This document shows, piece after piece, positions 1-64,000 of a DNA stretch of 64,000 nucleotides. Both the position numbers and the translations under genes were made by a program. Location: positions 124,001-188,000 of the forward strand of contig NZ_JANUCJ010000004.1 of the NCBI RefSeq assembly GCF_024807615.1, read 5' to 3'. The DNA comes from Tsukamurella ocularis (GTDB lineage Bacteria; Actinomycetota; Actinomycetes; Mycobacteriales; Mycobacteriaceae). The first letter of the stretch is position 1, and the number at the start of each line of letters is the position of its first letter. The notes under the pieces are model-generated. The model worked only from the letters and a program-made list of their open reading frames with translations, did not search any database and was not told the DNA's origin.

Positions 1-406
1 GCGAGTGCGCGCCGCGCAGCGACTCCGTGAGCGCGGCGAACTCGTCGCGGTCCAGCGCTGGCAGGTGCACCGAGAAGCTCATGACCGGGCCGGGTTCGGC
101 GTCGTCCCGGTCCGCCGACTCCTCGAGCCAGTCCGCGTACTCCTGGCTCAGGTCGTCCAGGGCCTCCTCGTCATCGAAGGAGAGCTTCCGGCCCTCGACG
201 GCGGCCCGCAGCGCCGAGACCAGCGCGCGGACGGTCTCCGGATCCGACGACGCCGCGTACCAGCGGTGCGCCTCGTGCGGCACCACGATCCGGCCCGGGC
301 GCCCCGCCGTGAGGCGGGCGCGGACACCGTCGAACTCGGCGACAGTGAGGTCGGGGAACTGAACGGAGACGGTCACGACGGGGCGGGAGTCTGGCACGCC
401 CTCCAT
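1..406 (-). CDS. Hypothetical protein, 3'-truncated by window edge
   Basis: An open minus-strand frame begins at ATG 406 (MEGVPDSRPVVTVSVQFPDL) and stays open to the window edge, giving 135 residues with no stop. It is acidic and rich in Glu/Asp in the middle (DDEEALDDLSQEYADWLEE), with no signal peptide or membrane segment. I do not recognise the family. It is divergent from the nitroreductase-like gene, whose start lies 30 bp away, so the two promoters must share that gap. Confidence 0.6.
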   Translation of the reverse strand, partial: MEGVPDSRPVVTVSVQFPDLTVAEFDGVRARLTAGRPGRIVVPHEAHRWYAASSDPETVRALVSALRAAVEGRKLSFDDEEALDDLSQEYADWLEESADRDDAEPGPVMSFSVHLPALDRDEFAALTESLRGAHS

Positions 407-435
407 TGTCCCGGAGTTCGTTCTAGGGTGGGGGC

Positions 436-876
436 ATGGCCCTCGAAGGTGAATACGCAACTGAGAAGGCCGGCTGGGTCGCGGACCAGCTGGCGAAGAT
501 CGACGAGACCGGGACCACCGATGCGGTGTCGGTCGCGGGGATGGCAGTGGTGGTCTTCACTTACCGCGGCCCCAAGTCCGGCAAGCTCTATCGCCGTCCG
601 CTGATGCGGGTCGAGCACGACGGCGCGTACGCCGCGTTCGCGTCGAAGGGCGGCGCGCCCGACAACCCCGTCTGGTACGCATCGCTGCTCGCCAACGACG
701 AAGTCGACGTCCAGGACGGCACCACCGTGGTCTCCGGTCCGGTGCGCGAGATCCACGGCGCCGAGCGCGACGAATGGTGGGCGCGCGGCGTCGCCGCCTA
801 CCCGCCCTACGCCGAGTACCAGGAGAAGACGGACCGTGTGATCCCCGTCCTCCTGGTCGAGCCTGGCCGCGCCTAG
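436..876 (+). CDS. Deazaflavin-dependent nitroreductase (Ddn/DUF385) family protein
   Basis: This 146-residue protein has the small split-barrel layout of F420H2-dependent nitroreductases: a central strand ending FTYRGPKSGKLYRRPLMR, then a loop FASKGGAPDNPVWY, then a strand with VDVQDG. The PKSGK and GAPDNPVWYASLLAN segments are the recognisable family signatures (established for mycobacterial Ddn). The likely role is reduction of quinones or nitro compounds with reduced F420; the substrate is unknown. A TAGGGT hexamer at 424-429 ends six bases before the ATG and no Shine-Dalgarno is visible, so the message is probably leaderless. Confidence 0.8.
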   Translation: MALEGEYATEKAGWVADQLAKIDETGTTDAVSVAGMAVVVFTYRGPKSGKLYRRPLMRVEHDGAYAAFASKGGAPDNPVWYASLLANDEVDVQDGTTVVSGPVREIHGAERDEWWARGVAAYPPYAEYQEKTDRVIPVLLVEPGRA

Positions 877-912
877 CGGCCCCATCGCCCGCGCGCGGGT
901 AGATTTCATGAG

Positions 913-1767
913 GTGAGCCCCGTCGAACCTCCCGCGCACGTCCTGTCCACCTTCGGCCTGGACGAGACCGAGCCGATCGCACTCGGCGCCGAGTGGGACG
1001 GCGGCTGGCGCTGCGGCGAAGTGGTGCTCTCGCTCATCGCCGACCACGCCCGCGCCGCGTGGTCGGCGCAGGTACGGGAGGACCTCTACGTCGAGGGCAT
1101 GCGCCTGGCCCGGCCCTTCCGCGCCACCGACGGCCGGTACGTGGTCTCGAGCTGGCGGGCCGATACGTTCATCGCCGGCTCGGCCGAGCCGCGCTTCGAC
1201 GAGATCATCTCCATGGCGAACCGCCTGCACGAGGTGACGGCCAAGCTCGAGCGGCCGCGCTTCCTCGCCTCGCCCACCGTGGCACCGTTCACGGACGTCG
1301 ACTACTTCGGCTTCGCCGATCGCGCCGCGTGGGAGGACAAGCCGCTTGCCATGGCGCGCAAGCTCGGCGCCCTGGACGAGACGGTGGAGCACCGGGAGCG
1401 CGCCGTCGAGCTGGTGATGGAGCTCGCCGCGCTGCGCACGCCGGTGCAGGAGGCGCCGCAGCTGGTCCACGGCGATCTCGCCAGCTCCGTGCTCTTCGCG
1501 GGCGCCGCCGCGCCGGGCATCACCGACTTCACGCCGTACTGGCGCCCGCCCACGTGGGCCGCGGCGGTCGTCGCCGTCGACGGGCTCTCCTGGGGCGGCG
1601 CCGACGACGGCCTCCTCATGCGGTGGGCGGACCTGCCCGAGTGGCCGCAGATGGTGCTGCGCGCCCTGATCTTCCGGCTCGCCGTGCACGCCGTGCACCC
1701 GCGCTCCGAGGCCGAGGCGCTGCCCGGCCTCGAGCACATCGTCGAGATCGGCCGGTGGCTGCTCTGA
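913..1767 (+). CDS. TIGR02569 family protein (aminoglycoside-phosphotransferase-like fold)
   Basis: This 284-residue protein resembles the actinobacterial TIGR02569 family, represented in M. tuberculosis by Rv3205c (from memory), which keeps a kinase-like fold. The segment QLVHGDLASSVLF near residue 190 looks like the HGDL catalytic loop of phosphotransferases, and GITDFTPYWRPP is the following metal-site region. No function is established. The start is GTG 913, placed seven bases after TAGATT (900-905), the leaderless arrangement. Its end overlaps the next gene by 13 bp, so the two are probably co-transcribed. Confidence 0.75.
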   Translation: MSPVEPPAHVLSTFGLDETEPIALGAEWDGGWRCGEVVLSLIADHARAAWSAQVREDLYVEGMRLARPFRATDGRYVVSSWRADTFIAGSAEPRFDEIISMANRLHEVTAKLERPRFLASPTVAPFTDVDYFGFADRAAWEDKPLAMARKLGALDETVEHRERAVELVMELAALRTPVQEAPQLVHGDLASSVLFAGAAAPGITDFTPYWRPPTWAAAVVAVDGLSWGGADDGLLMRWADLPEWPQMVLRALIFRLAVHAVHPRSEAEALPGLEHIVEIGRWLL

Positions 1768-2441
1768 CCGGTGCCTCGGCGCAGCGGCGGATCCTCGTCG
1801 CGCACGGCACCCGTTCGGCGTCCGGCATCGCCACGGCCCACGCGATCGCCGATGCCGTCGGCGCGCGCACCGGCCCGGTCGACGTCGCCTTCGTCGACGT
1901 GCGGGGCCCGTCACCGTCGGACCTGCTGCGCGAGTCCGCACGCCCGACGGTGCTGGTACCCGCCTTCCTTGCCGTCGGCTACCACGTGCGCACCGACGTG
2001 CCCCGGCACGTCGCGGCGAGCGGGCATCCCGCCGTCACCGTCAGCGCGGCGCTGGGCCCGGACCGCGCGCTGGTCGGGGCGCTGCTGCGCCGGCTCCGCG
2101 AGGCGGGGTGGCGGTCCGGCGATGTCGTGGTCCTCGGCGCGACCGGCTCGTCGGACCCGCACGCCCGCGCGGATGTGCGGACGATGGCCGGGTACCTCGG
2201 CGAGGCCGTGGGTGGCGTGGTCGAGGTGGGCTTCCTCGCCGCCGGCAGCCCGACGGTGGCGGACGCGGTCGCAGCCGCGCGGGTCCCGGGGCGGCGGATC
2301 TTCCTCGCCGCGTACCAGCTGGCGGAGGGGCTGTTCCACGACCGGCTCGCGGCGGCGGGCGCCGACGGGGTGGCCGCGCCGCTCGGGGCCGCGCCCGAGG
2401 TGATCGACCTGCTCGTCGAGAGGTTCGCTCAGAGGCGGTAG
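1755..2441 (+). CDS. Sirohydrochlorin chelatase-like protein (CbiX/SirB family)
   Basis: The protein (228 residues from GTG 1755) carries the class II chelatase fold with RILVAHGTRS at the N-terminus; its His is the usual metal-inserting residue. Further landmarks are PAFLAVGYHVRTDVP and FLAAYQLAEGLFHDRL. Family members insert cobalt or iron into sirohydrochlorin for cobalamin or siroheme synthesis. No other tetrapyrrole gene lies nearby, so which metal is inserted cannot be told. I chose GTG 1755 because it overlaps the upstream gene by 13 bp and leaves a short natural leader before the first strand. The 3' end overlaps the convergent alkyltransferase-like gene. Confidence 0.8.
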   Translation: MAALTGASAQRRILVAHGTRSASGIATAHAIADAVGARTGPVDVAFVDVRGPSPSDLLRESARPTVLVPAFLAVGYHVRTDVPRHVAASGHPAVTVSAALGPDRALVGALLRRLREAGWRSGDVVVLGATGSSDPHARADVRTMAGYLGEAVGGVVEVGFLAAGSPTVADAVAAARVPGRRIFLAAYQLAEGLFHDRLAAAGADGVAAPLGAAPEVIDLLVERFAQRR

Positions 2442-2719
2442 TCGCGCAGGGGGATCCGGTCGCCGTCGGCGAGCACGCCTTCGGCGCGCAGGCGCTCCAG
2501 CTGCTGCGTCGCGATGTGTGCCGCGGGCCGCCCGCTGGCCGGTACGACCCGGTGCCACGGCAGGTCGGAGGCGTCGGTGCGCATCACCCAGCCGACGATC
2601 CGCGGCGAGCTCAGGTCCAGCTCCCCGGCGATGTCGCCGTAGGTGCGCACCCGGCCGGGCGGGATCGCCTCGATCAGCGCCCGCACCGCCTCGACCTGCT
2701 CCTCGGTGACCTTCGCCAT
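2429..2719 (-). CDS. Alkyltransferase-like protein (ATL), MGMT DNA-binding domain
   Basis: This 96-residue protein is a free-standing O6-alkylguanine methyltransferase DNA-binding domain (IPPGRVRTYGDIA, then DASDLPWHRVVPASG). The active site reads PWHR instead of PCHR, with Trp55 in place of the alkyl-accepting Cys. That substitution is the hallmark of ATL proteins, which bind O6-alkylguanine and recruit nucleotide excision repair rather than repairing the base themselves (family knowledge). It is the positional counterpart of Rv3204. It lies four bases downstream of the LipV-like gene on the same strand and close to adnAB. Confidence 0.9.
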   Translation of the reverse strand: MAKVTEEQVEAVRALIEAIPPGRVRTYGDIAGELDLSSPRIVGWVMRTDASDLPWHRVVPASGRPAAHIATQQLERLRAEGVLADGDRIPLRDYRL

Positions 2720-2723
2720 CGGC

Positions 2724-3485
2724 CTATCCGATCAGGCGGCGCGCGTACTCGCCGACAGTCATCGGGATCTCCTGCGCCACCATGTGGTCCGACGGCACCG
2801 CGATCACCTCGACGGCGCCTGGCATCGCCGCCAGCTGCGCGTCGGTGACGAAGTGGGCGCGCTCGGCGCGCAGCAGCACCGTCGGGATCGACGACGGTGC
2901 GCCGACGGCGGGGCGGGCCAGCTCGCCCCACAGCGCCGCGACCGCGGCGCAGCTGATGTCCCACTCCCAGCGGCCGGAGTCGCGCCGCACCAGGTGCTCG
3001 GCGATCTCGTCGTCGATCACCGGCTCGGGCACCTGCGCCCAGGCTCCGGACCGCTTCTCCTGCTTCGCCTCCTCGGGCGAAGTGAAGTCGAAGAATTCGA
3101 TGGTCTGCGCGGCGATGGTGCCGCACATCTCGGGGTCGAGCTCCTGCGCGGGATCGAGCAGCAGGAGCGCGCGCACCAGGTCGGGCTGGGCGGCGGCCAG
3201 CCGGCAGGCGAGCGCGCCGCCGAGCGAGTGGCCGATCACTGTGACGGGTCCGCCGCCGTGCCGCTCGACCACCTCGGCCAGATCCGCAACGTGCTGCTCC
3301 AGATGCCAGGGAGGCGCCCACGTCGAGCGGGCGTGGCCGCGCAGGTCCGGGGCCAGCACGCGCACGCCCGGCAGCTCGTCGTCCGCGAACCGCCGCCAGC
3401 GCGCACCGTGGCCGGTGACGCCGTGGATCGCGAGCACGGTGGGCGTGCCCGGCGCGTCCGGGCCGTAGACGTGGGTGTTGAGCAT
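2724..3485 (-). CDS. Alpha/beta-hydrolase, LipV-like
   Basis: A 253-residue cytoplasmic alpha/beta-hydrolase with the strand-HG oxyanion motif AIHGVTGHGARW, nucleophile elbow GHSLGG (Ser87), acid region around LLRAERAHF and C-terminal His in VPSDHMVAQ. It is the positional counterpart of M. tuberculosis LipV (Rv3203, from memory), a small esterase. I use ATG 3485 (MLNTHVYGP); an ATG 12 bp upstream at 3497 has a short AGGG ahead of it and is also possible. It is followed directly by the ATL gene and is divergent from adnA, whose start lies about 90 bp away. Confidence 0.85.
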   Translation of the reverse strand: MLNTHVYGPDAPGTPTVLAIHGVTGHGARWRRFADDELPGVRVLAPDLRGHARSTWAPPWHLEQHVADLAEVVERHGGGPVTVIGHSLGGALACRLAAAQPDLVRALLLLDPAQELDPEMCGTIAAQTIEFFDFTSPEEAKQEKRSGAWAQVPEPVIDDEIAEHLVRRDSGRWEWDISCAAVAALWGELARPAVGAPSSIPTVLLRAERAHFVTDAQLAAMPGAVEVIAVPSDHMVAQEIPMTVGEYARRLIG

Positions 3486-3575
3486 GCACTCGATCATGCC
3501 CTGTGCGGTGCCCCCGCGAAGCTGTCGGTGGGCTGTGATGTGATCGACGGACGCGGTCGGAGAGGGGGTGCGCGC

Positions 3576-6500
3576 GTGAACGCCGGAACCGGAAATCGAG
3601 GGACCGACGGTGCGGGGAAGCACCGCCGGCCGCGCCTGCGGCTGCAGTACACGCCCCCGGAGCCGCCCGCCGTCCGCGAATGGGGCGGCACGATCGCCGC
3701 GCTCGCCTCGCCCGCCACGGGCGAGCTGCCCCTGGACGTGGGTGGCTGGGCGCCGTACCGGATCCGGGGTGGGCCGGGCACGGGCAAGACCTCGGCGTTG
3801 GTCGACATCGCGGTGGCGAAGCTCACCGACCCGTTCGTCGAGCCGGAGTCGGTGCTGCTCCTCACCGGCAACAAGCGGGCCGCCGGCGCGTTGCGGCGCG
3901 AGCTCTCCGCCCGGGTGCTCGCGGGCAACGAGGGCGTGCACGCCTCGGGCGAGCCGCTGGTGCGCACGGTGCACTCGTTGGCCTTCGCGGTGCTGCGGCT
4001 GCAGGCGTCCAGCACCGGCAGCCCGCCGCCGCGCCTCATCACCGGTTCGGAGCAGGACGCGGTGGTGCGGGAGCTGCTGCGCGGCAACGTGGAGGACGGC
4101 GGTGCCCACTGGCCGGAGCGGCTGCGGCCCGCGCTCGTCACCCACGGCTTCGCGGGCGCGCTCCGCGACCTGTTCGCGCAGGCCGCGCAGCGCGGCGCCG
4201 GCCCGGAGGAGATCGAGGACCTCGCGCGGCGGTACAACCGCGGGGAGTGGCTCGCGGCGGCGAACGCGCTGCGCGAGTACCAGGAGACCACGCTGCTGCG
4301 CGGCTCCGTCGGCCTCGCCGGCCCGCAGGCCGTCGCCCCGGCGGTGGACGCGGCCGAGCTCATTGACGCCGCCGTCACGGCGCTGGCCTCGGACGATGCG
4401 CTGCTGGCCCAGCAGCGCGAGCGCATCCGGTTCCTGCTGGTCGATGACGCACAGAACCTCGATCCGCTGGCATCGGCGCTGATCCGGCTGCTGGGCACGG
4501 GTACGGAGCTCACCGTGATCGCGGGCGATCCCGATCAGGCGGTCAACTCCTTCCGCGGCGCCAGCACCCGCTTCCTGCAGAACCTCGACGTCACGCCCGA
4601 GCGGGAAGTCCTGCTCGAGCGGAGCTTCCGCTTCGGCGAGGAGGTGGCGGGCGCCGTGAACCGCGTCTCCGCGCGGCTGCCGCACCGCTTCGGGGCGGTC
4701 GCGCCCGAGCGGCCGCGTCCCGGTACCGCCGCCGTCCGGCTGTTCTCCACCGCCGCGAAAGAGGCCGACGCGATCGCCGCGATGCTGCGCCGCGAGCACG
4801 TCCTGGGCGGCGTCCCGTGGGAGGACATGGCCGTCGTCGTGCGGTCCGTCTCCGCCTCGATCGCGCCTCTGCGCCGCGCGCTGGCCTACGCCGGCGTGCC
4901 GGTCACCGTGCCCGCGGACGACGTGCCGCTCGCCCGGCAGCGCGCCGTGCACGCGCTGCTCCTCGTGCTGCGCGCGGCCGTCGCGCCGCAGGGGCTCGAT
5001 CCGGCGGAGGCTGTCTCGCTGCTGTCGGGCCCCGTCGGTGGCGGCGACCCGCTCACCGTGCGCCGCGTGCGGCGCGCGGTGCGCCGCGCCGATCCGGCGG
5101 AGGACCGCGGGTCCGCCGAGATCCTCACCGCGGTGCTCACCGGCGCGGCCGAGTTCGCGCCGTACAAGGCCATGCTCACCGAGCTCGAGGCGGAACCCGT
5201 GGAGCGAGTGCTCGCCGCGGTCCGGGCCGCCGGCGCCACGGCCGAGCACGGCACGGTCGAGGAGGTGCTGTGGTCGGCGTGGGCGGCCACCGGCCTCGCG
5301 GCCCGGTGGGGCGCGCTCGCCCTGCGCGGCGGCACCCTCGGCGGGCAGGCCGACCGCGACCTCGACGCGGTGATGGGCCTGTTCGACTCCGCCGCCGACT
5401 TCACCGACACCCTGCCCACCGCATCCGTGAGCGCCTTCGTCGAATACCTGGAGCAGCTGCAGATCCCGCGGTCCGACCGCGCTCGGGGGCGCAGCGGGCA
5501 GGCCACCGTCCCCGGCGTCACGCTGCTGTCGGCGCACAGCACCGTCGGGCGCGAGTGGGAGGTCGTCGCCGTGGCCGGGGTGCAGGAGGGGCGCTGGCCC
5601 AACCTGCGTCGCCGCGGCGGCCTGCTCGGCACTGACGAGCTGCTGGACGCGCTCGACGGGATGGATCCCGCGGCGCTGCCCACGGTCTCGCGGTCGCTGC
5701 CGCTGCTCGCGGAGGAGCGGCGGCTGCTGCTCGTCGCCTGTTCGCGAGCCCGCCGCACGCTGCTCATCACCGCCGTCGACACCGCGGACGGCGACGGCGA
5801 CCTGGTGCCCTCGAGGTTCCTGCAGGGCATCGCGCCGTCGGGCGGCGACGATCCCGAGACCTATACGCCGGCGGTGGAGAGCTCCCCGTCGGCCTCGCTG
5901 GACCTGCGCACCCTCGTGGCCGTGCTGCGCACCGCCGCCTGCGATCCCGCGCGCGAACCGGAGGAGCGCGCTCACGCGGCGCGGCAGCTCGCCCGGCTCG
6001 CGGCCGACCGCGTCCCCGGAGCGCACCCGGACAGCTGGTACGGCGTGGCCGGCGCCAGCACCGACGATCCGCTGTGGTCGCCGGAGGACGGGCCGGTGGC
6101 GCTGTCCCCGTCGAACGTGGAGGCGCTCTCGGCGTGCTCGCTGCGCTGGATGCTGGAGCGCTTCGGCGGCAGCGACGGCGACTCCGCGAAACAGGCCACG
6201 GGCAACCTGGTGCACACCCTGGTGCAGGCGGTGGCGGGCCGCATCCCCAAGGACGAGGTGACCCGCTCGCTGGAGAAGGTCTGGGACCGCGTGGATCTGG
6301 AGGCCGACTGGTTCGCGCAGCGGGAGCTGGCGCGCACCGAGGAGATGCTGGAGTCCTTCCGATCCTGGCTCGCGGGCAGCCGCGGCGAGCTCACCGAGGC
6401 CGGCGTGGAGATCGGCGTCGACGCAGTGATCGAGGGTTCGGGGGACGATCCTGACGTGCGGATCCGCGGCCGGATCGACCGGCTGGAACGCGACCCTCTC

Positions 6501-6872
6501 GGGAGGGCCGTCGTGGTGGACGTCAAGACCGGTCGCACCCTCCCCACGCAGGCGGAGGGGCAGGCCCAGGCGCAGCTGCGCACGTACCAGGTGGCCCTCG
6601 CGCACGGCGGGATCGGCGGCGTCCCGGAGACCCCGGGTGGCGGCAAGCTGGTGTACGTCGCGAAGGCGCACAACAAGACCGGCGCCACCGTCCGCGAGCA
6701 GGACGCGCTCACCCCGGCCGACGTGGACGAATGGCTCGGCGTGATCCGCGAGGCCGCGCGCCGCACCCGGGGGCCGGAGTTCCCCGCCACCCTGAACGCG
6801 TCGTGCCAGTACTGCGCGGTGGCGTCGTGCTGTCCGGTCGTGGACAAGGGGAGGAGCGTCGTCGATGACTGA
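3576..6872 (+). CDS. adnA: AdnA-like recombination helicase-nuclease subunit
   Basis: This 1098-residue protein has an N-terminal UvrD/RecB-type motor and a C-terminal PD-(D/E)XK nuclease, the AdnA layout of the mycobacterial AdnAB double-strand-break resection machine. The Walker A GGPGTGKTS has Lys71. Motif II reads LLVDDAQNLD (Asp290-Asp291) rather than the usual DExQ, consistent with the weaker motor reported for AdnA. The nuclease motif is VVDVKTG (Asp982, Lys984), and CQYCAVASCC with an upstream ACSLRW Cys can ligate an Fe-S cluster. The start is GTG 3576, eight bases after GGAGAGGGGG. The 3' end overlaps adnB by 8 bp. Positional counterpart of Rv3202c. Confidence 0.88.
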   Translation: MNAGTGNRGTDGAGKHRRPRLRLQYTPPEPPAVREWGGTIAALASPATGELPLDVGGWAPYRIRGGPGTGKTSALVDIAVAKLTDPFVEPESVLLLTGNKRAAGALRRELSARVLAGNEGVHASGEPLVRTVHSLAFAVLRLQASSTGSPPPRLITGSEQDAVVRELLRGNVEDGGAHWPERLRPALVTHGFAGALRDLFAQAAQRGAGPEEIEDLARRYNRGEWLAAANALREYQETTLLRGSVGLAGPQAVAPAVDAAELIDAAVTALASDDALLAQQRERIRFLLVDDAQNLDPLASALIRLLGTGTELTVIAGDPDQAVNSFRGASTRFLQNLDVTPEREVLLERSFRFGEEVAGAVNRVSARLPHRFGAVAPERPRPGTAAVRLFSTAAKEADAIAAMLRREHVLGGVPWEDMAVVVRSVSASIAPLRRALAYAGVPVTVPADDVPLARQRAVHALLLVLRAAVAPQGLDPAEAVSLLSGPVGGGDPLTVRRVRRAVRRADPAEDRGSAEILTAVLTGAAEFAPYKAMLTELEAEPVERVLAAVRAAGATAEHGTVEEVLWSAWAATGLAARWGALALRGGTLGGQADRDLDAVMGLFDSAADFTDTLPTASVSAFVEYLEQLQIPRSDRARGRSGQATVPGVTLLSAHSTVGREWEVVAVAGVQEGRWPNLRRRGGLLGTDELLDALDGMDPAALPTVSRSLPLLAEERRLLLVACSRARRTLLITAVDTADGDGDLVPSRFLQGIAPSGGDDPETYTPAVESSPSASLDLRTLVAVLRTAACDPAREPEERAHAARQLARLAADRVPGAHPDSWYGVAGASTDDPLWSPEDGPVALSPSNVEALSACSLRWMLERFGGSDGDSAKQATGNLVHTLVQAVAGRIPKDEVTRSLEKVWDRVDLEADWFAQRELARTEEMLESFRSWLAGSRGELTEAGVEIGVDAVIEGSGDDPDVRIRGRIDRLERDPLGRAVVVDVKTGRTLPTQAEGQAQAQLRTYQVALAHGGIGGVPETPGGGKLVYVAKAHNKTGATVREQDALTPADVDEWLGVIREAARRTRGPEFPATLNASCQYCAVASCCPVVDKGRSVVDD

Positions 6873-9800
6873 GGTATTCCCGCACGCGCCGCTGATCTCG
6901 GCGGTCGACCTGGCGCACGAGCTGGGCCAGGCCTTCGCGCCGACCGAGGAGCAGCGCGCCGTCATCGAGGCGCCCCTCGGGCCGTGCCTGGTCGTCGCCG
7001 GGGCGGGCGCGGGCAAGACGGAGACGATGGCCGGGCGCGTGGTGTGGCTCATCGCCAACCGCTACGTCACGCCCGACCAAGTCCTCGGCCTCACCTTCAC
7101 CCGGAAGGCCGCGCAGCAGCTGATGATCCGCGTGCGCAAGCGCCTCGCTCGCCTCGCCGGGGCGCCCGTCGTCGACCGGATCGACCCGTCGGGGGAGTTG
7201 CGGGCGTCACTGCGCACCGTCGAGCCCGAGATCGGCACCTACCACGCCTACGCGGGGCGACTACTCGGCGATTACGGCATGCTGCTGCCGGTCGAGCCGT
7301 CAGTGCGCCTCGTCTCCGAGACCGAGCGGTGGCAGATCGCGTACGACGTGGTCACCGGGTGGGACGAGGCGCTGGAGCTGGACCGGAATCCGGCGAACCT
7401 CACGGAGTGGGTGCTCGGGTTGTCCGGCGCGCTCGCCGACCACCTCGTCACGCCCGATCAGCTGGAGGCCGACGACGACGAGCTGGAGCGCCTGATCGGG
7501 CTGCTGCCGCCCGGGCCGCGGCAGCGGGCCGCGCCGAACGCGGCGCTGCTCAAGGCCGCCGAGGTGCAGGAGCAGCGGCGCAGGCTGATCCCGCTGGTGC
7601 GGGCCGTCGCCGCGGAGATGCGGGCCCGCGAGGTACTCGACTTCGGCAGCCAGATGGGGCTCGCCGCGCAGCTCGCGCTCGCCAATCCCGACGTCGCGGG
7701 CCTCGAACGGGCACGGTTCGGCGCCGTCCTGCTCGACGAGTACCAGGACACCGGGCACGCGCAGCGCATGCTGCTGGCGTCCCTGTTCGGCGGACCGTCG
7801 GGCGCCGCCGCCGTGACCGCCGTGGGCGATCCGATCCAGTCGATCTACGGCTGGCGCGGCGCGTCGGCGGCGAACCTGCCGCGCTTTGCCACGGACTTCC
7901 CGCAGGCCGACGGCAGCCCCGCCCCGCGCCGCGAGCTGCTCACCAGCTGGCGCAATCCGACGGGCGCGCTGGACCTCGCCAACGCCGTCTCCGAGGACCT
8001 GCGCAGCCGCGGCGTCCCCGTCTCCGAGCTCAAGGCGCGGCCGGACGCGCCGGAGGGCGACCTGCGGATCTCCCTGCACTCCACCGTCATCGACGAGCGC
8101 GACTGGGCCGCCGACGCGATCGCCGAGCAGTGGCGCGGCCGCATCGAGGCGGGGCAGGAGCCGCCGACGGTGGCCGTGCTCGTGCGCCGCAACGCCGACT
8201 CCGCGGGTATCGCCGCCGCTCTCGGCGAGCGCGGCGTGCCCGTCGAGGTCGTGGGCCTCGGCGGGCTGCTGAGCACGCCCGAGGTGCAGGACGTGGTCGC
8301 GCTGCTGCGGCTTGCCGTCGAACCGCTCGCCGGCACCGCCGCGATGCGGCTGCTGACCGGCCCGCGGTGGCAGCTCGGCGCCGCCGACCTGCGGGCCCTG
8401 TGGAACCGCGCGCGCCGGATCGCGCACACCACCGGTCGGGCGGCCGCGGGCGCCGTCGCCACCCCCGAGCAGCTGGACGCTGCCCTCGACGCCGCGCTGC
8501 CCTCGGAGAGCCTGGACGCTGCGGGCCTCGGCGACGCGATCGCCGATCCGGGGCCGGACGCCGACTATTCGGCCGCGGGCCTGGCGAAGATCCGCTCGCT
8601 GGACCGCGAGGTGCGGCACGTCCGCGAACGCCTCGGGCACCCGCTGCCCGAGGTCGTGGCCGAGGCCGAGCGGGTGCTGGGCGTGAGCATCGAGACCCGC
8701 ATCCGCGCGTCCCGGCAGCTGGGCGGCCGCGCCACCGGCCGAGAGCACCTCGACGCCTTCGCCGACGTGGTCGTCTCCTACGCCGAGCGGCCCACCGCGA
8801 CCCTGCCCGGGCTCCTCGCCTTCCTCGCCGCCGCGGAGAAGGTCGAGGGCGGCCTTACTCCGGGCGACGTGGAGGTCGCCACCGACCGGGTGCAGGTGCT
8901 CACGGTGCACTCCGCCAAGGGCCTCGAATGGGACGTGGTGGCCGTGCCGCACCTGTCGGAGGGCATCTTCCCGTCGAACCGGGCGCTGCCCACCTGGCTG
9001 TCGACGCCCGCCGAGCTGCAGCCGGACCTACGCGGCGATCTCGCCGAACCGGGCGGCTCCGTTGACGATGGGCCCGCTCGCTCCGCTCCCGGCGCCGGTG
9101 ACGGCGTGCCTCGGCTCGACCTGGACGGCTGCAACAACCGCAAGGACCTCGAGGACGCCCTGGATGCGCACCGCAAGGCGCTCAAGGGCATGAACATGCA
9201 TGAGGACGAGCGCCTGTTCTACGTCGCGGTCACGCGCACCCAGTCGGTGCTCCTGCTTTCCGGGCACTACTGGAGCGAGGACGTGAAGACGCCGAAGGCA
9301 CCGTCGCGCTTCCTGGTCGCGGCGCGCGACCACGCGCCTGAGGCCGTCACCGGGTGGGCCGCCGAGCCCCTCGAGGACGCGCCCAACCCACTGGAGACCG
9401 AGCCGATCCGGCTGGCCTGGCCGCGTGACTTCCTCGGCGCCCACCGCGCCGACGTGGACGCCGGCGCGGAACTGGTGCTCGCCGAGCTCGGCCGCGGCGC
9501 CGACGAGCCCGATCCGGACGAGGCCGACCCGTACGGCTGGGCCGCCGAGGTCACCGCCCTCCTCGCCGAGCGCGCCCGGCAGGCGCAGTTGGAGCTGGAA
9601 GTCGCCGTTCCCCGCGAGGTCTCGGTGAGCCAGCTGGTGGAGCTGCGGCGCAGCCCGGCGACGTTCGCGAGTCGCCTGCGCAGGCCCGTGCCGTTCAAGC
9701 CGAACCCGTACGCGCGGCGCGGCACCGCCTTCCACGCCTGGCTCGAGCGCCGGTACGGGGCGTCACGGCTGCTCGACCTCGACGAGCTGCCCGGCGCGGC

Positions 9801-10227
9801 CGACGGCGACGCCGGCGCCGACGAGAACCTCGCGCTGCTGCAGCGGCGGTTCGAGGAGAGCGAGTGGGCGGCGCGCACCCCGGTCGACATCGAGGTGCCC
9901 TTCGAGATCGCCGCCGCGGGCACCGTCGTCCGCGGCCGGATGGACGCCGTCTTCCGCGACCCGGGCGGCGGATTCACCGTCGTCGATTGGAAGACGGGCG
10001 TGCGGCCCACCGAGCCCGCCGACGAACGCGCCGCCGCGGTGCAACTCGCCGCGTACCGGCTGGCGTGGGCCCGGCTGCGGGACGTGCCCGTTGACGACGT
10101 GCGTGCGGCCTTCTTCTACGTGCGCTCCGGGGAGACGGTGGCACCGTCTGACCTGATCGAGCACCAGGGCCTCGCGGACCTGATCACGAGCGCCGGCGAG
10201 GACCGGGGCGTCGCGGGGGAGAGCTAG
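6865..10227 (+). CDS. adnB: AdnB-like recombination helicase-nuclease subunit
   Basis: This 1120-residue partner of AdnA has Walker A AGAGAGKTET (Lys51), an intact motif II LLDEYQDT (Asp291-Glu292), helicase motif LTVHSAKGLEWD and the C-terminal nuclease motif VVDWKTG (Asp1041, Lys1043). In mycobacteria AdnB supplies the dominant ATP-driven motor, and the intact DEYQ here against DDAQ in AdnA fits that division. It starts at ATG 6865, inside the last codons of adnA, so translational coupling is likely and matches an obligate heterodimer. The stop overlaps that of the convergent DoxX-like gene by 4 bp. Positional counterpart of Rv3201c. Confidence 0.9.
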   Translation: MTEVFPHAPLISAVDLAHELGQAFAPTEEQRAVIEAPLGPCLVVAGAGAGKTETMAGRVVWLIANRYVTPDQVLGLTFTRKAAQQLMIRVRKRLARLAGAPVVDRIDPSGELRASLRTVEPEIGTYHAYAGRLLGDYGMLLPVEPSVRLVSETERWQIAYDVVTGWDEALELDRNPANLTEWVLGLSGALADHLVTPDQLEADDDELERLIGLLPPGPRQRAAPNAALLKAAEVQEQRRRLIPLVRAVAAEMRAREVLDFGSQMGLAAQLALANPDVAGLERARFGAVLLDEYQDTGHAQRMLLASLFGGPSGAAAVTAVGDPIQSIYGWRGASAANLPRFATDFPQADGSPAPRRELLTSWRNPTGALDLANAVSEDLRSRGVPVSELKARPDAPEGDLRISLHSTVIDERDWAADAIAEQWRGRIEAGQEPPTVAVLVRRNADSAGIAAALGERGVPVEVVGLGGLLSTPEVQDVVALLRLAVEPLAGTAAMRLLTGPRWQLGAADLRALWNRARRIAHTTGRAAAGAVATPEQLDAALDAALPSESLDAAGLGDAIADPGPDADYSAAGLAKIRSLDREVRHVRERLGHPLPEVVAEAERVLGVSIETRIRASRQLGGRATGREHLDAFADVVVSYAERPTATLPGLLAFLAAAEKVEGGLTPGDVEVATDRVQVLTVHSAKGLEWDVVAVPHLSEGIFPSNRALPTWLSTPAELQPDLRGDLAEPGGSVDDGPARSAPGAGDGVPRLDLDGCNNRKDLEDALDAHRKALKGMNMHEDERLFYVAVTRTQSVLLLSGHYWSEDVKTPKAPSRFLVAARDHAPEAVTGWAAEPLEDAPNPLETEPIRLAWPRDFLGAHRADVDAGAELVLAELGRGADEPDPDEADPYGWAAEVTALLAERARQAQLELEVAVPREVSVSQLVELRRSPATFASRLRRPVPFKPNPYARRGTAFHAWLERRYGASRLLDLDELPGAADGDAGADENLALLQRRFEESEWAARTPVDIEVPFEIAAAGTVVRGRMDAVFRDPGGGFTVVDWKTGVRPTEPADERAAAVQLAAYRLAWARLRDVPVDDVRAAFFYVRSGETVAPSDLIEHQGLADLITSAGEDRGVAGES

Positions 10228-10631
10228 GCGGCGGCGCCCTTGTCGCGCGCGATCTTCACGGCCGAGACGATCATCGGCAGCTGCAGCGGCAGGCGGGCGT
10301 AGGCACCGAGCTTCAGCGGCAGCGGCTTGTCCGACCACTGCTGCGCCATGTGCACGTTGGCGGGAAAGACCGCGGCGAACAGCGTGGCCGCGGCGACGCC
10401 GCCCAGCCGGCGGGTCTTCGGCGCGGCCAGCAGCGCGGCGGTGGTCAGCTCCGCGACGCCCGAGAGCTGTGTCGCGCGCCGGGGCGTCAGGCCCAGCGGA
10501 AGATTCGGCGGCACGATTGAATCGAAGGGCTTCGGCGCGACGAAGTGCAGGGCGCCCATCCCGGCGAGGGACAGGGCCATGCCGCGGGCGAGCTTGTCGG
10601 TGCGACGGGCGGGACCGTGTGTGGACAGCAT
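10224..10631 (-). CDS. DoxX-like small membrane protein
   Basis: A 135-residue protein with about four hydrophobic helices (SLAGMGALHFVAP; GVAELTTAALLAA; GVAAATLFAAVFPANVHMA; LPMIVSAVKI). The GALHFVAPKPFDSIVPP segment and the NVHMAQ motif are typical of the DoxX/DUF4267-like membrane family, some members of which support redox or detoxification complexes. No specific function can be assigned. It sits between adnB and the potassium channel and is transcribed against both, as an insertion relative to the M. tuberculosis order as I remember it. Confidence 0.7.
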   Translation of the reverse strand: MLSTHGPARRTDKLARGMALSLAGMGALHFVAPKPFDSIVPPNLPLGLTPRRATQLSGVAELTTAALLAAPKTRRLGGVAAATLFAAVFPANVHMAQQWSDKPLPLKLGAYARLPLQLPMIVSAVKIARDKGAAA

Positions 10632-10727
10632 CTGCAGATTGTGGCAGATTGCTCGTCGGCTCCGCCGGACGTGCTAGACCGGACGGGTAACGACCAGCAA
10701 TTCTCGCGAGGAATCGTCCAGGTAGGT

Positions 10728-11831
10728 ATGTCCGCACGCACCACGTTCCGCAGACGGAGCAAATCCGAACTGACGGATCTCCCCGACCACGCGCTGGTCA
10801 GCGTCCTGCGCATCCCCGCGGGGGACTCCACCAACCCGTGGCGCGCCATCGGCGCCCGGGTCCTGGTCGCGCTGGGAGCGCTCTTCCTGGCGGTGTTCAT
10901 CGTCTACGTCGAGCGCGACGGCTACCGGGACTCCGCGATCGAAGCGGGGCTCGAGGGCAAGACGACGCTGACCTTCCTCGACTGCCTCTACTACGCCACC
11001 GTCTCCCTTTCGACCACGGGCTACGGCGACATCACCCCGGTCACCCAATCCGCGCGCCTGATCAACGTCCTGCTGATCACCCCGCTGCGCATTCTCTTCC
11101 TCATCGTCTTGGTCGGAACCACGCTCCAGGTGCTCACGGAGCGGTCCCGCCAGGCATTCAAGATCCAACGTTGGAGGTCAGCGGTGCACAACCACACGAT
11201 CGTCGTGGGCTACGGCACGAAGGGCCGCACAGCGGTCAGCGCGATGATCAACGACGGCATTGAGCCCAGCAAGATCGTCGTCGTCGACACCGACCAGGCC
11301 GCACTCGAGGTCGCCGAGATCGACGGGCTGGTCACTGTCCGCGGCGATGCCACGAAGGCCGACGTGCTCCGGCTCGCCGGCGCCCCGCGCGCCGCGTCGA
11401 TCATCATCGGCGCCAACCGCGACGACGCCGCGGTGATGGTCACGCTGACCGCCCGCGAGCTCGCGCCGCGCGCCAAGATCGTCGCCTCGATCCGCGAGTC
11501 CGAGAACACCCATCTGCTGCGCCAGTCCGGCGCCGACTCGGTGGTCGTCTCCTCGGAGACGGCAGGCCGCCTGCTCGGCATGGCGACTACCACCCCGTCG
11601 GTGGTGGAGATGATCGAGGATCTCCTCTCGCCCGGCGACGGCTTCAACATCGCCGAGCGCGAGGTGACCCGCGTCGAGGTGGGCCGCTCGCCGCGGCACC
11701 TGCCGAACATCGTGTTGGGCGTGGTCCGCAAGGGCAACCTGTACCGCGTCGACTCACCTGCGGTCGCGGTCGTCGAGGCCGGCGACCGGCTGCTGTTCGT
11801 CCGCAACGCCGATGTGAAGGCTTCCGGCTAG
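10728..11831 (+). CDS. Potassium channel with RCK/TrkA-N domain
   Basis: A 367-residue two-helix potassium channel. The first membrane segment lies at about residues 44-62, followed by a pore loop with the selectivity filter STTGYGDI, a second helix (LLITPLRILFLIVLV) and a cytoplasmic RCK domain. The RCK part has a Rossmann motif IVVGYGTKGRTAV and an acidic ligand-binding strand VVVDTD, and a TrkA-C-like region ends near residue 360. It probably forms a ligand-gated tetrameric K+ channel. The start is ATG 10728 after a weak GG-rich site; the frame is open further upstream, but that stretch is not protein-like. Positional counterpart of Rv3200c. Confidence 0.9.
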   Translation: MSARTTFRRRSKSELTDLPDHALVSVLRIPAGDSTNPWRAIGARVLVALGALFLAVFIVYVERDGYRDSAIEAGLEGKTTLTFLDCLYYATVSLSTTGYGDITPVTQSARLINVLLITPLRILFLIVLVGTTLQVLTERSRQAFKIQRWRSAVHNHTIVVGYGTKGRTAVSAMINDGIEPSKIVVVDTDQAALEVAEIDGLVTVRGDATKADVLRLAGAPRAASIIIGANRDDAAVMVTLTARELAPRAKIVASIRESENTHLLRQSGADSVVVSSETAGRLLGMATTTPSVVEMIEDLLSPGDGFNIAEREVTRVEVGRSPRHLPNIVLGVVRKGNLYRVDSPAVAVVEAGDRLLFVRNADVKASG

Positions 11832-11887
11832 CCGCGGATCGGTTCGATGACGCGGGCCCCGCCCGCAAGCGCAGACACCGACGATTT

Positions 11888-11895
11888 TAGATCTA
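11888..11895. promoter_or_regulatory. Candidate TetR operator overlapping the -35
   Basis: TAGATCTA is an 8-bp perfect palindrome 28-35 bp before the TetR start. It coincides with the expected -35 position, because TACGGT at 11911-11916 is a plausible -10 with 17 bp between. Autoregulation by the adjacent TetR protein is inferred, not shown. Confidence 0.35.
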
Positions 11896-11922
11896 GAGGT
11901 ACATAACTGCTACGGTGAGCGC

Positions 11923-12516
11923 ATGCCCCGCCCGATGACGTTCGACCCGGATGCCGCGACCGACGCTGCGATGCAGGTTTTCTGGCGGCAGGGGTACGCG
12001 GGCGCGACGCCCGCGACCCTCGAGGCTGCGATGGGGATCGGCCGCAGCAGCCTCTACAACTCCTTCGGTAGTAAGCAGGAGCTGTACCTGCGCGCCCTCG
12101 ACCACTACGCCCGTGAGGAATCGCGGCAGGTCGTCGAGATCCTCGCGGCGCAGGGCCCGGTCCTGCCCCGGCTGCGCGCCGTCATCGACCACGTGGTCGC
12201 GCTCTCGCTGCGCGATGCAGAGCACCGCGGATGCCTCGTCACGAACGCCGCGATCGAACGCGCGCGGGACGACGACGCCGTGCGCGCGCTCCTGCAGCGC
12301 GTCCTGGATGAGCAGACCGCGGCGTTCGCCGACGCGATCGAAGCCGGCCGGCGCACGGGTGAGATCGCGGCCGGCGTCGACGCGGCGGCGACCGCGGGCT
12401 TCCTCGTCGCGGCACTCAACGGGATCCGGGTGCTCGCCCGGATCGACCCGTCCGAAGCTCGCCTCGCTGCGCTCGCGGACACCGCTCTCCGCGGGCTCGC
12501 CCCCGACGCGCCCTGA
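11923..12516 (+). CDS. TetR-family transcriptional regulator
   Basis: A 197-residue regulator. The N-terminal helix-turn-helix covers ATPATLEAAMGIGRSSLYNS (residues 27-46), followed by the FGSKQELYLRAL helix typical of TetR. A C-terminal ligand-binding helical domain (TetR_C, with EHRGCLVTNAAIE) follows. The message is probably leaderless: TACGGT ends six bases before the ATG. The SDR gene follows after 38 bp on the same strand and is the obvious target, through the palindrome at 11888-11895. Confidence 0.9.
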   Translation: MPRPMTFDPDAATDAAMQVFWRQGYAGATPATLEAAMGIGRSSLYNSFGSKQELYLRALDHYAREESRQVVEILAAQGPVLPRLRAVIDHVVALSLRDAEHRGCLVTNAAIERARDDDAVRALLQRVLDEQTAAFADAIEAGRRTGEIAAGVDAAATAGFLVAALNGIRVLARIDPSEARLAALADTALRGLAPDAP

Positions 12517-12554
12517 ATCCGCCCGATCCGAACCGACGACACGAAGGACGAATC

Positions 12555-13322
12555 ATGGACCTGCAGCTCACGGGCAAGACTGCGGTGGTGACTGGCGCCA
12601 GCAAGGGGATCGGGCTCGAGACCGCGCGGCTCCTCGCGCAGGAGGGTGCGACGGTCCACGGCGTCGCCCGCACTGTCCCCGAACCGGTGCCGGGCGTGAC
12701 CTTCCTGGCACGCGACCTCACCGACCCGTCTGCCGCGGCCGGTCTGGCGGAGGACGTCGGCCCCGTCGACATCCTGGTCAACAACGTCGGCGCAGTGCTC
12801 CCGGCCAGCATGCTCGCGGAGGGTTTCCTCGGGATCGACGACGCGGCCTGGCTCGGCACGTTCGAGCTGAACCTGTTCGCCACCGTGCGCGTCACCCGCG
12901 CTCTGCTGCCGTCCTTGCTGGACCGCCGGGGCGTGATCATCAACGTCTCGTCGATCGGCGCCCGCGCCCCGTACCAGCCGGTCGACTACGGCGCGGCGAA
13001 GGCGGCTCTCACGAATCTGAGCAAGGCACTTGCGGAGGAGTTCGGCTCCGTCGGGCTTCGCTCCCTGACGGTCTCGCCCGGACCGACGCGTACCGCCAAC
13101 TGGGGCGATCCGCAGGGCTACGCGGCGCACCTCGCCGGGCAGGCGGGCGTCCCCCTCGACGACTTCCTCGCCGGCGTGCCCGACGCGATGTCCATCGCGC
13201 TGGGCAGGCTCAGCGAGCCGGAGGAGACCGCCGCCCTGATCACCTATCTCGCCTCGCCGCGCGCGGCGAACCTCACCGGCGCCGACGTGATCGCCGACGG
13301 CGGCACGCTCAAGGCGGTGTAG
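12555..13322 (+). CDS. Short-chain dehydrogenase/reductase (SDR)
   Basis: A 255-residue classical SDR. The NAD(P)-binding motif is TGASKGIG (residues 13-20), then the NNVG loop, catalytic Ser in NVSSIGA, and the YxxxK pair in VDYGAAKAAL. The substrate is unknown. AAGGACG stands just before the ATG. It forms a two-gene unit with the upstream TetR regulator; such pairs often reduce a reactive carbonyl that also serves as the inducer (inference). Confidence 0.9.
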   Translation: MDLQLTGKTAVVTGASKGIGLETARLLAQEGATVHGVARTVPEPVPGVTFLARDLTDPSAAAGLAEDVGPVDILVNNVGAVLPASMLAEGFLGIDDAAWLGTFELNLFATVRVTRALLPSLLDRRGVIINVSSIGARAPYQPVDYGAAKAALTNLSKALAEEFGSVGLRSLTVSPGPTRTANWGDPQGYAAHLAGQAGVPLDDFLAGVPDAMSIALGRLSEPEETAALITYLASPRAANLTGADVIADGGTLKAV

Positions 13323-13326
13323 CGCG

Positions 13327-14121
13327 TCAGTCGCCGGTCGCGGCGGGCCGCTCGGTGGCCGCGTACTGCGACCACGAGCCCGGGTAGAGCCGGCCGCCGG
13401 GGAAGCCCGCGTGCTCCGAGGTGAGCAGGTCGTGGCACGCCGTGACGCCGGAGCCGCAGTAGGCGATGAAGTCCTCGCCCGGCCGCAGGCCGGCCTCCTC
13501 GAACCGCGCACGGAGGGTCGCGCGGGGCAGCAGCGCACCGTCGGACACGTTCTCCCGGCACGGCACGCTGACCGCGCCGGGGATGTGGCCCGCGCGCGGG
13601 TCGACGGACTCGTTCTCGCCGCGGAACCGGTCCGCGGGGCGGGCGTCGATCACGGGGACCGTGCCGCCGGCCGCCTCATCGATCGACGCTAGACGGTCCG
13701 CGGGCCACGGTCGCGGCGTGAAGTGCGCGGGCGCGGGCTCGACGGTGCCTGTGTCGTCGAGGGGGCCGAGCGGACCGTCGAGCAGCGCGGCGGACTCGCC
13801 GAGCGCGCGCAGCAGCCACACGAGGCGCGCGGCCATGACGCCGCCAGCGTCGTCGTAGGCGACCACCGTCGCGCCGTCGCCGATGCCCGCCGCGGAGAGC
13901 CCCGCGGCGAAGGCCTCCGGGGTGGGCAACGGGTGCCGGCCCTCGGCGGACGACGCGGGCGCGGCGAGGTAGCCGTCGAGGTCGACGAACACCGCGCCCG
14001 GCAGGTGTCCGGCGTCGTAGGCCTCGCGGGTGGAGCGCCCATCGAGGTAGCAGCGGGTGTCGGCCAGGACCACGCCGGGGTTGGTCCGCACCCATGCGGC
14101 GTCCACGAACGGTTCGATCAT
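13327..14121 (-). CDS. 3-mercaptopyruvate/thiosulfate sulfurtransferase
   Basis: A 264-residue tandem rhodanese. The N-terminal inactive domain runs to about residue 130, and the C-terminal catalytic domain carries YCGSGVTAC with nucleophile Cys222. The CGSGVTA loop is the form typical of 3-mercaptopyruvate sulfurtransferases, so persulfide formation from mercaptopyruvate is the likely reaction. Two further landmarks are AGHLPGAVFVDLD and AGHIPGAVSVP, the paired rhodanese signatures. TAGGCT on this strand lies six bases before the ATG, so the message should be leaderless. The gene is divergent from nudC, with only 23 bp between start codons. Confidence 0.88.
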   Translation of the reverse strand: MIEPFVDAAWVRTNPGVVLADTRCYLDGRSTREAYDAGHLPGAVFVDLDGYLAAPASSAEGRHPLPTPEAFAAGLSAAGIGDGATVVAYDDAGGVMAARLVWLLRALGESAALLDGPLGPLDDTGTVEPAPAHFTPRPWPADRLASIDEAAGGTVPVIDARPADRFRGENESVDPRAGHIPGAVSVPCRENVSDGALLPRATLRARFEEAGLRPGEDFIAYCGSGVTACHDLLTSEHAGFPGGRLYPGSWSQYAATERPAATGD

Positions 14122-14127
14122 GCGGTC

Positions 14128-14137
14128 AGCCTACGAT
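14128..14137. promoter_or_regulatory. Back-to-back overlapping -10 elements for sulfurtransferase and nudC
   Basis: The 10 bases AGCCTACGAT contain TACGAT on the plus strand (14132-14137) and TAGGCT on the minus strand (14133-14128), sharing the central TA. The plus element ends seven bases before GTG 14145. The minus element ends six bases before the ATG at 14121. Both spacings match leaderless starts elsewhere in the window. Confidence 0.55.
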
Positions 14138-14144
14138 GATGAGC

Positions 14145-15038
14145 GTGGCGAAGCTCAGTCTGACCGTGCCCCCGCTCCTCTCGCGCTATCACGTCGACCG
14201 CGCCGACGAACTGCGCGCCGACGAGACCGCGCTCGACTCGGCGTGGGCGACCGCGAAGGTGCTGCGCATCGACCCGCGCGGGCGCTTCGACCTCGACGAC
14301 ACCGCCCTCGTCTTCGCCCGCGGCCACGAGGTCGCGCCGTCGCGCCCGGCCGATGCGGTGCTGCTCGGCCGGGTCGACGGGGCGGTCGTCTTCGCGCTGC
14401 GCGTCGACGTCTTCGACGGCGCCGATCTGCGCATGCGCGGACACCTGCTCTCCGCGGTCGACTCGGCACTGCTCGCGCAGGCCCTCGGCATCCTCAATTG
14501 GCACGCCACCGCGGGGTTCTCGCCCGTCGACGGTGCGCCGACGCGCCCCGGCAAGGCCGGCTGGGTGCGCGCCACCGCCGACGGCCGCGAGGAGTTCCCC
14601 CGCACCGACGGCGCGATGATCACCCTGGTGCACGACGGCGGCGATCACGTTCTGCTCGGCCGCCAGCACCAGTGGCCGGAGCGGCTGTTCTCGCTGTTCG
14701 CCGGGTTCGTCGAGCCGGGCGAATCGCTGGAACAGTGCGTCGCGCGGGAGCTGCACGAGGAAGCGGGCATCGAGGTCGACGAGATCACCTACGTCGCCAG
14801 CCAGCCCTGGCCCTTCCCGCGCTCGCTGATGCTCGGCTTCACCGCCCGAGCCTCCCGCGACGCGGCGCTCGACTTCCGCGACGGCGAGATCGCCGAGGCG
14901 CGGTGGTTCAGCCGCAGGGAGGTCCGCGACGCGCTGGCCGTCGGCGACTGGAGCACCGACGCCCCCGACGCGCCCCTGCTGCTGCCCAACTCCATCTCCA
15001 TCGCCCGCGCGATCACCGAGGCCTGGGCGGAGCAGTAG
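14145..15038 (+). CDS. nudC: NAD(H) pyrophosphatase / NAD-decapping Nudix hydrolase
   Basis: A 297-residue NudC-type hydrolase. The Nudix box GFVEPGESLEQCVARELHEE is followed by the diagnostic SQPWPFPRSLM, which selects NADH and NAD-capped RNA in this family. The four Cys of the E. coli NudC zinc site are absent; the matching stretch is NWHATAGFSPVDGAPT. I chose GTG 14145 because it stands seven bases after a TACGAT -10; ATG codons at 14136 and 14139 in the same frame would lie inside or before that element. Positional counterpart of Rv3199c. Confidence 0.88.
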   Translation: MAKLSLTVPPLLSRYHVDRADELRADETALDSAWATAKVLRIDPRGRFDLDDTALVFARGHEVAPSRPADAVLLGRVDGAVVFALRVDVFDGADLRMRGHLLSAVDSALLAQALGILNWHATAGFSPVDGAPTRPGKAGWVRATADGREEFPRTDGAMITLVHDGGDHVLLGRQHQWPERLFSLFAGFVEPGESLEQCVARELHEEAGIEVDEITYVASQPWPFPRSLMLGFTARASRDAALDFRDGEIAEARWFSRREVRDALAVGDWSTDAPDAPLLLPNSISIARAITEAWAEQ

Positions 15039-15041
15039 GTC

Positions 15042-15155
15042 GTGGGCGCGCAGCTCTCCGTCGAGTTCGCCCCTCATACCGAGGTCGCGGTGCGTGTCAG
15101 CAATAGCGCACTGAACAGCGACCCCTTCATCCCGGTGGTGCTCGCCGCGCTGTAG
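15042..15155 (+). CDS. Possible 37-residue ORF or gene remnant
   Basis: GTG 15042 opens three bases after the nudC stop and reads MGAQLSVEFAPHTEVAVR, ending SDPFIPVVLAAL at TAG 15155. There is no clear ribosome site. The conserved-looking C-terminus could be the tail of a decayed gene rather than a functional peptide. A 7-bp hairpin follows immediately. Confidence 0.25.
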   Translation: MGAQLSVEFAPHTEVAVRVSNSALNSDPFIPVVLAAL

Positions 15156-15163
15156 TGAAATCG

Positions 15164-15180
15164 GCCGATCTCCGATCGGC
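15164..15180 (+). terminator. Short hairpin after nudC
   Basis: GCCGATC-TCC-GATCGGC is a perfect 7-bp stem with a 3-nt loop and no T-run. It could end nudC transcription, but actinobacterial hairpins lacking a T-tract are weak evidence. Confidence 0.35.
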
Positions 15181-15297
15181 GATGCTCTCAGGGGATCGCG
15201 AAGCGAGAATCCGCTGATTTCCCGACGGGTGGTCTCCACCCGGATCTCCACCCGCGGGCCGAGGCCGTCCGGCCTCCGCGCTCGTAGCGTTCCTCCC

Positions 15298-15855
15298 ATG
15301 AACTACCTACGCGGATTCCTCCCCTGGATCGTCCTGGCGATCGCCTCGTTCACCCTCGGTTGGTGGTGGGGCGCCGTGGCCGCGCTGGGGGCCGCCGTCG
15401 CGCTGCTGGCGCAGGACCGGCGCGCCGGGCGGGAGGCGGGCGCGCTCGAGTTCGGCGGCGCCGCCTACTTCGTCGCACTCGCGGCGCTCGCTTTCGTCGC
15501 GCCGCATTCGCCCCTCGAGGCCTACGACGGTGCGCTCTCGTCGGCGTGGCTCGCTGTGGTCGCCGGGATCGGGCTGGCCACGGGCCGCCCGTTCACCCTG
15601 GCCGTCGCACGCCGGTCCGTCGACGAGGAGACCGCGCGGCATCCGATGTTTCTGCACGTCAACACAGTGCTCACCGCTGTCTGGGCGGTGTCTTTCGCGA
15701 CGACCGCGCTGCTGGGCGCGGCGAGCGTTGCGCTGAGCGAGCCGGAGCCGGTGCGGATCGCGGTCCAGGCGCTGGGCTTCGCCCTGCCGGCGCTGTTCAC
15801 GCGGGCCTACGTCGCGCGGATCGGCGCGCGACGGGCCGTGCTCGCGGCTGCGTGA
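15298..15855 (+). CDS. Hypothetical multi-pass membrane protein
   Basis: A 185-residue protein with about five or six hydrophobic segments, the first at residues 7-40 (FLPWIVLAIASFTLGWWWG). Charged loops such as QDRRAGREAG and ARRSVDEETARHP look cytoplasmic. The DEETARHPMFLHVNTVLTAV segment with an adjoining Arg-rich loop recalls the septation/intracellular-growth membrane families, but I cannot assign it. It is convergent with mrx1. Confidence 0.7.
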   Translation: MNYLRGFLPWIVLAIASFTLGWWWGAVAALGAAVALLAQDRRAGREAGALEFGGAAYFVALAALAFVAPHSPLEAYDGALSSAWLAVVAGIGLATGRPFTLAVARRSVDEETARHPMFLHVNTVLTAVWAVSFATTALLGAASVALSEPEPVRIAVQALGFALPALFTRAYVARIGARRAVLAAA

Positions 15856-15884
15856 GCACGGAACGAGAAAAGTCGGCCGGAGGG

Positions 15885-16124
15885 TCAGACGCACAGCTTG
15901 CGCTTGACGTCGGCGAGGGACGGGTTGGTCGCGGTGGAACCGTCCTCGTACTTCACGGTGGGCACCGTCTGGTTGCCGCCGTTGACGCCCTCCACGAACT
16001 GGGCGGCCGCGGGATCCTCCTCGATGTTGATCTCGGTCCACTCGATCCCGTTGGCCTTGAGGCCCGTCTTGAGGCGGTTGCAGTAACCGCACCACGTGGT
16101 GGTGTACATCGTCAGCTGGCTCAT
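15885..16124 (-). CDS. mrx1: Mycoredoxin 1 (glutaredoxin-like)
   Basis: A 79-residue glutaredoxin fold with active site TTWCGYCNRLK (CGYC) and cis-Pro in NQTVPTVKY. CGYC is the mycoredoxin signature; these proteins remove mycothiol from S-mycothiolated proteins (established in mycobacteria and corynebacteria). The start is ATG 16124 (MSQLTMYT). It is divergent from uvrD2, as for Rv3198A/Rv3198c in M. tuberculosis. Confidence 0.92.
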   Translation of the reverse strand: MSQLTMYTTTWCGYCNRLKTGLKANGIEWTEINIEEDPAAAQFVEGVNGGNQTVPTVKYEDGSTATNPSLADVKRKLCV

Positions 16125-16201
16125 GCCTTGACTCAACCACGCCGCGCCCGCACTTCTTCCCCGGCCCCGACCTGTCGGACCCGGCTGGAATACTCGACGG
16201 T

Positions 16202-18292
16202 GTGATCGAAGCACTGGACCCGGAACAGCAGGAGGCGGTTCTCGCGCCGCGTGGACCGGTGTGCGTGCTGGCGGGCGCGGGCACGGGCAAGACCCGCACC
16301 ATCACCCACCGCATCGCGCACCAGGTGTCTACGGGGCATGTCGCCGCAGGTCAGGTCCTCGCCGTCACCTTCACGTCCCGGGCCGCGGGGGAGATGCGGG
16401 CGCGGCTGCGCGGGCTCGGCATCGGCGGTGGCGACGGGAACCCGGGCGTACAGGCCGTCACCTTCCACGCGGCCGCGATGCGGCAGCTGCGTTATTTCTG
16501 GCCCCGTGCGATCGGTGACACCCGCTGGGAGCTGCTCGACAACAAGTTCCCGGTGATCGGCCGCGCCGCCCGCGACTGCGATCTGCGGCCCGAGACCGAC
16601 ACGATCCGCGACCTGCTCAGCGAGATCGACTGGGCGAAGGCCTCCCTCGTCACGCCCGAGACGTACGCGAAGGCGGTCGAGGACGCGGGCCGCACCGCCC
16701 CCATGGCGCCGGGCACCGTAGCCGACGTCTACGCGGCGTACGAGCGGCGCAAGACCGATCAGGACGGCAACCGGCTACTCGACTTCGACGACCTGATCCT
16801 GGTCACGGCCGCCATCCTCGAGGACAACCAGCTCATCGCCGAGGAGTTCCGCGACCGCTACCGCAGTTTCGTCGTCGACGAGTACCAGGACGTCACGCCG
16901 CTGCAGCAGCAGCTGCTCAACGCCTGGCTCGGCGAGCGGGACGACCTCACCGTAGTGGGGGACGCGAACCAGACCATCTACTCCTTCACCGGCGCCACCC
17001 CGAACTACCTGCTCGACTTCACCCGCCGCTTCGAGGACGCCACCATCGTCCGGCTGCAGCGCGACTACCGCTCCACCCCGCAGGTCGTGGCGCTCGCCAA
17101 CAAGGTGATCGGCGCGGCGCAGGGCCGCGTCGCCGGCACCCGCCTCGAACTGATCGGCCAGCGCCCCGAGGGGCCCGCCCCGATCTACGCCGAGGTCGAC
17201 GACGAGCCCGCCGAGGCGAAGCTCGTCGCGAAGCGGATCCGCGAGCTGCTCGCCCGCGGCGTCCCCGCCAGCGAGATCGCCATCCTCTACCGCATCAACG
17301 CCCACTCGGCCGTCCACGAGGCCGCGCTCACCGAGGCGGGCGTCCCGTACCAGGTGCGCGGCGGCAGCGCCTTCTTCGAGCGGCCCGAGATCGGCCAGGC
17401 CGTGCGCGCGCTCATGGAACGCGCGAGCCAGTTCGGTGGCGTCGCGGGCGAGGAACTGCTCGCCCTGGTGAAGGGCGCGCTCGAGCCGCTGGGTCTCACC
17501 CCGGAGCCGCCCGACGGTGCGCGCGCCCTCGAGCGCTGGCAGGCGCTCGGCGCGCTCGTCGAGCTGACGGCCGACCTCGCGAAGGAGCGGCCGGGCCTCA
17601 CGCTGGCCGAGCTGATCGGTGAACTCCGTGCCCGCGCCGAGGCCAAGCACCCGCCCACGATGCAAGGGGTCACGCTCTCGTCGCTGCACGCGGCGAAGGG
17701 CCTGGAGTGGGACGCGGTCTTCCTCGTCGGCCTCACCGAGGGTTCGGTGCCGATCTCGCAGGCCATCGCGAAGGGCGATCCCGAGCCGATCGAGGAGGAG
17801 CGCCGCTTGCTCTACGTCGGCGTCACCCGCGCCCGGGAGCACCTGCACCTGTCGTGGGCGCTGGCCCGCAACGAGGGCGGGCGCAAGACCCGCAAGCGCA
17901 CCCGCTTTCTCGACGTCGTCGCCGGCCAGGCCGACGCGGGCCGGCCGCGCACCGAGTCCGGGCCGAGCAAGGGCAAGCGACGCACCTCGGACGTCTGTCG
18001 CGTGTGCGGCGGCATCCTCGACACCCGCGAGGAGAAGCTCCGCTCGCGCTGCGAGGACTGCCCGTCCGACCTCAACGACGCGCTGGTGGAGGCGCTGAAG
18101 ATCTGGCGCACCGGGCAGGCTCGCGACCAGCAGGTCCCGCCGTACACGATCTTCTCCAATGCCACCCTGTTCGCGATCGCCGAGCACCTACCGCGCACGC
18201 GCGCGCAGCTGGTGCGGATCAACGGCATCGGGTCGACGAAGATCGACAAGTACGGCGACGAGGTACTCGCGCTCGTCTCTGAACACGCCTGA
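16202..18292 (+). CDS. uvrD2: ATP-dependent DNA helicase UvrD2
   Basis: A 696-residue SF1A helicase: Q-motif LDPEQQEAV, Walker A AGAGTGKTRT, motif II VVDEYQDVTPLQ, helicase motif SSLHAAKGLEWD and VGVTRARE. After the motor come the UvrD2-specific tetracysteine CRVCGG...CEDC and a C-terminal HRDC domain (about residues 625-696, ending INGIGSTKIDKYGDEVL). The mycobacterial protein is an essential 3'-5' helicase needing the tetracysteine for unwinding (family knowledge). Translation starts at GTG 16202. Positional counterpart of Rv3198c. Confidence 0.93.
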   Translation: MIEALDPEQQEAVLAPRGPVCVLAGAGTGKTRTITHRIAHQVSTGHVAAGQVLAVTFTSRAAGEMRARLRGLGIGGGDGNPGVQAVTFHAAAMRQLRYFWPRAIGDTRWELLDNKFPVIGRAARDCDLRPETDTIRDLLSEIDWAKASLVTPETYAKAVEDAGRTAPMAPGTVADVYAAYERRKTDQDGNRLLDFDDLILVTAAILEDNQLIAEEFRDRYRSFVVDEYQDVTPLQQQLLNAWLGERDDLTVVGDANQTIYSFTGATPNYLLDFTRRFEDATIVRLQRDYRSTPQVVALANKVIGAAQGRVAGTRLELIGQRPEGPAPIYAEVDDEPAEAKLVAKRIRELLARGVPASEIAILYRINAHSAVHEAALTEAGVPYQVRGGSAFFERPEIGQAVRALMERASQFGGVAGEELLALVKGALEPLGLTPEPPDGARALERWQALGALVELTADLAKERPGLTLAELIGELRARAEAKHPPTMQGVTLSSLHAAKGLEWDAVFLVGLTEGSVPISQAIAKGDPEPIEEERRLLYVGVTRAREHLHLSWALARNEGGRKTRKRTRFLDVVAGQADAGRPRTESGPSKGKRRTSDVCRVCGGILDTREEKLRSRCEDCPSDLNDALVEALKIWRTGQARDQQVPPYTIFSNATLFAIAEHLPRTRAQLVRINGIGSTKIDKYGDEVLALVSEHA

Positions 18293-18323
18293 CGCGCGGC
18301 GGCGTCCGGCCCGTCGGGCGGGT

Positions 18324-19166
18324 TCAGATGTCGAGGTCGTCGACCTCGGCGAAGGACTCGCCGCGCTCCATGAGCACGCCGAAGTGCGCGAGCCGCCGCT
18401 TGTCCACCGCCGTCGAATCCGTGGCGGCTTGCCAATAGCCGTAAGGCCGCACCTCGCCGCGCGGCAACCCACGCTCGCCCCGGAAGTGGTCGCGGATGGC
18501 GCGCATCTCCGTCCTCTCGCCGGCCGCCCACAGAGTGCTGCCCGACGGTGCCTCCCGCGCCGCGTCGAGCAGCGGGCCGCCGATGCGGATCACCTCGACG
18601 CCCGCGGGTGCGTCGATCTCGTCGATCACCTCTTGGTCCGCGGTGCGCACGTATGCGATGCCGTGGGCACCGTCGGGCCACTGGCGAAAGATGGAGTACA
18701 GCGCCGCGACGGCGGAGTCGTCGGCGAGGAGCAGGGCGGGACGCCCGGACTCGTGGTCGGGGACGAAATGCGGCCGCGGCCCGACGAGCGGCACCACGTC
18801 GCCGGGCCGGACCGCCTCGATCCACCGCATCATGGGGGAGTCGTGGCCGTGCCGCAGAACGTCGAGCTCGATCGTCTCGGTGGCCGGGTCGAAGGTGCGG
18901 ACCGTGTAGATGCGCGACGCCGGCTCGCCGCCGTCGAGCGCGGGTACGGTCAGCCGCACCGCGAGATTGGGCAGCGTCCAGTCCGAGTGGACGACGGTGC
19001 CGCGCAGCGCGCCCCGGATCCGGACGAACGGGCCGGCTGCCTCGGTGACGGCGAGGACCGCCAGGGTGAGCGCCTGGATCTCGCGGGTGGCGTGGCCCTC
19101 GCTCGCGAGGACGGCGCGGGCGCGATCCTCGGTCAGCTCGCCGGCGTCATCGGGGCGGTCCGTCAT
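18324..19166 (-). CDS. Siderophore-interacting protein (ferric-siderophore reductase)
   Basis: A 280-residue SIP-family flavoprotein. The FAD-binding strand SRIYTVRTFD carries the RxYTxR motif, the NAD(P)H-domain strands include ALLLADDSAVAALYSI, and LWAAGERTEMRAIRDHF and EVRPYGYWQ are the C-terminal family motifs. It probably reduces ferric siderophores in the cytoplasm to release iron. GAGAGGACC precedes the ATG at 19166. A half-good iron box lies 34-52 bp upstream, so induction under iron starvation is expected. Confidence 0.9.
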   Translation of the reverse strand: MTDRPDDAGELTEDRARAVLASEGHATREIQALTLAVLAVTEAAGPFVRIRGALRGTVVHSDWTLPNLAVRLTVPALDGGEPASRIYTVRTFDPATETIELDVLRHGHDSPMMRWIEAVRPGDVVPLVGPRPHFVPDHESGRPALLLADDSAVAALYSIFRQWPDGAHGIAYVRTADQEVIDEIDAPAGVEVIRIGGPLLDAAREAPSGSTLWAAGERTEMRAIRDHFRGERGLPRGEVRPYGYWQAATDSTAVDKRRLAHFGVLMERGESFAEVDDLDI

Positions 19167-19199
19167 CGGGGGTCCTCTCGTCGTGATGGAGCAGCTCAG

Positions 19200-19218
19200 A
19201 ACAAAGGCTACCCTAAAT
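19200..19218 (-). promoter_or_regulatory. IdeR/DtxR-type iron box upstream of siderophore-interacting protein
   Basis: On the minus strand the sequence reads TTTAGGGTAGCCTTTGTT. It matches the left half and centre of the DtxR/IdeR consensus (TTAGGTTAGSCTAACCTAA) and diverges in the right half. Its position before a siderophore-utilisation gene supports the call. Confidence 0.5.
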
Positions 19219-19269
19219 CATTTCGATAGTCCGCACACTAGCTGCGCGGAAACCGGAAACGCGCAGGTC

Positions 19270-19307
19270 AAAAATAACTTGTGCGAATAGTTTCGTGCGC
19301 ATACTGT
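19270..19307 (+). promoter_or_regulatory. whiB7 promoter with AT-rich WhiB7 element
   Basis: AAAAAT (19270-19275), three bases, then -35 TTGTGC (19279-19284), a 17-bp spacer and -10 TACTGT (19302-19307). An A/T-rich block three bases before the -35 is the known signature of WhiB7-activated, SigA-dependent promoters, including whiB7's own. Transcription would start near 19314, leaving about 500 nt before the whiB7 start. Confidence 0.75.
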
Positions 19308-19392
19308 GGAACACGACCGCACGGGATGACGCGCGAGGTACTGCCTCGCCGCCGGAACGTGATTGACCAGCGCGCGAAAGGAGGCAAACGAA

Positions 19393-19596
19393 ATGAACAA
19401 CGCAATCATCAACGCAAGCAAGCAGTTCACCGCAGCAGAGGGTGGAGTGTTCGCTGCAGTAGCGGTTCGTATCGAGGCCTCCCACGCCCTGCCCGGCATG
19501 TCGCCACGTTTGTGGCGACTGCGCCAGGAGCGGGCGACGTACGCCGTCGATCACGAACCGCTCACGCGCCCCGTGTGTCTTTCGCGACGAGGTTAG
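19393..19596 (+). CDS. whiB7 upstream ORF (67 residues)
   Basis: ATG 19393 follows a near-perfect Shine-Dalgarno AAAGGAGG (19377-19384) with eight bases between, the strongest ribosome site in this region. The peptide begins MNNAIINASKQFTAAEGG and ends VCLSRRG. It has no membrane or enzyme motif and its C-terminal half is basic. Its place inside the whiB7 leader indicates a translation-sensing role rather than an independent protein function (inference from known whiB7 leaders). The stop is 27 bp before the first leader hairpin. Confidence 0.6.
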   Translation: MNNAIINASKQFTAAEGGVFAAVAVRIEASHALPGMSPRLWRLRQERATYAVDHEPLTRPVCLSRRG

Positions 19597-19767
19597 GTCT
19601 CAAGACCCACCTCTTCACATTCACCACGGGACCCGCAGCAGCGCGGAACCCGTGGATTCGCGGTTTCTCGTCACCCCCGCCCTGTCGGGGATCGAGGACC
19701 GCCACACGGTTCGCGCACCCACCCGGAAGAAACATTCCGTGCGCCTGACCGGGCGCCGCTACCGAGG

Positions 19768-19786
19768 CCACCTGAACCACAGGTGG
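19768..19786 (+). promoter_or_regulatory. Hairpin sequestering the AGGTGG site before whiB7
   Basis: CCACCTG-AACCA-CAGGTGG is a perfect 7-bp stem. The downstream arm contains AGGTGG, the only Shine-Dalgarno-like sequence ahead of whiB7, so folding would hide it from the ribosome. Confidence 0.4.
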
Positions 19787-19812
19787 AATGGTGACCAGAA
19801 GTGCCGACCATC

Positions 19813-20109
19813 ATGGACGAACGACCAGTCGTCCGCACCATCGATTCGATCAGTATCACCAGGACGACCAGTATCGAGAGCCGCGTGCCCTGCCGGGCCG
19901 GGGATCCCGACCTCTGGTTCGCCGAGGCCCCGTCGGACCTCGAGCGGGCCAAGACCCTCTGCGAGACCTGCCCCCTCCAGCGTGCCTGCCTGGCCGCCGC
20001 CCTCGAGCGCGGCGAGCCCTGGGGCGTGTGGGGCGGCCAGATCTTCGAGCAGGGCGTCGTGATCGCGCGCAAGCGCCCGCGCGGCCGGCCGCGGAAGAAT
20101 GCGGCCTGA
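19813..20109 (+). CDS. whiB7: Transcriptional activator WhiB7
   Basis: A 98-residue WhiB protein. Four Fe-S cluster cysteines lie in VPCRAGDPDLWF and TLCETCPLQRACLAA, followed by the G(V)WGG turn EPWGVWGGQ and the C-terminal AT-hook KRPRGRPRK that is specific to WhiB7. WhiB7 binds the primary sigma factor and activates intrinsic antibiotic-resistance genes after ribosome stress (established). ATG 19813 gives an N-terminus closest in length to the M. tuberculosis protein; GTG 19801 in the same frame is the alternative. A strong terminator follows at once, so it is monocistronic. Confidence 0.93.
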   Translation: MDERPVVRTIDSISITRTTSIESRVPCRAGDPDLWFAEAPSDLERAKTLCETCPLQRACLAAALERGEPWGVWGGQIFEQGVVIARKRPRGRPRKNAA

Positions 20110-20114
20110 GCGCA

Positions 20115-20146
20115 GTGAGCCCCGATCCGAGAGGATCGGGGCTCAC
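20115..20146 (+). terminator. Rho-independent terminator of whiB7
   Basis: GTGAGCCCCGATCC-GAGA-GGATCGGGGCTCAC is a perfect 14-bp stem with a GNRA-type loop, starting six bases after the stop and followed by TCGTTT. From 20147 to 20357 I see nothing coding. Confidence 0.85.
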
Positions 20147-20357
20147 TCGTTTCCGGGGAAGCGCGGCTCTGCCGCCCGGTGGTGATTCCAGGGTGCCCGA
20201 AGTCCTGGCGGAGGGCATCCGCCCGGGACCGGGGGCGGGCGACCTTCGGGGAGATCGAGCCCGCCGCGCGGAGTGGGCGGCCCGTAGGTCCGCGGAGCTC
20301 GGCGCTGTCGACCTCGCGACGGTGCTGCCGGTGTTCAGGTACCTGCTTAAGGGATGA

Positions 20358-21674
20358 TCATTCGTCGCCGTCGAGTAGCGGCACCCAGTGCTCGACGATG
20401 GCGCGGTAAGGCGCTTCAGCCTCCATCTGCGAGCAGATGCCGACCATGCCGAGCAGGACGCGGAAGAGCATCACGTACTCGGGCGGCAGCGCGAGTTTGC
20501 GCCCGGTCTGGAACTGCTCACCGCGCACATCGGTCGCGGTGTACGCGGCCTTCATCAACCACTTGCGGGTGAAGTGGAAGCTCTCGGACCGCAGCGGATC
20601 CACGTACGGCGCGAGATAGCCGCGGATGTCCTCGGGCGTGATCTCGAGCCGCGGTGGGATGAAGCCCTGGCTGCGCAGCAGCGGGAACAGGGCCTCGTAG
20701 TCCTCGTCGCGGGCGAGGCGCAGGATCTTGCCGACCGCTGGTGGGATGCCCCCCGGGTACTCGGCGACGGCGCCGAAGTCGAGGGCGACGAGCCGCCCGT
20801 CGGGCGCGATCATGAAGTTCCCGGGGTGCGGGTCGCCGTGTAGCAGGCCTGTGCGGGCGGGTGCGCTCACCTCGAACTCAGTGAGCTTCGACGCGGCGTC
20901 GTTCCGCTCCTTCTGGGTGCCGTTCGCGATCACGTCGCGCAGCGGCCGACCGGTGACCCACTCGCTGATGATTACGGTGGGAGCGCTGGCGAACACCTTG
21001 GGCACCCGGACGTTCGGGTCACCGTCGAAGGCCTTGGCGAACTTGCGCTGGTTGGTGGCCTCGTACCGGTAGTCGAGCTCGGCCTCGGTGCGGTCGGTGA
21101 GCTCTTGCACCAGCGACTTCACGTCGGCGCCCGGCGTGAGCGGCTTGAGCACGGAGCTGAGCCGGCCGAGTGCCTTGAGGTCGGCGCGCAGAGCCTCGTC
21201 GGCACCCGGGTACTGGACCTTGACCGCGACCTCCCGGCCATCGGACCACACGCCGCGGTGCACCTGGCCGATGGACGCGGACGCCGCGGCCTCGTCGTCG
21301 AAGGAGATGAACCGGTCCCGCCAGCCCGTGCCCAACTGCTGGTCGAGCACCTTGTGCACGGTAGCCGCCGGCATGGGCGGCGCCTCGTTCTGCAGCTTCG
21401 CGAGGGCGTCGCGGTAAGGGGCGGCGTACTCCGCCGGCACGGCCGCCTCCATCACGCTCATGGCCTGGCCGAGCTTCATCGCGCCGCCCTTGAGCTGCCC
21501 TAGGACCTCGAAGAGCTGCTCCGCGGCCTTCGCCTGCAGCTCAGCGTTCACCTCGTCCCTGTCGGCGCCGGCGAGCCGCTTGCCCCAGCCCACCGCGGTA
21601 CGGCTGGCCATCCCCAGCGGCAGCCCTGCCAGCTTGGCCGTGCGCTTCGCACTGCCACGGGTGATCTCGGACAT
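20358..21674 (-). CDS. ABC1/AarF/UbiB atypical kinase-like protein
   Basis: A 438-residue ADCK/UbiB-family protein with the family-specific KGGAMKLGQAMS motif near residue 65 in place of a normal glycine loop, then ASIGQVHRGV, VAVKVQYPG (catalytic Lys), LLHGDPHPGNFMI (catalytic loop) and LDFGAV (metal-binding Asp). UbiB kinases act in quinone or lipid metabolism; the actinobacterial substrate is unknown. It begins 14 bp after the ThiF-like gene on the same strand, so co-transcription is likely. Positional counterpart of Rv3197. Confidence 0.88.
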   Translation of the reverse strand: MSEITRGSAKRTAKLAGLPLGMASRTAVGWGKRLAGADRDEVNAELQAKAAEQLFEVLGQLKGGAMKLGQAMSVMEAAVPAEYAAPYRDALAKLQNEAPPMPAATVHKVLDQQLGTGWRDRFISFDDEAAASASIGQVHRGVWSDGREVAVKVQYPGADEALRADLKALGRLSSVLKPLTPGADVKSLVQELTDRTEAELDYRYEATNQRKFAKAFDGDPNVRVPKVFASAPTVIISEWVTGRPLRDVIANGTQKERNDAASKLTEFEVSAPARTGLLHGDPHPGNFMIAPDGRLVALDFGAVAEYPGGIPPAVGKILRLARDEDYEALFPLLRSQGFIPPRLEITPEDIRGYLAPYVDPLRSESFHFTRKWLMKAAYTATDVRGEQFQTGRKLALPPEYVMLFRVLLGMVGICSQMEAEAPYRAIVEHWVPLLDGDE

Positions 21675-21688
21675 CTGGCCCCCTGGAG

Positions 21689-22534
21689 TCAGCCTGCCGC
21701 CTCGGCCGCGGGGGCGGGGACCCCGCATCCGCACCCGGGGTGCATGAACCATCGTCGGACGGCGATCGCGCTGCCCTCGACCTCCAACGTACAGCCGAGG
21801 GCGTCTGGCGGCTCCGCCGAGTCCCACCGCCCGGCGGCGACGGCCTCGACCTGGTGTGCGGCCACAGCACCCGTGATCCGCAGGATCTGCGCCGAGGCCC
21901 GTCCTGCACGGCCGAACAGCTGGCAGGCGAGCGTCGGCCACCCGGGATCAGCGTCGGCCCGGGCGCGGTCCAGGCACCGCAAGCACGGGCCTGCGCCCGG
22001 CAGGACCAGCGGCCCGACGATCCCGGCGCCGTCGCGCAGGACCACCGGCAGGTGCGGCACCCGTTCCCGCATCAGCCGCGCCACCAGTACGGGATCGGGG
22101 GCGAGGGCGTCCGCCAGCACGACGAGGTCGACGCCGCGGCCTGCCGGAGTCCAACTCCGCGCGGTCCCCGCGGTCACCCGGACTGAGTCGAGGGCGGCGA
22201 GTTCGCCGAGCACCGTGTCCGAGACCGGCCCCCGACCGTGCAGGTGGACCTGCAGGGGTGCGTGCGGCGGCTCCGCCTCCAGCAGTCCGTGGCCGCGGAG
22301 CGCGTCCAGCAGGTCGGTGACGTCGGACGGCGTCATGCCCAGGTCGGCGGCGCGGCGCTCCAGCTCGCGGGCGGTGCGGAAGGACTGCAGCCAGCGCAGC
22401 AGTCCCGCGGTCGCGTCCGGCGCCAGCCAAGGCGGCGGCTGCAGGACGGGCGCGCCGGTCGCCGAGGCGCCCAACTGGACCAGCGTGGGCGGCCGGACGG
22501 CCACGGTGAGGTACGGGTTCAGACGATGCCGCAT
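21689..22534 (-). CDS. ThiF/E1-like protein (TOMM precursor-binding type)
   Basis: A 281-residue protein. The N-terminal winged-helix-like part (residues 1-90, with DVTDLLDALRGHGLLEAE) precedes a Rossmann-like E1 domain. Paired cysteines in GPCLRCLDRARADADPGWP and HPGCGCGVP would form a structural zinc site. This is the pattern of ThiF-related partners annotated as leader-peptide-binding proteins of azole/azoline peptide synthesis, yet no precursor peptide or cyclodehydratase is visible here. It is conserved as Rv3196 next to the ABC1 kinase, so a housekeeping role seems more likely. The ATP-binding motifs of active E1 enzymes are not obvious. Confidence 0.65.
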   Translation of the reverse strand: MRHRLNPYLTVAVRPPTLVQLGASATGAPVLQPPPWLAPDATAGLLRWLQSFRTARELERRAADLGMTPSDVTDLLDALRGHGLLEAEPPHAPLQVHLHGRGPVSDTVLGELAALDSVRVTAGTARSWTPAGRGVDLVVLADALAPDPVLVARLMRERVPHLPVVLRDGAGIVGPLVLPGAGPCLRCLDRARADADPGWPTLACQLFGRAGRASAQILRITGAVAAHQVEAVAAGRWDSAEPPDALGCTLEVEGSAIAVRRWFMHPGCGCGVPAPAAEAAG

Positions 22535-22636
22535 GGTTCCAGTCGACCACGTCGCCCGGTGGGCGGAGCGCCGGAAGGCCCGGTTATCCACAGGGGGATA
22601 CCGGGCCTGACCGGGCATGATGCACGCCCGCGGGAA

Positions 22637-23983
22637 CTACTCCTCGCCGGACTCGCGACCCAGCCGCTCGATCGCGGCGATCGGATCGTCGAGGTCAGAC
22701 GGCTCCGCGCTGGACGCGTCACCCAGCAGGCGGTCGATGAAGGCTGCCGGCGCGTCCAGGTCGGCGGCGTCGGGGATCAGGTCGGGGTGGGCCCAGATGC
22801 CGTCGCGTTCGTCCATCGAGGTGGCGTTCAGGATCCGTTCCCACAGGTCGGCGGCCTCGCGCACCTTGCGGGGGCGCAGTTCCAGGCCGACGAGCGTGGC
22901 GAAGGTCTGCTCGGCCGGGCCACCCGACGCGCGCCGGCGGCGCATCGTCTCGCGCAGCGCGGCGGCGCTGGGCAGCCGGTCGGCGATCGCCGCGTGTACG
23001 ACGGCCTCGACCCAACCCTCGATGAGAGCCAGCAGCGTCTCGAGGCGCTCGAGGGCGGCGGTCTGCTCCGGCGTGGCCTTGGGCTGCAGCGCGGCGCCCT
23101 GGGCGGCCATCAGCTCCTCGAGCTTCGACGGGTCCTGCAGCGCGGTCGGGTCCAGGTTGCGGGAGAGCTCCTCGATGCCCGACATGTCGATGGTGATGCC
23201 GCGGGCGTACTGCTCGACGGTGTCGAGCACCCGGGCGCGCAGCCACGGCACGTGGGAGAACAGCCGCTGATGCGCGGCCTCGCGCGCCGAGAGGAAGACG
23301 AGGATCTCCTGGTCCTTGACGTCGAGGTCCTTGCTGAACGCCTCGATCGCCTCGGGCAGCAGCGCCGCGGTGTCCTCCGGGCCGAGGGGCAGGCCGATGT
23401 CGGTGCTGGTGAGCACCTCCTTGGACAGCGAGCCCAGCGCCTGGCCGAGCTGCGTGCCGAAGGACATCGAGCCGATCTGGCTGAACATCCCCATCATTGG
23501 CGCGGCCATCTCGCGCGCCTCCTCGGGCATGCTCTGCATCCATGAGCCGGAGATCTTCTCCGCGACGGGGTTCACGAGCCGCTTCCACGTGGGCAGGGTC
23601 TTCTCCTGCCAGTCGACGGGGGTCCACGCCGCCGTCTTCTGCGGGCCGGCCGGGAGCACGGTGGCGCCGTCGAGCCAGAGCTGCGCGAGGTGCATCGACT
23701 CCTCGACCGCCTTGCGCTGGCCCTCGGAGACGGGCTCGTGCTTGCCGAGCGTCTGGCGCGCGAGCTGCGCCGCGAGGGTGTAGTTGACGGGCTCGCCGGT
23801 GCCGGCGCCCGGTCCGGCCATGCCGGCACCCATGCCGGAGATCATCTGGCCGAGCTGGCTCAGCATGTCGCCCAGCTGCGACATGTCGAAGGGCTGACCG
23901 GCGCCGAAGGGCTGGTCCCGTCGGCCTTTGCCGTCGTCACCGCCGTCGTCGCCGGAGGAGAATCCGAAGGGCAGGTCATTCAT
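22637..23983 (-). CDS. DUF2342 / putative zinc-dependent metalloprotease
   Basis: A 448-residue protein of the actinobacterial DUF2342/TIGR03624 family. A Gly/Asp-rich N-terminus (FSSGDDGGDDGKG) leads into a long helical domain. The family hallmark LSAREAAHQRLFSHVPWL (about residues 230-247) holds the conserved Glu and His residues proposed to bind zinc. A C-terminal segment has LRPRKVREAADLWERI. The catalytic activity is unproven. It is divergent from the PDZ/Lon protease gene, as for Rv3195/Rv3194c. The start ATG 23983 gives the expected MNDLPFGF N-terminus. Confidence 0.8.
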   Translation of the reverse strand: MNDLPFGFSSGDDGGDDGKGRRDQPFGAGQPFDMSQLGDMLSQLGQMISGMGAGMAGPGAGTGEPVNYTLAAQLARQTLGKHEPVSEGQRKAVEESMHLAQLWLDGATVLPAGPQKTAAWTPVDWQEKTLPTWKRLVNPVAEKISGSWMQSMPEEAREMAAPMMGMFSQIGSMSFGTQLGQALGSLSKEVLTSTDIGLPLGPEDTAALLPEAIEAFSKDLDVKDQEILVFLSAREAAHQRLFSHVPWLRARVLDTVEQYARGITIDMSGIEELSRNLDPTALQDPSKLEELMAAQGAALQPKATPEQTAALERLETLLALIEGWVEAVVHAAIADRLPSAAALRETMRRRRASGGPAEQTFATLVGLELRPRKVREAADLWERILNATSMDERDGIWAHPDLIPDAADLDAPAAFIDRLLGDASSAEPSDLDDPIAAIERLGRESGEE

Positions 23984-24076
23984 GACTCCACGGTACTGCG
24001 CCGGTCCACTCCGGGCCGTTCCGTCCGTCACGCTCTGCGCGAACACCCCGTGCGAGCGGCGACTACGCTGTGGCCC

Positions 24077-25120
24077 GTGACGGAACGCAGGATCACGACA
24101 GCTCTCGCCGCCCTGGTGCCGCTTCTGGTGCTCGCGTTGCTGGGGATGTTCGTGACGGTGCCGTACGTCGCCGTCGGCCCGGGGGACACCGCCGACACGC
24201 TCACCACCTACGCCGAGCGCGACCCTGACGGCAAGGTCGTCGACCGCAAGGTCATCACCATCGACGGGCTGCCCGTGCATCAGCCCGCCGGACAGCTGCG
24301 CTTCACCACCATCGCCGTGACCGACGGCCTCAATCTCTACGGTGCGCTCGCCCAGTGGGTGGGCGGCGCGCAGATCGCGCCCCGCGACGCGTACTACCCG
24401 CCCGGCGCCACCCGCGAGCAGATCGAGGCCGGCAATCGCGAGCAGTTCACCGGCTCCGAATCCTCCGCCACCGTCGCCGCCCTGCGGTACCTGAAGATCC
24501 CGACGGCCGTCGGCGTCGTCGGCCTCAGCGCGGGCGGACCGTCGCAGGGCAAGCTGCGGGAGGGCGACGTCCTCGAGGCGGTCGACGGTGCGCCCGTCGC
24601 CGCCCCCGACCAGGTAGCCAAGGCCCTCGAGGGCAAGAAGAAGGGCGACGTCGTCACCGTTACCGTGCGGCGCGCCGACGGTGCCGCGCAGGTCCCCGTG
24701 ACGCTCGCCGAGTCCGAGGGTAAGCCGCGCCTGGGGATCGTCGTGGGGCAGGTCCCCGCGGACCCGAAGATCCGCATCGGCTTCGGCGTGCAGCAGGTCG
24801 GCGGGCCGTCGGCGGGCCTGATGCTCTCGCTCGGCATCGTCGACCTGGTCGAACCGGGCGACCTCACGGGCGGAAAGAATGTCGCCGGGACCGGGGAGAT
24901 CGCCTCGGACGGCAAGGTCGGGCCCATCGGCGGCATCGAGCACAAGCTCCAGGGCGCCAAACGCGACGGTGCCTCCGTCTTCCTCGTGCCGGCCGCCAAC
25001 TGCGACGCCGCGAAGTCCTCGCCGCCAGCGGACCTGCAGCTGGTCAAGGTCGAGACGCTCGACGGCGCGATCCAGGCCCTCGCGGACGTCCGCGAGGGGC
25101 GCCCCGCGCCGTCCTGCTGA
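24077..25120 (+). CDS. Membrane-anchored PDZ-Lon-type serine protease
   Basis: A 347-residue protein. An N-terminal signal anchor (residues 7-33) is followed by a PDZ domain (about residues 140-210, GLSAGGPSQGKLREGDVLE) and a Lon-like catalytic domain with Ser245 in GGPSAGLMLSL and Lys290 in GGIEHKLQGAK, the Ser-Lys dyad. The domain faces outside the membrane. It is the counterpart of Rv3194c (YlbL family). GTG 24077 stands seven bases after TACGCT (24064-24069) with no Shine-Dalgarno, so it is probably leaderless. Confidence 0.9.
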   Translation: MTERRITTALAALVPLLVLALLGMFVTVPYVAVGPGDTADTLTTYAERDPDGKVVDRKVITIDGLPVHQPAGQLRFTTIAVTDGLNLYGALAQWVGGAQIAPRDAYYPPGATREQIEAGNREQFTGSESSATVAALRYLKIPTAVGVVGLSAGGPSQGKLREGDVLEAVDGAPVAAPDQVAKALEGKKKGDVVTVTVRRADGAAQVPVTLAESEGKPRLGIVVGQVPADPKIRIGFGVQQVGGPSAGLMLSLGIVDLVEPGDLTGGKNVAGTGEIASDGKVGPIGGIEHKLQGAKRDGASVFLVPAANCDAAKSSPPADLQLVKVETLDGAIQALADVREGRPAPSC

Positions 25121-25145
25121 GCGCCCCGCCAGCTGCGGAGCGGGG

Positions 25146-25751
25146 TCAGTCCTCGTCGAAGGTGGCGAGCAGCCCCTGGATCAGGCCCGGCGCGAGCTGA
25201 TCGGCGCGCAGCAGGTCGGAGTCCGCGAACGGATCGTCGTCCTCGGGCTGCAGCATGAGCAACGTGATCCGGTGGCCGTCGCGCAGCACCGCCGCGACCA
25301 TCCGCGCCGTGCGCCGTCCCGGGTGACTCTCAGCGGCGGCGCGGCCGGCCCGGTCCGCGGCGTCCACGTCGGCCAGATGGGGCTCGAGCGCGCCGTCGAG
25401 ATCCGCCTCCGCGTTCGGCGGCAGCACGATGATCTCCTGCACCAGCGCACACCCGACGACCTCATCGGGCCAGGTGGTGGTGGCGAGGACGTGGTTCAGC
25501 TCGGTGCTACCGCCCCGCGGGTCACCGGGCAGCGGCTCCTGCTCGATCACGGTGAGCGAGGCACCGTCGTCGAGGATGTCGGCCCACTCCGGCTGACTGG
25601 TGGCGAGCAGCGAAGTCGGGACGAGCCCGAACAGCTGGGGCGGCTGGCCCCAGCCCTGCGGTTCCACGAACTCGATGGCCTCGCGGGCCGCGCGGCCCAG
25701 GGCCGCCTCGTCGAATACCTGCTCCGGCTCGTCGTAGGTCACGGCGCCCAT
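25146..25751 (-). CDS. PPA1309 family protein
   Basis: A 201-residue soluble protein with AREAIEFVEPQGWGQPPQLF near the N-terminus, EVVGCALVQEIIVLPP in the middle and RMVAAVLRDGHRITLLMLQP near the end, the pattern of the actinobacterial PPA1309 family of unknown function. Two-thirds of the chain is acidic. It is divergent from the UPF0182 gene, 79 bp between starts, and convergent with the PDZ protease. Confidence 0.75.
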   Translation of the reverse strand: MGAVTYDEPEQVFDEAALGRAAREAIEFVEPQGWGQPPQLFGLVPTSLLATSQPEWADILDDGASLTVIEQEPLPGDPRGGSTELNHVLATTTWPDEVVGCALVQEIIVLPPNAEADLDGALEPHLADVDAADRAGRAAAESHPGRRTARMVAAVLRDGHRITLLMLQPEDDDPFADSDLLRADQLAPGLIQGLLATFDED

Positions 25752-25830
25752 GATCGCATCCCGGGGCGCGCGGTACCACGTCGGTGAGCACGCGCGGATC
25801 CCATCTCGGGCAATCCGTACAGTGGTTGTC

Positions 25831-28797
25831 GTGACGACACCTCGTGCCGCGGGCATTCCTACGCTGTCCCGCCGGGCAAAGATCCTCATCGCGCTCGCCG
25901 TGGTTCTCCTGGCGCTGCTGCTCATCGGACCGCGGGTGGTGGACGTGATCACCGCCTTCCTCTGGTACGGCTCGCTGGGCCACGCCGGCGTGCTCCGGAC
26001 GGTGCTGCTCTCGCGCCTCGGCCTGTTCGTGATCACGGGCGTGGTGCTGGCGCTGTTCACGTTCGCCGGGATGTGGCTGGCTTACCGGGTGCGGCCCGCG
26101 TTCCTGCCCTCGCCGACGGACGATCCGGTGGTGCGCTACCGCGCCGTGGTGACGAGCAAGCTGAAGACCTTCGCGATCGTGCCCTCCCTGTTGATCGGGC
26201 TTATCGCCGGCATCTTCGGACAGTCGGCGTGGCAGCAGGTGCTGCTCTTCTTCAATCGCCAGCCCTTCGGCGAGACCGACGCCGAGTTCGGCATGGACAT
26301 CGGCTTCTACGCCTTCACGCTGCCGTTCATCGAGTTCGTCCTCGGCTTCCTGTTCGCCGGCCTGATCGTCATGTTCCTGGCGAACCTGGTCGCGCACTAC
26401 GTCTTCGGCGGCATCCGGCTCGCCGGACGTGAGGGCTCGCTGTCGCGCGGCGCGCGCATCCAGCTCGCTGCGATCGCCGGTGTCTTCCTGCTGGCCAAGG
26501 CCGTCGCGTACTGGTTCGACCGGTACGCGCTGGTGTACTCGAACCGGTCACCGATGTTCACCGGCGCTAGCTACACCGACATCCACGCGATGCTCCCGGC
26601 GAAGGCGATCCTCACCGGCATCGCCATCATCTGCGCCGCCGCGTTCTTCTTCGGGATCGTGCTGCGCGACCTGCGGGTGCCGGCCGTGGCGACGGTGCTG
26701 ATGCTGTTCTCCTCGCTGGTGGTCGGCGTCGGCTGGCCCACCGCGGTGCAGACCTTCTCCGTCGGTCCCAACGCGGAGAAGGAGCTGCCGTACATCGCGC
26801 GCAACATCGCCGCGACCAGGGAGGCGTACGGGCTGACGGACGCGAAGTACGAGACCTCCGATTCGAAGGCCTCCCCGGAGGCCCTGCAGACCCTGACGGC
26901 CCAGGATGCGCCGTCGCTCCAGAACGTTCGACTACTCGACCCGAACGTGGTCTCGCCGGCCTTCTCCAACTTCGGCAAGCTCAAGGACTACTACAAGCTC
27001 ACCGACAACCTGTCCGTGGACCGCTACGACGTGGGCGGCAACCTCACCAACGTGCTGCTCGCGCCCATCGAGCTGAATCCGGACAAGACGCCCACCGACT
27101 GGACCTCGCGGCACATGGTCTACACCCACGGCAACGGGCTGATCACCGCGCCGGCCGGCCAGGTCGACCAGGTGGTCAGCGAGAGCGGTAAGGACGCGGT
27201 CGCCAATGCCAACGCGGGCGGCCAGCCTGTGTTCACCCGCAACGGCATCGCGGGCAAGGCCACCGTGTCGCAGCCACGCATCTACTTCGGCGAGATCATC
27301 GGCTCGGATCCGAACTTCTACTCGGTCGTGGGCAGTACCGGCGACCCGCGCGAGCTCGACAGCGACACCGAGCGCTCGCGCTACGAGGGCGACGGCGGCG
27401 TCGGCATCGGCAACTGGTTCACCCGCCTGGCTTACGCTATCAAGTTCACCGAGCGGAACATCCTGCTCAACGGGAACATCGGGCCGGACTCGAAGATCAT
27501 CTACCAGCGCGACCCCCGCGACCGGATCAAGCAGCTCGCGCCCTTCCTCACGGTGGATACGAAGACCTACCCCATGGTGGATTCCCGGACGGGCCGGATT
27601 CTATGGGTGGTCGATGGTTACACCACGCTGCCGAAGTACCCGTACGCGCAGCAGACCTCGCTGTCGGACGCCACGGGGAGCAGGCAGCAGGTCGCGCCCG
27701 GCCAGCAGGCGCAGCGCCGCCAGGTCGACGAGAAGGTGGGCTACATCCGGAACTCGGTCAAGGCCACCGTCGACGCCTACGACGGTTCCGTGCACCTGTA
27801 CCAGGTCGACGAGAACGATCCCGTTCTCAACGCCTGGAAGAACGTCTTCCCCGGCGTGATCGAGCCGAAGAGCGCGGTGCCCGCCGAGGTGGCGCAGCAG
27901 TTCCGCTATCCCCAGGACCTGTTCGAGGTCCAGCGCTTCCTGCTGCAGAAGTACCACACGACGGACCCGAACACGTTCCGGCAGCAGAACGACCTGTGGC
28001 AGATCGCCGCGGCGCCGAAGGAGACGCCCGACAAGGACGGCCTCCAGTCGCCCTACTATTCGGTGGCGGCAGGACCCGGCGGCGGTGCCGCGCGGTTCCA
28101 GCTGTCCTCGATCCTGCAGGCGAAGGATCAGCCGTACATGGCGGCGTACGTGTCGGTGGCGTCGGAGGGCGGGGACGCGGGTCGGCTCGTGGTGCGTGAC
28201 GTTCGCGGGTTGCCGGGTCGGCAGACGCCCGGACCGGTCTGGGCCGTCGACCTCATCAAGGGGTCGCCGCCGTACACGGCGGACAACGCCAACATCCAGG
28301 CCCTCAACCCGAAGTTCGGCAACCTGCAAGCGATCAGTCTCGCCAACGGTGGGCTGACGTACGTCTGGCCGATGTACGCGCAGGCTCAGGGCGGGAACAC
28401 GGCGCCGAAGCTGATCAAGGTGCTCAGCCTCAATCCGGTCACGGGTGGCGCGGGCTACCGCACGACGGTCGCGGCCTCGCTGACCGACGCGGGCTACCGG
28501 GGCGTCGACGCGGCGCTCGCGACGGCGGCGACGGGCGTCTCCGGCCCGACCCAGGGCCAGACGGTGCCGGGGGCGACGCAGCCGGGCCCGGACCAACCGC
28601 CCACGCAGGCGACAGTGCCCGGCGGCGACACCCCCGAGGTGCAGGCCGCGGTGAAGGCTGTCTCCGACGCCTGGAGTTCGGTGCTCTCGTCGCAGCGCTC
28701 CGGTGACCAGGTCGCCGTCGGCCAGGCAATGAAGCAGCTCGGTGACGCGATCACCAAGCTGCAGGCGGCCGAGGCGAAGGCGCGGGGCGGCAACTGA
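25831..28797 (+). CDS. UPF0182 family large membrane protein
   Basis: A 988-residue protein with about seven transmembrane helices in the first 300 residues, then a long extracytoplasmic domain (YTHGNGLITAPAG; IYFGEIIGSDPNFYSVVG) and a Gly/Pro/Thr-rich tail ending in a short amphipathic helix. The family (Rv3193c) is universal in actinobacteria and unassigned. GTG 25831 follows TACAGT (25818-25823) by seven bases, so I take it as a leaderless start; another in-frame GTG lies at 25822 inside the -10. Confidence 0.88.
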   Translation: MTTPRAAGIPTLSRRAKILIALAVVLLALLLIGPRVVDVITAFLWYGSLGHAGVLRTVLLSRLGLFVITGVVLALFTFAGMWLAYRVRPAFLPSPTDDPVVRYRAVVTSKLKTFAIVPSLLIGLIAGIFGQSAWQQVLLFFNRQPFGETDAEFGMDIGFYAFTLPFIEFVLGFLFAGLIVMFLANLVAHYVFGGIRLAGREGSLSRGARIQLAAIAGVFLLAKAVAYWFDRYALVYSNRSPMFTGASYTDIHAMLPAKAILTGIAIICAAAFFFGIVLRDLRVPAVATVLMLFSSLVVGVGWPTAVQTFSVGPNAEKELPYIARNIAATREAYGLTDAKYETSDSKASPEALQTLTAQDAPSLQNVRLLDPNVVSPAFSNFGKLKDYYKLTDNLSVDRYDVGGNLTNVLLAPIELNPDKTPTDWTSRHMVYTHGNGLITAPAGQVDQVVSESGKDAVANANAGGQPVFTRNGIAGKATVSQPRIYFGEIIGSDPNFYSVVGSTGDPRELDSDTERSRYEGDGGVGIGNWFTRLAYAIKFTERNILLNGNIGPDSKIIYQRDPRDRIKQLAPFLTVDTKTYPMVDSRTGRILWVVDGYTTLPKYPYAQQTSLSDATGSRQQVAPGQQAQRRQVDEKVGYIRNSVKATVDAYDGSVHLYQVDENDPVLNAWKNVFPGVIEPKSAVPAEVAQQFRYPQDLFEVQRFLLQKYHTTDPNTFRQQNDLWQIAAAPKETPDKDGLQSPYYSVAAGPGGGAARFQLSSILQAKDQPYMAAYVSVASEGGDAGRLVVRDVRGLPGRQTPGPVWAVDLIKGSPPYTADNANIQALNPKFGNLQAISLANGGLTYVWPMYAQAQGGNTAPKLIKVLSLNPVTGGAGYRTTVAASLTDAGYRGVDAALATAATGVSGPTQGQTVPGATQPGPDQPPTQATVPGGDTPEVQAAVKAVSDAWSSVLSSQRSGDQVAVGQAMKQLGDAITKLQAAEAKARGGN

Positions 28798-28908
28798 TCT
28801 CAGCTCCCTGGCCGGGGTGGCGACGCCCGCCTCGGTCAGGGAGACGAGCGTCACGTTCAACTGATTTGCACATCGTGAGCGCATTCCAGTAACGTGGTGT
28901 TTACCCGA

Positions 28909-28982
28909 CGCGGGGTGGAGCAGCTCGGTAGCTCGCTGGGCTCATAACCCAGAGGTCGCAGGTTCAAATCCTGTCCCCGCTA
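28909..28982 (+). tRNA. Initiator tRNA-Met (CAT)
   Basis: It folds as a cloverleaf with acceptor CGCGGGG/CCCCGCT, anticodon stem-loop CTGGG-CTCATAA-CCCAG and T-loop TTCAAAT. The unpaired first acceptor position and the three G-C pairs flanking the CAT loop mark it as the initiator. The 3' CCA is not encoded. Confidence 0.93.
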
Positions 28983-28992
28983 CTAGATCGAA

Positions 28993-29019
28993 GGCCCCCG
29001 GAGAAATCCGGGGGTCTTT
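28993..29019 (+). terminator. Terminator after initiator tRNA
   Basis: CCCCCGGA-GAAA-TCCGGGGG followed by TCTTTC: an 8-bp GC stem with a GNRA tetraloop and a short T-run, 13 bases after the tRNA. Confidence 0.8.
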
Positions 29020-29061
29020 CGCATTACCGGTGTGGTCCTGCGGCGGTCGGCACAGGCGGAC

Positions 29062-29650
29062 ATGGAGTGCCTCAAAAAGCCCGGCCATGCGGAGGACGCG
29101 GACTCTTACGACGACGCCTCGGTCCTGTTCGTGGACATCTCCGGGTTCACCGAGATGTCCAGTCGCACCGCGCCCGCGGACGTCGTCCGGTACCTCGACC
29201 GGCTCTACACCACCCTCGACGCGCTGGTGGAGCGCCCCGGGCTCGAGAGGATCAAGACCACCGGGGACTCTTACGTGGTGGTGAGCGGCGACCCCGAACC
29301 GCGCCCCGATCACCTCGAGGAGCTGGTTCGGTTCGCGGTGGCGCTCCAGGGCGCCGCGGCTGGAGTGACGAACGCCGGCGGCCGGGCGACGCCGCTCCGC
29401 CTCGGCCTCGCGGACGGCCCGTGGTCGCAGGCATCGTCGGATCGAAGAAGTTCTTCTTCGATGTCTGGGGCGATGCCGTCAACGTCGCGTCTCGGATGGA
29501 GTCGACGGGGATCGTCGGCCGCATCCAGGTGACCTCGTCGGTGCACGACCGGCTCGGGCGACCTTCGCCTTCGAGGAGTGGGGCCTCATCGCCGTCAAGG
29601 GCAAGCCGGATCAGCTGACCTGGTTCTTCCTCGGCGAACGGTCCGCGTAG
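29062..29650 (+). pseudogene. Broken class III adenylate/guanylate cyclase
   Basis: The first frame (from ATG 29062) carries [15 protein letters not shown] and [14 protein letters not shown], with the metal-binding Asp of both motifs. Near 29417 the coding frame shifts and continues as [20 protein letters not shown] with the catalytic Asn/Arg segment NVASRMES. Near 29560 it shifts again to a third frame that ends [20 protein letters not shown] at TAG 29650. Each shift equals one missing base. Apart from that the catalytic domain is complete (about 195 residues), so the damage is recent, or the two shifts are sequencing errors. No membrane or sensor domain is attached. Confidence 0.75.
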
Positions 29651-29659
29651 CCGCGCCGG

Positions 29660-29947
29660 TCAGCAGCGGTAGGAGTTGTCGCTGCCGATCGACTTTACGG
29701 TGGGCTTCTTGCCGGCGCCGCAGGTGATGGTGTTGTCGTGGCCGTTGACCTCGATGCGCTTGCAGGCGGAGGTGAGGACGATCGCGTTATCGGAGCCGAC
29801 GAGTTTGACGTCGTCGTTGCAGGGCAGCGTCCGCACCTGATCGTGACCGAAGAGGTCGATCCGGGCGGAGGCCGTCGGTGCGATGACCGAGCTGGTGAGT
29901 ACGGCTGCGGCTGCGGCTGCGGCGGAACGGGCGAGGAGCTTGCGCAT
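29660..29947 (-). CDS. Secreted DUF3060-like protein
   Basis: A 95-residue exported protein with an Ala-rich signal peptide (MRKLLARSAAAAAAAVLTSS, cleavage near ASA-RID). The mature part repeats the short strand motif GxDNxI (VGSDNAIVL, NGHDNTITC, IGSDNSYRC), typical of DUF3060 proteins predicted to form a small beta-helix. It has four Cys and could form two disulfides. AAGGACG precedes the ATG. Function unknown. Confidence 0.75.
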   Translation of the reverse strand: MRKLLARSAAAAAAAVLTSSVIAPTASARIDLFGHDQVRTLPCNDDVKLVGSDNAIVLTSACKRIEVNGHDNTITCGAGKKPTVKSIGSDNSYRC

Positions 29948-30108
29948 GTCGGGTTCGTCCTTCTGCAAACGTGCGATCGGTGCGAACCGGACAGTGCCGG
30001 TTTCGGATCACGTTGATCGGGACAGTTCCGATCCTGTGACGCGATCGGCAGAGTGGCCTGTCATATCCGGACGAGTCCCCTCGTCCGCCTCAGCCGCAGG
30101 AGACCAGC

Positions 30109-31062
30109 ATGCCCACCCTCGTCATCGTCGCCTTCGTCGGACTGCTCGGGCAGCTCGTCGACGGCAGCCTCGGGATGGCCTTCGGCGTGACGGCGACGAC
30201 CTTCTTGGTCGCGCTCACGACGCTCTCGCCCGCCGCCATCAGTGCGACGATCCACCTCGCCGAGATCGGCACCAGCGCCGTCTCGGGCGCCTCGCACTGG
30301 CGCTTCGGCAACGTCGACTGGAAGGTCGTGCGCCGCATCGGCATCCCCGGCGCGATCGGCGCCTTCGTCGGTGCGACGGTGCTCTCGAATCTCTCTACCG
30401 AGGTCGCCAAGCCGCTGATGTCCATTATCCTGCTGCTGCTCGGCCTGTACGTGCTGCTGCGCTTCACCTTCCGTGGCATCGACACCAAGAACCTGGGCAA
30501 GCCGCTCAAGTCGCGCTTCCTCGCCCCGCTGGGCCTGTTCGGCGGCTTTGTCGATGCCACCGGTGGCGGAGGCTGGGGCCCCGTCGGCACGCCGGCGCTG
30601 CTGGCCTCGGGCCGGATGGAGCCCCGCAAGGTGGTCGGCACGATCGACACCAGTGAGTTCCTCATCGCGCTCGCCGCGTCGCTCGGCTTCCTGGCGAACC
30701 TCGGCGGGGAGGGTGTGAACTTCGCGTATGCCGGTGCCATCCTGCTCGGCGGAGTCATCGCGGCGCCCTTCGCTGCCTGGCTGGTGCGGCACTTCCCGCC
30801 CCGCCTCCTCGGTGCCTCGGTCGGCGGCCTGATCATCCTCACCAACGCCCGGACCCTCGTCGGCAAGAGCGGCCTCGCGCTCGATCCGGGGACGCAGCGC
30901 GTCGTGTACATCCTCATCGTCGCAGGCTGGATCGCCGCGTTCGCGTACTCCTTCGTGCAGTACCGACGTGACTCGGTCCTCGAGTCCGCCGATTCCATCA
31001 GCTATCTGGCTGCCCGCAACGCCGGCGCGACCGAGGACCCGAAGGAGCCGGTCCCGGCCTGA
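30109..31062 (+). CDS. TauE/SafE (TSUP) family sulfite/anion exporter
   Basis: A 317-residue membrane protein with about eight helices. The two duplicated TSUP signatures are visible as QLVDGSLGMAFGVTATTFLV near residue 14 and GLFGGFVDATGGGGWGPVGT near residue 144. Members export sulfite, sulfoacetate or other small organosulfonates. No sulfur gene is adjacent except the distant sulfurtransferase, so the substrate is open. An inverted-repeat terminator follows 14 bases after the stop. Confidence 0.85.
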   Translation: MPTLVIVAFVGLLGQLVDGSLGMAFGVTATTFLVALTTLSPAAISATIHLAEIGTSAVSGASHWRFGNVDWKVVRRIGIPGAIGAFVGATVLSNLSTEVAKPLMSIILLLLGLYVLLRFTFRGIDTKNLGKPLKSRFLAPLGLFGGFVDATGGGGWGPVGTPALLASGRMEPRKVVGTIDTSEFLIALAASLGFLANLGGEGVNFAYAGAILLGGVIAAPFAAWLVRHFPPRLLGASVGGLIILTNARTLVGKSGLALDPGTQRVVYILIVAGWIAAFAYSFVQYRRDSVLESADSISYLAARNAGATEDPKEPVPA

Positions 31063-31076
31063 TGGCCGTAACCCGG

Positions 31077-31118
31077 CGCGGTGGATCGTGTCCTCTCCTC
31101 GGGGAGCGATCCACCGCG
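31077..31118 (+). terminator. Terminator after TSUP gene
   Basis: CGCGGTGGATCG (31077-31088) pairs perfectly with CGATCCACCGCG (31107-31118) around an 18-nt loop; TT and TTCG follow. Confidence 0.65.
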
Positions 31119-31151
31119 TTGCTTCGTCCTTCCGTCCGTAGGCTGGAGACC

Positions 31152-31628
31152 ATGGACGTCTGGATCGCGAACCCGCAGCGCGACGCCGACCTGGTGGCGA
31201 CGATGCGCTACGCCTGGGCGCGGACCTCCGGAGCGACCGCCGATCCCATGGACGACGATTTCGTGGATCTGGTCCGCGACTGGTGGATTCGCGACAAGCG
31301 CACCGTCTTCCTGGCGGGTGAGTTCTCACTCACCGGTGGCGGAGCCGCCGGGATGGCGACCCTGCACGAGTACCGCCGGATGCCGATGCCGGGCGCGGCC
31401 CCGTCGGCGTGGGGGTACCTCGGCCACCTGTTCGTCCTGCCCGCGGCGCGGGGCGAGGGGCACGACCGGGCGCTGATCGAGGCGGTGCAGCACGCCGCCC
31501 GCGACCGCGGCTACCGGCGACTGGTGCTCTCGCCGAGCGCGGAGTCGATTCCGTTATACCGCCGCACGGGTTTCCGCGCGGCGGACGAGCTCATGGTGTG
31601 GGAGCCGAGCCCCGCCGCCACGTCGTGA
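31152..31628 (+). CDS. GNAT-family N-acetyltransferase
   Basis: A 158-residue GNAT fold. The strand-turn WGYLGHLFVLPAARGEGHDR contains the acetyl-CoA pyrophosphate loop (R-G-E-G-H in place of the usual Q/RxxGxG/A), and LVLSPSAESIPLYRRTGFR is the C-terminal core. The substrate is unknown. TAGGCT at 31139-31144 lies seven bases before the ATG, a leaderless arrangement. Its last 38 bp overlap the 3' end of the convergent AmpG-like permease. Confidence 0.85.
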   Translation: MDVWIANPQRDADLVATMRYAWARTSGATADPMDDDFVDLVRDWWIRDKRTVFLAGEFSLTGGGAAGMATLHEYRRMPMPGAAPSAWGYLGHLFVLPAARGEGHDRALIEAVQHAARDRGYRRLVLSPSAESIPLYRRTGFRAADELMVWEPSPAATS

Positions 31629-32829
31629 TCGTGGTGGGCCCGACGCCCCGGTCGAGGCCGCGCACGAGGACGGCGCAGCCGATGCCCGAGAGCACCGTTC
31701 CGACGGTGAACACGGCGGAGTAGCCGAGGGCGTCGCCCAGGGCGCCGCCGGCGAATCCGGCGAGCCCCTGTGTCGCAACCACGGCGCTCGCAAGCAGCGT
31801 GTAGTCGGCGCCAGCGTCGTCGCGCTCGCACGCGTCCATCATCAGCGTGCACAACGCCACCAGCGCGGCGCCGCCGAAGACGTGCTCAAGCACCGTCGCC
31901 GTGATCACCATGGCGCCACCGCCGATCCCGAGCGCCGCGATCACGTACAGCCCCACCGCCAGGCTCTGGCTGGCGCCGCCGAACAGCAGCGCCGTGCGCC
32001 GTCCGTGCTGGAAGGTCAGCCAACCGCCCACAGCCGAACCGGCGAGGGCGCCCGCCGAGCTCAGCGCGCCGCTCACCACCGCGATCTCCCGCAGGCCCAG
32101 GCCCGCGTCGTGCAGGAACGGGCCGGAGATTGACGACGCCATGGCGTTGCCGAACTTGTAGGCCACGAGGAGACCGATCAGGGGGATCACCCCGGGTCGG
32201 CGCAGCCGGCGCCACCACGCCGTGCTCAGGCCCCCGCGGCGGCCCAGTTCGACCGGGCGGGGTGCACTGTCGGAGGGCTCGTCCTGGGCCAGAAGGACGA
32301 CGGGGACCGTGCACAGCAGGATCAGTCCGCCGAGGGTGAGCAGGAGGACACGCCAGCCGCTCTCCGCGTAGATCCACAGCAGCCCGCCGCCGCCGGCGAT
32401 CATTCCGAGCCGGTAGGCGCCCGTCTGGATGCCGTTGCCGAGGCCGCGGTCGCGGGGGCCGAGGAGCCGCACGGCGAGGCCGTCGGTGGCGACGTCCTGG
32501 GTGGCCGAGAGCAGGTTGATGGCGGCGATGGCGACGAACAACCACCGCAGGGACCCGGTGAGGTCAGTGGCGGCCAGGGCGAAGGCGACACCCGCGGAAC
32601 CGAGCTGCGTGGCGAGCAGCCACTGCCGACGCGTGCCGATCCGGTCGACCGCGGGCGCCCAGAGGAACTTCAGTGCCCAGGGCAGGTAGAGGAAGGAGGT
32701 GAGGCTGATGGCGGTGAGGGACAGGCCCGCATCGCGGAGCAGGACTGGGATCGCCTGCGTGAAGAAGCCGAACGGGAGCCCTTGGGCGAAGTAAAGCCCC
32801 GTCAGTAGGAGGAGCACGCGCAGTCGCAC
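31591..32829 (-). CDS. MFS permease, AmpG-like
   Basis: A 412-residue major-facilitator protein with 12 hydrophobic segments. The N-terminus GLYFAQGLPFGFFTQAIPVL and the first cytoplasmic loop FLWAPAVDRIGTRRQW match AmpG-type permeases, which import muropeptides (anhydro-sugar peptides) in Gram-negatives. In actinobacteria the substrate is unproven. The start is GTG 32829, with CAGAAT six bases upstream. Its neighbour across a terminator is a muralytic Rpf, so a link with peptidoglycan turnover is attractive but only contextual. Confidence 0.8.
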   Translation of the reverse strand: MRLRVLLLLTGLYFAQGLPFGFFTQAIPVLLRDAGLSLTAISLTSFLYLPWALKFLWAPAVDRIGTRRQWLLATQLGSAGVAFALAATDLTGSLRWLFVAIAAINLLSATQDVATDGLAVRLLGPRDRGLGNGIQTGAYRLGMIAGGGGLLWIYAESGWRVLLLTLGGLILLCTVPVVLLAQDEPSDSAPRPVELGRRGGLSTAWWRRLRRPGVIPLIGLLVAYKFGNAMASSISGPFLHDAGLGLREIAVVSGALSSAGALAGSAVGGWLTFQHGRRTALLFGGASQSLAVGLYVIAALGIGGGAMVITATVLEHVFGGAALVALCTLMMDACERDDAGADYTLLASAVVATQGLAGFAGGALGDALGYSAVFTVGTVLSGIGCAVLVRGLDRGVGPTTITTWRRGSAPTP

Positions 32830-32892
32830 TCGGTGATTCTGGCAGTTCGCGTCCGAGGAGGAGCGATGAGGCCCATCGGACGGGACGCGAAA

Positions 32893-32937
32893 ACGCCTGT
32901 GGCGGCCGATTCACGAGGAATCGACCGCCACAGGCGT
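32893..32937 (-). terminator. Terminator of the rpf gene
   Basis: Arms at 32893-32905 and 32925-32937 pair perfectly over 13 bp (ACGCCTGTGGCGG), with an inner 6-bp extension. On the minus strand the stem runs into TTTTCGC. Confidence 0.85.
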
Positions 32938-32961
32938 CAGTCTCTGTGCAATGGGTGCGGC

Positions 32962-33547
<586 letters not shown>

Positions 33548-33790
33548 GGGGCCTATCGGCGCGGTGTCATCCCCGCTGCGGGACGGTCGCGGTTTGATAA
33601 CGCTTCGGTCACGATCGGCTGTGAGGACCGTAAGACCAGGTCACGCCTGAGATCGCTAGCAATAGCTCGCATAGGCAATGACCTGCGAAAAGTGATGGCA
33701 ATCACACCGCAAATGTGGTCCCCGTCACGGATAGGAGGTTGCGAAACGGTGTACGTGAGCGCGCCGGCTCGCGTCTCGACCGACGACGAA

Positions 33791-33828
33791 CGGCGGCGGT
33801 GACGGCAATCATGCCGTCACCGCCGCCG
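33791..33828. terminator. Strong hairpin between rpf leader and MMPL gene
   Basis: A perfect 16-bp GC stem: CGGCGGCGGTGACGGC (33791-33806), loop AATCAT, GCCGTCACCGCCGCCG (33813-33828). It lies 23 bases after the MMPL stop on the minus strand. Confidence 0.7.
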
Positions 33829-33851
33829 TCCGGTGGCGCTACTCTCCGTCG

Positions 33852-36800
33852 CTAGTGCGCGGTCGCCGCGACGTCGCCGTCGTGGTCGTCCACACGCCCG
33901 TCGCGGGTAGCGTCACCGCCGCTGAACCGCTGCAGAAAGGCATCGCGGTACGCGGGGAACCGTCCCTCGTCGATGGCCCGTCGGGCACCTTCGGTGAGCG
34001 CAGTCAGGAACCGCAGGTTGTGGCGGGTCACCGCCTGCACCGCCGACGGGGCGTCGGTGCGGTAGAGGTGGTGCACGTACGCGCGGATCGGCGACGGTGC
34101 AACCCTGTCCTGTACGGGGGTGGCGTCGAGGGGGCGCACGTCGTCGCGGAAGGCGGGGGTCGACACCGCGATCGCGCCTTCGGCGGTCAACGCGATCCCG
34201 CGATTCGCGAGGTCCTGCGGCGCAGCGGATTCGACGAGGTCGACGCCCGCGCCGATGGCGTGCAAGAGGTCCTCGGGGCCGCGGACTGCGGTGAGGTACC
34301 GCGGCAGTGCTGCATTCAGCGCCGTGGTGAGCTGCACGAGTGCCTCGCCGGCCTGTGGATCGCTCGCGGCGCCGATGATCCGGACGCCGCCGAATCCCAG
34401 TCCGCCGGAACGCACGTCTTCCTCGTGGCGGGCGAGGAGATCGCGCAGCGCGGCCCGGTCGTGGACGAGGCGCACGGGGACGCTGGCCCACAGTGACATC
34501 TCGCCCCGCCGCAACGCCGTGAGCCAGTTGTGCTCGGCGAGGGCGCGCCGGACGCCGCTTGCCGCCGCAGGTGCGAAGACGACGTCGCCGCCCAGCTGGT
34601 ACGCAGCGGTGACTGCCGCCGCCGGATCGGAGGAGGGGGCCGAGACATCCACGAACAGAGACAGATCCGAGCCGGTAACCGCGGCGAGGCCGCCGGCCTC
34701 CTCGATGGTTTCGGCGCCGGGGTGGAGCGCCAGCCGGGCCCCGTCGACGGTGATCGCGCCTGCGCCGAGTCTCTCGGCCGATGCGGGATCGACGCCCGGG
34801 ATCGCGCCGAGCGGCGCTGAAGCCACGAAAGCCGGTGTGGCGATCGTCCGTTGGGCCGTGTGCAGCGTCCCCGATCGGGCGGCGTCCGATCCGCCGGTGA
34901 CCTCGAAGCGCACCGGGTCGGTCACGGAGTCGGCCTGCAGTCGGGCGTGCGCGGAGAGTGATCGATAGTCCGAACGCAGCTCGGAGAGCTCCGCCGCCAG
35001 TGCGCGATTGCTCGCGCGCAGCTCTGCCAGTTCGGCCGTGCTCCGGCGGGCTTGCGGAGCACCGGCTCCCGCGCCCGTGCGCGCCCGTGTGGGAATCAGC
35101 GCCGGGGCGGCTCCAGCGGCCGGCGGGCGCGGTGCCGGAACGCGAGTCGGATCCGCGGTTCGCTCGGCGGCCGCGATCGCCGGGTTCTGCTGCACGGGTG
35201 CGGTGTCCGCATCCGCGCCGACGTTCATCGCGCGCAGCCCGTCGCCCTCCACGTCGATGCGGGGGAGTGCCTTATCAAGCCAGCGCGGGATCCACCAGGC
35301 GCGCTCGCCGAGCACCGCCATCGCCGTGGGCATGATGATCATCCGCACGAGGAAGGCGTCGAAGACGATGGCCGCCGCCATCGAGAAGCCCATCAGTTTC
35401 AGGAAGGTCATGGAGGAGAGCGTGAATCCGGCGAAGACGGAGATCATGATGATCGCCGCCGCAGTCACGACGCGGGCCCCCGACCGGTAGCCGATCCGGA
35501 TCGCCTCCAGGGCCGGCGCGCCGTGGTAGTGCTCCTCCCGCATCCGACTCACCAGGAAGACTTGGTAGTCCATGGCGAGGCCGAAGACGATGCCGATGAG
35601 GAAGATCGGCATGAACACCAGGATCGGGCCGCGTTCCTCGGGCGCGATCCAGCCGAGCCAACCGTCCTGGAAGAAGCCGACGGTGACGCCGAACGTGGCC
35701 GCGATCGAGAGAAGGAAGCCCAGGGATGCGATCACGGGGATGATCACCGACCGGAAGACGATCATCAGCAACAGGATCGCCAGGCCGACCACCACGATGA
35801 GGTACAGCGGCAGCTTCGAGGTGAGCGTCTCGGAGAAATCGGCATTGATCGCCGCGGCGCCACCGATGCCGATGTAGGTGGACGTGGCGCCGCCCACGGT
35901 CTCGGCGCGGTCCCGCAGCTCGTCGAGGAGGGCCGCGGTCTGCTTCGTCGACGGTCCGGACTCGGGGACGATGATGAACTGTGCCGCATCGCCGGTCACG
36001 TTGGGCACGGGACCGATCACGCCGTCGTGGGCGATCCCGGGCAGGGCGCGTGCCTGCTCGGCGAAGCGCTGCGTCGCCGCCTTCAGGTCGCCCTTACCCT
36101 GCGTGTCGACGACGGCGACGAGCGGCGACGACTTGCCGGCGCCGAAGGCCTCGCTCTGCATCTGCACGGCCGCCTTGTCCGACGGTGCCGCGAAGTCCAG
36201 GCCGAGCTCGAGCTTGCCGATCGGGATGGCCGCGAGCGCGAGGATCGCGACGGCTCCCACGAGGAAGGGAAGCGGCTTGCGGGTGAGGAGCTCGCCGATA
36301 CGCTGCCCCATGGGGCGGCGCTCGGTCTGCTCGGGCGTCCACAGCAGTGGCAGTCGCGGCGTGAAGACCTTCGACTTGAAGAGGCCCAGCAGGGCCGGTA
36401 GCACCGTCAGCGCGACGAGCACAGCCAGCGCGACAGTGACCGCGGCGCCGAGCCCCATCTGCGAGAGGAAGGACATGCCCGTGATCGACAGCCCGCACAG
36501 CGCGATGATCACGGTGGCGCCGGCGAAGACCACGGCGCTGCCGGCGGTGCCAACCGCGAGGCCGGCGGCGTGTGATCGATCGGACGTGGTCATCAGCTCC
36601 TGGCGGTACCGGGAGATCACGAACAGCGAGTAGTCGATGCCCACCGCGAGCCCGATCATCATCGACAGGCCGGTGGTGGAGGTGCTGAGCGTGAGGAAGG
36701 ACGTGCCGATCGCGATGATCGACGTCGAGAGGCCGATGCCGATGAGTGCGGCCCCCAGCGGCATCAGCGCCGCGAGCAGCGCCGCGAAGGTGATGATCAT

Positions 36801-37388
36801 GACGATCACCGCCACCGCGATGCCGATCATCTCCGCCGGTGGTTCGGCCTCCGTCTCGTTCGCCGAGCCGGCACTTTCGACCTTCAGCCCGGCATCGGTG
36901 CCCGCCTTCTTCGCCGCCGCTACGGCCTCGATGGACTCCTCCGAGACCTCTTTGACGTCGCCGAAGGAGAAGTGGATCTGCGCCGTCCGGCCGTCGCTGC
37001 TGAGGTTCTCGGCAGCGGCCGCCCCCATGGTGGGGTTGGGCACCGAGGCCTTCTCGGCGGTGGTGAGCTGCGGCACCTGGCGTAGCTTGTCGACCACGGC
37101 ATTCACCGCCGCGGCGTTGCCGCCCTGGTCCAGTCGCTGTCCGTTCGTGGACTGCAGCACGACGGTGGCGGTGGGCGCCTGCGTCTTGGCGGTCTCGGGA
37201 AACTTCTCCTGCAAGACGTTCTGCGCCTCGACGGCTCGGCTGCCGGGGAGGTTGAAGTCGTCCTTGAAGGGCTTGGACAGCGACGATCCCGCGGCTCCGA
37301 TCGCGAGGAAGGCGACGATCCAGAGCACGAGGACGAGCCACCATTTCCGGTAGCAGAACCGTCCGACCTTGTAGAGAAGTGATGCCAT
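33852..37388 (-). CDS. MMPL-family exporter fused to degenerate tRNA-guanine transglycosylase domain
   Basis: One unbroken 1178-codon frame. Residues 1 to about 715 are an RND/MMPL exporter: a first helix at about 16-34, large extracellular loops, and two repeats of helices including ISRYRQELMT and VFGLAMDYQVFLVSRMREEH. Then come a Pro/Ala linker (about 720-780), a coiled coil (TAELAELRASNRALAAELS, about 781-813) and a domain at about 826-1157. This last domain aligns along its length with TGT: SGTLHTAQRTIATPAFV, PRYLTAVRGPEDLL, GVDLVES, RAYVHHLYRT. TGT's nucleophile Asp is Glu1053, the second Asp and the GGF loop are gone, and the three zinc Cys are absent, while Asp914 and His1123 remain. 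So it is a non-catalytic TGT fold. A two-component system is immediately upstream. Confidence 0.85.
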   Translation of the reverse strand: MASLLYKVGRFCYRKWWLVLVLWIVAFLAIGAAGSSLSKPFKDDFNLPGSRAVEAQNVLQEKFPETAKTQAPTATVVLQSTNGQRLDQGGNAAAVNAVVDKLRQVPQLTTAEKASVPNPTMGAAAAENLSSDGRTAQIHFSFGDVKEVSEESIEAVAAAKKAGTDAGLKVESAGSANETEAEPPAEMIGIAVAVIVMIITFAALLAALMPLGAALIGIGLSTSIIAIGTSFLTLSTSTTGLSMMIGLAVGIDYSLFVISRYRQELMTTSDRSHAAGLAVGTAGSAVVFAGATVIIALCGLSITGMSFLSQMGLGAAVTVALAVLVALTVLPALLGLFKSKVFTPRLPLLWTPEQTERRPMGQRIGELLTRKPLPFLVGAVAILALAAIPIGKLELGLDFAAPSDKAAVQMQSEAFGAGKSSPLVAVVDTQGKGDLKAATQRFAEQARALPGIAHDGVIGPVPNVTGDAAQFIIVPESGPSTKQTAALLDELRDRAETVGGATSTYIGIGGAAAINADFSETLTSKLPLYLIVVVGLAILLLMIVFRSVIIPVIASLGFLLSIAATFGVTVGFFQDGWLGWIAPEERGPILVFMPIFLIGIVFGLAMDYQVFLVSRMREEHYHGAPALEAIRIGYRSGARVVTAAAIIMISVFAGFTLSSMTFLKLMGFSMAAAIVFDAFLVRMIIMPTAMAVLGERAWWIPRWLDKALPRIDVEGDGLRAMNVGADADTAPVQQNPAIAAAERTADPTRVPAPRPPAAGAAPALIPTRARTGAGAGAPQARRSTAELAELRASNRALAAELSELRSDYRSLSAHARLQADSVTDPVRFEVTGGSDAARSGTLHTAQRTIATPAFVASAPLGAIPGVDPASAERLGAGAITVDGARLALHPGAETIEEAGGLAAVTGSDLSLFVDVSAPSSDPAAAVTAAYQLGGDVVFAPAAASGVRRALAEHNWLTALRRGEMSLWASVPVRLVHDRAALRDLLARHEEDVRSGGLGFGGVRIIGAASDPQAGEALVQLTTALNAALPRYLTAVRGPEDLLHAIGAGVDLVESAAPQDLANRGIALTAEGAIAVSTPAFRDDVRPLDATPVQDRVAPSPIRAYVHHLYRTDAPSAVQAVTRHNLRFLTALTEGARRAIDEGRFPAYRDAFLQRFSGGDATRDGRVDDHDGDVAATAH

Positions 37389-37528
37389 GACGTCCAGTGT
37401 GACGACCGGGGGCGACCTGCGGTAGGCCTCGAAAGGTCTTGTGGACGACCGATGTTTACTTCCTAGACGATGGTCGGACCGGGGCGTCAGCGACCCCCTA
37501 CGAAAGTCGGACAGGCGGCACCGTCGGC

Positions 37529-38185
37529 CTAGCGGGGCGTGAGCCCGCCGTCGTGCGCGAGGATCGCGAGCTGCACGCGGTTGGTCACGTCGAGCTTGTC
37601 CAGAAGCCGCGAGACATGGGTCTTCACGGTGGCCTCGCTCATGAACAGCTCGCGGCCGATCTGCGCATTGGACCCGCCTCCGGCGATGCCGAGGAAGACC
37701 TCGTGCTCGCGGTCGGTGAGCACCGCGATCCGGGCGAGCGCGGTGCGGCGGCGGTCCTCACGCGGATCGTCGGCGAACCGCGCGATGAGCTTGCGGGTCA
37801 CACTGGGGGAGAGCATCGCCTCGCCCGAGGCGACCACGCGGACGCCGTCGAGCAGCTGGCGCGGCGGGGTGTCCTTGAGCATGAAGCCGGCGGCGCCCGC
37901 CTGCAGGGCGCGCATCACGTAGTCGTCGAGGTCGAACGTGGTGAGCACGATGACCTGCGGCGGCTCCGGCTCTGCGCGCACCAGCGCGGTGGCGGCCAGG
38001 CCGTCGACCGACGGCATGCGGATGTCCATGAGCACCACGTCGGGATGGAACTCGCGGACCAGGCCCACGGCCTCGGTGCCGTCGCCACCCTCGCCGACGA
38101 TCGTCAGGTCCTCGGCGGACTCGATGATCATGCGCAGGCCGGACCGCACGAGCGGGTCGTCGTCGATGATGACGATGCGGGTCAC
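37529..38185 (-). CDS. NarL/LuxR-type response regulator
   Basis: A 218-residue response regulator. The receiver domain has acidic pocket VIIDDDPLVR, phospho-acceptor Asp54 in VVLMDIRMPS and the conserved Lys in GFMLKDTPP. The C-terminal LuxR helix-turn-helix covers TDREHEVFLGIAGGGSNAQI and MSEATVKTHVSRLLDKL. AGGAGG lies four bases before GTG 38185. It follows its kinase by 46 bp and precedes the MMPL-TGT gene by 140 bp on the same strand, which makes that exporter a candidate target. Confidence 0.92.
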   Translation of the reverse strand: MTRIVIIDDDPLVRSGLRMIIESAEDLTIVGEGGDGTEAVGLVREFHPDVVLMDIRMPSVDGLAATALVRAEPEPPQVIVLTTFDLDDYVMRALQAGAAGFMLKDTPPRQLLDGVRVVASGEAMLSPSVTRKLIARFADDPREDRRRTALARIAVLTDREHEVFLGIAGGGSNAQIGRELFMSEATVKTHVSRLLDKLDVTNRVQLAILAHDGGLTPR

Positions 38186-38231
38186 GAGGCCTCCTGGGGT
38201 CGTGACCATCCTGCCACGGTGCCCCGGCGAG

Positions 38232-39395
38232 TCAGGCCCGGTCGACGGGGACGGGCAGCTCGGCGTACACGCGCCACCCGCCGGCACCGGTGGCGGCGGA
38301 GCTGATCTCGCCGCCGGCGAGATGCACCCGTTCGGCCAGGCCGATCAAGCCGGAGCCGGACCCGGGCAGTGGGGGCGCGGGTGAGCGGGGGCGATCGTTG
38401 ACCACCTCGATCGAGAGTCGGTGCGCGTGCAGTCGCACGGCGACCCGGACGGCGGCCGGACCGGCGTGCTTGCGGACGTTGGTCAGGCTCTCCTGCACGA
38501 TGCGGTAGGCCGTGCGGCCCAGGGTGTCCGGCACCGCGTGCGGCGCGGCGGCGGCCTCGTCGATCAGCAGATCGACGGTGGCGCCGCCCACTCGAGACTC
38601 CTCGACCAGGCGACCGAGGTCGGAAAGGTCCGGCTGCGGCGCAAGGGGCTCGGTGTCGGTCCCGCGCAGTACGCCGAGCACGCCCCGCAGGTCCTCGAGG
38701 GTCTCGTGCGCCGTGGTGCGGATCTCCGCCGCCGCCCGTTCGACGGTGCCGGACGCCGCGTCGGCGTTGACCTCGAGCGCGCCGGCCTGCAGAGCGATGA
38801 GCGAGACCCGATGCGCCAGGACGTCGTGCATCTCCCGCGCGATGCGGGAGCGCTCGGCGGTGCGGGCCTGGACGGCGCGCAGCTCGCGTTCGGCCTCGGC
38901 CCGCACGGCGCGCTCGCGCAGCGACTCGATGAGGTCCCGGCGCGCCCCGACGTAGGACCCCCAGAGCGCGAAGGCCGCGGCGAGCGCCACGCTGGTGAGG
39001 GTGTCCCCGAGCTGCCACGGGACGCTCGACCACGGGTGCGGCACGGCGAGGCAGGCGGCGACGAAGGCGGTCGCGATCACCAGCACGCGGTCACGCCGCC
39101 GCACCGCGAGGGTGAACAGGCCGAGAAGGGCTGCGCCGGGGAATCCGATGCCCGCGGTGAGGAGCCCGCCGATCACCGTGATCTCGAGGGGCCAACGCCG
39201 GCGCCACCACAGGAGCACGGAACCGGCCAGGCCCACGACGAGCGCGAGATTGCCGTAGGCGATGGAGCCGCCCCGCCACTCCACCGCCGCCGTGCCGAGC
39301 GCGACCAGCATGGACAGCAGCACGCATGCGCCGTCCCGGAGGCGCGGTGCGATCCACCACCGCTGCCACCGCGGCCCGGCCGCGCTCGAATCCAT
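38232..39395 (-). CDS. NarL-type sensor histidine kinase (HisKA_3)
   Basis: A 387-residue membrane kinase. Four or more transmembrane helices occupy residues 20-145 with very short loops, so the sensor is within the membrane. A coiled helix leads to the HisKA_3 dimerisation motif SRIAREMHDVLAHRVSLIAL (phospho-His in MHD) and a C-terminal ATPase with IVQESLTNVRKHA and GSGSGLIGLAERV. TACCGT on this strand ends six bases before the ATG, so the message is probably leaderless. Envelope-stress kinases of this layout often pair with exporters or ABC pumps (family knowledge). Confidence 0.92.
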   Translation of the reverse strand: MDSSAAGPRWQRWWIAPRLRDGACVLLSMLVALGTAAVEWRGGSIAYGNLALVVGLAGSVLLWWRRRWPLEITVIGGLLTAGIGFPGAALLGLFTLAVRRRDRVLVIATAFVAACLAVPHPWSSVPWQLGDTLTSVALAAAFALWGSYVGARRDLIESLRERAVRAEAERELRAVQARTAERSRIAREMHDVLAHRVSLIALQAGALEVNADAASGTVERAAAEIRTTAHETLEDLRGVLGVLRGTDTEPLAPQPDLSDLGRLVEESRVGGATVDLLIDEAAAAPHAVPDTLGRTAYRIVQESLTNVRKHAGPAAVRVAVRLHAHRLSIEVVNDRPRSPAPPLPGSGSGLIGLAERVHLAGGEISSAATGAGGWRVYAELPVPVDRA

Positions 39396-39514
39396 GCGTC
39401 CACGGTACTGGCGGACGGAGCCGGAGTGGAGCCGTCGAACGTCGCGACCGGAGCGCCGGCGCCTACGACTTTCGTCGGAGGCCAGCCACGTGGACTGTGG
39501 TTGCTCACGCGAAC

Positions 39515-39549
39515 GGGGCGCCGCCGCGGCTCTCCCGCGACGACGCCCC
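39515..39549 (-). terminator. Imperfect GC hairpin after fadE23
   Basis: GGGGCG (39515-39520) and CGCCCC (39544-39549) close a stem extended inward by CG and CGCG pairs with single mismatches. It starts 17 bases after the acyl-CoA dehydrogenase stop. Confidence 0.4.
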
Positions 39550-39565
39550 ATCGAACCTTCCCCCG

Positions 39566-40807
39566 TTACTTGAGCTGCGAGCTCGTGAGGTCCAGGTGGC
39601 GGCGCGCGATGATCAATTGCTGGATCTGCTGCGTGCCCTCGAAGATGTCGAGGATCTTCGAATCACGGGCCCACTTCTCGAGCAGCGTGCGCTCCGAGTA
39701 GCCCAGCGCGCCGGCCAGTTCCACGGCCTTGAGCGTGACGTCCGAGCCCACCCGGCCCGCCTTGGCCTTCGCCATCGACGCGTTCATCGAGTTCGGGAGC
39801 TTGTTGTCGGCCATCCAGCCCGACTTCAGCGTCAGCTGGTAGGCGGCCTCCCAGTCCGACTCAAGGCGGATGAACTCCGCCGCGGCGTGCGGCAGGGTGT
39901 TCACCGGCGCGTCGTAGTCGATGACGATGCCCGCGTTCTCGAGGACGGTGCGCAGCTCCTCGAGCGACGCCCGCGCGACGCCGATGGCCATGGCGGCCAC
40001 CAGCGGACGGGTGTTGTCGAAGGTCTGCATGACCCCGGCGAAGCCCTTCTCGACGTTCACCTCGGGGCTGCCGAGGATGTTCTCGAAGGGGATGCGGCAG
40101 TCTTCGAAGCGGATCTCCGCGGTGTCCGAGGCGCGGATACCCAGCTTGTGCTCGAGCCGGGCCACGGTGACGCCGGGGTGCTCGCGGGGCACGACGAAGG
40201 ACTTGATCGCGGCGCGGCCGGCGCTCTTGTCCACGGTCGCCCAGACCACGATGTGGTCGGCGCGCGAGCCCGAGGTCACGAAGATCTTGGTGCCGTTGAG
40301 GACCCACTCGTCGCCGTCGCGGGTGGCGGTCGCGGTGACGGCGGCCGAGTCCGAACCGAACGACGGCTCGGTGATCGCCATCGACGCCCACACCTTGCCG
40401 AAGCGCTCGAGCTGCTCGTCGGTCGCGACCGCGGCGATGGCGGCGTTCCCGAGGCCCTGGTACGGGAAGGCGAGCATGAGCCCGGCATCGCCCCAGCACA
40501 TCTCGATCGCATTGATGATCGACTCCATGGTGCCGCCGTTGCGGCTGCCCGCGGTGATGTCGGCCGGCTTGGGCTTGGGCTTCTCCTCGCCCTCACCCTT
40601 CTTGCGGTCGCCCGTGGCGGCAGACGGGGCCTGGCCCGCATCCGCCAGCCCGTCGTAGAGGGCCGCGATGGTGTCGAGCTCCTTGGGGTACTCGTGCTCG
40701 GCGAGGTCGTACTTGCGCGAGATGGGGCGGAAGATCTCGGCCGCGCCCTGGTGCGACATCTCGGCCGATGCCTTCAGCTTCTTGGGGAGTTCCAGATTGA
40801 TTGCCAT
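39566..40807 (-). CDS. Acyl-CoA dehydrogenase (FadE23-like)
   Basis: A 413-residue acyl-CoA dehydrogenase. FAD-binding segments SMAITEPSFGSDSAAV and NGTKIFVTSGSRADHIVVW are followed by the helical domain and the family's IFEGTQQIQQLIIARR end. A Lys/Pro-rich insertion (KKGEGEEKPKPKPAD, about residues 68-82) interrupts the first helical domain and is unusual for the family. It starts 35 bp after the second dehydrogenase gene. The adjacent, unlike pair matches M. tuberculosis fadE24-fadE23, and such pairs in actinobacteria can form heterotetramers (inference). Confidence 0.85.
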   Translation of the reverse strand: MAINLELPKKLKASAEMSHQGAAEIFRPISRKYDLAEHEYPKELDTIAALYDGLADAGQAPSAATGDRKKGEGEEKPKPKPADITAGSRNGGTMESIINAIEMCWGDAGLMLAFPYQGLGNAAIAAVATDEQLERFGKVWASMAITEPSFGSDSAAVTATATRDGDEWVLNGTKIFVTSGSRADHIVVWATVDKSAGRAAIKSFVVPREHPGVTVARLEHKLGIRASDTAEIRFEDCRIPFENILGSPEVNVEKGFAGVMQTFDNTRPLVAAMAIGVARASLEELRTVLENAGIVIDYDAPVNTLPHAAAEFIRLESDWEAAYQLTLKSGWMADNKLPNSMNASMAKAKAGRVGSDVTLKAVELAGALGYSERTLLEKWARDSKILDIFEGTQQIQQLIIARRHLDLTSSQLK

Positions 40808-40842
40808 GAGGGTTCTTTCTTCTGCTCTGAAGTCGAAGGGGC

Positions 40843-42210
40843 CTAGAGGACGACGACGCCCTCGGCGATGCCGACGGCGCGCAGGTCGCGGTACCAGCGC
40901 TCCACGGGGTGCTCCTTGGTGAAGCCGTGCCCGCCGAGGAGCTGGACGCCGTCCAGACCGATCCGCATGCCCTTGTCGGTGGCGAACTTCCGCGCGAGCG
41001 CGGCCTCGCGGCCGAAGGACACGCCCTGGTCGGCGCGCGCGGCGCCGCGCCACACGAGCAGCTCGAGGCCCTCGATCTCGGTCGCCATGTCGGCCACGGC
41101 GAAGGCCACCGCCTGACGGTGCGCGATCGGCTCACCGAAGGCCTCGCGCTCCTTGACGTACGGGGTCACGTAGTCGAGCACGGCGCGAGAGGTGCCGAGC
41201 GCGAGCGCCGACCAGCCGAGGCGGGCCAGGCGCACCACGTCGGTGTAGTTCTGGGTGGCGGTGTCGAGGTCGACCTCGCCCAGCAGCGCGGTCGCGGGGA
41301 CCTTGACGTTGGTGAGGTTCAGGCGGCCGAGCGAGGCGGCGCGCAGGCCCATGCTCGGGTCGCCCTCGACGATCACGCCGTCGGTGCCGGACTCGACGAT
41401 GAACAGGGCGGGCTTGCCGTCCAGCTCGGCGCCGACCACGAACAGCTCGGCCGAACCGGCCTGCGGCACCATCGACTTCACGCCGTTGAGGACGTAGCCG
41501 CCCGCGGTGCGAGTGGCTTTGGTGGACAGCGCGAACGGGTTGAAGAGCGCTCCGGGCTCGGCGATCACCACGGAGGACTGCGGCACGGACTCGCCCGCGT
41601 ACTCCTTGAGGTAGGTCTGCTGCTGGCCGTCGGAACCGAACTGCGACAGTGTCACCGCGACGCCGCTGGGGGCGAGGATCGGCAGTGCGAGGCCCATGTC
41701 GCCGTGGGCGAGGGCCGCGGCCACGAGGGCGTTGGTCACCGCGCCGCGGTCGCTGCCGGCGCCGTCGAGCTCTTCAGGCACGTTGATCATGGTGATGCCG
41801 AGCTCGGTCGCGCGACCGAGGAGCGAAGCGGGGGCCTCGGTCGCCGCGTCGGCGTCGAAGGCCGCGGGGCGGACGATCTCGGCCGCGAAGTCCCGCACCG
41901 TGTCGACGATCATCTGCTGCTCGTCGTCCGGGGTGAGGTCGTAGTTCGACTTCGTGCTCGAGCTCAGTCGCTTCGGCTTACCGGTGCCGGCGACCACCTT
42001 GAAGGTCCGGTTCGCAGCGCCGAGCGCCTTGAATCCGTGCTTGGTGCCTTCGTAGGCGACGCGGTTCACCACGTCCTGCAGACCGCGGTTCTGCACGAAG
42101 GGCGTCTGCACCACGGCCATCAGGGCGCGGATCAGCTGGCCCGTGGGGTTCCGCCGGATCGGGTTCTTCCCGATGGCGCTGGTGTCCCGGGGATCGGTTG
42201 ACGTGCTCAT
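40843..42210 (-). CDS. Acyl-CoA dehydrogenase (FadE24-like)
   Basis: A 455-residue protein (from ATG 42210; an ATG nine bases upstream is also in frame). It has an N-terminal extension of about 75 residues rich in basic residues before the dehydrogenase core, which begins near YDLTPDDEQQMIVDTVRDF. Core landmarks are SSVVIAEPGALFNP, VKEREAFGEPIAHRQAVAF and LLGGHGFTKEHPVERWYRD. The flavin-proximal motifs are weaker than in FadE23, as expected of a partner subunit. The gene heads an operon with fadE23. A strongly repeated operator region lies 63-105 bp upstream. Confidence 0.83.
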   Translation of the reverse strand: MSTSTDPRDTSAIGKNPIRRNPTGQLIRALMAVVQTPFVQNRGLQDVVNRVAYEGTKHGFKALGAANRTFKVVAGTGKPKRLSSSTKSNYDLTPDDEQQMIVDTVRDFAAEIVRPAAFDADAATEAPASLLGRATELGITMINVPEELDGAGSDRGAVTNALVAAALAHGDMGLALPILAPSGVAVTLSQFGSDGQQQTYLKEYAGESVPQSSVVIAEPGALFNPFALSTKATRTAGGYVLNGVKSMVPQAGSAELFVVGAELDGKPALFIVESGTDGVIVEGDPSMGLRAASLGRLNLTNVKVPATALLGEVDLDTATQNYTDVVRLARLGWSALALGTSRAVLDYVTPYVKEREAFGEPIAHRQAVAFAVADMATEIEGLELLVWRGAARADQGVSFGREAALARKFATDKGMRIGLDGVQLLGGHGFTKEHPVERWYRDLRAVGIAEGVVVL

Positions 42211-42272
42211 CTCCACCATCTCGTCGTCGTGGCGGCGCAGGTCGAGGGGCTGTTCCCAGCGTCTTCGCCGCC

Positions 42273-42315
42273 AACTTACTCATCAGTCAGATGAGACCTT
42301 ACTCCTCGGTAAGTT
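42273..42315. promoter_or_regulatory. Multipartite operator upstream of fadE24
   Basis: It holds three nested elements: AACTTAC/GTAAGTT (42273-42279 and 42309-42315), CTCATC-N5-GATGAG (42279-42295) and CTTAC-N6-GTAAG (42298-42313). CTTACTC also occurs twice as a direct repeat. TTACT...AGTAA-like palindromes are typical of TetR-type fatty-acid regulators. Confidence 0.5.
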
Positions 42316-42352
42316 ATGTGCCAAGAGATGGGACGAAAACTGTGTCGGCGTG

Positions 42353-43153
42353 TCAGGGAGTGAGACGTGCCAGCACCTGCGGGTGCAGCACCGGGTTCGC
42401 GGCCACGGCCGAGCCCGCGTGCGGACCCGGTGTCCCGTCGGTGCCGGTGAACAGGCCCCCGGCCTCGCGGACCACGATCTCGACCGCGGCCAGGTCCCAC
42501 AGCGAGACCTCCGGCTCCACCGCGATGTCCACCGCGCCCTCCGCGACCAGGCAGTAGCTCCAGAAATCGCCATAACCGCGCAGGCGCCAGGCGTCGGCGG
42601 CCAGCGCCAGGAAGCGCCCGCGCGATTCTGCGTCGGGGAAGTACGAGAGGTCGGAGAAAGAGATCGACGAGTCCGCGATCTCTTGCACGCCCGAGACCGC
42701 GATACGGCGCGGCTCGGCACCGTCGAAGGAGACGAACGAGCCGGCGCCCGCGCTGGCGAACCAGCGGCGCTTGAGCGCGGGGGCCGAGACCACGCCCACC
42801 ACGGGTACACCGTCCTCGAGCAGGGCGATCAGCGTGCACCAGACCGGCACTGCGCGCACGTAGTTCTTCGTGCCGTCGATGGGATCGAGCACCCACTGTC
42901 GGCCCTCGAAGACGGCCTCGCCGCCGAACTCCTCGCCGAGGACCGCGTCGCCAGGGCGCTCCGCGGCGAGCCGCTCGCGAATGAGCGTCTCGGTCGCGAG
43001 GTCGGCGTCGGAGACGGGCGTGAGATCGGGCTTGGCATCGACCTTCAGGTCCAGCGCGCCGAACCGCGCCATGGTCAGCTCGTCGGCCTCGTCCGCGAGG
43101 GCGAGGGCCAGGGTGAGGTCGGGATTCACAGGGTTCGACGGTGCGCTCGACAT
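42353..43153 (-). CDS. hisN: Histidinol-phosphatase (inositol-monophosphatase fold)
   Basis: A 266-residue IMPase-fold phosphatase: metal site GEEFGGE, motif [14 protein letters not shown] and the second metal motif [18 protein letters not shown]. In corynebacteria and M. tuberculosis (Rv3137) this family member, next to prfB or fadE24, dephosphorylates histidinol phosphate. The placement here joins both of those contexts. TACCGT on the minus strand ends six bases before the ATG, implying a leaderless message. Other IMPase activities remain possible. Confidence 0.82.
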
Positions 43154-43215
43154 GCGAGAACGGTAGCGGAGGCCAGTCGCGGGCGCGGGGCGGTCCCCGT
43201 CGGTAATCTGGACAT

Positions 43216-43578
43216 ATGGAATGGATCTGGGTGCTCATGCTCGCCGCCATGCTGGGTGCGCTCGTCGTCATGTGGCAGCGCTCCAAGCGAGGCACGCTCG
43301 GGACCGCGCCAGCGGGCCCCGGTATGGAGGACGGGATGCTCACCCTCAGCGGCGTGAGCCCGCGGCCCGTCGAACCCGACCAGAAGGGGCAGGCCTTCGT
43401 CACGGTCTCCGGCACCGTCGAGGGCCCGACCACCCCGCCGACCCATGTCTATCGGCGGCTGATCGTGGACTTCACCGAGCGCTGGCCGGAGGTCGGCGAC
43501 CGCCTGCCCGTCTACTACAAGGTGGGCAAGGTCGACAGCTCCTGGCAGCTCGGCTCGCTGCAGCCGCCCGCGATCTGA
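43216..43578 (+). CDS. Hypothetical membrane-anchored protein
   Basis: A 120-residue protein with a single N-terminal membrane helix ([18 protein letters not shown]) and a soluble domain of about 80 residues: [51 protein letters not shown]. The short beta-rich domain resembles small OB-like modules, but I cannot name it. TAATCT ends six bases before the ATG (leaderless). It lies between hisN and prfB. Confidence 0.7.
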
Positions 43579-43622
43579 GCGATCGCCGCCGGTCTCAACA
43601 CCACTTTCCCGCCTTCGAAACG

Positions 43623-43676
43623 CGGGTTCTACGGGCATTCGAGGCCAAATCCTGCCACGGACCTTCGTAGAACCCG
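43623..43676. repeat. Intergenic inverted repeat
   Basis: CGGGTTCTACG (43623-43633) and CGTAGAACCCG (43666-43676) form a perfect 11-bp stem around a 32-nt centre that contains CCTTCG/CATTCG-like segments. It lies between two plus-strand genes with no T-run and could be a dispersed palindromic element or a terminator. Confidence 0.45.
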
Positions 43677-43743
43677 ACTTTCGGAAAGGTGACTGAACGC
43701 CGCCGGCCTCGTCGGGCGCGGCGGCGCAGTATCCTGGGTGACT

Positions 43744-44859
43744 GTGCATCCTGACGTAGCCGCAGACATCGAGAGCCTCGACACCACCCTGCAGACGGTG
43801 GAGAAGGTGATCGACCTCGATGAGCTGCGCCGGCGCGTCGACGAGCTGGAACACAAGGCGTCCGACCCCGAGCTGTGGAACGACCAGGCCAACGCCCAGC
43901 GGGTCACCAGCGAGCTGTCGTACGCCCAGGCGGAGCTGCGTCGCGTCACCGACCTGCGACAGCGCCTCGACGACCTGCCCGTGCTCTATGAGCTGGCCGA
44001 CGCGGAGGAGGGCGACGACAAGGCGGTGGCGCTCGAGGACGCCGACGGCGACCGCGCCCAGCTGCGCACCGAGATCGAGGCCATGGAGGTCAAGACCATG
44101 CTCTCGGGCGAGTACGACGCCCGCGACGCCCTGATCAACATCCGCTCCGGCGCCGGCGGTGTCGACGCCGCGGACTGGGCCGAGATGCTCATGCGCATGT
44201 ACATCCGGTGGGCCGAGAAGCACGGCTACGGCGTCGAGGTCTACGACACCAGCTACGCCGAAGAGGCGGGCTTGAAGTCCGCGACCTTCGCGGTCAAGAC
44301 CGACTACGCCTACGGCACCCTCTCCGTCGAGATGGGCACTCACCGCCTCGTGCGGATCAGCCCCTTCGACAACCAGGGCCGCCGCCAGACCTCCTTCGCC
44401 GAGGTCGAGGTGCTGCCCGTGGTGGAGACCACCGACCACATCGACGTTGACGAGAACGAGGTGCGCGTCGACGTGTACCGCTCGTCGGGCCCGGGCGGCC
44501 AGTCGGTCAACACCACCGACTCCGCGGTGCGGCTCACCCACATCCCCACGGGCATCGTCGTCACCTGCCAGAACGAGAAGAGCCAGCTGCAGAACAAGGT
44601 CTCGGCCATGAAGGTCCTGCAGGCCAAGCTCCTCGAGCGCAAGCGCCAGGAGGAGCGCGCGCAGATGGACGCGCTCAAGACCAACGAGGGCGCGTCCTGG
44701 GGCAACCAGATGCGCTCCTACGTGCTGCACCCGTACCAGATGGTCAAGGACCTGCGCACCGAGTACGAGGTGAACAACCCGTCGGCCGTGCTCGACGGCG
44801 ACCTGGACGGATTCATCGAGGCGGGCATCCGCTGGCGGATGCGCGGCGATGACGAGTAG
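43744..44859 (+). CDS. prfB: Peptide chain release factor 2
   Basis: A 371-residue class I release factor: GGQ motif [20 protein letters not shown] and the anticodon-like SPF tripeptide in [10 protein letters not shown] that marks RF2 (UAA/UGA reading). No programmed frameshift site is present; the frame is continuous. GTG 43744 ([10 protein letters not shown]) agrees with the mycobacterial N-terminus and lies eight bases after TATCCT (43730-43735); GTG 43738 is an alternative. It overlaps the MscS gene by 11 bp and heads the mscS-ftsEX-smpB group. Confidence 0.95.
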
Positions 44860-45760
44860 CGCGCTGCTCGCGAACTCGATCCTCCCCGACGTCATCGGGT
44901 GGCGGCTCCTCATGTTCGAGCGGCTGCTGCCGATCGTGCTGTGGGCGCTCGCCGCTATCCTGGCGAACCGATTCGTCAACTGGTTCTCGGCGCGCGTCAC
45001 CATGCGGATCGACGCCCAGTTCAAGAACAGCGACTCGCTGGTGCGCTCGGAGTCCGCGAAGCACCAGCATGCCCTGATCCAGGTGATCAGCTGGGTGGCG
45101 ATCGCCGCGATCTACCTTTTCGCGACGTACCAGGTCGTCAAGGCGCTCGGCGTGCCGATCAACGCCCTCGTCGCGCCGGCCACCGTCATCGGCGCGGCCC
45201 TCGGCTTCGGTGCGCAACGGATCGTGCAGGACCTTCTCGCGGGGTTCTTCCTCATCACCGAGCGGCAGTACGGCTTCGGCGACGTGGTCAACCTCGCGCT
45301 CACCGGCGGCTCGACGGCGGAGGGCACCGTCTCCGACGTCACGCTGCGGGTGACCAAGCTGCGCAACACCGACGGCGAGGTCATCACCGTGCCGAACGGG
45401 CAGATCGTCAAGGCCACGAACCTCTCGAAGGACTGGGCACGCGCTGTGGTCGACATCCCGCTGCCGAAGACCGTCGACATGGGGAAGGTCAACACGCTGT
45501 TGCACCGCGTCGGCGAACGGGCTTACCACGACCCGACGATGTCGACCCTGCTGCTCGACGAGCCCACCCTGATGGGCATCGAGTCGATCGATCTGGATCA
45601 GGTGAACCTGCGTATGGTCGCGCGCACCCTGCCCGGCAAGCAGTTCGAGGTGGGGCGCAACCTGCGCGAACGCATCGTCCGCAGTCTCGCGACAGCCGGC
45701 ATCGACGTCGCGCCCGTGACCGACACCGTCGAGGACGAGGAGGAGGTGAAGCCGCAGTGA
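44849..45760 (+). CDS. Small-conductance mechanosensitive channel (MscS family)
   Basis: A 303-residue MscS protein: three membrane helices (about residues 23-45, 70-92 and 100-125), the last being the pore helix [21 protein letters not shown] beta domain with [20 protein letters not shown] and a C-terminal alpha/beta region follow. It should release solutes under hypo-osmotic shock. ATG 44849 lies within the prfB coding end, and its stop overlaps the next gene by four bases, so all three are translationally coupled. Confidence 0.9.
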
Positions 45761-46341
45761 CCGACGTTCCGAAGGGGCCGCAGGACAGGTCTGAGAACGA
45801 CGCCGAGGCCACGACGGAGATCCGCGCCCAGAAGGTGCCGCTTCCCGCGCCGTCCGAGCCCACCCGCGCGCTCCCGACCGCGTGGGAGCGGATTCCGAAA
45901 ACGATCCCGCACACCCGCGCGCGCACCAGCACCGTTGTTCTGGGGCTGTTGTTCCTGGGGCTGATGTGGTGGTACCTCGACCTGTACGCGCAGTTCGTTC
46001 CCGAGGAGCAGCGCCGCACCGGGCAGACGCCGGTCGCCACCACGACGGCGCCCGCGCAGGAGAAGCCCGCCTACGACGCGCCGGTCACGACCACGCCCCC
46101 GCGGGCACCGTCGAGCGCGGTTCCGTCCAGCGGCGTGGCGGGTGAGTCCGGCGCACCGTCGTCGACGGTGCCGGGGCGCTCGGGCGAACCGGGCACGGCC
46201 ACCACCGGGGGCTCGACGACCACCTCCGCGCCGGGTGGGATCGTGCTGCCGGGCGGGGTGACGCCGTCGGGGATTCCGGGCACGACGACCGAGTCGCCCA
46301 CCACCGGCGGCGCACCGACGACGACGCTTCCGCCGGGGTAG
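45757..46341 (+). CDS. Pro/Thr/Ser-rich single-pass membrane protein
   Basis: A 194-residue protein. A cytoplasmic N-terminus of about 55 residues is followed by one membrane helix (TVVLGLLFLGLMWWYLDLY) and a low-complexity extracellular tail of Thr, Pro, Gly and Ser (TTTAPAQEKPAYDAPVTTTP, ending TTTLPPG). It resembles the proline-rich membrane protein that precedes ftsE in mycobacteria (Rv3103c). A wall-spanning or spacer role is possible. GTG 45757 overlaps the preceding stop as GTGA. Confidence 0.75.
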   Translation: MTDVPKGPQDRSENDAEATTEIRAQKVPLPAPSEPTRALPTAWERIPKTIPHTRARTSTVVLGLLFLGLMWWYLDLYAQFVPEEQRRTGQTPVATTTAPAQEKPAYDAPVTTTPPRAPSSAVPSSGVAGESGAPSSTVPGRSGEPGTATTGGSTTTSAPGGIVLPGGVTPSGIPGTTTESPTTGGAPTTTLPPG

Positions 46342-46368
46342 TCCGCGGCGTCAGTAGACTGGGCGCTC

Positions 46369-47058
<690 letters not shown>

Positions 47059-47108
47059 CGGCGCCCGCCGCCCCCGCCGCCGACGACGAACCGAAGGACT
47101 GAATTCCA

Positions 47109-48014
47109 GTGCGAGCCAGTTTCATCACCAGCGAGGTCTTCACGGGCCTCCGCCGGAACGTGAGCATGACGATCGCCATGATCCTCACCACCGCGATCTC
47201 GCTCGGCCTGTTCGGCGGCGGCCTGCTCGTGGTGCGGATGGCGGACAAGAGCCAGGACATCTTCCTGCAGCGCGTCGAGATCCAGGTGTTCGTCGACGAC
47301 AAGGTCGCCGCCGACGATCCGAACTGCCAGAAGGCCGTGTGCCAGGCGATCGAGTCGAAGATCAAGGCGCAGCCGGGCGTCGACTCACTGGACTACATCT
47401 CGCAGGACAAGGCCCTGGAGACCGCGAAGACCAAGACCTTCGCCGACCAGCCCGAGCTCGCCGAGCTGGTGCGGCCGGGGGTGCTGCCCGCGTCCTTCAA
47501 GGTGCGCGTGGGCGACGAGACGAAGTTCTCCGCGGTGATCGACGCGGTGAAGGGGCAGCCCGGCGTGGCCGGAGTGCAGGACCAACGCGAGCTGGTGGAG
47601 CGCGTCTTCTCCGTGCTCAACGGCGCGCGGAACGCAGCCTTCTTCGTGGCCCTGATCCAGGCCGTCGCCGCGGTGCTGCTGATCGCGAACATGGTGCAGG
47701 TGGCCGCGTACACGCGGCGTACCGAGGTCTCGATCATGCGCCTGGTTGGCGCGTCCCGTTGGTACACCCAGCTGCCCTTCCTGCTGGAGGCGGTGATCGG
47801 CGCTGTCATCGGCGCGGTCCTCGCGATCGCCGGCCTGTTCGCGGGCAAGGCCCTGTTCTTCGACCGGGCCCTGCGCGAGATGTACGGCGTGAACATCCTG
47901 GCGCGGATCACGAACACCGACGTGCTGCTGGTCTCTCCATGGCTGCTCCTCGTGGGCGCCGGCTTCGCCGCCATCACCGCGTACGTGACGCTGCGCTTCT
48001 ACGTGCGGGAGTAG
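47109..48014 (+). CDS. ftsX: Cell-division permease FtsX
   Basis: A 301-residue FtsX. After a short cytoplasmic N-terminus ([20 protein letters not shown]) comes the first helix, then an extracellular domain of about 120 residues with one disulfide-capable Cys pair (NCQKAVCQ) that contacts the peptidoglycan hydrolase partner (RipC in mycobacteria). Three further helices follow, with the FtsX-domain loop [20 protein letters not shown] 47109 is preceded by GAAGGA. Confidence 0.95.
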
Positions 48015-48110
48015 CCCCGCCGATAAGTCGCTTTCCGCGCACCGTCGCATCCCCGTACGATGGAGTGGTTGTCCAGCCGCTCCGGCGGCCGAAAGAGAAG
48101 GGAAACGACG

Positions 48111-48590
48111 ATGGCGAAGGAGAAGGGGCGCTCGGTGATCGCGAGCAACCGCAAGGCGCGCCACAACTACGCCATCCTCGACACCTTCGAGGCCGGCGTC
48201 GTGCTGGTGGGTACCGAGGTGAAGGCGCTCCGCGAGGGCAAGGCCTCCCTGGTGGACGCGTACGCGACGATCGACGACGGCGAGGTCTGGCTGCGTGGCC
48301 TGCACATCCCCGAGTACGGCAACGGATCGTGGACCAACCACACGCCGCGCCGCACGCGGAAGCTGCTCATGCACCGGCGCGAGATCGATTCGCTGACCGG
48401 CAAGATCCGCGAGGGCAATCAGACCCTGGTGCCGCTGTCGATGTATTTCAACGAGGGCCGGGTCAAGGTCGAGCTGGCGCTGGCCAAGGGCAAGCAGGAC
48501 TACGACAAGCGGCAGGACATCGCCCGCCGCACCGCCGAGCGCGAGCTCGTCAAGGAGCTGGGCCGGCGCGTCAAGGGCATGCGCGGCTGA
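48111..48590 (+). CDS. smpB: SsrA-binding protein SmpB
   Basis: A 159-residue Smp[21 protein letters not shown], the [14 protein letters not shown] motif, and the basic C-terminal tail ([20 protein letters not shown]) that enters the ribosomal A site in trans-translation. AAGGGAA precedes ATG 48111. Its RNA partner tmRNA is encoded 316 bp downstream. Confidence 0.95.
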
Positions 48591-48645
48591 TTTCTTTCCG
48601 ACGGTGCCCGGCGTGGCGCGTTGAGTTCCGGTCTTGACGGGCGTT

Positions 48646-48689
48646 CACTTGAGATACGAGTTACTGATGTGACTGGTGGGACTCAAGTG
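48646..48689 (+). promoter_or_regulatory. Inverted repeat before the smpB-ssrA small ORF
   Basis: CACTTGAG (48646-48653) and CTCAAGTG (48682-48689) form a perfect 8-bp pair around 28 nt. The right arm ends at the Shine-Dalgarno GAGGAG of the small ORF. TTGACG and TACGAG nearby could be a promoter with a short 15-bp spacer. Confidence 0.35.
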
Positions 48690-48701
48690 AGGAGCGGATC
48701 C

Positions 48702-48821
48702 ATGAGTGTCGAGAACCGGGCCAAGGTCGTTTCGCTGGCGCATCGCGTCGGAGCGGTGCTGCTCACCGTGCTGATGAACATGAATGCCTCCGCCGCCGGC
48801 GTGCGGCTGCGCACCGTCTGA
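48702..48821 (+). CDS. 39-residue small protein or leader peptide
   Basis: ATG 48702 follows GAGGAG with seven bases between. The product begins MSVENRAKVVSLAHRVGAVL and ends ASAAGVRLRTV; the middle (VGAVLLTVLMNMNASAAG) is hydrophobic enough for a short membrane helix, flanked by basic residues. I do not recognise it. It lies between smpB and ssrA, just before the ssrA promoter. Confidence 0.4.
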   Translation: MSVENRAKVVSLAHRVGAVLLTVLMNMNASAAGVRLRTV

Positions 48822-48828
48822 TAATCGC

Positions 48829-48859
48829 TGGACAGCCACCGATGCCGGTGCGGTAGTAT
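48829..48859 (+). promoter_or_regulatory. Likely ssrA promoter
   Basis: TGGACA (48829-48834), a 19-bp spacer and TAGTAT (48854-48859). Transcription would begin about 40 nt before the mature tmRNA 5' end, which leaves a leader for RNase P to remove. Confidence 0.4.
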
Positions 48860-48906
48860 GGAACTTCCACTCCGCAAGGGATGGGCTTCCGCAGAGCGGA
48901 CGATGA

Positions 48907-49274
48907 GGGGCCGATCGGTTTCGACTTCGTTTGTTGACGCGGGGGAAGCGTGCCGGTGCAGGCTGGAGACCACCGTAAGCGTCGCAGCAACCCTATAAGC
49001 GCCGATTCCAATCAGCGCGACTTCGCTCTTGCTGCCTAAGTAGCAAAGCGAGTCTGTCAGCCCGGGTTCGCCCTCGGCCCGGTTCCTGGCATCAGCTAGA
49101 GGGATTCACCTCACGGTGCGGTCGCGGCATCGTGAGGGACATCAAACAGTGACTGGGATCGTCATTCCGGCTCGTCCGTGAGACCGGAAGATCCGAGTAG
49201 AGACAGAGCGGACTGCGCACGGAGAAGCCCCGTAGAAATGACGGAGGACCCGGGTTCAATTCCCGGCGGCTCCA
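48907..49274 (+). ncRNA. ssrA: Transfer-messenger RNA (tmRNA)
   Basis: The 5' end GGGGCCGATCGGTTTCGACT and the 3' end GGTTCAATTCCCGGCGGCTC with discriminator A pair into a tRNA-Ala-like acceptor (GGGGCCG with CGGCTCC, containing the G-U pair recognised by alanyl-tRNA synthetase). The internal reading frame encodes the tag ADSNQRDFALAA. Blocks such as GAAGCGTGCCGGTGCAGG, ATCAGCTAGAGGGAT and GTAGAGACAGAGCGGACT are close to mycobacterial tmRNA. The 3' CCA is not encoded. Confidence 0.95.
49001..49039 (+). other. tmRNA proteolysis-tag reading frame
   Basis: GCC at 49001 through TAA at 49037-49039 reads ADSNQRDFALAA-stop. The tag ends ALAA, the degron read by ClpXP and related proteases. Confidence 0.9.
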
Positions 49275-49279
49275 CAGCG

Positions 49280-49310
49280 AAGCGCCCCCGGCCACCGGCT
49301 GGGGGCGCTT
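49280..49310 (+). terminator. Terminator of ssrA
   Basis: AAGCGCCCCC (49280-49289) pairs with GGGGGCGCTT (49301-49310) around an 11-nt loop, six bases after the tmRNA 3' end. It also lies before the convergent excalibur gene. Confidence 0.8.
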
Positions 49311-49322
49311 CCGTGTCTGGTG

Positions 49323-49532
49323 CTACTTCTTCACCTCGCAGGCGATGCCGTCGCCGTCACGGTCGAGGTGGGAGCCGTAGCCGGGCTGGCCCTTGAGGAT
49401 CGGGGCCTTGCCGGCCTGGCGCACCTCGGTGCAGTTCTTGTACGCCGGATCGGCGTGCGAGACGGCGGCCGGGGCGGCGATTGCGGCGATCGAGAACGCG
49501 GCGACGACGACGCGGGTGACGATGGTGGACAT
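49323..49532 (-). CDS. Secreted excalibur-domain protein
   Basis: A 69-residue exported protein. The signal peptide runs to about SHA-DPA, and the excalibur calcium-binding motif follows: YKNCTEVRQAG with the DxDxDGxxCE loop LDRDGDGIACEVKK. Such domains bind Ca2+ in secreted nucleases and surface proteins; here the domain stands alone. It is convergent with ssrA. Confidence 0.88.
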   Translation of the reverse strand: MSTIVTRVVVAAFSIAAIAAPAAVSHADPAYKNCTEVRQAGKAPILKGQPGYGSHLDRDGDGIACEVKK

Positions 49533-49769
49533 GGGGTACTCCTGCAGACCGGGGGAGCGACGACTGCGGGACGGTCCCTCTCTCGCAGTTCCTATGGTGT
49601 ACGCGTTTGCGGCAGCAAGCCGTTTGTCGGATATAGGTAATTAGCCGGGAAAGTGACCGCATCGCACGATTCGTGAGCGAGGAGGCGTCGTCGCCCCGCT
49701 GGATATCTGATGGAACAAGTTCTAGAAACGTCTCCCGGTGTGCGAGAGGCTGGACTATCGTCCGTGATC

Positions 49770-50717
49770 ATGAACCTGCGTTCCGTATGGCGACGGGCGG
49801 TCGTCGCGGCGGCCGGAATCGCGCTCCTGGTGGCGGCACCGTCGAACGCGGCGCCGCTGCCCGAGAATTTCAATTTCTTCGGCGGCATACCGTCGGAGCT
49901 GACGAACCCGAACGGCTCGCTGCCCGGGACGAACGATTACTCCTGCAGGCCGACGGCTCGCCACCCCAACCCTGTCGTGCTCGTGCACGGCACCGGCGGC
50001 GGCTCGCAGACCAATTGGGGCGCCTACGCGCCGCTGCTCAAAAACAACGGCTACTGCGTCTTCTCCTTCACCTACGGCGCGCTGCCCGGTGCGCCGTGGC
50101 CGGCGAATCAGATCGGCGGGACTCGTCCGCTCGTCACGAGCGCGCAGCAGCTCAAGGAGACTGTGGAACGCGTTCTTGCATCGACCGGCGCGAAGAAGGT
50201 CGATCTCATCGGTCACTCGCAGGGCACGCTCATGCCGTCGTACTTCGTGAAGTACCTGGGCGGCGCCGACAAGGTGGGCAAGTACGTCTCGCTCGCGCCG
50301 CTGTGGCGCGGCACGGGCGGCGATCTCGGGCGGGCGGCGTCGGTCTTCGTGCGCGGCCTTAACGTCCGTGATCCGTACTTTCCGGTGTTCGAGTCGATCG
50401 GCGACATGCTGCCGGGATCGCGCTTCCTCGACAAGATCTGGGCCGACGGCACGCCCTACGTGCGCGGCGTCGAGTACACGAACATCTCCACCCGCTTCGA
50501 CGAGCTGGTGCTGCCCTACACGAGCGGCCAGCTCGACGGCCTGCCCGGAACCAAGGTCACCAACATCGTCGTGCAGGACACCTGCGGCCAGGACTTCTCC
50601 GACCACCTGGCCATCGCGGGCTCCCGGCGCGCGGCGTACTTCGCGCTCAACGCCCTCGATCCGCAGCATCCGCGGCCGGTGCCCTGCTACGTGGTGCCGC
50701 CCTTCACTGGCGCCTGA
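49770..50717 (+). CDS. Secreted triacylglycerol lipase-like protein
   Basis: A 315-residue secreted alpha/beta-hydrolase. The signal peptide (SVWRRAVVAAAGIALLVAAP) is followed by oxyanion motif VLVHGTGGGSQTNWG and nucleophile elbow DLIGHSQG (Ser150). Cys pairs fit an extracellular disulfide-bonded lipase of the actinobacterial EstA/LipA type. TATCGT ends eight bases before ATG 49770, so it is possibly leaderless. The 49533-49769 gap holds nothing else that I can see. The gene is convergent with a second secreted esterase, separated by 11 bp. Confidence 0.85.
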   Translation: MNLRSVWRRAVVAAAGIALLVAAPSNAAPLPENFNFFGGIPSELTNPNGSLPGTNDYSCRPTARHPNPVVLVHGTGGGSQTNWGAYAPLLKNNGYCVFSFTYGALPGAPWPANQIGGTRPLVTSAQQLKETVERVLASTGAKKVDLIGHSQGTLMPSYFVKYLGGADKVGKYVSLAPLWRGTGGDLGRAASVFVRGLNVRDPYFPVFESIGDMLPGSRFLDKIWADGTPYVRGVEYTNISTRFDELVLPYTSGQLDGLPGTKVTNIVVQDTCGQDFSDHLAIAGSRRAAYFALNALDPQHPRPVPCYVVPPFTGA

Positions 50718-50728
50718 CCCGCTGGCGG

Positions 50729-51475
50729 CTAGCCCCCGCTGGCGGCCCGGCCCGCCGGGTACAGCGTGTTCTCAGCCTGGATCGATCCGGCGGCCTCGTT
50801 GGCGTGCACGCCCTCGCATCGTCCGGCGACCGCTGCCTGGACCTGGGCGATGACGCGTGGGTCCACGGGCTCGACGGTGTGGTCCAATCCGCCGTTCCCG
50901 GTGGCCGACGGGACGGGCGTCATCCGGCACTGCGGTCCGGTGATGCGGCCGTCGGCCCACTCCTTGGCGCTCCGGATCGAGAAGTACTGCGTGGGACCGA
51001 CGGCCCCGACGCCGCTGTTCAACGTGGCGAGGAAGCCGGATCCGGGGCACACCTCGCGGGCGGTGCCGGACTGCGAGCAGGCGGCGGGACTGCCGTACTG
51101 CGCGGTGCCGATCGCGACGTAGTGGGTCACCTTCGGGGCTCCGCCCAGCGCCTTGAGGTAGTAGCGGGCGCTGAGGCCGCCCACGCTGTGCCCGACGAGG
51201 GAGACGGGGCCGCCGCCAGCCCTCGCCCGGTCGACGGCCGCGCCGATCGCGGTGGCGTCGGAGCGCAGGTCGAGTCCCCGCAGGTTCAGTACCTCGACGC
51301 GCGACCCGGATCGCTCGAGGGCCGCCTTCATCGGCTGGTACGGCAGCGCGCCGATGTACTGGCCGGGAACGATGACGACGGTGCCCTGTGCGGGCGCGGC
51401 GGCAGCGGGTGCCGCGAGGGCGCCGGTCGCGGCGACGGCCGCCGCCAGGGCGAAGAAGGAGTGTCCTGCAATCAT
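50729..51475 (-). CDS. Secreted lipase/esterase under an iron box
   Basis: A 248-residue secreted alpha/beta-hydrolase: signal peptide FFALAAAVAATGALAAPAAA, nucleophile elbow SLVGHSVGGLS (Ser97), and a C-terminal His candidate in GGLDHTVEP. TAGGCT lies seven bases before the ATG, so transcription is leaderless. That -10 is inside a strong left half of an IdeR box (51476-51494), so expression should rise when iron is scarce. A lipase in an iron regulon might hydrolyse an ester siderophore or a host lipid; neither can be shown from the sequence. Confidence 0.83.
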   Translation of the reverse strand: MIAGHSFFALAAAVAATGALAAPAAAAPAQGTVVIVPGQYIGALPYQPMKAALERSGSRVEVLNLRGLDLRSDATAIGAAVDRARAGGGPVSLVGHSVGGLSARYYLKALGGAPKVTHYVAIGTAQYGSPAACSQSGTAREVCPGSGFLATLNSGVGAVGPTQYFSIRSAKEWADGRITGPQCRMTPVPSATGNGGLDHTVEPVDPRVIAQVQAAVAGRCEGVHANEAAGSIQAENTLYPAGRAASGG

Positions 51476-51494
51476 GCAGGGGAGCCTAACCTAA
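51476..51494 (-). promoter_or_regulatory. IdeR/DtxR iron box overlapping the -10 of the esterase
   Basis: On the minus strand the site reads TTAGGTTAGGCTCCCCTGC, matching 12 of the first 12 bases of the DtxR/IdeR consensus before diverging. TAGGCT inside it is the -10, and the site ends at the start codon. Confidence 0.65.
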
Positions 51495-51526
51495 ACAACC
51501 AGGGTTGAGAAGGATCGTGTCGCGGC

Positions 51527-52450
51527 TCACTCCGAGCGGTACGCCTCCCCGTGGGGCTCGTCGCAGTGGTCCTCGGCGCCGTCGTGATCGACCTGGAGGG
51601 TCGCGTGCTCGATGCCGTACTCGTCGTGCAGCATGCCGCTGATCTTCGAGCGGACGGCGTGGCAGTCCGCGGCCGCGTCGACGAGCACGTGCGCCGACAG
51701 CGCGGGCTGGCCCGACGTGATCTCCCAGATGTGCAGGTCGTGCACCTCGGTCACGGACGGGACGGCCGCGACGTCGCGCCCGACCTCGGCGGGGTCGATG
51801 CCCTCGGGTGCGGCCTCGAGGAAGATCCTCCCCGACGCCTTGACCAGCCCCCAGCCGGCCTTGAGCATGAGCGCCGCGACGACCAGGGCGGCGATCGCAT
51901 CCGCCTGGCCCCATCCGGTGGCCCAGATGATCGCGCCCGCGATGGCGGTGGCGATGAAGGCGTACAGATCGTTGAGGATGTGCTGGTAGGCGCCCTCGAC
52001 GTTGAGGCTGGTGCGGTTGGCCCGCCGGATGCACCACGTGGCCGCGAGGTTCACGACGCAGCCGGCGAGGGCGGTGAAGAAGACCAGCCGGCCATCGACG
52101 TCCGGCGGCGTGATGAGTCGCGAGATGCCCTCGTAGACGAAGAACGCCGCGAGGAGCAGGAGGGTGATCCCGTTGGCCTGCGCCGACAGGATCTCCACCC
52201 GCTTGAGACCCCAGGTGTACCCGCCCTTCGCCGGCTTCGCGGCGATCTTGATCGCGACCAGCGCGAGCACGATCGCCGCGGCGTCGGTGAGCATGTGCGC
52301 GGCGTCGGTGATCAGCGCGAGCGAGCTCGCGATGATGCCGATCGTCACCTCGATCGCCATGAAGCCGACGATGAGCGCCAGGGCCAGGCTCAGCCAGCGC
52401 TTGTCGGCGTCCGCCGACACCCCGTGGTCGTGTCCCGCGTGTCCGCTCAT
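51527..52450 (-). CDS. Cation diffusion facilitator (CzcD/ZitB-type metal exporter)
   Basis: A 307-residue CDF protein. The His-rich N-terminus (MSGHAGHDHGVSADADKRW) precedes six helices with the zinc site ALITDAAHMLTDA (HxxxD) in helix 2 and HILNDLYAF in helix 5. A C-terminal cytoplasmic domain follows with VHDLHIWEITSGQPALSAHV. It exports Zn2+, Co2+ or similar metals. GGCGGAG precedes the ATG. A palindromic operator sits between the -35 and -10 upstream, pointing to metal-responsive control by an ArsR- or MerR-type repressor encoded elsewhere. Confidence 0.9.
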   Translation of the reverse strand: MSGHAGHDHGVSADADKRWLSLALALIVGFMAIEVTIGIIASSLALITDAAHMLTDAAAIVLALVAIKIAAKPAKGGYTWGLKRVEILSAQANGITLLLLAAFFVYEGISRLITPPDVDGRLVFFTALAGCVVNLAATWCIRRANRTSLNVEGAYQHILNDLYAFIATAIAGAIIWATGWGQADAIAALVVAALMLKAGWGLVKASGRIFLEAAPEGIDPAEVGRDVAAVPSVTEVHDLHIWEITSGQPALSAHVLVDAAADCHAVRSKISGMLHDEYGIEHATLQVDHDGAEDHCDEPHGEAYRSE

Positions 52451-52489
52451 CTCAGCTCCGCCCCTTGTCCGATGAGATCACCGGACGAA

Positions 52490-52514
52490 CATACATGGCT
52501 GTATGCGCATGTAT
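52490..52514. promoter_or_regulatory. Candidate metal-repressor operator of the CDF gene
   Basis: ATACATG (52491-52497) and CATGTAT (52508-52514) are a perfect 7-bp inverted pair, with CATAC-N6-GTATG (52490-52505) nested inside. On the minus strand, -35 TTGATA and -10 TATGTT flank and overlap the repeat with an 18-bp spacer, so a bound repressor would block transcription. Confidence 0.5.
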
Positions 52515-52536
52515 CAATGGCGGAGTGTTGCGACGA

Positions 52537-52941
52537 TCAGTCGATCACGGCGAGCGCGTCGATCTCCACGAGCATGACCTCGTGCGGGAGGTCGACGAAG
52601 ACCGTCGTGCGGCAGGGGAGTGCGGCGCCCTCGGGCACGTTCTCGGCGATGAACGCGCCGTAGACCTCGTTCATCGGGGCGAAGTCGTCGCGCGTGGTGA
52701 GGTAGACGCGGAACATGAGCACGTCGGCCACCGAGGCGCCGCCGGCCTCGAGGATCGCCTTGACGTTCTCCAGGGTGCGCCGGGTCTGCTCCTTGACGTC
52801 GCCTTCGGCGATGTACTGGTTCGTCGCCGGGTCCATCGGGCCCTGGCCCGAGACCTGCAGCAGGTTGCCGCGGCGCACGCCCTGGGAGAAGAAGTGGGCG
52901 GGAGCGGGCGCGTCGGTGGTGGAGACGGCGGTCGCGGTCAT
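52537..52941 (-). CDS. RidA-family enamine/imine deaminase
   Basis: A 134-residue RidA/YjgF protein: FFSQGVRRGNLLQVSGQGPM, the family end LPCRTTVFVDLPHEVMLVEI and a conserved Arg in LPCRTTV. RidA hydrolyses reactive 2-aminoacrylate-type imines released by PLP dehydratases. It lies 59 bp after iclR on the same strand, in a cluster with a PLP deaminase, so its imine-hydrolase role fits the pathway. AAAGGAA is eight bases before the ATG. Confidence 0.87.
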   Translation of the reverse strand: MTATAVSTTDAPAPAHFFSQGVRRGNLLQVSGQGPMDPATNQYIAEGDVKEQTRRTLENVKAILEAGGASVADVLMFRVYLTTRDDFAPMNEVYGAFIAENVPEGAALPCRTTVFVDLPHEVMLVEIDALAVID

Positions 52942-53000
52942 GGTGGTGATTCCTTTGCTCTCGTGAGTGTTTCGGTGTTTCCCCGGGGTGTCCGGGAGGT

Positions 53001-53747
53001 TCAGCGCGGGCGGTACCCGCAGTCGCGGGAGATGGCGGCGCACGTCGCGCGCAGCGGCTCCAGCAGGCCCAGTAGCTCGTCGAAGGGCAGGACCACGTCG
53101 GGCACCGACACCGACACCGCGGCGACGACGGTGCCGCTCGCGTCGCGGACGGGCGCGCCGATGCAGTTGATCGTGGGCTCGTTCTCCTCGCGGTCGACCG
53201 CCCATTCCTGCGCGCGGACGCGCTCGATCTCGGCGAGGTAGTCCTCCGGGGTCACGATCGTGTTCGGCGTGCGCCGGGTGAAGTCCATTCCGGCGACGAA
53301 CCGGCGCAGTTCGTCGTCGGGCAGCGTCGACAGCATGAGCTTGCCGACCGCGCTGGAGTTGAGATTGACCTCCATGCCCACCCGCGAGTACATGCGGATG
53401 AGGTCCCGTGACTCCAGCTTGTCGATGTAGACGACGGCGTCGCCCTCGCGGGCCGCGAGGTGCGTGGTCCGGCCGTACTCACGGTTGAACGCCACGAGGT
53501 GGGGCGCGGCGATCTCGCGGATCCCGCGCTGCTCCGAGGCGCGTGCCGCCAGATCGAAGACGCGCGATCCGAGGTGGTACCGATGCGCCTCGTCGTGGTA
53601 CGCGAAGCGCGCTTCGGTGAGTGGGCGCAGCAGGCGCAGCACGGTGGTCTTGTGCACGCCGAGCTCGTCGGCGAGCTCGTCCAGCGAGGCGGGTCCCTCG
53701 CCCAGCAGGCGGAGGATCTCCAGCGCGCGGGTCAGGCTCTGGCTCAT
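53001..53747 (-). CDS. IclR-family transcriptional regulator
   Basis: A 248-residue IclR protein: winged helix-turn-helix in the first 60 residues (ASLDELADELGVHKTTVLRL) and a C-terminal effector domain with SAVGKLMLSTLPDDELRRF and AVDREENEPTINCIGAPVRD. The start ATG 53747 overlaps the kinase gene stop by four bases. It is the likely local regulator of the divergent catabolic operons; direct repeats at 54842-54875 are the candidate operator. KdgR-type IclR proteins respond to ketodeoxy sugar acids (family knowledge). Confidence 0.9.
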   Translation of the reverse strand: MSQSLTRALEILRLLGEGPASLDELADELGVHKTTVLRLLRPLTEARFAYHDEAHRYHLGSRVFDLAARASEQRGIREIAAPHLVAFNREYGRTTHLAAREGDAVVYIDKLESRDLIRMYSRVGMEVNLNSSAVGKLMLSTLPDDELRRFVAGMDFTRRTPNTIVTPEDYLAEIERVRAQEWAVDREENEPTINCIGAPVRDASGTVVAAVSVSVPDVVLPFDELLGLLEPLRATCAAISRDCGYRPR

Positions 53748-54775
53748 GGTGATCCGCTCTCGCGGGGCGGCGGGAAGTCCGCGTCGCCCACGCGGATCCC
53801 GTTCGGGCTGATGTGCGCGGCGGACCAAGTGTCGTCGTCACAGGTCAGCAGCGCTGTCATCGCCTCGGGCGGCAGGGTGGCGAAGTCGGCGCGCACCGTC
53901 AGGGTCGCCGCGGCGCCCGCGTGCCCGCGGCGCAGGCAGCTGCGCATGTCCTCGTCGTGCGCGAGCCCGTGCAGGAAGCCCGCGGCGAAGGAGTCGCCCG
54001 CGCCCACAGGCTCGACCACGTCGACGGACAGTGCGGGGACGGTGATCTGCGCGCCCGCGCGGTCGATCGCGATGGCCCGGATGGCACCGTCCTTGACGAC
54101 GACGGTGCGGGGCTCGGGTAGGAGGGTCCGCACGTCGGCGGGGGAGCCGATCCCGAGCACGCGCTCGGCCTCGTCGGATCCGACCAGGACGACGTCCGCG
54201 GAGCGGGCCAGCTCGATGACCAGGGACGGGTCGCCGTCGGGCCAGAGCTGCTCGCGCCAGTTGACGTCGAAGGTGACGGTGCCGCGCACGCCCGTTCGAT
54301 CCCGGAGCAGGGCGCGGGTGAGGTCCGCACACGATGGGGACAGGGCCGGGGTGATGCCGCTGGTGTGCACGATCCGGGCTTGTCCGAGGGCCGCGGCGAT
54401 CGTGGGGCGCGTCAGGAAGTCGGGGCCCATCGCCGCCGCCGCGCTGCCCGCGCGACGGTAGGTGCTGGCGGTCGCGGGCTCGCCGTCCGCGTCGACGCCC
54501 TCGGTCTTCGCGTACCGGCCGGTGAACCCGTGGTCGTCGACCTCTATGCCGTCGGTGAGCACGCCGTGCGCGCGCAGGTGCTCGACGATCCGTCGCCCCT
54601 CGGTGTCCCCGCCGACCCGGCTGAGGAAGGCCGTGGGCGTGCCCAGGACCGCGGTGCCGGCGGCGACGTTGGCCTCGGCGCCGCCGGCGTGCATGGCGGG
54701 AGCGGGCGCGTCCAGGTCGGCCGCCGCGACCAGCGCCAGCGGTTCCCCGAGGCACGCGATCCATGCTTCCGTCAC
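53744..54775 (-). CDS. PfkB-family sugar kinase (2-keto-3-deoxygluconate kinase-like)
   Basis: A 343-residue ribokinase-fold enzyme: GGAEANVAAGTAVLG (substrate end), a KdgK-like STYRRAGSAAAAM segment, VNWREQLW and the catalytic signature VEPVGAGDSFAAGFL with base Asp261. The substrate is read from context: with a KDPG aldolase in the same cluster, phosphorylation of 2-keto-3-deoxygluconate to KDPG is most likely. The start is GTG 54775 (MTEAWIACLG). It heads the minus operon kinase-iclR-ridA. Confidence 0.85.
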   Translation of the reverse strand: MTEAWIACLGEPLALVAAADLDAPAPAMHAGGAEANVAAGTAVLGTPTAFLSRVGGDTEGRRIVEHLRAHGVLTDGIEVDDHGFTGRYAKTEGVDADGEPATASTYRRAGSAAAAMGPDFLTRPTIAAALGQARIVHTSGITPALSPSCADLTRALLRDRTGVRGTVTFDVNWREQLWPDGDPSLVIELARSADVVLVGSDEAERVLGIGSPADVRTLLPEPRTVVVKDGAIRAIAIDRAGAQITVPALSVDVVEPVGAGDSFAAGFLHGLAHDEDMRSCLRRGHAGAAATLTVRADFATLPPEAMTALLTCDDDTWSAAHISPNGIRVGDADFPPPRESGSP

Positions 54776-54841
54776 CGGTCGTACCGCTCTTTCATCTCGT
54801 GGTTGTGCAGGTCCTCGCAGCAATGCTAGCGTCTGTGACAC

Positions 54842-54875
54842 GCATCACGCAACGGTGATTGCATCATACGCAACG
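54842..54875. promoter_or_regulatory. Candidate IclR operator between divergent operons
   Basis: GCATCACGCAACG (54842-54854) and GCATCATACGCAACG (54861-54875) are near-identical direct repeats; the ACGCAACG cores lie 21 bp apart, two helical turns. TTGC...GCAA in the second copy is also a small palindrome. The block lies between the kinase and deaminase starts and could serve both promoters. Confidence 0.45.
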
Positions 54876-54894
54876 TAGCAGATTGGGATGCACG

Positions 54895-56148
54895 ATGACC
54901 AACGGGAACGGCGCGCGGCCGACGGTGTTGAGTGTGCTCGACAAGGCGGTGCCCGCGTGGGCGAACTGCATGGGCACGGCCGACTTCCTCGCTCGCACAC
55001 CGCGGCTCTCGGAGCTCTCGACTCCGGTGCTGGTGCTCGACCGGGCGGCGATGTCCGACAACGTCGCCGAGTTCGCCCGGTGGACCGCCGCGCACGGATT
55101 CGACCTCGAACCGCACGGCAAGACCACGATGGCGCCCGCGCTCTGGCAGGACCAGCTCGATGCGGGGTCCACCGCCATCACTATCGCCAACCTGCCGCAG
55201 CTGGAGGCAGCCGTTGCCACGGGCTTCCGGAACCTCCACGTGGCGAACGCGATCGCCGATCCGGCCGGCATCCGGTGGCTCGGCGAGGCACTCGACGCCG
55301 ACCCCGGGCTCGAAGTCACCCTGTGGGCGGACGGGCTCGGCACCGTCGACGTGCTCGACCGCGGCCTCGCCGAAGCGACCCGGCAGCCCACCGTGCTCGT
55401 CGAGCTGGGCGGCCCCGGCGGCCGCACCGGCGCGCGCACCGTCGACGAGGCCTTCGCGATCGGCGAGCGCATCGCCGCCTCCCCGCGGCTGCGCCTCGGC
55501 GGCGTCACCGGCTACGAGGGCGCGTTCGCGCACGACACCTCGGCCGCGGCGCTCGGCACCGTCGACGACTACCTCCGCACGCTGAAGGACCTGCACGCCC
55601 GGCTGCGTCCGCTGTACCCGGAGGGCCGCATCGTCGTCTCCGCCGGGGGCAGCGCCTATTTCGACCGCGTCGCCGCCGTCCTGGGCGACATCGACGACGC
55701 GCGGATCGTCGTCCGCTCGGGGGCGTACATCATCCACGACGACGGCTTCTACCGCGGCATCACGCCGTCCGGTCGCGAGGCCGACGCACCCCGGCTGCGG
55801 TCGGCGATGCACGTCTGGGCCCGCGTCATCTCGCGGCCCGAGCCCGGCCTGGCGCTCCTCGACGTGGGCCGCCGCGACGTCTCCTTCGACGAGGGCCTGC
55901 CCGAACCGCAGGTCGCCGCACCGGGACTCGGCGAGCCCGCCCGCCCACTGAAGGCCGAGATCTCCGCGGTCAACGACCAGCACGCCTTCCTGCGGCTGCC
56001 GGCCGGCGACCCGCTCGCCGTCGGCGACGTCGTGCGGCTGGGCTTGAGCCACCCGTGCACCGTCTTCGACAAGTGGCGCGTCATCCCCGTCGTGGCCGAC
56101 GACAGCGAGGACCCGCAGGTCGTCGACATGATCTCGACGTACTTCTAG
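54895..56148 (+). CDS. PLP fold-III amino-acid/aminosugar-acid deaminase (DSD1-like)
   Basis: A 417-residue enzyme of the D-serine dehydratase/D-threonine aldolase family. The alanine-racemase-type barrel has PLP Lys76 in LEPHGKTTMAP, GGVTGYEGAF and SAGGSAYFD. The C-terminal beta domain carries the zinc ligands His386 and Cys388 in LSHPCTVFDKW. These enzymes eliminate ammonia from D-3-hydroxy amino acids. D-glucosaminate is also a 2-amino-3-hydroxy acid, and deamination would give 2-keto-3-deoxygluconate, the substrate of the neighbouring kinase. ATG 54895 begins the plus-strand operon; the amidohydrolase follows after 12 bp. Confidence 0.83.
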   Translation: MTNGNGARPTVLSVLDKAVPAWANCMGTADFLARTPRLSELSTPVLVLDRAAMSDNVAEFARWTAAHGFDLEPHGKTTMAPALWQDQLDAGSTAITIANLPQLEAAVATGFRNLHVANAIADPAGIRWLGEALDADPGLEVTLWADGLGTVDVLDRGLAEATRQPTVLVELGGPGGRTGARTVDEAFAIGERIAASPRLRLGGVTGYEGAFAHDTSAAALGTVDDYLRTLKDLHARLRPLYPEGRIVVSAGGSAYFDRVAAVLGDIDDARIVVRSGAYIIHDDGFYRGITPSGREADAPRLRSAMHVWARVISRPEPGLALLDVGRRDVSFDEGLPEPQVAAPGLGEPARPLKAEISAVNDQHAFLRLPAGDPLAVGDVVRLGLSHPCTVFDKWRVIPVVADDSEDPQVVDMISTYF

Positions 56149-56160
56149 AGCGGGGCCATC

Positions 56161-57762
56161 ATGCACGACACATTGATCCGCGCCGCCGCCGTCGTCGACG
56201 GTACCGAGGCGCCGCGCTACACCGCGGACGTCGCGATCACGGGAGGCGTCATCACCGCGATCGGCGCCGACCTCGGGCCGGCGCACCGCGTCATCGACGC
56301 CGACGGTCTCGTCCTGAGCCCGGGCTTCATCGACATGCACGCGCACTCCGACCTGCAGGTCCTCCTCAACCCCGAGCACCCCTCGCGGATCACGCAGGGC
56401 GTCACGTGCGAGGTGATCGGCCAGGACGGGCTGAGCTACGCCCCCGTCTCCGACGAGACGCTCGCCGTCGTGCGGCGACAGATCGCCGGGTGGAACACCG
56501 ATCCCGAGGGCTTCGACTTCTCCTGGCGCACCGTCGGCGAGTACCTGGACCGGCTCGACGCGGCGGGCACCGCCACCAACCTCGCTTACCTCGTGCCGCA
56601 CGGCCTGCTCCGGGCCCTCACGCTCGGCTTCGGCGACGGTGTCGCGTCCCCGGCCGAGGTGGCGCGGATGCAGGAGATTCTGGCGCAAGGCCTGCGGGAG
56701 GGCGCCGTCGGCCTGTCCACCGGCCTCACCTATACCCCAGCGATGTACGCCGACGACGCCGAGTTGGCCGCGCTCATGCGCACCACGGGCGAGTTCGGCG
56801 GCTACTTCTCGCCGCACCACCGCAGCTACGGCGCGGGCGCGATGGAGGCCTACGCCGAGATGATCGACCTGTCGCGGCGCACCGGCTGCCCGCTGCACCT
56901 CGCGCACGCCACCCTCAACTTCGGGCCCAACAAGGGCCGCGCGCCCGAGCTCCTGGCGCTGCTCGACGAGGCCGTCGCCGCGGGCGCTGACGTCTCCCTC
57001 GACACCTACCCGTACCTGCCCGGCGCGACCACCCTGGCCGCGATCCTGCCGAGCTGGGCCGCGGCGGGCGGCGCCGACGCGACGCTCGCGCGCCTGCGCG
57101 ATCCGCAGGATCTCGCCCGCATCCGGGAGCACCTGGAGCACACCGGATCCGACGGCTGTCACGGCGTGATCGCCGAATGGAACACCATCGAGATCAGCGG
57201 CGTCGGCACCGACGCCCTGGCCGGCTACGTGGGCCGCACCATCGAGCGGATCGCCACCGACGAGGGGCGCGACCCCTTCGACGTGTGCATCGGGATCCTC
57301 CTGGACGATCGCCTCGCCACCGGGATCCTGCAGCACGTCGGGCACGAGGAGAACGTGCGCGCCATCATGGGCCACCCCACGCACACCGGTGGCAGCGACG
57401 GCCTGCTCGTGGGAGGCAAGCCGCACCCGCGGGCATGGGGAACTTTCGCCCGTTACCTCGGCCACTACAGTCGTGAGCTGGGGCTGATGAGTCTCGAGGA
57501 GTGCGTGGGCCACCTCACCGGACGCGCGGCCCGGCGCCTGAACCTGGTCCGACGGGGCCTGGTCCGCGAGGGCTACGCCGCCGACCTGGCGCTCTTCGAC
57601 CCCGACGCGGTCATCGACCGCGCCACCTACGACGCCCCGCGCACGCCCGCAGCGGGATTCACACACGTCCTCGTCCGCGGGGTACCCGCGCTCGACGACG
57701 GCAACCTCACCGGCGCGCTCGCGGGCGGCGCGCTGCGATTGACCGAAGAAGGGGTCCTGTGA
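56161..57762 (+). CDS. N-acyl-D-amino-acid deacylase-like amidohydrolase
   Basis: A 533-residue metal-dependent amidohydrolase: metal motif SPGFIDMHAHSDL (His60, His62), LSTGLTYTPAMYADDAELAA, FSPHHRSYG, MGHPTHTGGSDG near residue 400 and a C-terminal strand domain EGYAADLALFDPDAV. D-aminoacylases remove acyl groups from N-acyl-D-amino acids. In this cluster an N-acylated aminosugar acid is an equally good substrate. The next gene overlaps its stop by four bases. Confidence 0.87.
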   Translation: MHDTLIRAAAVVDGTEAPRYTADVAITGGVITAIGADLGPAHRVIDADGLVLSPGFIDMHAHSDLQVLLNPEHPSRITQGVTCEVIGQDGLSYAPVSDETLAVVRRQIAGWNTDPEGFDFSWRTVGEYLDRLDAAGTATNLAYLVPHGLLRALTLGFGDGVASPAEVARMQEILAQGLREGAVGLSTGLTYTPAMYADDAELAALMRTTGEFGGYFSPHHRSYGAGAMEAYAEMIDLSRRTGCPLHLAHATLNFGPNKGRAPELLALLDEAVAAGADVSLDTYPYLPGATTLAAILPSWAAAGGADATLARLRDPQDLARIREHLEHTGSDGCHGVIAEWNTIEISGVGTDALAGYVGRTIERIATDEGRDPFDVCIGILLDDRLATGILQHVGHEENVRAIMGHPTHTGGSDGLLVGGKPHPRAWGTFARYLGHYSRELGLMSLEECVGHLTGRAARRLNLVRRGLVREGYAADLALFDPDAVIDRATYDAPRTPAAGFTHVLVRGVPALDDGNLTGALAGGALRLTEEGVL

Positions 57763-58391
57763 CCGTGACCGAACAATCCGCGCTGCTCGATGCGCTCGCC
57801 GCCGACCGGGCGCTCACCGTGGTGCGCGCCCCCGAACTCCCCGACGCGGCGGCTCTGTGCCGCGCGCTCGCCGAGGGCGGGATCCGTACCGTGGAGCTGA
57901 CGTTCACCACGCCCGGGGTGCTCGGCCACCTTGAGCGCGCCGCCGGCGTCGAGGGTACGAACCTCGGCGTGGGCACGGTGCGCTCCGCCGCGCAGGCCCG
58001 CGACGCCGTGAACGCCGGCGCCCGCTTCCTCGTGACGCCCGACGTCAACGAAGAGGTAGCCCAGGCCGCCCGCGACCTCGGCGTGCCCGTCTTCCTGGGC
58101 GCGCTCACCCCCACGGAGGTGGCCCGTGCGGCCGCGCTCGGTTCGGTGGCAGTGAAGATCTTCCCCGCCCGCGCCTTCGGGCCGGGGTACCTCAAGGACC
58201 TGCACGGTCCGTTCCCCGGCCTGCCGCTCCTCCCGTCTGGCGGGGTCAGCGAGGCCAATGCCCGTGAGTTCCTGGGTGCCGGCGCTGTCGCCGTCTGCGC
58301 CGGCACGTCCGTCGTGCCCCCCGACACCGTCGCCGCCGGCGACTGGGCCGACATCACCCTCCGCGCCGCGCGTTTCGTCGCAGCGCTCTGA
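57759..58391 (+). CDS. eda: KDPG/KHG aldolase
   Basis: A 210-residue class I aldolase: GIRTVELTFTTPGVL (catalytic Glu), LGVGTVRSAAQARDAVNAGA, Schiff-base Lys133 in SVAVKIFPARAFGPGYLKDL, and LPSGGVSEANA. It splits 2-keto-3-deoxy-6-phosphogluconate into pyruvate and glyceraldehyde-3-phosphate. GTG 57759 overlaps the preceding stop by four bases. The symbol is by family; orthology to E. coli Eda is not tested. Confidence 0.88.
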   Translation: MTVTEQSALLDALAADRALTVVRAPELPDAAALCRALAEGGIRTVELTFTTPGVLGHLERAAGVEGTNLGVGTVRSAAQARDAVNAGARFLVTPDVNEEVAQAARDLGVPVFLGALTPTEVARAAALGSVAVKIFPARAFGPGYLKDLHGPFPGLPLLPSGGVSEANAREFLGAGAVAVCAGTSVVPPDTVAAGDWADITLRAARFVAAL

Positions 58392-58418
58392 TCCCCTTCC
58401 AGAACGGGAGTACCACTC

Positions 58419-59813
58419 ATGTCCTCGGCCATCGACTGGCTGCAGCACGACACCGGAGGTCTGCTGACCCTCGCGGCGGTGTCGATCGCGGTCCTGCTCT
58501 TCCTCATCATCAAGGTCAAGCTCGAACCCTTCATCGCATTGATCATCGTCTCGGTGGGCCTCGCGCTGGTCGCGGGTGTCTCCGTCGAGAAGCTCGTCGG
58601 ATCGCCGCAGAAGGGCGCGGCGCAATCGATCCTGGAGACCGGATTCGGAGGCATCCTGGGGCACATCGCCCCGATCATCGGCCTCGGCACGGTGCTCGGC
58701 GCCATCCTGGAACGCTCCGGCGGCGCCGACGTGCTCACCAGCTGGCTCTTGAAGCTGTTCGGCCCCAAGGGCGCGCCGCTCGCAATGGGCGTCACCGGCC
58801 TCATCCTGGGCATCCCGGTGTTCTTCGACATCGGCATCTTCATCCTGGCACCGCTGGTCTACGTCTGCGCCAAGCGTGGCGGCAAGTCGCTGGTCATGTA
58901 CGCGATGCCGATGCTCGCGGGCCTGTCGATGACGCACGCCTTCCTGCCCCCGCACCCGGGACCGGTGGCCGCAGCCGGCCTGCTGCACACCTCGCTCGGC
59001 TGGATCATCGTCATGGGCCTCGTTTGCGGCATCCCGGCGTGGTTCGCCTCGGGCGTCGTATGGGGTACGTGGATCGGCAAGCGCGTCATCGTCGACGTGC
59101 CGGAGGAGTTCGTCCCCGAGGAGGAACACGCGAGCAAGGACAAGCCTCCGCTCGCGCTGATCGCCTTCATCATCGCGGTGCCCATGCTGCTGATCCTCGG
59201 CGGCACGTTCGGCTCGGTGTGGTTGACGTCGGGCACGAAGCCCTTCGCGATCCTGGTCTTTCTCGGCACGCCCGCGATCGCCCTGACCATCGCCGTGGTG
59301 ATGGCCTTCTACCTGCTCGGCATCCGGCGCGGCATCAACGCGACCCAGCTCGCCGAGATGACGGGCGCGGCGCTCAAGCCGATCGGCATGATTCTGCTCG
59401 TGGTCGGCGCAGGCGCACTCTTCGGCGCGGTCCTGCGGGCGACCGGTGTCGGCACGGCGCTGACGGAGTCGATGTCGAACCTCGGCCTGCCGCTCATCGT
59501 GACCGCCTACCTGGTCAGCTGCGCGCTGCGCGTCGCGCAGGGCTCGGCGACGGTGGCGATCACCGCGACCGCCGGCATCATCGGCGACACCGTGGCCGCG
59601 GGCAATTTCTCCCAGGCGCAGATCGCGCTCATCGTGATCGCGATCTCGGCGGGCTCGATCATCCTCAGCCACGTCAACGACGGCGGCTTCTGGATCGTCG
59701 CGAAGTACTTCAACATGACGGTCAAGCAGACCCTCATGACCTGGTCGGTGCTGGAGACCATCCTCTCGGTGGTGGGCTTCGCGATGGTGCTGATCGTCTG
59801 GGCGATCGTCTGA
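58419..59813 (+). CDS. GntP-family sugar-acid/D-amino-acid permease
   Basis: A 464-residue permease with 12-14 hydrophobic helices. GntP signatures include GFGGILGHIAPIIGLGTVLG, GLSMTHAFLPPHPGPVAAAG and VNDGGFWIVAKYFNMTVKQT. The family includes gluconate symporters and the D-serine importer DsdX. Being last in the operon after aldolase and deacylase, it probably imports the pathway's substrate. It ends at a perfect terminator. Confidence 0.88.
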   Translation: MSSAIDWLQHDTGGLLTLAAVSIAVLLFLIIKVKLEPFIALIIVSVGLALVAGVSVEKLVGSPQKGAAQSILETGFGGILGHIAPIIGLGTVLGAILERSGGADVLTSWLLKLFGPKGAPLAMGVTGLILGIPVFFDIGIFILAPLVYVCAKRGGKSLVMYAMPMLAGLSMTHAFLPPHPGPVAAAGLLHTSLGWIIVMGLVCGIPAWFASGVVWGTWIGKRVIVDVPEEFVPEEEHASKDKPPLALIAFIIAVPMLLILGGTFGSVWLTSGTKPFAILVFLGTPAIALTIAVVMAFYLLGIRRGINATQLAEMTGAALKPIGMILLVVGAGALFGAVLRATGVGTALTESMSNLGLPLIVTAYLVSCALRVAQGSATVAITATAGIIGDTVAAGNFSQAQIALIVIAISAGSIILSHVNDGGFWIVAKYFNMTVKQTLMTWSVLETILSVVGFAMVLIVWAIV

Positions 59814-59820
59814 CGGCCGC

Positions 59821-59850
59821 GGCGTCGCGACGGTCCACCGTCGCGACGCC
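59821..59850 (+). terminator. Terminator of the catabolic operon
   Basis: GGCGTCGCGACGG-TCCA-CCGTCGCGACGCC is a perfect 13-bp stem, seven bases after the permease stop. Confidence 0.8.
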
Positions 59851-59985
59851 GCGTCGCCGTCTCGCCACCGCTGCTACCGCCGGTGCGCCGGATTACCGCG
59901 CGCGGAACCCGTTTCGGCGATACGTTGGACGACAGCGGCCGTGCGATCCGCGGCCGCGTTCCCGCACTGACGAGGTGGACTGAAG

Positions 59986-61626
59986 ATGGCTCATGCGCGC
60001 GCCGGCCAACCGGCTCTTCCCGAGGACCTGATCGACGTCGAAGCTGTACGTGCAGCGTATTATTCGGTCGCGCCCGACCCCGGCGATCCGGATCAGCGGG
60101 TCGCCTTCGGCACCTCGGGGCATCGCGGCACGTCGCGCAGCGGCAGCTTCAACGACAATCACATCGCCGCGACCACGCAGGCCATCGTCGAGTTCCGTGC
60201 CGCGGAGGGGGTGCGCGGCCCGCTCTACCTCGCGAAGGACACGCACCTGCTGTCCGGCCCTGCCTGGGAGACGGCCGTCGAAGTGCTCGCGGCGAACGGC
60301 GTGGACACGCTCATCGACCACGACGACCGGTATACGCCGACGCCGGCGCTCAGCCACGCGATCCTCACCTTCAACCGCAAGCACGGCGGCGTCGAGGCGG
60401 ACGGCATCGTCGTCACACCGTCGCATAACCCGCCCGCGGACGGCGGCTTCAAGTACAACCCGCCCACCGGCGGCCCCGCCGACACCGACGCGACGTCGGT
60501 GATCGCCGCCCGCGCCAACGAGATCCTCGAGGGTGGCCTGCGCGACGTGCGCCGGATCCCGCTGGCGCAAGCGCTCGCGTCGGACGCGATCCAGCGCTTC
60601 GACTTCCTAGATTCCTACGTCGGCGACCTGCCGTCGGTGCTGCACCTCGACAAGATCCGCGACGCTGGCGTCCGCATCGGCGCGGACCCCCTCGGCGGCG
60701 CGGCCGTCGGCTACTGGGGCGCTATCGGCGACCGCTACAACCTCGATCTCACGGTGGTCAACCCAACGGTCGACCCGCAGTTCGCATTCATGACGCTCGA
60801 CACCGACGGCAAGATCCGCATGGACTGCAGCTCGCCGAACGCGATGGCCTCGCTCATCGCGAACAAGGACCAGTACGACATCGCGACCGGCAACGACGCG
60901 GACTCCGACCGGCACGGCATCGTCACCCCCGACGGCGGGCTGATGAACCCGAACCACTACCTCGCCGTCGCGATCGACTACCTCTTCGCGTCGCGGGGCG
61001 GCTGGCGCGACGACGCAGCCGTCGGCAAGACGCTCGTCAGCTCGTCGATGATCGACCGGGTCGTGGCCGAGCAGAACCGGAGGCTCCTGGAGGTCCCCGT
61101 CGGTTTCAAGTGGTTCGTCCCGGGCTTGCTCGACGGGAGCGTCGGCTTCGGCGGCGAGGAGTCCGCCGGCGCCTCCTTCCTACGGCACGACGGCTCCGTG
61201 TGGACCACCGACAAGGACGGCATCATCCTGGCGCTGCTGGCCTCCGAGATCCTCGCCGTCACCGGCAAGAGCCCGTCGCAGCACTTCGCGGTGCTGGGGG
61301 AGCAGTACGGCGTGCCCGCCTACGCCCGCACCGACGCGCCCGCCGGCCGCGAGCAGAAGGCCGTCCTGGCGAAGCTCTCGCCCGAGCAGGTCACCGCGGA
61401 CGAGCTCGCCGGGGAGCCCATCACCGCCAAGCTCACCCGCGCGCCCGGCAACGGCGCGCCCATCGGCGGCCTCAAGGTGACCACGGAGAGCGCGTGGTTC
61501 GCGGCGCGGCCGTCGGGTACGGAGGACGTGTACAAGATCTACGCCGAATCCTTCCGGGGGCCGGAGCACCTCGCGCAGGTGCAGGCCGAGGCGAAGGCGC
61601 TCGTGGACGGCGTTCTGGGCTCCTGA
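59986..61626 (+). CDS. pgm: Phosphoglucomutase (alpha-D-glucose phosphate-specific)
   Basis: A 546-residue alpha-phosphohexomutase: substrate motif [10 protein letters not shown], phosphoserine loop VVTPSHNPP, metal loop [10 protein letters not shown], sugar-binding loop [10 protein letters not shown] and phosphate-binding loop [11 protein letters not shown], all intact and in order. It interconverts glucose-1-phosphate and glucose-6-phosphate for glycogen, trehalose and wall polysaccharide synthesis. Separated from the catabolic operon by a terminator and 135 bp. Confidence 0.95.
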
Positions 61627-61672
61627 CCGCGCCTGACCTGCGCACTCGCCGGCGGCCGCTATTGTGGTCGGC

Positions 61673-62413
61673 GTGAGCAAGGGTAAGAACGCGAAGTACG
61701 TTCCCGCGAAGCAGTCCAACACCACGACCTACGTGCTCGGCGGCATCGCCGTGCTCGTGGTGATCGTGGTCGTCATCGGCGGCGTCCTGCTGCTGAGCAA
61801 GAAGGAGGGCACGCCTGTCGACAAGGCGCAGGCCGCCATCGACAAGGCGACCCCGGTCTTCGTCCTCGGGAAGGCCGACGCCCCGACGAAGCTGACCTTC
61901 TTCGAGGATCCGTACTGCCCCGCCTGCGGCAACATGGAGCGCCAGTACGGCGAGCAGATCACCAAAGCCGTCGAGGACGGCAAGCTGCAGATCAAGTTCT
62001 TCATGCTGTCGTTCCTGAACCGCAACAGCCCGTCGGGTGACTACTCGGACCGCGCCGCCGGCGGCCTGCTCGCCATCGCCAAGTCCTCGCTTCCCGATGA
62101 CCAGAAGCAGAAGGCGTGGTTGGGCGCCCACACGGCGATGTACGCCAACCAGCCCGAGGAGGGCGAGGGCGACAAGACCAACGCCGAGATCGCCACGATG
62201 CTCGCCGACGGCTCCAAGGCCAAGGGCGTCGAGCTGCCGGCCGACGTGGTCAGTGCCATCCGGGACGGCAAGTACACCGTCGAGTCCGCGCAGAACGCCG
62301 GCGCGGGCAGCCAGCTGATGCAGGACATCGGCAGCACCGGCACGCCGACCGTCGTGCACAACGGCGACAAGATCACCGTGCAGGGCGACTGGCTGACGCC
62401 GCTGCTGAAGTAA
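61673..62413 (+). CDS. Membrane-anchored DsbA-like thiol oxidoreductase
   Basis: A 246-residue protein: a short basic cytoplasmic N-terminus, one membrane anchor (residues about 20-42, YVLGGIAVLVVIVVVIGGVL) and an extracytoplasmic thioredoxin fold with active site EDPYCPACGNME (Cys82, Cys85) and cis-Pro in STGTPTVVHNG. It belongs to the actinobacterial DsbA/MPT-type family that oxidises or isomerises disulfides in exported proteins. GTG 61673 lies seven bases after TATTGT (61660-61665); GTG 61664 lies within that element. The message is probably leaderless. Confidence 0.87.
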   Translation: MSKGKNAKYVPAKQSNTTTYVLGGIAVLVVIVVVIGGVLLLSKKEGTPVDKAQAAIDKATPVFVLGKADAPTKLTFFEDPYCPACGNMERQYGEQITKAVEDGKLQIKFFMLSFLNRNSPSGDYSDRAAGGLLAIAKSSLPDDQKQKAWLGAHTAMYANQPEEGEGDKTNAEIATMLADGSKAKGVELPADVVSAIRDGKYTVESAQNAGAGSQLMQDIGSTGTPTVVHNGDKITVQGDWLTPLLK

Positions 62414-62501
62414 AACCGACACTGACCAGCTGATTTGGTGCACGAGAGCTGCCTCCTGTAATGTTCTCCGGGCGGGAAACCGCAGGTGAACAACGCAATA
62501 C

Positions 62502-62574
62502 GGGGCTATGGCGCAGCTGGTAGCGCACCACACTGGCAGTGTGGGGGTCAGGGGTTCGAGTCCCCTTAGCTCCA
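62502..62574 (+). tRNA. tRNA-Ala (GGC)
   Basis: Acceptor GGGGCTA pairs with TAGCTCC, the anticodon stem-loop is CCACA-CTGGCAG-TGTGG (anticodon GGC) and the T-arm contains GGTTCGAGTCC. The 3' CCA is not encoded. Confidence 0.93.
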
Positions 62575-62580
62575 CCCGAA

Positions 62581-62612
62581 AATTCCCCTCCGACGCAGGT
62601 CGGAGGGGAATT
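62581..62612 (+). terminator. Terminator after tRNA-Ala
   Basis: AATTCCCCTCCGAC-GCAG-GTCGGAGGGGAATT is a perfect 14-bp stem followed by CTTCGTTT, six bases after the tRNA. Confidence 0.85.
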
Positions 62613-62705
62613 CTTCGTTTCCGGGGTTCGACGGTCCGCCGTGGCCTTCGTGTTCTTGCCGCCGGAGCCGGGTGGCCGGAAATCGCGCGGCCGCGCAGAG
62701 GTGAC

Positions 62706-62999
62706 TCAGTCCAGTCCCTCGACGATGCGGAAGTCGCGCTCCACGCCGTCGCCGAGGGCGGCAAGGGCCTCCTGGTAGGCGGCGCTCTCGCGGGCGGCGA
62801 CCGCCTGCTCGAAGCTCTGGAACTCGATCACGATCGTGCGCTCAGCGACGCCGGCCTCGTATGCGACCACGCGGCCGTCGCGGGAGAGCAGCCGGCCGCC
62901 GCCAGCGGCGACGGCGCGGGCCGCCAGCACGTTGTAGGCCTCGACCTTGTCGGTATCGAGAATCGCGCGGTAGTTGCTGACCCAGTAGCCCTTGGCCAC
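62706..62999 (-). CDS. DUF1330 family protein
   Basis: A 97-residue dimeric ferredoxin-like fold protein: KGYWVSNYRAILDTDKVEAY near the start, GRVVAYEAGVAERTIVIEFQ and SFEQAVAARESAAYQEALAA, all typical of DUF1330. Biochemical role unknown. AGGAGGCAC precedes the ATG. It is divergent from the DUF2630 gene. Confidence 0.85.
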   Translation of the reverse strand: MAKGYWVSNYRAILDTDKVEAYNVLAARAVAAGGGRLLSRDGRVVAYEAGVAERTIVIEFQSFEQAVAARESAAYQEALAALGDGVERDFRIVEGLD

Positions 63000-63115
63000 G
63001 GTGCCTCCTGTACTTGGAGTGGTTGTCCGCGATCGGACGCGCTTGCGCCGAGGGTTCGGCGGGGCACGTCGATTGTGGCCCCACGCTGCTCGGCGATCAG
63101 TGGCAGGATCGGAAC

Positions 63116-63361
63116 ATGACCGACGACGCAGTACACACCCGGATCGACGCCCTTATCGCGGAGGAGCACACGCTCCGGGAGAAGCTCGGCGCGGGCGAGA
63201 TCAGCGAGAGCGAGGAACACGCCCGGCTCCAGGTGCTCGAGACCCAGTTGGACCAGGCCTGGGATCTGCTCCGCCAGCGCCGCGCGCGCCGTGAGTTCGG
63301 CGAGAATCCGGACGGTGCAGCGACCCGATCGGCGAACACCGTGGAGAACTACCGCAACTGA
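63116..63361 (+). CDS. DUF2630 family small protein
   Basis: An 81-residue helical protein: TRIDALIAEEHTLREKLGAG, then LEDQAWDLLRQRRARREFG-like basic helix (LDQAWDLLRQRRARREFG) and NTVENYRN at the end. This matches the actinobacterial DUF2630 family, predicted to be a coiled-coil hairpin. CAGGAT ends six bases before the ATG, so it is possibly leaderless. Confidence 0.83.
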   Translation: MTDDAVHTRIDALIAEEHTLREKLGAGEISESEEHARLQVLETQLDQAWDLLRQRRARREFGENPDGAATRSANTVENYRN

Positions 63362-63464
63362 CGACCCGTCAGGGGACTGGTGCCAGCATCCAGTGCCGGG
63401 TCGAACCACATCGCCGTGGCCGCCGCCGGAGCCTCGCTCGCCTGCGCCGTCGGCGCCTGGACGC

Positions 63465-63929
63465 TCACGCTCCGGACAGGTGCTCCCGCAGCCGATCGAG
63501 GAACGCCGACTGCGCCTTCACCAGCTTCTCCGCGGCCTCCTCGGGGCTGAACCAGCCGGCGCGGTCGATCTCGGGGAAGCTCTGCATCTGGCCGGAGCCG
63601 CGGGGCCACTCCAGCTCGAACTCGTTGGAGCTGATCGTCTCCGCGTCGAAGTCGCCCTCGCGGGCGAAGACCGTCACAGTCTTGCCGCCGGACTGCCGGA
63701 CGGAGCCCAGCGGCACCGTCGGGCCCGTTGGCGCGGGGGAGCCCATCTCCTCGGCGAACTCGCGCTCCGCGGCGGCAAGAGGCTCCTCGTCGGTGTACAG
63801 CCCCTTGGGGATCGACCAGGCGTGCGCGTCCTTCCGGCTCCAGAACGGGCCGCCCATGTGGCCGAGCAGCACCTCGACAGCGTCGTCGGTGCGACGGAAC
63901 AGCAGGAGCCCGGCACTGGTCGTGGTCAC
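63465..63929 (-). CDS. Nudix hydrolase (MutT-like)
   Basis: A 154-residue Nudix protein starting at GTG 63929 (MTTTSAGLLLFRRTDDAVEV). The Nudix box runs GLYTDEEPLAAAEREFAEEM with all catalytic Glu residues present. GHMGGPFWSRKDAHAWSIPK before it is typical of the predicted NTP-pyrophosphohydrolase subgroup (DR1025-like). The frame stays open upstream to 63992, but that stretch holds a palindromic operator and is less protein-like. Substrate unknown. Confidence 0.82.
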   Translation of the reverse strand: MTTTSAGLLLFRRTDDAVEVLLGHMGGPFWSRKDAHAWSIPKGLYTDEEPLAAAEREFAEEMGSPAPTGPTVPLGSVRQSGGKTVTVFAREGDFDAETISSNEFELEWPRGSGQMQSFPEIDRAGWFSPEEAAEKLVKAQSAFLDRLREHLSGA

Positions 63930-63950
63930 GTCCCCAGTGTGCACCTCACA

Positions 63951-63969
63951 CAACTGGTCCAACCAGTTG
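63951..63969. promoter_or_regulatory. GntR/FadR-type palindrome upstream of the Nudix gene
   Basis: CAACTGGT-CCA-ACCAGTTG is a perfect 8-bp inverted repeat with the TGGT-N3-ACCA core of FadR-subfamily GntR operators. It lies over the expected -35 of the Nudix promoter (a CACACT hexamer is six bases before GTG 63929). Confidence 0.45.
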
Positions 63970-64000
63970 ACCAGGGGCTGCAGTCGTGCCATGCTGCTCG

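Follow-up and report, generated by a model that had tools for sequence, protein, structure and literature searches.

Degenerate tRNA-guanine transglycosylase tails of Tsukamurella exporters keep the shape and the dimer helix of the enzyme, suggesting reuse of its fold as a docking part

The window analysed here, a stretch of 64,000 nucleotides from Tsukamurella ocularis, carries on its minus strand one continuous frame of 1178 codons (33852..37388) in which an MMPL exporter is joined by a linker and a coiled coil to a pseudo-TGT, a degenerate form of tRNA-guanine transglycosylase (TGT). The gene is supported as a unit by the frame, by profile matches and by its presence at the same site in related genomes. 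The MMPL/RND transporter domain (residues 1-720, 35229..37388) is matched by Pfam PF03176 in two stretches (294.8 bits, E 9.5e-88), which places it in the MMPL family, and a crude count gives 13 hydrophobic segments before the tail; at 209.7 bits against a cut-off of 1400, it does not belong to the MmpL3 trehalose monomycolate exporter model (NF052608). There follow a Pro/Ala-rich linker (residues 721-782, 35043..35228) that is variable in length and sequence (mean pairwise identity of 13-32% in three 20-residue segments of six sequences), a coiled coil (residues 783-822, 34923..35042) that forms one helix in the structure model and is by dN/dS the best conserved part of the tail, and a catalytically degenerate TGT fold (residues 823-1157, 33918..34922), recognised by profile and predicted-structure alignment. 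Directly upstream, as the earlier note had seen, a two-component system occupies 37529-39551 of the same strand. It is composed of a LuxR-type response regulator (37529..38287) and a HisKA_3 histidine kinase (38232..39551), both identified by Pfam and synteny: the regulator stands at this site in all eight genomes that carry the gene (window included) and the kinase in seven, while in the eighth (G005) it would fall beyond the fetched stretch.

The TGT profile scores 131.6 bits on the window's protein (cut-off 26.3), and the Tgt equivalog TIGR00430 scores 110.8 bits, below its cut-off of 306.75. The predicted tail superposes with the TGT fold over 322 residues, that is, over the whole domain, with the barrel present across residues 826-1157, and the 50 matches listed in its structural alignment are all TGTs, a list whose lack of other folds carries no weight; a model of the full-length protein (mean pLDDT 36.5, two sequences) was too poor to be of use. 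A match to TGT from end to end had been claimed, and this stands for the fold; along the sequence it does not, as HMMER aligns the TGT part as two separate stretches and about 40 residues following the position of Asp102 (numbering for tails is that of the Zymomonas mobilis enzyme) are deleted. Asp280 is taken here to be the nucleophile and Asp156 the base-recognising residue, the roles of Gln203 and the GGFQ loop are likewise assumed, and Arg286 and Arg289 are presumed to be anticodon-loop contacts. In the residue alignment, Asp914 (34647..34649) is the equivalent of Asp102, Glu1053 (34230..34232) stands where Asp280 is expected, and the Asp156 equivalent and the GGFQ loop are absent, all in agreement with the first reading of the letters, which had also picked out His1123 as retained. 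The tail lacks the catalytic residues of a TGT enzyme and presents, in the manner of QTRT2, a TGT fold without them. Residues 1101-1125 (34014..34088) are the aligned counterpart of TGT 327-351, the helix with dimer hot-spot residues (PMC5395182), and here Tyr1104, His1107 and His1123 correspond to Tyr330, His333 and His349.

Three TGT genes are present in the window's genome (G000). The C1-type is an MMPL-linker-coiled coil-TGT fusion that exceeds the Tgt cut-off (375.7 bits against 306.75 in G000), the C3-type joins an MFS exporter to a degenerate TGT (196.5 bits in G000), and the W-type is that of the window. The MFS part of the C3-type protein of G000 scores 447 bits with the OtrB model, below that model's cut-off, and 265.5 bits with the EmrB subfamily, passing the cut-off of 230.2. 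W-type tails occur in 8 of the 16 genus genomes (G000-G005, G012 and G013). The fused frame is whole in six of these; in G003 contig ends divide it, and in G005 it is interrupted. C1-type TGTs were obtained from 15 of the 16, with a partial one at a contig end in G006. The C3-type and C1-type families very probably include Tpau_0550 and Tpau_4044, respectively, whose positions fit in G009, a genome that we take to be T. paurometabola. No whole free-standing TGT was found among the TGT loci of the 16 genomes, every matched locus having been fetched (TGT parts sit in broken frames in G014, and the contig-end pieces in G003 and G006 permit no judgement). A search for a separate active tgt gene, advised in the earlier note, thus yields an intact-looking copy, but as a C1-type MMPL fusion and not as a free-standing gene, which implies that the only intact-looking TGT of Tsukamurella acts from the membrane.

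Further tail-bearing MFS exporters were found in G007 (EmrB subfamily, above cut-off) and in G013 (LfrA-like, under the cut-off of the LfrA model), and tails are carried by at least two MMPL and at least three MFS exporter types, with frames open across the variable linkers in most copies. The two tails of G007 (L035 and L036) form a group of their own and enter no C3 or W count; L035, at 288.9 bits, is the least worn among the scored tails under the Tgt cut-off. The coiled coil gave 43 matches in 26 genomes, of which 40 fall on TGT tails, a single one on a contig end (G006) and two, both weak, elsewhere (E 0.037 and 0.079). Among 401 genomes of the same family, 375 have a TGT match in a PF01702 search, which counts stretches rather than genes; among the matches listed, genus genomes have one to five stretches (G006 one) and the others a single one, except four with two, and frames outside the genus do not exceed 717 aa.

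All 15 C1-type rows keep Asp102, the GGFQ loop, Asp156, Gln203 and Asp280. The 15 C3-type rows (14 on the common MFS exporter, L038 on another) all retain Asp102 and Asp280, with Asp156 replaced and positions 105-107 deleted in every case, and 12 keep Arg286. Asp102 is likewise kept in all eight W-type rows, where the position of Asp280 is Glu in seven and Asp in one, Asp156 and Gln203 are lost and positions 106-107 deleted throughout, Arg286 is never kept and Arg289 once. Both families lack Gln203 and the greater part of the GGFQ loop (the partial G006 tail, L039, is left out of all residue counts). The absence of zinc cysteines had also been read as a sign of a dead enzyme. The cysteines of the zinc site (Cys318/320/323/His349) are indeed gone from the window's tail, which has no structural zinc site, but they are absent from all 38 rows of the three types, including the 15 catalytically intact C1-type ones, and from 10 of the 20 free-standing TGTs of related genera, so their loss is not diagnostic and is rejected as proof of inactivity. 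This wide distribution makes the loss probably older, and the zinc ligands were probably gone before the fusion.

In related genera tgt stands alone in all 20 loci fetched (391-498 aa), drawn from 20 of the 23 genomes outside the genus that gave a match, with G024, G029 and G054 left out. An MMPL gene lies directly before tgt on the same strand in five of these loci (L066, L074, L077, L078 and L080) and a few kb upstream in three others (L069, L073 and L079). The MMPL tree, made by a quick method, has 36 rows; duplicates or near-duplicates (L136, L137, L144 and L145) and sequences with at most 500 matched columns (L069, L079 and L124) were left out. In this tree the C1-type, and not the window's MMPL, groups with four of the six tgt-linked MMPLs (support 94), among them L073, which is 2 kb from its tgt; L080 and L066 fall elsewhere. 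L066, presumably the one Corynebacterium-like row, has a long and uncertain branch that lies apart from the C1 group, and L143, which is a few kb away from a tgt, carried the label "other". The MMPLs of seven W-type genes make up a clade of their own (support 99), whose sister (100) is a tail-less MMPL of 737 aa at the same chromosomal site in G011. Since the C1-type groups with tgt-linked MMPLs and the W-type stands apart, the W-type most likely stems from movement of the tail and not from copying of a C1-type gene; on this quick tree we reject the view that the window's gene arose by duplication of the whole C1-type fusion. A quick tree of the TGT tails has long branches (ZM, L036 and L033) and for that reason only suggests a joint origin of the W-type and C3-type tails.

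The W-type gene occupies one chromosomal site in all eight carriers. With the frame whole in six of them, this excludes both a chance join and the sequencing error between two separate genes that the earlier note had allowed for, and the fusion of a pseudo-TGT to an exporter is upheld. At this site in G011, neither the response regulator nor the kinase was found in the stretch read, and the tail may have been lost there, if it was ever present; the other seven non-carriers have no MMPL, regulator or kinase match at the site. Sequences and trees support a history in which, in Tsukamurella, tgt was fused behind a neighbouring mmpL exporter gene, so that a TGT with its full active site came to be anchored in the membrane. 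The coiled coil and TGT tail then moved to a DHA2 MFS exporter, to the different MMPL of the window and, in two genomes, to further MFS exporters; in the copies borne by the common MFS and by the MMPL of the window, the active site was lost and the fold retained.

Simple Nei-Gojobori estimates (with high dS, strong G+C bias and unreliable linker alignments) put dN/dS for the MMPL part at 0.07-0.10 among five close pairs, with 0.08 and 0.20 for the two distant ones; the coiled coil lies at 0.04-0.18 in six close pairs and at 0.13-0.28 in the distant pairs, and the W-type pseudo-TGT at 0.19-0.29 in six close pairs (five of them full, the sixth being the G003 tail) and at 0.35 and 0.50 in the distant two. 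Selection thus maintains the tail, but under less constraint than the transporter; in three close pairs W-type tails share 74-75% identity, against 93-95% for the MMPL part. To this can be added a count over 160 positions at which at least 34 of 35 enzymes agree, a position being called kept when found in at least 75% of the rows. W-type tails keep 2 of 21 active-site positions, 9 of 12 in helix 327-351 and 48 of 127 others, and C3-type tails 6 of 21, 12 of 12 and 63 of 127. Fisher p values are 0.006 (W) and 0.036 (C3) for depletion of the active site and 0.016 (W) and 0.0004 (C3) for retention of the helix, with the reservation that the helix was picked after viewing the alignment, the active-site set was drawn from general background on the enzyme and sites are not independent. 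Tyr330 and His333 of this helix form, along with Phe92 and Trp326, the hot spot of the TGT dimer (PMC5395182). The interface is otherwise worn: W-type tails have all lost Lys52 and Glu339, one of eight keeps Trp326, seven keep Phe92 (the window's own copy has Val) and the loop-helix 47-62 retains one of five invariant positions, and all 15 C3-type tails have lost Phe92 and Lys52. Such wear counts against a docking role, and the helix itself may perhaps be retained only through core packing.

Not one of the 16 genus genomes has QueA, and QueC appears in 15 of them as weak fragments of about 21-22 bits in long frames, which we read as a related domain (the remaining genome has none). All 16 have a member of the QPTR importer family, at none of the listed positions adjacent to a TGT gene, and in G000 a GluQRS gene (over cut-off) lies about 1.3 kb from the C1-type gene. 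Taken together, these findings suggest that the genus salvages a preformed base, probably queuine, which the C1-type TGT would serve to insert. This would suit a scheme in which a 7-deazaguanine (queuine or preQ1) enters through the transporters and is used on the spot by the fused TGT, and the MFS-TGT (Tpau_0550) and MMPL-TGT (Tpau_4044) fusions of Tsukamurella have been named candidate queuosine-precursor transporters by Quaiyum et al. 2024, who also describe TGT fused to the known importer QPTR (PMC11130926). We nevertheless hold import to be improbable. The genus has QPTR (Vut_1) separately; CmpL4, encoded upstream of tgt in Corynebacterium glutamicum, is implicated in corynomycolate lipids (PMC4287177); and an MMPL of C. 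propinquum gave no complementation of preQ0/preQ1 transport, expression trouble being possible according to the authors (PMC11130926). Import fits the window's copy poorly in particular, because the residues needed to use the base are missing and the partners (OtrB-, EmrB- and LfrA-like MFS, and MMPL) resemble exporters; for the same reasons, transporter-TGT fusions become weaker evidence for queuosine-precursor transport. Still harder to credit is the ligand or RNA sensor offered in the earlier note, binding deazaguanine, guanine or tRNA and gating the exporter. Asp102 is kept in every W-type and C3-type tail and the C3-type also keeps Asp280 and mostly Arg286, but both families have lost Asp156, Gln203 and the larger share of the GGFQ loop, and in W-type tails the base pocket is gone, as are Arg286 and nearly always Arg289. 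The pseudo-tails are not basic either (mean pI 6.06 in both families), a property that does not discriminate, since active TGTs are not basic (5.39 and 5.92).

The divergence of W-type tails relative to their MMPL part, the eight genus genomes without such a tail and the tail-less MMPL of G011 are what one would expect of a passenger, a by-product of recombination kept only because its loss is costly or because it must fold harmlessly. Selection on the tail, its presence on several MMPL and MFS exporter types and the frames open over variable linkers speak against this, and make it, like the sensor, a rather improbable reading and a weaker one than docking. The tail could also do nothing but homo-oligomerise the exporter that bears it, chiefly by way of the coiled coil, with a TGT domain that is inert and has nothing to do with the active TGT. 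In favour of this, the coiled coil is the most constrained part of the tail and evolution is quicker in the TGT domain than in the MMPL part, but purifying selection on that domain and the preferential retention of the dimer helix make us regard it as unlikely.

The dead tails, in keeping the TGT shape and the dimer helix, suggest instead that the fold has been reused as a docking part, and among the options of the earlier note it is the scaffold that the evidence favours. Reuse of a dimeric enzyme's fold as a docking tail is the most economical account; taken whole, from tgt-mmpL fusion through transfer of the tail to other exporters to pseudo-TGT docking modules, we advance it tentatively and give it somewhat less than an even chance. 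As the tails keep the helix by which TGT subunits grip each other, they would most likely pair through this helix and the coiled coil, with the active TGT of the MMPL-TGT fusion as the likeliest partner and otherwise with one another. Several exporters and a tRNA-modifying enzyme would thereby be brought into a single assembly on the inner side of the membrane, the pseudo-TGT tail neither modifying tRNA nor sensing a base, and the upstream two-component system would probably set when the window's exporter is made. Pairing with the active C1-type TGT would be the boldest form of this proposal and self-assembly through the coiled coil the plainer one; the lack of the window's gene in half of the genus genomes counts against the proposal.

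The window's gene is not an isolated curiosity: the genus has a catalytically intact MMPL-TGT, and transporter-TGT fusions are already in print, Tpau_0550 and Tpau_4044 belonging to the same genus and joining the same transporter families to TGT (PMC11130926). The abstract, section 2.2 and other passages of that paper considered here contain nothing on a further MMPL fusion, degeneracy of the tails, a coiled coil, an allele without the tail or the absence of any other TGT, and degenerate TGT tails are the subject of no title or abstract listed in our literature search. Within a single genus, an RNA-modification enzyme has here been turned into a pseudo-enzyme tail that was transplanted time and again onto different exporters, and for comparison there are tails in an intact, an intermediate and a dead state, as well as empty sites and an allele that lacks the tail.

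With bacterial Tgt (TIGR00430; the Z. mobilis enzyme), the window's tail shares the fold, the N-terminal strands, most of helix 327-351, Asp102 and His349; it differs in its lost active site, the deletion of some 40 residues, the missing zinc cysteines, the fusion to an exporter and its score far below that of the equivalog. In C. glutamicum, cmpL4 (NCgl0228) has tgt downstream (PMC4287177), an MMPL gene before tgt as in the fusions, but with separate proteins. This gene order is probably the pre-fusion state, although the MMPLs so linked are mostly kin of the C1-type. When tgt was given along with cmpL4 to a C. glutamicum quadruple mutant, growth was not improved (PMC4287177), so there is no known functional link between the two. 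Eukaryotic QTRT2 is a TGT-fold protein described as noncatalytic, which pairs with the catalytic TGT of QTRT1/QTRT2 (PMC8092309). A TGT fold without catalysis is common to QTRT2 and the window's tail, the pairing of the latter being putative. Catalysis was, we infer, lost separately in the two, and we know of no QTRT2 fused to a transporter. It is conceivable, if doubtful, that the Tsukamurella system is a membrane-built bacterial counterpart of QTRT1/QTRT2, in which the 327-351 helix of the tails, borne by exporters of lipid and drug type, would dock one-sidedly on the intact Phe92/loop-helix side of the only active TGT, itself an MMPL protein, so that exporter recruitment and queuosine modification would be joined and a catalytic fold would have become a mobile assembly tag for transporters.

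The chromosomal site of the window's gene, in which an MMPL exporter carries a degenerate TGT tail, is occupied in genome G011 by an MMPL gene without the tail (locus L152, 5971-8142; 66% identity), with no two-component genes beside it and a different membrane-protein-like frame adjoining it. In another genome, G005, the window-type gene (L028, 1416-5168) is broken by an insert that codes for a transposase-like protein, as assigned by eye. Downstream of the fusion gene, the window holds a small transglycosylase-like gene (PF06737, 32962-33354), which we take to be of the resuscitation-promoting-factor type; genomes with and without the window-type gene both have it close to this position. A nucleotide-cyclase domain match also falls in a short frame at 29032-29532.

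Genome G007 encodes an MFS-TGT (L035, 6456-9668) that is, by its MFS part (75% identity), an ortholog of the C3-type, the common MFS exporter with a degenerate TGT tail. Its TGT is less worn, scoring 288.9 bits against the Tgt equivalog cut-off of 306.75 (TIGR00430), and perhaps represents an intermediate stage of decay.

Catalytically intact MMPL-TGT fusions were also found, one of them close to a gene for GluQRS, the glutamyl-queuosine tRNA synthetase (L025, 4821-5678; score above the NCBIfam cut-off). The TGTs of all 15 such fusions lack the zinc cysteines and retain the catalytic residues, as do 10 of 20 free-standing TGTs from related genera (L066-L068, L070-L074, L077 and L078). Judged by these residues, the two groups together constitute a predicted lineage of zinc-less TGTs.
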